This document shows, piece after piece, positions 1-25,042 of a DNA stretch of 25,042 bases (positions within the stretch are counted from its first letter, which is position 1; each line of letters starts with the position of its first letter). Below the pieces are notes generated by a model. The model did no database searches. It was given only the letters and a program-made list of their open reading frames with translations, and was not told the origin of the DNA. The position numbers and the translations under genes are program-made. The DNA is from a virus, in the IMG/VR virus record IMGVR_UViG_3300045855_000039, positions 1 through 25,042 of that record; one strand, 5' to 3'.

Positions 1-516
1 AGAGTTGATAATAGCACAGGTATCCTAAGAAATTTAACTGATGGTGGGGAGGGTGGTTCTGGTACTTCATACAAAAAATCTAAAGAACAAAAAGAAGCTA
101 TGTCTATAAGGATGAAAGAATCACAAAGTTTTGTAGGTATTAAAAATCCATTTTATGGTTCTGCTAGATTTGGGGAATTAAACCCATTTTATGGGAAATC
201 CCATTCTAATGAATCTCGTAGAATAATAAAAGAAGCTAGAGCATTACAGATAATACCACAAGAATCTTATGATAAAGGTGCAACAAATCGGTTGGGTAGT
301 AAGAATGGTAGGGCATTATTAATCCACATCTTTGATCAAAATGGTATTATACAACATATCACACATGGTAATTTTATAACATATTGTAAAGAATATGGAT
401 TGCCAATAATAGAATTAGAAAAATCTTATAAAAGAGGTGGAATACCAATATATACCAACACACAACCCAATAAAAAATATAAAGAATTTATAAGGTGGTG
501 TGCTAAGATTGTTTAA
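1..516 (+). CDS. NUMOD3-containing homing endonuclease, 5' end outside window
   Basis: The frame is open from base 1, so the gene begins outside the window and the ATG at 100 is internal. The visible start reads TGILRNLTDGGEGGSG, the segment that in phage GIY-YIG endonucleases (Seg/I-TevI-like) links the nuclease domain to the DNA-binding part. Two NUMOD3-type helices follow, each with an NPFYG core (about residues 18-32 of the stretch after the ATG at 100). The catalytic GIY-YIG domain would lie upstream and is not seen. It is the only plus-strand gene supported here and it converges on the primase gene, with a 14-nt tail-to-tail overlap. Such genes are usually selfish and cut related phage genomes near their own insertion site. 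The family is a firm call; intactness and target are unknown. Confidence 0.8.
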   Translation, partial: RVDNSTGILRNLTDGGEGGSGTSYKKSKEQKEAMSIRMKESQSFVGIKNPFYGSARFGELNPFYGKSHSNESRRIIKEARALQIIPQESYDKGATNRLGSKNGRALLIHIFDQNGIIQHITHGNFITYCKEYGLPIIELEKSYKRGGIPIYTNTQPNKKYKEFIRWCAKIV

Positions 517-1528
517 CTTTAGCCCATCTAATAAATTCTAATTTTGCTCTCAATCCAGAATAGGTATAACTAAATATAATTGATTCTATATCTAACCCAT
601 TAATTAAAGCTTCATTTATGTCTTTAAATTTAAAAGTTTCAGGCCAAATAACAACAACCTTGTCTTTATCAATAGCAGATTTTAATAATTTAACAATTTG
701 AACATTTCTGGGTTCATTATCATAAATATATATTAAGTTTGATGAAGATGAAAAACTTCGTTCTGCTGCTAATAAATTAGAATCTGCTGTTGCAATTGCA
801 TTATTCAGACTTAATGCACAAAATGGACCTTCAACTACTTTTATTGGTTTCGATATATCAATTTTATCTACACCAAATAGTTTATCAGTAGTTTTATCTA
901 TTGTAATAGTAATGTATCGCATAGGATCATTTTTATCTATAGCTCTACCTTGTATAGCTTTTAGAGTACCATTTTTAGATATAAACGGGATTACTATTCT
1001 AGCTGATGTAGATGGTAATATTTTATCGGATACTGTTGATACAAAAGCTCTAAAATCTTCAGCATAATATAAATCATCAAATTTAGATTCTGGTATTTTT
1101 CTATTTAAAAGATATTCTTTAGCTATATGAGTTTTTGATAAAGATTTGATTGTTGGTAGATCTAATACACATTTTTTAACAATAGTATTAGAGTTAATTT
1201 TCTGCAGATCTTTATATAAAGATTCTGTAGATTTTATAGGTATATGCGAAGAATTCTCTTGAAAATTTTCTAGGGAATATTCTTTAGCTAGGAATGGGTC
1301 TAATAGATCTATTAAAGATCTAAGGGTTGTATTCTTAGAGCAATTGTGGCAAGTAAAGAAATAATTGTTTTTACTAGAATAAACGTAACCGCGAGTTTTG
1401 GTTTTAATTTTTTGAGAATCATTACAATAAGGACATCTGAAGTTATATAAATTATCAGATTTTCGTTTGAATTGTTCTAGTTTTGGTGAAAGTAATAAGA
1501 GGAATTTTCTGTCTATCCAAATTGACAT
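503..1528 (-). CDS. 61: DNA primase, T4 gp61-like
   Basis: At 341 aa it is almost the length of T4 gp61. It makes short RNA primers for lagging-strand synthesis together with the gp41 helicase encoded at 16237-17643. An N-terminal zinc-binding domain is visible with C32-x2-C35 and C60-x2-C63. A TOPRIM catalytic region follows, with the conserved Glu at E233 (VVEGP) and the acidic motif at D270 (YDNEPRN). It is monocistronic: its own promoter lies at 1563-1591 and a hairpin at 1533-1562 occupies the leader. The ATG has no strong Shine-Dalgarno; the only AGG lies in the 3' arm of the hairpin, so translation may be structure-controlled (inference). The 3' end runs 14 nt into the convergent endonuclease gene. 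Confidence 0.93.
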   Translation of the reverse strand: MSIWIDRKFLLLLSPKLEQFKRKSDNLYNFRCPYCNDSQKIKTKTRGYVYSSKNNYFFTCHNCSKNTTLRSLIDLLDPFLAKEYSLENFQENSSHIPIKSTESLYKDLQKINSNTIVKKCVLDLPTIKSLSKTHIAKEYLLNRKIPESKFDDLYYAEDFRAFVSTVSDKILPSTSARIVIPFISKNGTLKAIQGRAIDKNDPMRYITITIDKTTDKLFGVDKIDISKPIKVVEGPFCALSLNNAIATADSNLLAAERSFSSSSNLIYIYDNEPRNVQIVKLLKSAIDKDKVVVIWPETFKFKDINEALINGLDIESIIFSYTYSGLRAKLEFIRWAKVKQS

Positions 1529-1532
1529 AATT

Positions 1533-1562
1533 AGGAGCCTGATAAAGTTTAATCAAACTCCT
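1533..1562 (-). promoter_or_regulatory. Leader hairpin in front of primase gene
   Basis: Arms 1533-1543 and 1552-1562 form an 11-bp stem on the minus-strand RNA (nine Watson-Crick pairs plus two U.G) around an 8-nt loop. It touches the -10 box on one side and ends 4 nt from the primase ATG on the other. If transcription starts about 7 nt after the -10, the first few stem bases are not transcribed. It could then be a shortened 5'-end hairpin or a DNA operator. Confidence 0.5.
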
Positions 1563-1591
1563 ATTATATCATAAAAATCCATAAAAGTAAA
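1563..1591 (-). promoter_or_regulatory. Sigma70-like promoter of primase gene
   Basis: Minus-strand TTTACT (1586-1591), a 17-bp spacer and a perfect TATAAT (1563-1568), in the only gap between the late gene at 1595-2035 and primase. The -35 sits in TGCTTTA, which also matches the T4 MotA box, but it lies 19 bp from the -10, farther than in T4 middle promoters. A second promoter with the same layout is at 18046-18074. Confidence 0.7.
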
Positions 1592-1594
1592 GCA

Positions 1595-2035
1595 TTATTT
1601 TATTAAGAATTTAACAAAATCTAAATTATTAAACCCCCATACAACAATAGCTAAAATAGCCCCAGAAACGTAAATAATTCTATTATATTTACGTACTAAA
1701 GAATTATCATTTGCAACATGAGACATTAAATCACTTTTTACATCAGAAACTTCTTCTAATATAGATTTCTCTAAAATAAATATTTTATCATTAAGTATGG
1801 TTTTAGTTTTATCTAAAGCAAGACTTAAATCTGATAAATCATCAGCAGTTAATTTTGCTTTAGATTCAATTATAATGTTAGTTTTTTCTAATATTATATC
1901 TTGTTGGTCTTGAATCTTAGTCATAAAAAGATCCAAGCGTTCGATTAATGTATTAATGAAATATATATCTTTTTTTATTAATTCAATCTCTAATTTCATA
2001 CTAATAAAATCTTCTGATCTTGAATATTCAGTCAT
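1595..2035 (-). CDS. Coiled-coil protein with C-terminal membrane segment, holin candidate
   Basis: 146 aa. Residues about 13-105 are strongly helical and charged with heptad-like Ile/Leu spacing, suggesting a coiled coil. Residues about 119-136 (IIYVSGAILAIVVWGF) form one hydrophobic segment followed by a short tail. No signal peptide is seen. This tail-anchored layout recalls XhlA-type lysis accessory proteins. It is the third gene of a lysozyme-led trio, and that lysozyme has no export signal, so a membrane-permeabilising partner is expected nearby. A holin or lysis accessory role is inferred from topology and position only; a virion or membrane-exclusion protein is possible. The ATG lies inside the previous gene's end (8-nt overlap) with AAGGA upstream. 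It is the last gene before the primase promoter. Confidence 0.6.
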   Translation of the reverse strand: MTEYSRSEDFISMKLEIELIKKDIYFINTLIERLDLFMTKIQDQQDIILEKTNIIIESKAKLTADDLSDLSLALDKTKTILNDKIFILEKSILEEVSDVKSDLMSHVANDNSLVRKYNRIIYVSGAILAIVVWGFNNLDFVKFLIK

Positions 2036-2300
2036 ATCGTTCCTTGATATTATCTAATTGTGAAAATAAATTTAAATGAGTATCTAATTCTGTCGAATAA
2101 TTTTCTAATTTAGTTAATATATTTAAGCACTTCAATTTATCAATACATCCACTATTATTTTCTTTTAATGATTTTAATTTAGAATTATATTTAGAGCTAT
2201 TTTTTCTAAATTCTGGATCGGTTCTAACATTAAATAATGCTCTATTTAAATACTCCATAGAGTTTATATCATCTGATTGTCTTGTAGTAAATGTTTTCAT
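2028..2300 (-). CDS. Small hypothetical helical protein
   Basis: About 90 aa, charged and mostly helical, with no membrane segment and no family I recognise. I start it at the ATG of MKTFTTRQ rather than a TTG 18 nt upstream, because AAGGAAG lies 7 nt before this ATG, inside the last codons of lysozyme. The spacing TAATATG couples it to lysozyme, and its 3' end overlaps the coiled-coil/membrane gene by 8 nt. Co-expression in the lysis trio is likely; function unknown. Confidence 0.65.
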   Translation of the reverse strand: MKTFTTRQSDDINSMEYLNRALFNVRTDPEFRKNSSKYNSKLKSLKENNSGCIDKLKCLNILTKLENYSTELDTHLNLFSQLDNIKERYD

Positions 2301-2301
2301 A

Positions 2302-2748
2302 TTAAACTTCCTTATCAAATAATTGCTTTTCTAATTTCCTTCTATTTAATAATCCTTTGTTTGGTTTACCATTAACTTTATCCCACCTCATGAATTGGTC
2401 AGATGCCCCTTTAAAATTACTAATATTAAGCATTTTTAATAATGTAGATGTTATAAATTGCGGAGTTCCAATATTATAAATAAATGAACAGAGAGCATCA
2501 AATTGATTTTGTGTTAAGTCTGATTTAACATATTCATCTAATGTTGGGTAGATTTCATTTTCTATGAAATCATTTAGATAACTATATGCCTGTTCTTGTG
2601 TACAAGTTGTTCCCATTTTTATAGATTTACCATCTATTTTAGTAGTACCAATTCCAATGGTAACAACTCCTGCTTGGCATTTATATGCAGAAAGCTTAAT
2701 ACCTTCTGCTAATGCAATTAAAGATACTCCATTATCTGAAATTTTCAT
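2302..2748 (-). CDS. Phage lysozyme (GH24, T4 e-like endolysin)
   Basis: 148 aa, against 164 for T4 lysozyme. It should cut the MurNAc-GlcNAc bond of peptidoglycan at lysis. The catalytic signature is E15 ... C24 ... T30, with VVTIGIGTT after it, spaced exactly as E11/D20/T26 of T4 lysozyme. The Asp20 position is Cys here, a D/C alternation known in this endolysin family and reported as functional in T4 lysozyme (D20C). The C-terminal RRKLEKQLF helix is also typical. No signal peptide or signal-anchor is present, so release needs a holin. It follows the DUF5856-like gene by 4 nt and has a weak ribosome binding site. A structural-module lysozyme is less likely given its single-domain size. Confidence 0.9.
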   Translation of the reverse strand: MKISDNGVSLIALAEGIKLSAYKCQAGVVTIGIGTTKIDGKSIKMGTTCTQEQAYSYLNDFIENEIYPTLDEYVKSDLTQNQFDALCSFIYNIGTPQFITSTLLKMLNISNFKGASDQFMRWDKVNGKPNKGLLNRRKLEKQLFDKEV

Positions 2749-2752
2749 GATA

Positions 2753-3391
2753 TTATTTCAATTTTTGTAATTTATATATGGTACTATTACATAAAGTAAC
2801 AATATCATCTATAGCATTTTGTAATGATGTATCATCGGTAATCAAAGATCTATTTTGTAATACCCAATCACGCAATTCTTCTATAGCTGGTTCACCTTCT
2901 TGCATTTGTGGTACAATTGGTGGTAAAGTAATAAATTTACCATATAGACCAATATAGGCTTCACAAAAGGCATCAATTTCATCTATAATATCTGTATAAA
3001 AAGTATCTAAAGCTTTATGTTCAGAATATGAATCCGTACTCAAATGTGCGAAATGTGTAGTTGTTGCAGCTGCTCTACATCTAGCAAATAATTCTGAAGC
3101 AACCGAATTAGAAATATCATCTTTGTTATTTGTAGCTGCTGGTGCAACTTTTGGTTTTGCTGCTTCATCTAATCCAATAATAAACGAAGAATATGTTTTT
3201 GTTGCCATATTATTAGACTCCTTAGTAAATAAATTTTTTGGCTGCATACACGCAGATAAGTTTCTTGTTAATAATTTTGGAGTTTTTCTAGACTTCATGT
3301 CTTTAACGGAAACTCCAGGTAAACTTTGTGCCGTAGTACCAGCTATTGCTGCTCCAGTGACATTAGTAGGTACACCATCTTCCTTAATCAT
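2753..3391 (-). CDS. DUF5856-like helical protein with N-terminal extension and internal start
   Basis: 212 aa in two parts. Residues 1-61 are low-complexity and basic (EDGVPTNVTGAAIAGT, then SRKTPKLLTR), like short leader-type peptides I recall from T4-like phages. Residues 62-212 begin MATKTYSSF and hold a four-helix, ferritin-like region (SELFARCRAAATTTHFAHL and SYSEHKALDTFYTDIIDEID), resembling DUF5856 of tailed phages. That family has no firm function known to me. Two starts are credible: the ATG at 3391 with GAGGG before it and an ATGA overlap with the upstream gene, and the internal ATG at 3208 with AAGGAG 9 nt upstream. Both products may be made. It is co-transcribed with late genes, so a virion or assembly role is a guess. 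Confidence 0.75.
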   Translation of the reverse strand: MIKEDGVPTNVTGAAIAGTTAQSLPGVSVKDMKSRKTPKLLTRNLSACMQPKNLFTKESNNMATKTYSSFIIGLDEAAKPKVAPAATNNKDDISNSVASELFARCRAAATTTHFAHLSTDSYSEHKALDTFYTDIIDEIDAFCEAYIGLYGKFITLPPIVPQMQEGEPAIEELRDWVLQNRSLITDDTSLQNAIDDIVTLCNSTIYKLQKLK

Positions 3392-3774
3392 AATACCCTC
3401 AATCTATTTGCTATAGTCATATCAATTAATATATCCGAAGATATTATTATTTTCACATCATTTATTTTTATGATATCTGGCATATTATCTAAATACACCA
3501 AAAAAGTTTTTATTGCGCTGTAATGCTGAATATCTAATTTTAAAAATAACATTTTTACTACAAAAATATTAGATTCAAAAGCATTAAATAATAAAATAAT
3601 ATGATTTAAAATTAATCTATCAGATAAAACTTCAGAATTAATATATTTATTAATTAATTTTTTTATTGAGAATACTCGTTTTAAATCACTATAAAATTCT
3701 AAATCGGTATAGTGTATAGACCAATATTGCTTTGCTGCAACCAACAAATAATTTTCATTGGTTAAATTATCCAT
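3388..3774 (-). CDS. Conserved T4-like hypothetical (DUF7207-like)
   Basis: 128 aa, all helical. The central RLILNHIILLFNAFES followed by VVKMLFLKLD and FLVYLDNMPDII matches my memory of a small conserved protein (DUF7207-type) in marine T4-like phages, usually among late or structural genes. No catalytic residues stand out. It overlaps the upstream gene by 1 nt (TAATG) and the downstream gene by 4 nt (ATGA), so it is translationally coupled on both sides. The family assignment is from memory and moderate; the gene itself is clear. Confidence 0.75.
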   Translation of the reverse strand: MDNLTNENYLLVAAKQYWSIHYTDLEFYSDLKRVFSIKKLINKYINSEVLSDRLILNHIILLFNAFESNIFVVKMLFLKLDIQHYSAIKTFLVYLDNMPDIIKINDVKIIISSDILIDMTIANRLRVL

Positions 3775-4148
3775 TATAATAGTTCACCAGAAACTTTATA
3801 TAAACCATTTATTAATTGATAATTAAAAGCAAATATTAATGGTACTACTGGTTGCAATTCGCCTTTAATTTCATCATAAACTTTATGTTGATAACCAACA
3901 GTCATTTTTAAAGAACCCTGTTTAGTATCATCACAATCAATTTGTGGTAAATCTAAATTATACATAGAGAGAATTTTTCTAACTTTATTTGCAGCTTCTT
4001 CAACACTTTGATATTGTTGTCTTAGAATTAAATCTATATTTTTATTTAATTCATTTTTAATTTCTGGTATAGTAACATCAGTACCTGTAGTATCTATTGT
4101 GACTACAGGCACTTGTTCTGCTATAAAAGTTTTAAAACTTTTTAACAA
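3774..4148 (-). CDS. Hypothetical late protein
   Basis: 124 aa with a TTG start: GGAG of the preceding gene's end lies 8 nt upstream and no ATG is in frame until the middle of the protein. The N-terminus LKSFKTFIAEQ is like the SFKTF(L/I)xE openings common in small T4-like late proteins. Residues about 10-30 are Thr/Val-rich, then a helical stretch, then beta-type sequence. No known domain recognised. It starts 3 nt after the GGRAGR-type gene, downstream of the late promoter at 4521, so a virion or assembly role is plausible but unproven. Confidence 0.65.
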   Translation of the reverse strand: MLKSFKTFIAEQVPVVTIDTTGTDVTIPEIKNELNKNIDLILRQQYQSVEEAANKVRKILSMYNLDLPQIDCDDTKQGSLKMTVGYQHKVYDEIKGELQPVVPLIFAFNYQLINGLYKVSGELL

Positions 4149-4151
4149 AAT

Positions 4152-4484
4152 TTATACTCCAGTAAAAAATGGATTAGCATTATTACCAGTACCAACTGGA
4201 GAAGATAGTGCAACTAAAACTTCAGATGTAACTCTACCAGCTCTACCACCAGTACCAGTTTTAAATGTTACCCAACCAGTATGAGAAATTCCTCTTTGAC
4301 CATACGCAGACGTAATAGCAGACGTATTAGCATTAGCTTTTCTAGAAGATGTAACTAAAACAGTATTAGCTAATTGTGCATTTGCTCTAGCAGATTCTAT
4401 ACCACCTTGACCATTACCAACTTGAATCCACTTAGGTTTAGTGTTTGCATATCCATTTGTATCTGTAGCTTTCCATTCTGACAT
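4152..4484 (-). CDS. GGRAGR-type probable virion protein
   Basis: 110 aa. An N-terminal KPKWIQV segment, an Ala/Asn-rich middle and the end HTGWVTFKTGTGGRAGRV then SEVLVALSS. I recall this C-terminal GWV...GTGGRAGRV...ETLVAM signature from small proteins of cyanophage and pelagiphage T4-like genomes, where they are listed as structural or hypothetical. Pro- and Gly-rich short beta segments without catalytic residues fit a virion component (inference). It is the first gene after the late promoter box at 4521-4528, with AAAGGAA in front of the ATG, consistent with strong late expression. Confidence 0.75.
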   Translation of the reverse strand: MSEWKATDTNGYANTKPKWIQVGNGQGGIESARANAQLANTVLVTSSRKANANTSAITSAYGQRGISHTGWVTFKTGTGGRAGRVTSEVLVALSSPVGTGNNANPFFTGV

Positions 4485-4520
4485 TTTATTATTCCTTTAA
4501 TTAAATTTATTATATATTAG

Positions 4521-4532
4521 TATTTATATAAA
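4521..4532 (-). promoter_or_regulatory. T4-type late promoter
   Basis: Minus-strand TTTATATAAATA with the gp55-type box TATAAATA at 4521-4528, about 37 nt before the ATG at 4484, in a 62-nt gap between genes. The same 12-mer occurs at 6715-6726 and 20247-20258, each in an intergenic gap. Confidence 0.75.
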
Positions 4533-4546
4533 ATATATTATATTGA

Positions 4547-5317
4547 TTAACAACTGGTATTATTATCATAATCTGGAGTAGCTGACGATTTTCCAGATTT
4601 TTTATCCTGACCTGTCCCAAAGAATATTACTTCTTCTGATGGTTTAGTTGATTTCTGTTTAACTTCTTTTATTTTTTCTAAAATATTCATAGTAAGTACA
4701 GAAACATTTTCATTAGCTGCATCACAAGATTTATTAACTACACCCTTTTTGTCAAGATCCACAACTTGCTTTAACATTTTCATAGCAGTTATTCTATTTA
4801 TATCTTTAGCATGTCTTGGGACAGATATGATACTAGATGATTCTGGGTGTGAATAATTATTATGGCTACCAGATGGTCCAGTAGATTTCCAACCATTTGA
4901 GATTAAATGTTTGTGCATAGTTTTGGTATTCCAACCAGCACCAACAACTTCATCTAATTGATCATCAGAGATTATATCAGTAGATTCATATTTATTAATT
5001 TTCATCCAAGCATGAAAAGCTGGTGAATTTTTAATCTTATCACGTAATTGTTTACCAACTTCACCACGTAACTTATATGGATCTAAATGCAATTGATCTC
5101 TGTAATAGGTAACTACAGCATCATAGTTAGAAACTTCATCAAGAATATCTTCTTTACAACAGTTTTCTGCACTAGAAGTAGCAATAGCCAGTTTTTTGCC
5201 CATATCCATATCTGGATGTTCTTTTTCTATAGCTTTAGCAATTTCTTCTCGCTTTTTCAATTCCTGTTTAGTTAATGTTCGTTCATTATATAACTTTTTT
5301 ATACCTAATAAATCCAT
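4547..5317 (-). CDS. Late protein with embedded HicA-like domain
   Basis: 256 aa. Residues 1-60 are charged and helical, with a KREEIAKAIEKEHPDM and MGKKLAIATSSAE stretch like those in other T4-like phage proteins. Residues about 130-187 resemble the HicA mRNA-interferase fold (PF07927): a helix, NGW, G150-S151-H152 with the candidate catalytic His, a second His-Pro at 157-158, VPRH at 166-169 and a final helix MLKQVVD. HicA toxins are usually about 60 aa alone and paired with HicB; no HicB-like gene is adjacent. The C-terminal 70 residues are Lys/Ser-rich and disordered. AAAGGAAT precedes the ATG. It may bind or cut RNA, or be a re-used fold. Domain assignment is from motif reading only. Confidence 0.7.
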   Translation of the reverse strand: MDLLGIKKLYNERTLTKQELKKREEIAKAIEKEHPDMDMGKKLAIATSSAENCCKEDILDEVSNYDAVVTYYRDQLHLDPYKLRGEVGKQLRDKIKNSPAFHAWMKINKYESTDIISDDQLDEVVGAGWNTKTMHKHLISNGWKSTGPSGSHNNYSHPESSSIISVPRHAKDINRITAMKMLKQVVDLDKKGVVNKSCDAANENVSVLTMNILEKIKEVKQKSTKPSEEVIFFGTGQDKKSGKSSATPDYDNNTSC

Positions 5318-5329
5318 AATAATATTCCT

Positions 5330-5713
5330 TTAGAATTTTGGACGTTTAAATTTATTTGCATGTGTTTGAAAAAAATTACTATTCTGTTGTGGATTTGTTG
5401 GATGTTGAGTATTAATTATAGGAACAACTGGTGGAGGAACAATAGCTGGTTTATATGGTTTTGGTTTAAATGGTTTATTGAGTACTGATTGTTTAACTTT
5501 AACTATATTATCAGTAAACTTTTTAGCATTTAAAGCACTAATTTCAGAACTACCAACATCAGCGTCAGAATCAGTTCCCGTTAGTTCTGCTTTCTTTCGT
5601 TGTGCTTTCTCTATTTCTCTTTTAGTATTAGGGTTCATCTCCTTACTATATCTTCCCAAACCATGCGAAAATTTAAAACTTGCTGTTATTGGATCGGTTA
5701 TATTAGATGCCAT
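5330..5713 (-). CDS. Proline-rich hypothetical protein
   Basis: 127 aa, hydrophilic and mostly unstructured. Residues about 25-45 are charged, and residues about 75-115 are rich in Pro, Lys and Gln (KPFKPKPYKP, VPPPVVP). No domain recognised. Its start lies inside the last 11 nt of the P-loop gene, with AAGGAT about 11 nt before the ATG. It is 12 nt upstream of the HicA-domain gene, so the two are likely co-expressed. A scaffold or linker-like role would be speculation. Confidence 0.6.
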   Translation of the reverse strand: MASNITDPITASFKFSHGLGRYSKEMNPNTKREIEKAQRKKAELTGTDSDADVGSSEISALNAKKFTDNIVKVKQSVLNKPFKPKPYKPAIVPPPVVPIINTQHPTNPQQNSNFFQTHANKFKRPKF

Positions 5714-6458
5714 TTGGAATTATCCTTTTCTTAAATAATATCTTTTTAGTTTTACTTAAAACGTTTTGTCTATCTATCTTATCATTTTGTTGTGGTGAAG
5801 AACCAAACAAATTAGTTTCAAATGATGGTTCATCAATAGATTCAACACCAGTAAACATTATAGTACCAACTATACCATTTTCAGATTGATCTGGAACAGT
5901 TTTTGATTTATACCGAAATCTTGATTTTAATTTTGGTTTTACAATATCTTCTAATGATAATGTACTATTAAACTTTAAATCAGATAAAATATCTGAAATA
6001 TAATTCCTAGATTCTGTTAAATCTAAATATTTTGAATTATTAACTATAACATAAGAATTAAATTCTGAAATGATAGAATTTTTATTTGAATTACCTATAG
6101 ATATTCTATTTAAGGATTCTCTTAAATTATTCCTATTTTGTAATCTATCGTATGAGGTAGATAAATCTGCTTCTACAATAATTAAATGTGAGGTATAACC
6201 AATAGATTCTAATACATGTTTAGTTACTATGAAATTTAAATCAAATGTATTGGCAGTAACTATTATAGATTCAGTATTTAATAGAGCATTACGTTTATCT
6301 GATTTGGCTCTAACAAAAGAATCATTATTAGATAACATTTCATCTATCTGCACAGAAGTAAATTCAACTATATTATAGTTTGATGTTATATCTCTAATTA
6401 CTACATCTTTACCAGAACCAGGAGATCCTAATATAAATAAAGCTTGATTATTTTGCAT
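5703..6458 (-). CDS. P-loop NTPase / nucleoside-kinase-like protein
   Basis: About 251 aa. I start at MQNNQALFI because the frame before it overlaps the upstream 73-aa gene, and this ATG follows that stop directly (TAATATG). Walker A is G11-SPGSGK-D18, directly after a hydrophobic strand, as in AAA_33/zeta-like kinases. A candidate acidic switch (IIVEADL) lies near residue 125, with an Arg-rich LQNRNNLRESLNR lid-like stretch after it. The C-terminal third is low-complexity, with several basic patches, and unlike a plain kinase. The substrate is unknown. Its late position is odd for nucleotide metabolism; T4-like phages from sea water carry similar P-loop genes near structural genes (from memory). 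Confidence 0.7.
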   Translation of the reverse strand: MQNNQALFILGSPGSGKDVVIRDITSNYNIVEFTSVQIDEMLSNNDSFVRAKSDKRNALLNTESIIVTANTFDLNFIVTKHVLESIGYTSHLIIVEADLSTSYDRLQNRNNLRESLNRISIGNSNKNSIISEFNSYVIVNNSKYLDLTESRNYISDILSDLKFNSTLSLEDIVKPKLKSRFRYKSKTVPDQSENGIVGTIMFTGVESIDEPSFETNLFGSSPQQNDKIDRQNVLSKTKKILFKKRIIPNGI

Positions 6459-6459
6459 A

Positions 6460-6681
6460 TTAAATCCAAGTATCTCCAACTTTCTTACTATTAGGAGTAG
6501 TTTTCTTTGGTTCATGACTTGAACCATGTTTTGTGATATAACCATCCCTGTCTTGTTTAGTTTTACCAACAAACGAAACCTTACCGGATGGTTTATGAAC
6601 AGCTACATATTCCATATCCTCATTAAAGATAGTATTAATCGCAGCTAAAATAGATGGAGAAACTTTATTGTTAGAAAACAT
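6460..6681 (-). CDS. Small hypothetical late protein
   Basis: 73 aa: an N-terminal helix (SPSILAAINTIF), a short beta segment (EYVAVHKPSGKVSFVG) and a basic Ser/Lys/Thr-rich tail. Not recognised. It is the first gene after the late promoter at 6715 and is followed 1 nt after its stop by the P-loop gene. The ATG has AGG at -11. The late promoter and the clean junctions make it a credible gene despite its size. Confidence 0.65.
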   Translation of the reverse strand: MFSNNKVSPSILAAINTIFNEDMEYVAVHKPSGKVSFVGKTKQDRDGYITKHGSSHEPKKTTPNSKKVGDTWI

Positions 6682-6714
6682 AGTAAATACCTAATATGAA
6701 AGAGTTATATTAAG

Positions 6715-6726
6715 TATTTATATAAA
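6715..6726 (-). promoter_or_regulatory. T4-type late promoter
   Basis: Minus-strand TTTATATAAATA with TATAAATA at 6715-6722, in the 46-nt gap after the sugar cluster and about 34 nt before the ATG at 6681. It shares 12 bases with the boxes at 4521 and 20247. It separates the early-type sugar genes from the late block. Confidence 0.75.
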
Positions 6727-6727
6727 A

Positions 6728-7651
6728 TTACAATTGGGTTTTAAAATATTCAATTGTAGATTTTAACCCAGAATCTAATTGAATATGCGGATACCAACCT
6801 AGTTTAGTTTTAGCTAATGATATATCTGGTTTACGCTGTTTTGGGTCATCTAAGGGGAGGTCTTTATATATTATAATTGACTTACTACCAACTAATTGTA
6901 TTACTTTATTTGCCAATTCAGATATAGTAAATTCATTAGGATTTCCTAGATTTATTGGCCCAACTTCATCCGAATTCATTAAGGATATTAATCCAGATAT
7001 TAAATCATCTATATATTGAAAACTTCTAGTTTGGTTTCCATCGCCATATATAGTTATATCTCTATCCTGTAATGCTTGCATAATAAAATTAGAAACCACC
7101 CTACCATCATTGGGGTGCATATTAGGACCATATGTATTAAAAATTCTAGCTATTCTAATATCAACATTATGTTGTCTATGATAATCAAAAAATAGGGTTT
7201 CTGCAACTCTCTTTCCTTCATCATAACAACTCCTAATACCAATAGGGTTAACATTACCCCAATACGATTCAATTTGAGGGTGTATTAAAGGATCTCCATA
7301 CACCTCAGAGGTAGACGTTTGTAGTATTCGAACACCCAACCTCTTAGCTAATCCTAACATATTAATCGCCCCAAGAACAGACGTTTTAGTTGTTTGTATT
7401 GGATCTTTTTGATAATGTATTGGGGAAGCAGGACACGCCAAATTATAAATTTGATCTACTTCAAGATATAATGGAAAAGTTACATCATGGCGAATAAATT
7501 CAAAATTTTTATTATCAAGTAAATTATTAATATTTGATTTATCACTACTAAAACAATTATCAACACAAATTACAAAATGCCCTTGATCAAGCAATTTTGC
7601 ACATAAATGTGAACCAATAAAACCAGAACCACCTGTTACTAATATTTTCAT
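6728..7651 (-). CDS. UDP-glucuronate decarboxylase (UDP-xylose synthase), SDR family
   Basis: 307 aa, a full-length member by pattern. It would convert UDP-glucuronate to UDP-xylose with bound NAD. The Rossmann motif GGSGFIG (7-13), [12 protein letters not shown] (70-81), [10 protein letters not shown] (112-121) and the catalytic Y143-x3-K147 in SCYDEGKR are all present, as are ARIFNTYGP and [10 protein letters not shown]. These are signature stretches of the UXS branch, so the call is stronger than a generic epimerase. It is the last gene of the sugar operon, 12 nt after FkbM, with AAAGG before the ATG. The product would feed a glycosyltransferase of the same cluster. Confidence 0.88.
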
Positions 7652-7663
7652 TATATTATACCT

Positions 7664-8299
7664 TTAAATTAAAAATGAATCTACAAATAAATCATCATTA
7701 CCAGAAAGCTGTGTTAAGAATACATAATTTTTAGTTTCCATAAAAGTTCTAATAAGTTCTTGATATTTTAATATATTTGCAGTTTCTATTAAAATATATT
7801 TTGGTCTGATATAAGAAAAATCAACTCCATTTAATACTTCAAGTTCATAACCTTCGACATCAAGACTAAACAAATCTATAGATTTGATATTGTGTTTAAG
7901 TATTAAATTATGTAATGATATGCAAGGAACTTTTATATTTTTAGATTCTATAGTTGGTTGATAATACTTCTCGACTCCAGATATTCCAGACATTAGCCCA
8001 TTAACATTATCTTCAGAATAAATAAAATCCCCAGATATAGTAGAATTGTGTTTTTCATAATCAAAACTAACTAAAGCATAATTTTCAACTATAGAATTCG
8101 ATCTTAATTCTTTACATTTAATATAATTTTCAAAAGTAGGTTCAACTAATAACCCAGACCAGTTCAGAGTGGTTTCAAATAAATATGAATTGGAAGCAGT
8201 AATACCATCATTAGCCCCACATTCTACAAAAACTCCATTTTTATAGTTAACATATTCTAGTAATTTTATATCTAACGAATTTTGAGAATAACTGATCAT
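7664..8299 (-). CDS. FkbM-family SAM methyltransferase
   Basis: 211 aa. FkbM-type enzymes usually O-methylate sugars or polyketides. Motif I is FVECGANDG (about 24-32), and the family-typical IDLFSLDVEGYELEVLNG is near residues 140-157. Full length for a single-domain FkbM protein. It overlaps the RmlD-like gene upstream by 4 nt (ATGA). The likely target is a hydroxyl of the sugar made or transferred by the neighbours (inference). Confidence 0.85.
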   Translation of the reverse strand: MISYSQNSLDIKLLEYVNYKNGVFVECGANDGITASNSYLFETTLNWSGLLVEPTFENYIKCKELRSNSIVENYALVSFDYEKHNSTISGDFIYSEDNVNGLMSGISGVEKYYQPTIESKNIKVPCISLHNLILKHNIKSIDLFSLDVEGYELEVLNGVDFSYIRPKYILIETANILKYQELIRTFMETKNYVFLTQLSGNDDLFVDSFLI

Positions 8300-9081
8300 A
8301 ATATTAATTGTGGGTTAGTGTATAGTAAATTATAAGAAAGTAATTGGTTATATATCGAATCTAATTTTATATCAGATTCAATGGAATAATTTTTTGTATC
8401 TTTAATAGTAGATTGTATAATATTTATAGGCTTTTTATAGACTAATTTAAAAATATTAAGTAAATCATATTTTGAAATTATTAAGTCTGAAGAAAGCATA
8501 GTTAATAATGGGGTAGTATTAAAATTTAAACATAAATTAAAACTACACTTTGCCCATTCAAGAGCAGTTATACCATTCCAAAAATAATTTGAATATCCAG
8601 CACATTCGTTTTTTGACGATAAAAACCAAGATAAAAGTGAAGTATTATGTTTATCGAATCCTATAATAGAACTTCTAATCACTCTAACATTAGAAGGATT
8701 ATTAATATTCGAAAAAAACTTAGCTTTACTTTCTCCATAATAATTTGATGGGTTTATTATTGAAAATTTATTATATGTATATTCTGGTAATATATTGCCA
8801 GAATATACTGCATCTGAACATGGATGTATTAATTTAAAATTATTATGTAAAAATGTAGGTAAATCATAATTAATATTAAATTTACTTTCATCGTGTAATT
8901 CTGCTATACAATTTATAACTATACCAGAAAAAGATTTTATAGAGTTAAAAAATTCAATTGATGGGTATCTAAAATTTATAACTTGAACACTAATTCCATT
9001 ACTATTGAAATATTTTACAACACAATCGCCTAATAATCCAGTATGACCTAAAACTAAAATATCATTGTCTAAAGTAATCAT
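8296..9081 (-). CDS. RmlD-like SDR nucleotide-sugar reductase
   Basis: 261 aa. The N-terminal Rossmann motif ILVLGHTGLLGD (8-19) and the active-site motif YYGESKAK (Y-x3-K, near residue 115) match the extended SDR branch of dTDP-4-dehydrorhamnose reductases and the reductases of FucNAc pathways. It would reduce a 4-keto sugar nucleotide such as the product of the PseB/CapD-like dehydratase just upstream. The 20-nt overlap with that gene fits stepwise action. Exact substrate unknown. The C-terminal third is divergent. Confidence 0.75.
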   Translation of the reverse strand: MITLDNDILVLGHTGLLGDCVVKYFNSNGISVQVINFRYPSIEFFNSIKSFSGIVINCIAELHDESKFNINYDLPTFLHNNFKLIHPCSDAVYSGNILPEYTYNKFSIINPSNYYGESKAKFFSNINNPSNVRVIRSSIIGFDKHNTSLLSWFLSSKNECAGYSNYFWNGITALEWAKCSFNLCLNFNTTPLLTMLSSDLIISKYDLLNIFKLVYKKPINIIQSTIKDTKNYSIESDIKLDSIYNQLLSYNLLYTNPQLIL

Positions 9082-9997
9082 ACGATTCTAATAAATCAAT
9101 CAATTCAGATTTTGCTAATACAAAATTTTTTGAGGAATATTCATTATCTTTAAAAGTAAGTTCATTAAAATGAATTTTCGGGTGTAACGAGTATAAATTA
9201 AAATCTGAATGAAATTTTAACCTCGGAATCTCTTCAGATGAAGCCATTATTTCATGAATTTTTTCTCCAATCCTTGGGGATTTTATTGAATATTTTAATT
9301 TAAATTTTTCAGAATAAATTTCAAATAAATCTAATATATTAATACTTTTAATATTAGGTATAATATTTACTCCATCAAAATTTAATGATCTTTCAATTAA
9401 ATTTATAGCATCGTCAACACAAATTGCAAATCTAGTCATTGAATTTGAATATAAAGGTATTTCTATATTATTTTTTATAGCAGACCAAATTAATGGAATT
9501 ATACTACCAGTAGAATTTAATACATTACCATAAATAACAGTAGATAGTTTAGTATCGCTATCATTATTTAATATAAAACTTTCTCCTGCTACATATTTCA
9601 TGGCACCATAAATTGTAGTAGCAGACCTAGATTTATCAGTACTAATAAAACTAGCACATTTAAATTCATTTTCTATAGAGACTCTTCTAGAATTTAATGC
9701 GCCATCAATAATAATTTTTACTGCTTCTTCTGGGTTTTCATCACAAGCTTCGATTTGTTTTAAACTTGCAGCAAAAATTCCAATATCATGATTTTTAGAT
9801 TTACGTTTAAGTAAATCATAATCTCTAATATCACCAACTACACACTTAATATTTGGGTAAGTTTTTTTTAAAAAATAATGCTTAGACTCATCTCTTGAAT
9901 AAATTGTTATATCATTATTATCATAATATTGTTTAATTATATGTTTACCTAAATATCCAGCACCACCTGTTATAAATATTCTACTATTTTCAATCAT
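9062..9997 (-). CDS. PseB/CapD-like UDP-sugar 4,6-dehydratase
   Basis: 311 aa. Motifs in order: FITGGAGYLGKH (8-19), IYSRDESK (32-39), VGDIRD (54-59), AASLKQIEACDENP (76-89), STDK (119-122) and YGAMK (130-134). These are the hallmarks of the UDP-GlcNAc 4,6-dehydratase group (PseB, FlaA1, CapD short form), including the TDK...Y-x3-K catalytic set. The product would be a 4-keto-6-deoxy sugar nucleotide. It overlaps the C-methyltransferase by 4 nt upstream and the reductase by 20 nt downstream, so the three may act in one route. No aminotransferase follows, so pseudaminic acid is not indicated. Confidence 0.85.
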   Translation of the reverse strand: MIENSRIFITGGAGYLGKHIIKQYYDNNDITIYSRDESKHYFLKKTYPNIKCVVGDIRDYDLLKRKSKNHDIGIFAASLKQIEACDENPEEAVKIIIDGALNSRRVSIENEFKCASFISTDKSRSATTIYGAMKYVAGESFILNNDSDTKLSTVIYGNVLNSTGSIIPLIWSAIKNNIEIPLYSNSMTRFAICVDDAINLIERSLNFDGVNIIPNIKSINILDLFEIYSEKFKLKYSIKSPRIGEKIHEIMASSEEIPRLKFHSDFNLYSLHPKIHFNELTFKDNEYSSKNFVLAKSELIDLLESYDYFRQ

Positions 9998-11229
9998 AAT
10001 GAATTAAAAGTAAGAGTTTGAAGTTCAGATTTTGTAAATGATTTAATTTCTGGAAAAAATATAATATAATTATAATCTTGATCTGAAGTTTTATTCACAA
10101 TTAATTTTACATAATTCCAAGCAAAAATTATTAAATAATCTATAGATTTTTTTTGAAATTCTTCATATGTAATAATTGGAATTTTACAATCAGCAATATA
10201 TCTATTTTGTCGTTCTAATGATTCATCAACTATAAAATCAATGATAGAATCATTTAACCCAATAATATTACAAAACATATTAGCTCTACCCGATGCCCCA
10301 TACCCACCTAAAGTAAAACCTTTAGACTTCAACTCTAATATATAGTTTTTAATATGTTTAATATTTTGAATATAATTAGTTTTAAATTTAGGGATCTCAT
10401 TAGAATATAATAAAATTTCAGCTTCTATCATATCATCAACAAGTTTAGAATTTGAATTATGTTTATCAACAGTGACTCTAATTGATCCACTATGGCTTGA
10501 AACTTCATCTACATTAGAAATATATAAATTATATTTATTAAATAAATTATTTAAGGAAGTAATTGAATAATAATATATATGTTCATGATAAATATTATCC
10601 CATTGATTTTCTAAAATCAAATTTTTAAGATAATGAACTTCAAAGATAAACTTTCCAGAGTTAGATAAGCAATAATCTATAGCTCTTACTACATCATTTA
10701 TATCATCAATATGAGCAAATACATTATTTCCAATAATCACATCAAATTTATTTTTATATGTGTCTATACAAAAATTAGCAGTATTAAAATAACCAGAAAA
10801 TGTAGTTAACCCTTTATCATCAGCAAGCTTAATGATATTTTCGGCTGGATCAACCCCTAAAACATTAGCTCCAAATTCTTTTAAATAATATAATAAAGTT
10901 CCATCATTACTACCAAATTCTAAAATATTTTTATTAGAAATATCATATAAATTATTTAAGTCTATAGCATATTGTTTAAAATGAGCACTTAATCCAACAG
11001 AAGAGGAATATCTATAATCTTTAAATAAATAATCAGCATTTATTATTGAATCAGTCTGAACCAATTTACAATCTTCACATAATAATAAGTTCAAATTAAA
11101 TTTAGTCGAGAATTCAGGTGAAGTTGGGAAATGTCCAGCTAATGGAATTTCCCCTAAACTAATAATTGTTGATAAATTAGACGAATCACAACTTGAACAT
11201 TTACAACGTATTTTATATATAGTATTCAT
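9994..11229 (-). CDS. Sugar C-methyltransferase (TylCIII/NovU-type, three domains)
   Basis: 411 aa, the usual size of this family. An N-terminal zinc site C11-x2-C14 and C51-x2-C54, a SAM-binding motif ILEFGSNDGTLL (102-113), the active-site region YHEHIYYYS, and a C-terminal domain with LGGYGASGRANMF. Such enzymes transfer a methyl group to C-3 of a 4-keto-6-deoxy sugar nucleotide and give branched sugars. The adjacent dehydratase makes the right kind of substrate, so a branched deoxy sugar is likely (inference). Only 9 nt separate it from the upstream gene, and I see no good ribosome binding site near the ATG, so coupling is likely. Confidence 0.85.
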   Translation of the reverse strand: MNTIYKIRCKCSSCDSSNLSTIISLGEIPLAGHFPTSPEFSTKFNLNLLLCEDCKLVQTDSIINADYLFKDYRYSSSVGLSAHFKQYAIDLNNLYDISNKNILEFGSNDGTLLYYLKEFGANVLGVDPAENIIKLADDKGLTTFSGYFNTANFCIDTYKNKFDVIIGNNVFAHIDDINDVVRAIDYCLSNSGKFIFEVHYLKNLILENQWDNIYHEHIYYYSITSLNNLFNKYNLYISNVDEVSSHSGSIRVTVDKHNSNSKLVDDMIEAEILLYSNEIPKFKTNYIQNIKHIKNYILELKSKGFTLGGYGASGRANMFCNIIGLNDSIIDFIVDESLERQNRYIADCKIPIITYEEFQKKSIDYLIIFAWNYVKLIVNKTSDQDYNYIIFFPEIKSFTKSELQTLTFNSL

Positions 11230-11238
11230 AATAATATT

Positions 11239-11871
11239 TTATTTTTTTATAAAAAATAACCCTCTATTATAAAAATGATTATCTTTATATTCTGGGTTAA
11301 TAGATATTGCATCAGCAAAAGTTACTACTTTTAAATTTTCGGTTAATTGTTCATCATATTTAAACCCATATAATGCTAATTCATTAATCCAATATTCTTT
11401 TGGTTGACAATTTACATGATTATGCCCTTCTTGTCCAGGTTCTGCATATGTTATCGCTAAAATCTTACACTTTGAAAATAATGATAAGAAATTTGCTTTA
11501 TATTTTTCTTCAATATGTTCTACAAACTCACAACACCAACCAAAATCAAATTCCTGTTCTAAAATTAATTCTCCAGAAGTAAAGTCATGAAAAATAATAT
11601 TATCTGAATAGGTGCTATTTTCTTTTACAAAAGTTGACCCATCTACACCAGTAATATTATTTAATGGGATATGAGAAGAAAATTCTCCTATTGCATGACC
11701 CATACCACAACCAATATCTAAAATTGAATTTACATTATAAGTTTTTATAATATATTCCCACAATTTTGGCATATAAGTAGCAGGGTCTTTTTCTATAAGA
11801 AATCCCCCAACATGATTTTCTTCTACCATAGTTAAATGCTCAGTTATTTTTCTTAAATTTATATTATACAT
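11239..11871 (-). CDS. Class I SAM methyltransferase
   Basis: About 210 aa from the ATG at 11871; a TTG 12 nt upstream is possible. Motif I is SILDIGCGMGHA, then an acidic motif II (TGVDGS) and motif post-II FDFGWCCEFVEHI, of the Methyltransf_23/11 type. The start overlaps the end of the upstream glycosyltransferase (ATGTATAA). By context it modifies a sugar or a sugar-related metabolite; the substrate cannot be read from the sequence. Confidence 0.8.
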   Translation of the reverse strand: MYNINLRKITEHLTMVEENHVGGFLIEKDPATYMPKLWEYIIKTYNVNSILDIGCGMGHAIGEFSSHIPLNNITGVDGSTFVKENSTYSDNIIFHDFTSGELILEQEFDFGWCCEFVEHIEEKYKANFLSLFSKCKILAITYAEPGQEGHNHVNCQPKEYWINELALYGFKYDEQLTENLKVVTFADAISINPEYKDNHFYNRGLFFIKK

Positions 11872-12586
11872 TATTATTCTCAATGATTAGTTTGTCAATT
11901 AAATGATATGATGCAGGATTGCCTTTATTTGGACCAATATAATTTTTACCTAAAGTTGAATTATCCCAAGATTTCCACGCAAAATTATCATTTATAAGTA
12001 TATCAGTATATGAATTATTATATAGCTCACCAAAATTTTTTATAATTTTATCATTTAAAAAAGTATATTTTGAAAAAAATTCTGGTTCTGATTTCATACA
12101 TTTATCATTATCTTGTAATGGGCTTTTCCAAGAATAACTATAGGTTGAATCACAACTTTCATATAAGGCTAAATTATTTAATTTTAGTCTAAAAACCCAA
12201 TCCACATCTTCCCAACCACCACCTAAAAACCGTTCATCCCACCAACCGATTTTTCCGATTAAACTTTTACTAAACCCCATAAATCCAGCATTATACATAA
12301 AAGAACATGCATACCCATTTTCTAAATGTTCTAGTATAGATTCAACTTCGCTTGGGGTAGGAAAAGTTCTATCGTTAATAAAAATAATTATTTCAGTATT
12401 TGATGTAATAATTGAATGATTTATTAATTCTGAATAGCTTGGATACGCATATGGATATCGATCTATTCTATTATTCCAAAATACATTATACTTTGAATTT
12501 AATATGGATAAAGAATCCATTTGTGATTTTACTATATTATAATCACACCCACAATGTAAACATATTGTAAATTCTGTAATTTTCAT
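11864..12586 (-). CDS. GT-A glycosyltransferase with GT7-like C-terminal motif
   Basis: About 240 aa from the ATG at 12586. An upstream TTG would add 14 residues inside the preceding gene and is less likely. A GT-A start (TEFTICLHCG) leads to an IFINDRT segment in the place of the DxD loop (near 70-73). GWWDERFLGGGWEDVDW (114-130) strongly resembles the acceptor/metal motif of galactosyltransferase-type GT7/GT2 enzymes. It likely transfers a sugar to a growing glycan. It starts 1 nt after the stop of the preceding GT gene; the ribosome binding site is weak. Confidence 0.78.
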   Translation of the reverse strand: MKITEFTICLHCGCDYNIVKSQMDSLSILNSKYNVFWNNRIDRYPYAYPSYSELINHSIITSNTEIIIFINDRTFPTPSEVESILEHLENGYACSFMYNAGFMGFSKSLIGKIGWWDERFLGGGWEDVDWVFRLKLNNLALYESCDSTYSYSWKSPLQDNDKCMKSEPEFFSKYTFLNDKIIKNFGELYNNSYTDILINDNFAWKSWDNSTLGKNYIGPNKGNPASYHLIDKLIIENNNV

Positions 12587-12587
12587 A

Positions 12588-13340
12588 TTAAATAAACCAC
12601 TCTTTTCTCCAAGGTTGACCTCCAGCAAAATGTCGTATAATCACCGAATCTTTATCACATATATTAATATTAAATTCACACGATGATTCATTAACTAATT
12701 CGGTAACATTCCATTCTGTGGGTAATATATAAACATTATCTTCTAATTCTTGTAAAGAATAAATAGTATGTTCTGTTTTTTTAGAATGCCACCCATAATT
12801 ATCTATCTCCCAAAAAGATTTATCGGAATGTGGCATTATACCAGCTAAAGAATACCAAGATGCTTGTTCTCTGAACAGATCCCAAAAATTAAAATTAAAC
12901 TTTAAACGTTCATGATATACATATTCGCGTTTAAATATATCAAACCTACTTTGATCTAATATCAAATCTATCATATTCTTAGACCAACTATTTACTATTA
13001 TAGAATAAGATCCCATACAATGCGTATTACCGGAATCTATACTATAATTAAAAGATTTTATAGTTGGATATTCTATATTTGGATTTACAATACACATATC
13101 AGCATCAATATGGGTCAGAATATCTCCATCTTCTAAAAATCCCGAATTAATCAAATCTCGCACAATAGTAAACTTTAACCATGTATAATTATCTCTATAT
13201 TTTTCAATAGGTGCCGTATATTCTAAATATATTATATCATGAAGTGTGCAATATTCTCTATTTCTTTTTGACATATATTCGTTAAAGAATTCTTGTCTAT
13301 AGTCCGAATAATTTGCTATAACCATTAAATATTTTTTCAC
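12588..13340 (-). CDS. GT34-like glycosyltransferase, GTG start
   Basis: 250 aa. The start is GTG at 13340: GAGG lies 7 nt before it and TAGTG joins it to the previous gene's stop. An ATG 15 nt later would leave the first strand short. HIDADMCI (78-85) carries the metal-binding D79-x-D81, and the C-terminal IRHFAGGQPWRKEW resembles GMA12/MNN10-type (GT34) galactosyl- or mannosyltransferases. No membrane anchor, so cytosolic. Donor and acceptor unknown. Confidence 0.78.
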   Translation of the reverse strand: MKKYLMVIANYSDYRQEFFNEYMSKRNREYCTLHDIIYLEYTAPIEKYRDNYTWLKFTIVRDLINSGFLEDGDILTHIDADMCIVNPNIEYPTIKSFNYSIDSGNTHCMGSYSIIVNSWSKNMIDLILDQSRFDIFKREYVYHERLKFNFNFWDLFREQASWYSLAGIMPHSDKSFWEIDNYGWHSKKTEHTIYSLQELEDNVYILPTEWNVTELVNESSCEFNINICDKDSVIIRHFAGGQPWRKEWFI

Positions 13341-14050
13341 TAGTTAACCTCATTTTTTGGCTTCTGTATTAATACCCAAGTTTGTGCTTGACATACCATG
13401 TTATTATCTATCATTTTATTATCATTCAATACATCATCAGTAGTAGGCCAATTGTTATTAGAGAATATGTATTTAATATACTCCAAATTTCCCCAATACC
13501 CACATTCTAATATATTAAAACCTACACTTTTACACAACATACACAAACCAATTGGCGTAATTCCCCAAAAATGAAATGGTTGCATATGTGGTATATTTAT
13601 GGTTGGTACTGTAGTATACAAATACCCTCCAGGGTTTAAATGTTTGTATAAATTTTCCATAGCCATAAAAGGGTTATACAAATGTTCTAGCGTTTGATTG
13701 AAAATTATAAAATCAAAGTTAGTTTCAGATAATACCATAGTATGTATATCAAACCTAGAGTCTTTAGAATAATCTGCAACATAAAGTTTGTTATAGTTAA
13801 TATATTCCAATTCGCAATCATCTATAAAGGTGGATAATAATTTATCTCCCGTAGAAATATTGTATTTTACAATCCAATCTTTAAAGTCAAATAAAGAAGC
13901 TAATCTAGGAAAATCTCTATTAAACCATTTAACTTTTTCATTAGATGATAATTTATCATATTCTATATTGGATTTATTAAAATATTCAGCTGGTTTTACT
14001 ACAAATTCCAAATATGTATCATTTATATCTTTTTCACTAAAAATCATCAT
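13340..14050 (-). CDS. Methyltransferase-like protein with missing motif I
   Basis: 236 aa. The second half looks like a class I SAM methyltransferase: FDFIIFNQTLEHLYNPF, then LKHLNPGGYLYTTVP-type sequence (NLYKHLNPGGYLYTTVP). The glycine-rich SAM loop (motif I) expected before it is not recognisable; that region reads KYNISTGDKLLSTF. It could be a divergent enzyme of the Methyltransf_23 group or a non-catalytic relative. It sits between glycosyltransferases, sharing ATGATG with the exostosin-like gene upstream and TAGTG with the GT34-like gene downstream. Confidence 0.7.
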   Translation of the reverse strand: MMIFSEKDINDTYLEFVVKPAEYFNKSNIEYDKLSSNEKVKWFNRDFPRLASLFDFKDWIVKYNISTGDKLLSTFIDDCELEYINYNKLYVADYSKDSRFDIHTMVLSETNFDFIIFNQTLEHLYNPFMAMENLYKHLNPGGYLYTTVPTINIPHMQPFHFWGITPIGLCMLCKSVGFNILECGYWGNLEYIKYIFSNNNWPTTDDVLNDNKMIDNNMVCQAQTWVLIQKPKNEVN

Positions 14051-14883
14051 AGTCGTTTCATTATGTTGCTATATACACCAGATAAACTAAAATATTCATT
14101 ATATATTGTAGCACCTTTAATTAACATCTTATTATAGTCTTCATCTGATATAGACTTTAAAATAGTATCTATATTGGAAATATCTTCTTCATTAATTATA
14201 ACGCAAAATTCAGCCCAATTTAATTCATCTACCCAAGGAAGATAATGTATATCAGAAATATAAACTGGTACAGAATTTAACTGAAAAGCTTCATATAATC
14301 TAAATGAAGTTGGACCATATCCTCTAGGACATAAAACAAATTTACTTCTTAAACTAATATCAATAAAATATTTTAAATTTTCTTGTGGAACTGTATTAGA
14401 CCAATTACACATGTTATAAGAATAACCTTCTTTATCTTTTAATTCATAATAAAGCTTTTCTCTTATGTTGTGTGTAAGAGACCCAACAAAGGATGCAAAC
14501 AAATCTTTTTTAATATAAGACCCAATTAATTCTTTTGGTATTGGAGAACAAATTAATGGTATTGGGATAATATTTCCATGAGTTCTCCTACCTCCAGCAG
14601 AAAAAATTAACGTGTCTTCTGGGAGATTTTCTTTTGGTCCATCATCATGTTGACATACGGTAAAATACTTTTTATTTGGATCTAATTCAGATAATGCTTT
14701 TTGAATATCAATTATGTCGGAATTCAAATAATCCTTATTGCAATAAAGATTGGTCCAAAAAATATCAATATATTCTCTATTAGAATCTTTATATTTGTCA
14801 TAAAAATATTCTTCAAGGTACAATCCAGTATGATATGGTGGGTATATTGGATAATCTGCGGTAGGTCTTAATTCATTTTTCAT
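14047..14883 (-). CDS. Exostosin-like glycosyltransferase (GT47 type)
   Basis: About 278 aa from the ATG at 14883, chosen over a GTG 30 nt upstream because AAGGAAATTGGAA directly precedes the ATG. The C-terminal half has LFASFVGSLTHNIREKL and FVLCPRGYGPTSFRLYEAF, followed by NSVPVYISD, the donor-binding core of exostosin-family transferases. These use UDP sugars; UDP-xylose or UDP-glucuronate from the cluster would be suitable donors (inference). 17 nt follow the GT77-like gene. Confidence 0.82.
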   Translation of the reverse strand: MKNELRPTADYPIYPPYHTGLYLEEYFYDKYKDSNREYIDIFWTNLYCNKDYLNSDIIDIQKALSELDPNKKYFTVCQHDDGPKENLPEDTLIFSAGGRRTHGNIIPIPLICSPIPKELIGSYIKKDLFASFVGSLTHNIREKLYYELKDKEGYSYNMCNWSNTVPQENLKYFIDISLRSKFVLCPRGYGPTSFRLYEAFQLNSVPVYISDIHYLPWVDELNWAEFCVIINEEDISNIDTILKSISDEDYNKMLIKGATIYNEYFSLSGVYSNIMKRL

Positions 14884-14900
14884 TTCCAATTTCCTTTTTA

Positions 14901-15563
14901 TTATATAAACCACAAATTTTCATCTTTAAATCTTTGTATCTTTGTATCAATCCCAACCATCCAATTATTATGGACAATAATAGCTTTAGATTTTTTACCT
15001 AATTTATAATAGGAATTTCCATTTGGAAATAAATCTTCATTCAATAATTCACACTCAATAATATAATCTTTAATAATATGATTAAAAATTAATTGATCAT
15101 CTTGACCTTCATAACTTGCACACAAAGAAATTAATGTGCGACACAAATCACTATCAACAAATTTCATAAATCCAGTACAAACAAGACTTCCAGGAAGATC
15201 ACTTTGGAAACATATCTTATCAAAACTATTCAAATATTCTGTTGGGTTTTCTTTAAAAACAATATCAGTATCAACCCAAACTAAATCTTTATGTTTTAAA
15301 TATTGCTCTTCAATAATTTTCCATTTATATTGGACAATAGATCTAAAATTTGAACTTTCATCAAAACTCCAATCTTGGTATTCAGTTAATTCTTGATTAA
15401 TATATAGGTATGCATTTTTATATTCTTTAAATGCCTCTAAAGAATTGTTATCTAAACATGCAATATAAAAATCATCTAAATTAATTCCAACTAATTCTGC
15501 AGATTTTAACATATTTTTACAAATTTCTAAACAACCAGAATTTAAAAACGTCACAAATTTCAT
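14901..15563 (-). CDS. GT77-like nucleotide-diphospho-sugar transferase
   Basis: About 220 aa. The ATG at 15563 overlaps the previous stop (ATGA) and has AAGGAG 11 nt upstream; a TTG 9 nt earlier is too close to that site. VWVDTDIVF (D98-x-D100) is the metal motif; FQSDLPGSLVCTGFM and AIIVHNNWMVGIDTKI follow, the layout of the Nucleotid_trans (PF03407) group. Cytosolic, no anchor. Transfers a sugar from an NDP donor to an unknown acceptor. Confidence 0.8.
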   Translation of the reverse strand: MKFVTFLNSGCLEICKNMLKSAELVGINLDDFYIACLDNNSLEAFKEYKNAYLYINQELTEYQDWSFDESSNFRSIVQYKWKIIEEQYLKHKDLVWVDTDIVFKENPTEYLNSFDKICFQSDLPGSLVCTGFMKFVDSDLCRTLISLCASYEGQDDQLIFNHIIKDYIIECELLNEDLFPNGNSYYKLGKKSKAIIVHNNWMVGIDTKIQRFKDENLWFI

Positions 15564-16240
15564 AATGTACAATTCTCCTTAAAAAACTCATTTAAAAAAT
15601 CTGGACATGTATGATTTATTGTAGCTTGATTGGTTCTACCTAATTGTCCAGCATGTTCTTTTAAAAAGTTATATAATAACCTATCATCATTTCGATCTTG
15701 TGTTGTGCGATATAATTGTGAAGCGACTATTCCATATTCACGCTTAAAAATCATACAGTTCCCATCCAACATTTCATAAGGAACTCTTCTAGATACCGAA
15801 TCACCAACACTTTCAAAATTATCTATACCATAATATTCACCGGATTCAGCATATATATTACGTAAACAACTAGACCAATTTAAATTTTTAATAGATTCTA
15901 ATAATGTTTCTGCATGATTAGGCTTCCAAACTACATCATCATCAGCAAATGTTACATATGGAGTATCTGCTGCATTTAAAGCTACAGCTCTTAGAGAGCT
16001 TCCTGGAGCATTTCCATTTTTACCTAATCCCCAAGGAAGATTAATACTCCATCTATTAGTTGAATTATAAGTTTCCGGTAATTTTGAATCTAGTTCTCTA
16101 AATTCATCCCACATTAATATATGAAATATTTTATCAGAAATAGTTTGATTTTCTATACTTTTTATTAAATTATCTAAATTTTTTCTACCTATAGTTGGAG
16201 TTATTACGGTTAACAAAAAATCACTAGAATTTATTTTCAT
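15560..16240 (-). CDS. GT2-type glycosyltransferase
   Basis: 226 aa. A typical GT-A opening (LLTVITPTIGRKNLDNLIKSI), the ADDDVVW motif (D100-D102) after YVTF, and a second half with MIFKREYG and DRNDDRLLYNFL where GT2 enzymes hold the catalytic Asp. Full length for a small soluble family 2 enzyme. It starts inside the gp41 stop (ATGA), so it is read with the replicative helicase: the sugar operon is fused to the replication operon without a visible promoter between. Confidence 0.85.
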   Translation of the reverse strand: MKINSSDFLLTVITPTIGRKNLDNLIKSIENQTISDKIFHILMWDEFRELDSKLPETYNSTNRWSINLPWGLGKNGNAPGSSLRAVALNAADTPYVTFADDDVVWKPNHAETLLESIKNLNWSSCLRNIYAESGEYYGIDNFESVGDSVSRRVPYEMLDGNCMIFKREYGIVASQLYRTTQDRNDDRLLYNFLKEHAGQLGRTNQATINHTCPDFLNEFFKENCTL

Positions 16241-17643
16241 ACTTTTATCCCACTAATATTTTTTTTCTTAAATGCTTCTCTACCATTAGTACCAAACGCT
16301 GCTGTTGGTACTTGTACTGCTGGTGTTTGATTAGCTCCAGTAATACCAACTTGAGCTGAGTCTTCAGCATCATACAATTTCATCATAGGTCTTGAAATCC
16401 CAACAACAAATCTAGTATTATTATTTACATCAGAATATCTATTCTTAATCTGTTTAATCATCAATTGATCTAATGCTTTCAACTCATCTGAATTAACTAA
16501 AGCAAATAGCATGTCCGAAATGGCTGGAATTCCGAACGATTCTGATACATCACCCATTTCAGGATCTGAAGATGTACTCGCACCTCTAGTAGTCTGAGTA
16601 GCTGTAATTACTGGAAGATTATACTCTTGAGCTAAACCTCTTAATTCTTCACCAATAGCTTTAATATATGTATACGAATTCACCGAACCAGACATCTTAA
16701 CCCTAGACGATGCACAAATATTAAGATAATCTACAAATATAACATCAGGAACAAAATTACTCTTTAGTTTTAATTCATTCAACAAAACTCTAAAATGAGA
16801 TACCGAAGCACATGCTGTTGGATATTCTTTAAATTTCAGTTTACCAACTAATTTAGATGTAATTTTATTAACCTTTTGCTGAAAAACATCTTTAGGCATT
16901 GTTGTAACTTCGTTCATTGATACATTCATCAAGTTTGCATCAATACGCTTTGCCAGTTCTTCTTCTGCCATTTCACATGTAATATATAAAACATTCTTTC
17001 CAGCTCTCAAGAAAGATGCTGCAAAATGACACATAACTAAAGATTTACCACAATGAGGTGGTGCGAGAATTACATTTAGAGTTTTCTTCGGTAAACCCCC
17101 ATTTGTGATAAGATTAAAGTACTCTAAATCAAAAGGAATTCTATCTTCAGTCCTATGATAATAATCATATCTAGAATCTGAATCATCAGCATAATCATGT
17201 CCGATAGAGGCATCAAAAGACACTGCTAGAGCATCAGAAAGCAATCCGGGAATACTACCCTTACTTAATGTAGTATTCGTGTTGTCAAGGATAGATATAG
17301 ACTCTACAACAGCATTGTAGATAGCTCTCTCTTGACAGAATTGTTCAGTTTTATTTACTAACCAATCTAACTCCACAGTTTCTGCTTTAGATTCATGCAA
17401 AATATCTAATAATTCAATACTAGTCTTATAATCATTTTCAGATAATGATTTTTCATTCATTTGAATAATCAAAGATTCGTATGTAGGAATATTTCTATAT
17501 TCTGTTATGAAATCTAAAATTTCTTCGAATATTATTTTTTCATTTCGTTGTGTGAAATATTCAGGTTTTAAAAATGGAAGAACTTTTCTACAAAATTCTT
17601 CATTGTAATGGAGGTTCTTTAATATTAAAGTATTAATATCCAT
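16237..17643 (-). CDS. 41: Replicative DNA helicase, T4 gp41-like (DnaB family)
   Basis: 468 aa against 475 for T4 gp41. A hexameric 5'-3' helicase that drives the fork and carries the primase. Helical N-terminal domain, then the RecA-like core: Walker A APPHCGKS (K200), VLYITCEMAEEE, Walker B VIFVDYLNI (D305) and TATQTTRGAS. It shares TAATG with the small gene upstream, whose promoter is at 18046-18074. The gp61 partner lies 15 kb away with its own related promoter. Confidence 0.94.
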   Translation of the reverse strand: MDINTLILKNLHYNEEFCRKVLPFLKPEYFTQRNEKIIFEEILDFITEYRNIPTYESLIIQMNEKSLSENDYKTSIELLDILHESKAETVELDWLVNKTEQFCQERAIYNAVVESISILDNTNTTLSKGSIPGLLSDALAVSFDASIGHDYADDSDSRYDYYHRTEDRIPFDLEYFNLITNGGLPKKTLNVILAPPHCGKSLVMCHFAASFLRAGKNVLYITCEMAEEELAKRIDANLMNVSMNEVTTMPKDVFQQKVNKITSKLVGKLKFKEYPTACASVSHFRVLLNELKLKSNFVPDVIFVDYLNICASSRVKMSGSVNSYTYIKAIGEELRGLAQEYNLPVITATQTTRGASTSSDPEMGDVSESFGIPAISDMLFALVNSDELKALDQLMIKQIKNRYSDVNNNTRFVVGISRPMMKLYDAEDSAQVGITGANQTPAVQVPTAAFGTNGREAFKKKNISGIKV

Positions 17644-17984
17644 TAAATCTCAGTATATTCTATAGTTTCATCCAAAGCATCTGTAAAAGATGATGTAGTA
17701 GTATTACTATTAACAATAACATTCATTAAAATATTACCAATATGATTTTTAAATTCTTCATCATCTAATAATTCTTCATCAGAAAAATCAACACCAGAAA
17801 TAATATCATAATGAAAAGATAAATATGGTGGAGTATCAACTCCATTAATATTTTCTGGTTCTGAGATAGAAACATCATTAAATGCTACAACAACACCATC
17901 ATATTTACCCGAAATAATCGCTACAGCACTAATCTCATTAACCATCTGAAATCTGAAATCAATACCCTCTTTTAATTCATCCAT
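17643..17984 (-). CDS. Small conserved-position hypothetical between uvsX and 41
   Basis: About 113 aa from the ATG at 17984, which has GAGGTAAG ahead of it. An in-frame ATG at 18035 would add 17 basic residues, but would lie only a few nt after the predicted transcription start. The protein is acidic, with beta-type segments (SAVAIISGKYDGVVVAFNDV) and an acidic DEELLDDEEF stretch. No family recognised. A small gene at this place also occurs in marine T4-like phages as I recall (T4 itself has gene 40 here). It is translated just before gp41 and may serve the fork or be structural. Confidence 0.7.
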   Translation of the reverse strand: MDELKEGIDFRFQMVNEISAVAIISGKYDGVVVAFNDVSISEPENINGVDTPPYLSFHYDIISGVDFSDEELLDDEEFKNHIGNILMNVIVNSNTTTSSFTDALDETIEYTEI

Positions 17985-18045
17985 ATTCTTACCTCGTCTT
18001 TTAAATAGTTGTTTTAATTTTCGTAATAAATTCATGCGAAACTCT

Positions 18046-18074
18046 AGTATACTATAACTTTAGGAAAAAGTAAA
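18046..18074 (-). promoter_or_regulatory. Sigma70-like promoter for the 17984 gene and gp41
   Basis: TTTACT (18069-18074), a 17-bp spacer and TATACT (18046-18051) on the minus strand, the same geometry and flanks (CTTTACTTTT) as the primase promoter at 1563-1591. The -35 box is inside the stem of the terminator behind uvsX. Confidence 0.65.
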
Positions 18075-18100
18075 GAAGTTTTTATGACTTCTTTACTTTT
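18066..18100 (-). terminator. Intrinsic terminator after uvsX
   Basis: Perfect 14-bp inverted repeat (18066-18079 and 18087-18100) with a 7-nt loop, starting 6 nt after the uvsX stop and ending in a U tract on the minus strand. The stem is A+T-rich with only a few G:C pairs, so some read-through is likely. Confidence 0.8.
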
Positions 18101-18106
18101 GTTTGA

Positions 18107-19180
18107 TTAATCTTCGTCTTCTTCAGGAAACGGAGATTCTATTTCTTCATCAGAAATCATAGAATTCATACCTAGTTGAAATTTTGATTTAACCGCTAAT
18201 TTAAATTTTTCATCAGATAATATACTACCCCAAAAATCATCATTTAAAGTATCTTTAAATCTATAATTCTTTTCTATAATTTCACCAGTGTCAGAATTTA
18301 CTTTAGCATACCAACCATTTTTTGGTTTAGCACAAAACCCCAATCCCAAGGCAATATCCATTAAACCAGAATATTTTTGAATACCATTCTCATACGTGAC
18401 AGTAAATGTTAATTTAGATTTTTCCCGAACAAACCTAGATTTTTCGATATTAATTGTAAAATTATAACCAACTAATTCAGTACCATCTTTTTCTTGTGCT
18501 TTACTAATTATAAATGCTTGATTTGCTGAATAAATTAATCCAGTTCCACCGCTTATGATTTGACGAGGATGCAATGACATTTCAGAATATGTATGACATA
18601 TTGCTAGACACGGAACATCTTTAGCAACAAAAGAAGGTGTAACCATCCTAAACAAACTTTTAATAGATTTTGCTCTTTGCATTTCTGCTACAGATTTTTC
18701 ATTTATAGCATCTTCTAATTCTTTAAGACTCGCGGTATTTCCGATTGAATCAATAACAATAATAACTTTATCTTCTCTAGTAATCTCATTCAATTGTTTT
18801 ACTAAATCAAATTTTAACATTTCAATATGTTCAATTGGTATATGAACTACTCTATCTGGATCTACCCCTAATGCGGTCAAATATTCTGGAGTGATTCCAC
18901 CCTCAGAATCATATAAAATACAAACTGCTTCTGGATATTTGTTTAAATATGCTCTAACACAAATTAAAGAAGCCATCGATTTAAATGTCTTGCTGCTACC
19001 AGCTAACAAAGTTAAACCAGAACTAATACCACCATCAATATCTCCAGAAAATGCTATATTTATAATAGGTATATCTGTAGGAATAACATCTTTATCTTTA
19101 AACATAACAGATTTAGATAAAATTGATGTATGTTTTGTTGGACTATTTTTTAATATTCTATCTAATAGTGGATTTTTCAT
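18107..19180 (-). CDS. uvsX: UvsX recombinase (RecA-like)
   Basis: 357 aa, with T4 UvsX slightly longer. Forms the filament for strand exchange and recombination-dependent replication. Walker A GSSKTFKS (61-68, with K67) follows LTLLA as in T4-type UvsX; YDSEGGITPEYL and Walker B VIIVIDSIGN (D144) follow. ISGGTGLIYSANQAF is the DNA-binding loop region. It ends in an acidic tail (EEIESPFPEEDED). Its ATG overlaps the stop of the homing endonuclease (ATGA) with AAAGGTA before it, so its expression is tied to that gene or to read-through from the polymerase operon. Confidence 0.95.
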   Translation of the reverse strand: MKNPLLDRILKNSPTKHTSILSKSVMFKDKDVIPTDIPIINIAFSGDIDGGISSGLTLLAGSSKTFKSMASLICVRAYLNKYPEAVCILYDSEGGITPEYLTALGVDPDRVVHIPIEHIEMLKFDLVKQLNEITREDKVIIVIDSIGNTASLKELEDAINEKSVAEMQRAKSIKSLFRMVTPSFVAKDVPCLAICHTYSEMSLHPRQIISGGTGLIYSANQAFIISKAQEKDGTELVGYNFTINIEKSRFVREKSKLTFTVTYENGIQKYSGLMDIALGLGFCAKPKNGWYAKVNSDTGEIIEKNYRFKDTLNDDFWGSILSDEKFKLAVKSKFQLGMNSMISDEEIESPFPEEDED

Positions 19181-20181
19181 AATATACCTTTAGTTAATGA
19201 TTTACAGTTATCTAGATGCCACCTGTTTAGATTTAATTTATCAAAAAATCCTCCGCAATTTGGACATTCATATTTTTGTCTAATAAGTTTATTTGGATTA
19301 TATTTACAATAATTTTGATGATTTAATACACTTTTCGATTCATGATCACAAAATTCACATTTTACGTTTGATTTATTCTTAAATGTTTCTGATATTTTAA
19401 GACCTCGTTTAGCGGCAATTTCAGGTACTAATGATGCATTTGGAACCCCATATTTTTCCATCATCGTAGCTTCTCTAGAAATTTTTACTTTTTTACCCAA
19501 TCCAGGAATTTGTAAAGAATGTACAACCCCATACTTTTCCATCATAGTTGCTTCCCTAGAAATTCTACATCTATTTGATATCTCTGGTACTTGCATATTA
19601 TTAATAACCCCATACTTTTCCATCATCGTAGATTCTCTAGAAAGCTTACATTTCTCTGCTACTTCCGGTATATGCATAGCAGATTTCACATTATGTTTTA
19701 TATAATAATCGAGTAATCCAAGTCTAGCTATATCCATAACATGAGATTTACCATACTTTTCTAAACAAGTTACTTTTCTAGATGTCGTTATCTTTTTTCT
19801 AGTTATATCTTTATCTATATCAGATGCAGTCTCCCACCACATAGGAAGATTTCCTTGATTTCCAGTATACCCATATTCAGGGACTAAATTAGCAAAATTT
19901 TGGTTATTTGGTATATTAAATAAATTATTATGTTCTATACATATAGCATTAAATTCATCTATATCATCAGATGAAAATAACAAACAAGTGAATACAGGTG
20001 ATGGATGGGATTTTAATAAAATCTTCCATCTAACACCAGATCCAGTATATTTTCTAAAATTTTTTCGTTTAGTTATACATAGATAATGTATACCAGTTTC
20101 CCAATGAGTTTTTAACATTAATTTATATTTATTATCTGTCTCAGAATAAAATAAATTTTCTATCTGTTGAGTAGTTACCAT
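19177..20181 (-). CDS. Free-standing homing endonuclease, GIY-YIG-like with tandem repeats and zinc knuckles
   Basis: 334 aa. Residues about 27-60 (HWETGIHYLCITKR, then KYTGSGVRWK) resemble the degenerate GIY-YIG domain of phage endonucleases. The middle (about 140-265) holds four to five copies of a repeat of 27 residues with core EKYGV and ISREATMM, a DNA-reading module seen in phage homing endonucleases. The end has two zinc knuckles, CEFCDHES...HQNYC and CPNCGG...HLDNC. It has its own late promoter and leader hairpin, a good AGGAGAA site, and ends in ATGA with uvsX. It lies 0.5 kb from the end of the intron-bearing polymerase gene. The family is likely; the cleavage site is unknown. Confidence 0.82.
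   Translation of the reverse strand: MVTTQQIENLFYSETDNKYKLMLKTHWETGIHYLCITKRKNFRKYTGSGVRWKILLKSHPSPVFTCLLFSSDDIDEFNAICIEHNNLFNIPNNQNFANLVPEYGYTGNQGNLPMWWETASDIDKDITRKKITTSRKVTCLEKYGKSHVMDIARLGLLDYYIKHNVKSAMHIPEVAEKCKLSRESTMMEKYGVINNMQVPEISNRCRISREATMMEKYGVVHSLQIPGLGKKVKISREATMMEKYGVPNASLVPEIAAKRGLKISETFKNKSNVKCEFCDHESKSVLNHQNYCKYNPNKLIRQKYECPNCGGFFDKLNLNRWHLDNCKSLTKGIL
19445..19687 (-). repeat. Three 81-bp tandem coding repeats in the endonuclease gene
   Basis: Copies begin at 19445, 19526 and 19607. The first about 40 bp of each, encoding TMMEKYGV and ISREA, are nearly identical and the rest is diverged. A degenerate fourth copy follows at 19688, and a lone EKYG core is near 19750. Exact 27-codon spacing keeps the frame. 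Confidence 0.85.
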
Positions 20182-20222
20182 ATAGTTCTCCTTTAATTTC
20201 TTTTAGGTTTATCATATTTAAG

Positions 20223-20242
20223 AGTCAGATCCCACTCTGACT
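20223..20242 (-). promoter_or_regulatory. 5'-end hairpin in endonuclease leader
   Basis: Perfect 7-bp stem (20223-20229 and 20236-20242) with a 6-nt loop. A T4 late promoter box ending at 20247 would start transcription near 20241, so the hairpin would sit at the very 5' end of the mRNA, about 40 nt before the ATG. Confidence 0.5.
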
Positions 20243-20246
20243 AAGA

Positions 20247-20258
20247 TATTTATATAAA
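20247..20258 (-). promoter_or_regulatory. T4-type late promoter before homing endonuclease
   Basis: TTTATATAAATA on the minus strand (TATAAATA at 20247-20254), the same 12-mer as at 4521 and 6715. It lies in the 131-nt gap upstream of the endonuclease. Late transcription of a gene lodged in the early replication operon is typical of phage homing endonucleases. Confidence 0.72.
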
Positions 20259-20265
20259 CTATATG

Positions 20266-20297
20266 GTCTAAGCTATACAAAATAATATAGCTTAGAC
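20266..20297 (-). terminator. Strong hairpin after the polymerase operon
   Basis: Perfect 12-bp stem (20266-20277 and 20286-20297) with an 8-nt loop, 16 nt after the stop at 20313. On the minus strand it is not followed by a U run, so it may be a weak terminator, a processing site or a 3'-end stabiliser. With the late promoter it delimits the inserted endonuclease cassette. Confidence 0.6.
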
Positions 20298-20312
20298 ATA
20301 ATTAAATATAGA

Positions 20313-20675
20313 TTAAAGTTCCCAATCTTCAAGAACTTCATCAAGAGAATAGACTTCATCAGATACTTCTTTGCCAGTTTCTAGATCAATAACTCTAACA
20401 ATATCCAACAAATTATTATATATAGATCCAAGTGCAGATGCTTCTACGATAAGTTCTAATGGGTAATTAGAATATAAATCTGTAGTAGTAGAAATCACTT
20501 GTAATGGATCATCTGATAAAATATAATCAAGACAAACATTATACATTACACCATTATCTACACATTCATGTTTCAACAAAGTAATAGCTACTGTTGGGCT
20601 ATTAAATACAGAGAAATTTTCAATTTTGTCACAATCATTTACACATTCAGTTTCGCTTGTCATTATATTTTCCAT
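20313..20675 (-). CDS. Small acidic hypothetical downstream of DNA polymerase
   Basis: 120 aa, acidic. Residues about 25-60 look like beta strands (TVAITLLKHECVDNGVMYNVCLD region), and the end is SLDEVLEDWEL. It is about the size of RegA, which follows 43 in T4, but I see no RegA-like sequence, so I do not use that name. It starts on the last base of the 43B stop (TAATG), and so is coupled to polymerase. A second in-frame ATG lies 4 codons in. Function unknown. Confidence 0.7.
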   Translation of the reverse strand: MENIMTSETECVNDCDKIENFSVFNSPTVAITLLKHECVDNGVMYNVCLDYILSDDPLQVISTTTDLYSNYPLELIVEASALGSIYNNLLDIVRVIDLETGKEVSDEVYSLDEVLEDWEL

Positions 20676-22040
20676 TAGTTAAAAAAGTCTTCGATTGATG
20701 TTGATTTTTCGGTTTTCCATCCTATAGCATCCAGAATATTTCTAAGTGGTGCTAAAAACGATTTTTCAAATTGCATATTAAAATCTACGTATTTATGTAA
20801 ACCGAATTCTACTGGTAATTCTGTAGGATATGATATTACCGTATTTTTTATTGGATTTGGTTCTCTCAGATATGTATATTTTATTTTGTCTCCTTCACCT
20901 ATTAATGGATATTTGTTTTCTAATCCAAGTTCTCGCAGTTTATTATTATATAATAAAGAACCTTTAGTATGGATTGGAGTTCCTTTAGAATATATAGTAA
21001 CCGAATCATTATATTTACTTAAGCCATTAACACCTCTAGGAAATGAAATTTCTTCTATTGAAAATTTAGAAAACTCAGATTGACATTTTGCAATATATTC
21101 ATGAATCTTCTCCTCACCTTCATCTAAGATAATACTCAATGCAGCCTTTAAAGTTTTCCTAATAACTCCAGGAGTAGATGATTTAACAACTTCTAAACCC
21201 ATAACTTTTAGTTTAGGTGTAGCATATCTAACCCCCTCATTATCAAGAACATTCATAAAATAACGCTTCTTCGCTAAAAATATTCCTGAAGAAAAAATAG
21301 ATTCTCGTTCAAATATAATAGTCTTTCTAAAATTATTAGTATAATCTTCTAATGCTACACAATGTTTATTAATGATTGGCATTAATTTCTCTTTACATAT
21401 TGTATCTAATAAATTTACAATTTCATCATCAGTTTTTTCTTTATAAAATCTCTCTACTACAGGATTTAATGTAATATAGCAGGAGTCAGTATCTTGATAC
21501 GTAACCCATTGATTTTGTTCAACTTTATTTTTATTAAACATATTATTTAATTCAAAATTAATCCAATAATCCATAGATTTAATAATATACTGACCAGTTA
21601 AGGTAATTGCTCTAGCATTTTCTAATTTAAAATATCTAAAATGTGCATTTCCGAGTGCTCCATATCATATTATGTTCAGATAGATTCGTGAATTCTATCC
21701 CGTCTATAGATAGACAGCTTTATGTTCCCATAAAGATCAGACTATATCATATTCCTAAATTATAGGAACCTCTGAGCTTCCACTCACTTGAGTGTACTTC
21801 GTTTCCACGAATAGTCGTTAAACCTTCCCATATTAGGCTTGGCTTGGTATTGTCCGGTCTGGAGTTCCACCAAATTCACAGAGTTATTCGATTATTGTTA
21901 CCAATAAAAGCACCATATTAGTCTAGCGAATTCATAGCAATTTTTGCCGCCATTTGAGCATTATTATATTTAGATATATTCCCCTCTAATTTATATTTTA
22001 ATTCCAGTAATTCTTTATCAGAATAATTTTTATACATCAT
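20675..22040 (-). CDS. 43B: DNA polymerase C-terminal half, gp43B (spliced: 22040-21925 joined to 21665-20675)
   Basis: Exon 1 (116 nt) and exon 2 (991 nt) give 368 aa. Exon 1 starts at the ATG at 22040 with AGAGG before it and encodes the second fingers helix up to motif B; splicing restores KIAMNSLYGALGN (K33, N37, Y40). Exon 2 has motif C YQDTDS (D97, D99), the KKRYFMNV and LKVMGLEVVKSSTP palm/thumb stretches, and ends SIEDFF, like the clamp-binding tail of T4 gp43. Without splicing the frame stops 2 codons after NSL. 43A plus 43B total 857 aa against 898 for T4 gp43. The two proteins must associate to form the active site. Confidence 0.9.
21666..21924 (-). ncRNA. Group I intron in gp43B
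   Basis: 259 nt, no ORF. The 5' exon ends in U (...TTCGCT) and the intron ends in G, as group I introns require; joining CT with A restores the Leu codon of NSLYG. Conserved pieces on the minus strand: GGACAATACC and CCAAGCC (P4 region), GGTTTAACGACTATTCG at 21808-21824 (R element) and ATGATATAGTCT at 21739-21750 (S element). GACUAU and AUAGUC pair as P7. Hairpins with GGAA tetraloops stand at 21718-21735 and near 21797-21810, and a UUAUUG/CAAUAA P2-like hairpin is near the 5' end. The 5' splice helix would be CGCU with GGUG, ending in U.G. It looks like the IA type common in T4-like phages. Confidence 0.88.
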
Positions 22041-23506
22041 AATCCTCTACATTTTAATTCTTTCTTTAAAACTTCTAATTCTCTCTCATTATCTTTCATT
22101 AGATTTTTTGCTATAACTCGTTTAGACATATATAAATCTACTAAATCGGGTAATAATCCTTGTTTATCTTTAGAATACATAGCACCACTAGCAGCAGTAC
22201 AATATATATCAGATAAATTATTATACTCTTGATTTATTAATTTGTCAACTGTTAATGGAGTATTTGACATTCCCATAAAAGTTTCTGGAGAAATATTCCA
22301 TCCCTGAAGAATACTAGGATATAAAGATTTTGCATCAACACTAATACCCCATTTATATAACCCAGGAATAGGTTCTTTTACATAAGCCCCCTCAAATTGT
22401 TCAGATTTAGAACTATTAGATTTCTTTGGAATAACTATATTATTATCCTTTAAGTGATTATAAATAATAGCATCCCACATCTTCATTTGAGAATATACTT
22501 CACTATAGTTGATTTTAGCCAGATACGCCATAGTTAAACATAATTCAATTAATTTCATCTTAGATTCTAATTGAGCAACCCGCTTTACATCGATTGTATT
22601 ATATTCTAGGTACTTAGAAAATCCATTCGTGTAAAAATCTTTAAAGTTAGCAAACTCTGAATGATCCAATTTACCAACCCCAAGTTCTTCTTGAGATATA
22701 AAATCTAAAGTATAACTCTCTCTAGTAGTATATGTATATTTTTTATATAAATCTAACATATCAATACAAGATACACCAGAAATTTCATAAATAGTTTCTT
22801 CTTTACCATAATTTCCTTTAGAAGTTCTACTTTTTATCATACCCCAGGGAGACAATTCTTTAGCACAACTATCTCCCATTATTCTAGAAATTCTATTAAT
22901 AATAAATGGTATATCGAATGTATTAGTATTCCATCCAGAAACAATATCTACAGCGACTCTATTCCAATAATCGATAAAATGTCTTAATAATGATACCTCA
23001 TTTTCACATAAGACAATAGTAACATTGTCTAAAGGTTCTCCTGCATAAGGTCTAGCAGTAAATACTGTAACTAATTGAGTTTTTAGGTCTAACATAGAAA
23101 TCAACAGAATTTCTTCTTCTGCTAATAAAGCATTTGGGAAGCCACCAAGTTCTGTCGAAGTTTCAATATCAACAATATGAATAGATATTTTATCTACATC
23201 AAAATCTACCACACCTTTGAATTTATCTGATATATATTGAGTATCAAACCCAATATCACCTAATATCTCAAAATTATCTACTTCAGAATATTGTTTAATA
23301 AGGTCTTTGGTTTCATTTATACTAGCACCAGATTTTAACTCTACTACATTATCTCCTTCTAAAGTTTTCAATAAAGAATTTTTATTAGATTTTATATAAA
23401 CTTTAGGACTATATTCACATTTAAATTTTACTGGTAATCCGTTTTCAACACCACGATAACATATAAAATTTCCTATTGTTCTGACATTTGTGTAGAAGCT
23501 ACTCAT
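22037..23506 (-). CDS. 43A: DNA polymerase N-terminal half, gp43A
   Basis: 489 aa. It holds the N-terminal domain, the 3'-5' exonuclease (Exo I D113/E115 in VDIETS; Exo II D198 in GWNTNTFDIPFI; Exo III D306 in YNTIDVKRV) and polymerase motif A (D391, DAKSLYPSI). It then ends in the first fingers helix (R463 of SKRVIAK) at KCRGL, instead of running on to motif B. The stop TGA lies in TTATGATG, which starts 43B. AGGAAA precedes the ATG and a short palindrome overlaps this site (23511-23525). Proofreading residues are all present. It overlaps the Sm-like small gene by 4 nt. Confidence 0.93.
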   Translation of the reverse strand: MSSFYTNVRTIGNFICYRGVENGLPVKFKCEYSPKVYIKSNKNSLLKTLEGDNVVELKSGASINETKDLIKQYSEVDNFEILGDIGFDTQYISDKFKGVVDFDVDKISIHIVDIETSTELGGFPNALLAEEEILLISMLDLKTQLVTVFTARPYAGEPLDNVTIVLCENEVSLLRHFIDYWNRVAVDIVSGWNTNTFDIPFIINRISRIMGDSCAKELSPWGMIKSRTSKGNYGKEETIYEISGVSCIDMLDLYKKYTYTTRESYTLDFISQEELGVGKLDHSEFANFKDFYTNGFSKYLEYNTIDVKRVAQLESKMKLIELCLTMAYLAKINYSEVYSQMKMWDAIIYNHLKDNNIVIPKKSNSSKSEQFEGAYVKEPIPGLYKWGISVDAKSLYPSILQGWNISPETFMGMSNTPLTVDKLINQEYNNLSDIYCTAASGAMYSKDKQGLLPDLVDLYMSKRVIAKNLMKDNERELEVLKKELKCRGL

Positions 23507-23862
23507 TTTCCTAGAATAATTCTAGATTCTGGAACAAGAATCTTATTGAAAATTGCATTATATTGTTCTAGAAATTGGACATCTGGTTCTAAACAGAATA
23601 CAATATGTCGTACTAGAATAGTAACCAAATCTTTAGATTTAGGTGCTGCATATTGTGGGAATGGAAGAAACCCATAAGACATTTGTTGTCTATCTTGTGG
23701 ATTTGGGACAATACTTAATTCAACCGCATTTGAAACTTTAATATGATCAGAATAAACACAATCAGAAGAATTAGAGAATACTCCATCATCATGATGTTCT
23801 GATACAATTTCACACAATACATTCTCTCCAGTGGAGAGTCTTAACATTTTAATATTAGCCAT
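23503..23862 (-). CDS. Small conserved protein upstream of 43, possibly Sm-like
   Basis: 119 aa, mostly beta. It opens NIKMLRLSTGENVLCEIVSE, has VELSIVPNPQ and GFLPFPQYA in the middle, and ends FLEQYNAIFNKILVP. I recall this pattern from small proteins beside gp43 in marine T4-like phages, with a fold like LSm/Hfq; this is from memory and moderate. GAGG lies 7 nt before the ATG inside the previous gene's end. Directly coupled to 43A by ATGA. A role in RNA binding or replication control is only a guess. Confidence 0.75.
   Translation of the reverse strand: MANIKMLRLSTGENVLCEIVSEHHDDGVFSNSSDCVYSDHIKVSNAVELSIVPNPQDRQQMSYGFLPFPQYAAPKSKDLVTILVRHIVFCLEPDVQFLEQYNAIFNKILVPESRIILGK
23511..23525 (-). 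promoter_or_regulatory. Palindrome overlapping the 43A ribosome binding site
   Basis: CTAGAATTATTCTAG on the minus strand can fold as a 5-bp stem with a 5-nt loop. Its 3' arm supplies UAG of the UAGGAAA site, 4 nt before the ATG. T4 gp43 represses its own translation by binding a hairpin at this place, so this is a candidate operator. Confidence 0.4.
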
Positions 23863-24052
23863 TTATTACCTCACATTTTTGTTGAAATTCATTATACCAC
23901 ATTAAATCATCTTTGTCAACTCTATACTGATTCTGCATTTTGATTTGAAGTAATTCTAGATCTCTTAACATATAAGTTCTAGAATTATCTCCATCAAGAT
24001 AATATTTTATTTCTCCACCATATTCATATATAATTTTATTTTGATATGACAT
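23855..24052 (-). CDS. Very small hypothetical protein
   Basis: 65 aa from the ATG at 24052; a TTG 18 nt upstream (71 aa) is also possible, as GGAG sits just after that codon and 12 nt before the ATG. Sequence MSYQNKIIYEYGGEIKYYL, then LDGDNSRTYMLRDLELLQ, with no domain recognised. It overlaps the CmoA-like gene upstream and the Sm-like gene downstream by a few nt, in keeping with a real operon member. Confidence 0.6.
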   Translation of the reverse strand: MSYQNKIIYEYGGEIKYYLDGDNSRTYMLRDLELLQIKMQNQYRVDKDDLMWYNEFQQKCEVING

Positions 24053-24659
24053 AACCAGAAAATTCTCCAAATTGAAAAAACTTTTGCGCCCTATAATATT
24101 CTATATCTGTATGATATAATGGTATTTGAATCCCAGATAAAGATAACTCTTTTTCTACTATTGAATCACAACTCACACCATTATTAAATTTCCAGTTAAT
24201 AGTCATACGTCTAAAGATCGTTGATATGTATGATTCGTTTTGTATAAATTTATCAACAATTATTATACAACCACCAACATTAAGTTTATCATACAATGAT
24301 AATAATAATTCTCTTCTATGTTTTACGGGAATAAACATTAAGGTTAGATTTAAAATTGCACAATCAAATGGTTGATAATCGTATTCTACAGCATCACCCA
24401 AAATATCGGGATTCATTTCAGAAACATTATCTAAAATATAATAATCCAAATTTCTATCAGAAATTGTTTCAATTAATAATTTTTTTACATTTCCAGTGGA
24501 ACCTCCAATATCATATATTTTACCGTTTTTTGGTATATAATTTTTAACTATAAATGCAATAGAATCTATCACCAAATCATACCAAGGAAGTTGTTCTCTT
24601 ACATGAGAATCAAATTCAGTAGCAATATTTTCAAATTTCCAATCAGATATTTTTTTCAA
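24036..24659 (-). CDS. CmoA-like SAM methyltransferase, TTG start
   Basis: 207 aa. The start is TTG: AGG lies about 8 nt ahead, an in-frame stop is four codons upstream, and no ATG follows before motif I. WKFENIATEFDSHVREQLPWY at the start, KIYDIGGSTGNVKKLL (motif I), AILNLTLMFI then LYDKLNVGGCIIIVDKF, and the end FFQFGEFSGYVISK align in order with CmoA, the enzyme that makes carboxy-SAM for wobble uridine modification of tRNA. CmoA itself is about 247 aa; this is shorter. Whether it makes carboxy-SAM or is an ordinary methyltransferase is open. It overlaps the DNA methyltransferase by 17 nt. Confidence 0.72.
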   Translation of the reverse strand: MKKISDWKFENIATEFDSHVREQLPWYDLVIDSIAFIVKNYIPKNGKIYDIGGSTGNVKKLLIETISDRNLDYYILDNVSEMNPDILGDAVEYDYQPFDCAILNLTLMFIPVKHRRELLLSLYDKLNVGGCIIIVDKFIQNESYISTIFRRMTINWKFNNGVSCDSIVEKELSLSGIQIPLYHTDIEYYRAQKFFQFGEFSGYVISK

Positions 24660-25042
24660 TTTGCATACCTATCCATTTTATAACAGGAACAGCCATAGAC
24701 CTACCTAATGCGTTAATACGCTTACTAAAAGTAGTTTTATCATCAATTAAAGTCCAATTATCAGGAAATCCCTGTAACCTTTCACATTCTATTGGGGTAA
24801 GTCTTCTAACATGATGTTTTAGATCAGAATGTACAACAGCATGATGATCTGCACCAGTTAAAGTATACATAACGTCTTCATTATATCCAGTACTATTTCC
24901 TCCAGATCTAGTTTCCGGATTCCTACCAATAATATTAGATGCTATAGCACAAGTATAAGATTTCTCAACTATAAGATCAGTTGCATCTTTATAATCCCTA
25001 CCTTTTAAAGTAGATGCAACATTCTTATCTCCATATATACCC
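24643..25042 (-). CDS. Cytosine-C5 DNA methyltransferase, C-terminal part (5' end outside window)
   Basis: The frame is open to the right edge; the ATG at 24870 is internal. Visible are the end of the target recognition region (SNIIGRNPETRSGGN), motif IX RRLTPIECERLQGFPDNW and motif X RINALGRSMAVPV, all characteristic of Dcm-type enzymes. The catalytic PC and ENV motifs lie beyond the window. It would methylate phage DNA at a specific site, probably protecting it from host restriction. The next gene starts inside its end. Confidence 0.9.
   Translation of the reverse strand, partial: GIYGDKNVASTLKGRDYKDATDLIVEKSYTCAIASNIIGRNPETRSGGNSTGYNEDVMYTLTGADHHAVVHSDLKHHVRRLTPIECERLQGFPDNWTLIDDKTTFSKRINALGRSMAVPVIKWIGMQIEKNI

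Follow-up and report, generated by a model that had tools for sequence, protein, structure and literature searches.

Why would a T4-like phage place a HicA-type toxin domain inside one of its own late proteins, with no HicB antitoxin beside it? The question was raised by an earlier note on a 25,042-base viral record (the whole stretch analysed, hereafter the window), which had described a HicA-like fold within a longer open reading frame; the frame lies on the minus strand. The window encodes a gp61-like primase and a split family-B DNA polymerase, together with genes that, from reading their translations, are presumably UvsX/RecA-like and gp41-like. The polymerase, gp43-like, lies in two ORFs at 20675-23506 (minus strand), an exonuclease/palm part and a C-terminal part; its conserved motif AMNSL...YGALGN is broken by about 300 bases resembling a group I intron, for which Rfam gave nothing above its cut-off. 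Between the late operon and gp41, a long cassette at 6728-16240 (minus strand) reads, again from translations, as sugar epimerases, methyltransferases and glycosyltransferases, and its gene content differs strongly among relatives. The parts of the HicA-containing protein are as follows.

4547..5317, minus strand: whole ORF P0001, 256 aa, a phage late protein with an inserted HicA domain
5282..5317, minus strand: residues 1-12, conserved N-terminal peptide MDLLGIKKLYNE, whose last residue is the invariant Glu12; possible capsid-targeting sequence (family alignment)
5144..5281, minus strand: residues 13-58, exchangeable N-terminal module KREEIAKAIEKEHP... (alignments)
5135..5143, minus strand: residues 59-61, LDE/V (slash, predicted cut), candidate site A for the prohead protease, preceding the core
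4997..5134, minus strand: residues 62-107, conserved small helical core (NYDxVVxYYRxLxLDPYKLRG...SPAFxAW)
4694..4972, minus strand: residues 116-208, inserted segment, missing from HicA-less homologues (compared with L017, L004, L018, L008, L060 and others)
4949..4957, minus strand: residues 121-123, LDE/V, candidate protease site B, immediately preceding HicA
4757..4930, minus strand: residues 130-187, HicA domain (PF07927, PHROG 353, fold matches)
4862..4864, minus strand: codon of H152, which pairs with the functional H24 of Burkholderia HicA (phmmer alignment)
4676..4684, minus strand: residues 212-214, ILE/K, candidate protease site C, within the tail
4550..4693, minus strand: residues 209-256, C-terminal tail (LEKIKEVKQ...FFG), common to HicA-less homologues

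A HicA domain inserted into a conserved phage protein

Residues 130-187 are a HicA domain. The earlier note had recognized the fold from four motifs, which were present as described (NGW 141-143, GSH 150-152, HP 157-158 and VPRH 166-169), and had proposed profile and structure comparison with PF07927 as a check; both comparisons returned HicA. The Pfam profile PF07927 (HicA_toxin) matched residues 133-184 with 38.4 bits (gathering cut-off 27, E 1.3e-9), and PHROG 353, 'toxin', matched residues 130-184 (E 6e-10). By phmmer, residues 130-180 paired with HicA of Burkholderia pseudomallei, placing G150-S151-H152 on G22-S23-(H24A). Previous studies showed that toxicity of the Burkholderia protein needs G22 and H24, and that S23A is tolerated (PMC3969222). 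A structure model was built from two sequences with a weak overall pLDDT of 41; in this low-confidence model, segment 131-190 was predicted as helix-strand-strand-strand-helix, the order of HicA, and searches of this segment with Foldseek and VIA-align 2 gave HicA chains as all of the top six solved-structure matches (Z-scores of 8.5 for 5yrz, 8.4 for 6g26, 7.9 for 1whz, 7.2 for 4p78, 5.9 for 6hpb and 5.8 for 4c26). Outside the domain, helices were predicted for the N-terminal part, and the final ~50 residues were modelled with low confidence.

To place the domain in its family, the locus was compared among IMG/VR relatives. Proteins of 136-182 aa without HicA were found at the same locus in L004-L010, L017-L020, L024-L025, L056-L058, L060 and L070, with HicA-less homologues at the syntenic locus of at least nine related T4-like contigs. 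These share the N-terminus, the core (NYDxVVxYYRxLGLDPYKLRG...SPAFxAW) and the tail (LIExIKxAK...FFGYP) with the window protein, and the inserted part, measured against L017, spans about residues 116-208, between core and tail. HicA has thus been cleanly inserted in a phage protein that is itself conserved. The core helices were predicted at a pLDDT of ~85 in a model of a homologue. Residues 13-58 (KREEIAKAxExEHPGM...KKMAIATA) are kept in some close homologues and missing or exchanged in others, which makes the N-terminal end modular too.

Beyond the window, two diverged phages, L003 and L067, carry HicA in the same place. The L003 protein is 74% identical to the window protein and keeps the entire domain, while that of L067, from another sample, is ~39% identical and has a HicA match of 33.4 bits, above the PF07927 cut-off. 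Loss of H152 in close homologues, which the earlier note had named as evidence against its reading, was looked for, and the histidine is kept in both. In L067, GGEH stands where the window has SGSH, with Glu for Ser before the catalytic His; Gly, His and VPRH are kept. A further record, L002, matches the window at 99.9% DNA identity; being the same virus, it was left out of the independent evidence. Scans with the HicA insert alone revealed no additional carriers. Between the window and L003, dN/dS was 0.09 for the HicA part, 0.20 for the core and 0.12 for the tail; therefore, the domain is under purifying selection rather than drifting. In a tree of the kinase and primase, the HicA carriers fell on one side with a weak support of 72, at which one gain and one loss are not separable.

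Wider searches returned little. The whole 256-aa protein found only two weak HicA-type records among annotated phages, and the core found none that was significant; a scan of genome contigs with the neighbouring kinase, as well as PADLOC and NCBIfam, gave zero matches, and the core-family model had no convincing match in the PDB by Foldseek. A Pfam match to Orthopoxvirus B11R (E 0.036) was dismissed as chance. Two side observations concern L003: its GDP-fucose-synthase-like (NAD epimerase) gene at 438-2600 is interrupted by an intein that includes a LAGLIDADG endonuclease, and its ThyX gene at 11078-12733 is apparently intein-bearing, also with a LAGLIDADG part.

The late operon and the search for a HicB partner

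Expression late in infection, another proposal of the earlier note, was supported by promoter matches. The relevant features of the operon are listed here.

6715..6722, minus strand: T4-type late promoter TATAAATA, lying 33 bases upstream of the leading gene in the HicA-containing operon (same place in L003)
5703..6458, minus strand: P-loop kinase-like gene, the conserved upstream operon partner (homologues start at an internal Met, 6458)
4521..4528, minus strand: T4-type late promoter TATAAATA before the downstream 110-aa gene (same place in L003 and L067)
3774..4148, minus strand: neighbour gene starting MLKSFKTFIAEQ, a capsid-targeting N-terminus of the T4 internal-protein type

The octamer TATAAATA has been described as the late promoter of T4-like phages, including cyanomyoviruses (PMC2984593). 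In this AT-rich DNA its count in the window was not above chance, so the evidence lies in position and conservation, and solely copies at conserved distances were used: these lie 27-46 bases upstream of a start codon, either that of the leading gene in the operon or that of the gene following the core protein, and the placement recurs in L003, L067, L004, L017, L018, L055, L058 and L060. The gene order is kept as well: the kinase-like gene and the core protein are followed, in most cases, by the 110-aa and 124-aa genes (absent in some relatives), and then by DUF7207, DUF5856 and primase. Most genes neighbouring the HicA ORF were also found in HicA-less relatives, and comparison of gene order with those relatives showed no extra gene that came in beside the HicA insertion.

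The HicB profile PF15919 matched nothing, either in the window or among the related records that were searched, which upholds the earlier statement that HicB is missing here; these records are genome fragments, so a HicB may lie elsewhere in the genome, or be of an unrecognised type. Furthermore, HicA is not a small stand-alone protein here, being a domain within a 256-aa ORF. Because an adjacent HicB and a stand-alone size were both looked for and neither was found, we do not regard the protein as a member of a HicAB system.

Two annotated phages offer observations on the surroundings of related loci. In Rhizobium phage RHph_I1_18 (L072), an Acb1-like anti-CBASS gene lies at 4275-4754, near a locus matching the window operon, which suggests that the region collects counter-defence genes. 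In Stenotrophomonas phage DLP_6 (L073, 1540-5036), mosaic proteins adjoin the homologue of the 110-aa gene; one has a cytidylyltransferase part and a ParB-like C-terminus, and they look like more multi-module candidates.

Head-protein signs and candidate protease sites

Several neighbouring genes have N-termini that resemble the T4 capsid-targeting sequence, both in the window (MLKSFKTFIAE) and in relatives (MKTFKDFIAE, MKTFKEYITE and MLSFKDFLVE). In L040 (592-2344; G006), two adjacent genes begin with capsid-targeting type N-termini, MKTFKQFIFES and MKSFKQFIFES, and contain repeated KEYEVISNSHGAHA units. For the HicA-containing protein itself the family alignment showed M1 and E12 to be invariant, with variants of the N-terminal peptide ending in IIAE, MLSE and LYLE. 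An L/I-x-E ending is found as IIAE and MLSE in two homologues; the peptide of the window protein ends in YNE, which does not fit, so that it is no textbook capsid-targeting sequence.

In T4, the gp21 prohead protease cuts after L/I-x-E (PMC9026906). The only such motifs in the window protein are LDE at residues 59-61, LDE at 121-123, ILE at 212-214 and IKE at 216-218, all of them at domain edges: one precedes the core, one precedes HicA and two lie in the tail. Their total was not above chance when enrichment was tested over the protein (4 observed vs 2.4 expected), and the argument is accordingly drawn from motif position and conservation. Candidate site A takes the form [LI][DNQ]E/[VI]S in 13/13 homologues, with P3 and P1 fixed and P2 varying among D, N and Q; in the homologue model it falls in a linker of low confidence that leads into the folded core. 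Candidate site B, LDE/V, also occurs in L003, and L067 has LLDE/E before its HicA; 12 of the 13 homologues have a motif in the tail, L067 being the exception. Longer relatives encode a gp21-family protease (at 52070-52711 in G006 and 56152-56802 in G003) and a T4-type capsid protein, in which TL[NM]E immediately precedes the conserved stretch of the chain.

What the inserted domain may do

The earlier note had placed the domain in a probable virion or late protein and had suggested an injected or late RNase, or a re-used RNA-binding domain. A true HicA domain, its fusion to a phage protein, the late promoter and the missing adjacent HicB all held up; a place in the virion, cleavage, injection and RNase activity are predictions. 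We favour, at a probability of about 0.45, the reading that the protein is an internal head protein from which the prohead protease frees HicA, to be injected as an antitoxin-free RNase. The precursor, an internal head (ejection) protein carrying a cargo slot, would be made late and be guided by its short N-terminus to the prohead core. There, a gp21-type prohead protease would cut after residues 61, 123, and 214 or 218, separating N-terminus, core, HicA and tail and freeing a basic HicA fragment of residues 124-214. This fragment has ~91 residues, with 9 Lys and 2 Arg vs 7 acidic residues and a net charge of about +4. Once freed, it would be packaged and injected along with the DNA, and in the new host it may act as an RNase and translation inhibitor that aids takeover or blocks a defence. 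An antitoxin would be unneeded under this proposal because the toxin is made late, within a larger precursor, and released only inside the capsid, such that confinement and late release would stand in for the antitoxin. In its fullest form the proposal describes a capsid-delivered toxin zymogen, an antitoxin-free HicA RNase held in a head protein, which the prohead protease would activate only in the capsid and which, once injected, would shut down or reprogram translation in the host as infection begins; we put this forward tentatively.

T4 provides precedents for the steps of this proposal. Proteins bearing the capsid-targeting sequence, and foreign enzymes fused to it, are packaged and delivered (PMC9026906), and IPI*, of 76 residues, is injected and acts against restriction (PMC3012670). 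Alt is another precedent. The window protein is like IPI, IPII, IPIII and Alt of T4 in its late T4-type operon, its gp21-type motifs ending in Glu, its small basic cargo and the exchange of cargo among relatives, and fragment 124-214 resembles mature IPI* in size. It differs from them in its N-terminus, which does not match a textbook capsid-targeting sequence, in its cargo, a toxin-type RNase domain placed mid-chain, and in that its packaging is a prediction.

Other explanations account for part of these observations. The HicA domain could be a re-used dsRBD-like module that binds RNA or DNA without RNase activity, serving head assembly or nucleic-acid binding in the capsid. The HicA fold is indeed dsRBD-like (PMC3969222), a toxin lacking its antitoxin would be costly, and the host protein is small with a tail predicted to be disordered; however, the toxicity residues G150 and H152 are kept in all three lineages, pure binding would need neither, and most homologues manage without the domain, and we consider such a module somewhat unlikely. 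An unpackaged late RNase at work in the cell that makes it, with mRNA of the host or early phage mRNA among its possible targets, would suit the late promoter and the operon position; known HicA toxins cleave mRNA, and residues required for toxicity have been described (PMC3969222). It leaves the conserved L/I-x-E motifs at domain edges and the neighbours with capsid-targeting type N-termini unexplained, and a free RNase would also damage late phage mRNA; we consider it unlikely.

Alternatively, the domain might serve as a counter-defence decoy that binds host HicB, or another factor that recognises HicA, and cuts no RNA. T4 internal proteins are anti-defence factors (PMC3012670), and HicA domains have been tied to phage defence (PMC10865869). 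Direct evidence for a decoy was not found, and titration of HicB would free the host HicA toxin during infection and hurt the phage; we regard a decoy as very unlikely. That the domain is missing in most homologues could, finally, reflect a recent insertion with no function. This is highly improbable and already largely refuted by conservation, given the dN/dS of ~0.09 in HicA and the retention of the domain and its catalytic His in the strongly diverged L067.

Compared with known systems, the arrangement differs from HicA toxins of HicAB systems (PF07927) in its insertion in a larger phage late protein, in that HicB was not found and in its predicted release by a prohead protease. A survey by Gerdes in 2024 distinguished 14 HicA contexts, of which classes 11-14 are HicA-HicB fusions and SMC-HicA (PMC10865869). 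Those fusions likewise hold HicA within a larger chain, but the partner here is a phage late protein, and none of the 14 contexts is of this kind. Phage polyvalent proteins (PMC5512222) share with our proposal the idea that effector domains, RNases among them, travel with the phage DNA; in contrast to the small protein here they are large and multidomain, and HicA is unmentioned in that paper. Mycobacteriophage Adephagia, too, carries a HicA, but as part of an ordinary two-gene toxin-antitoxin pair in a temperate phage (PMC11373665).

HicA domains are currently interpreted as parts of toxin-antitoxin or host-defence systems. Here, a lytic-type phage has placed HicA in its own late protein, at a locus resembling the head cargo slot of T4-like phages. 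If the domain is packaged, a toxin-antitoxin RNase would have become an injected phage weapon, with the prohead protease replacing the antitoxin as its control, and other capsid-targeted phage proteins may hold inserted effector domains as well.
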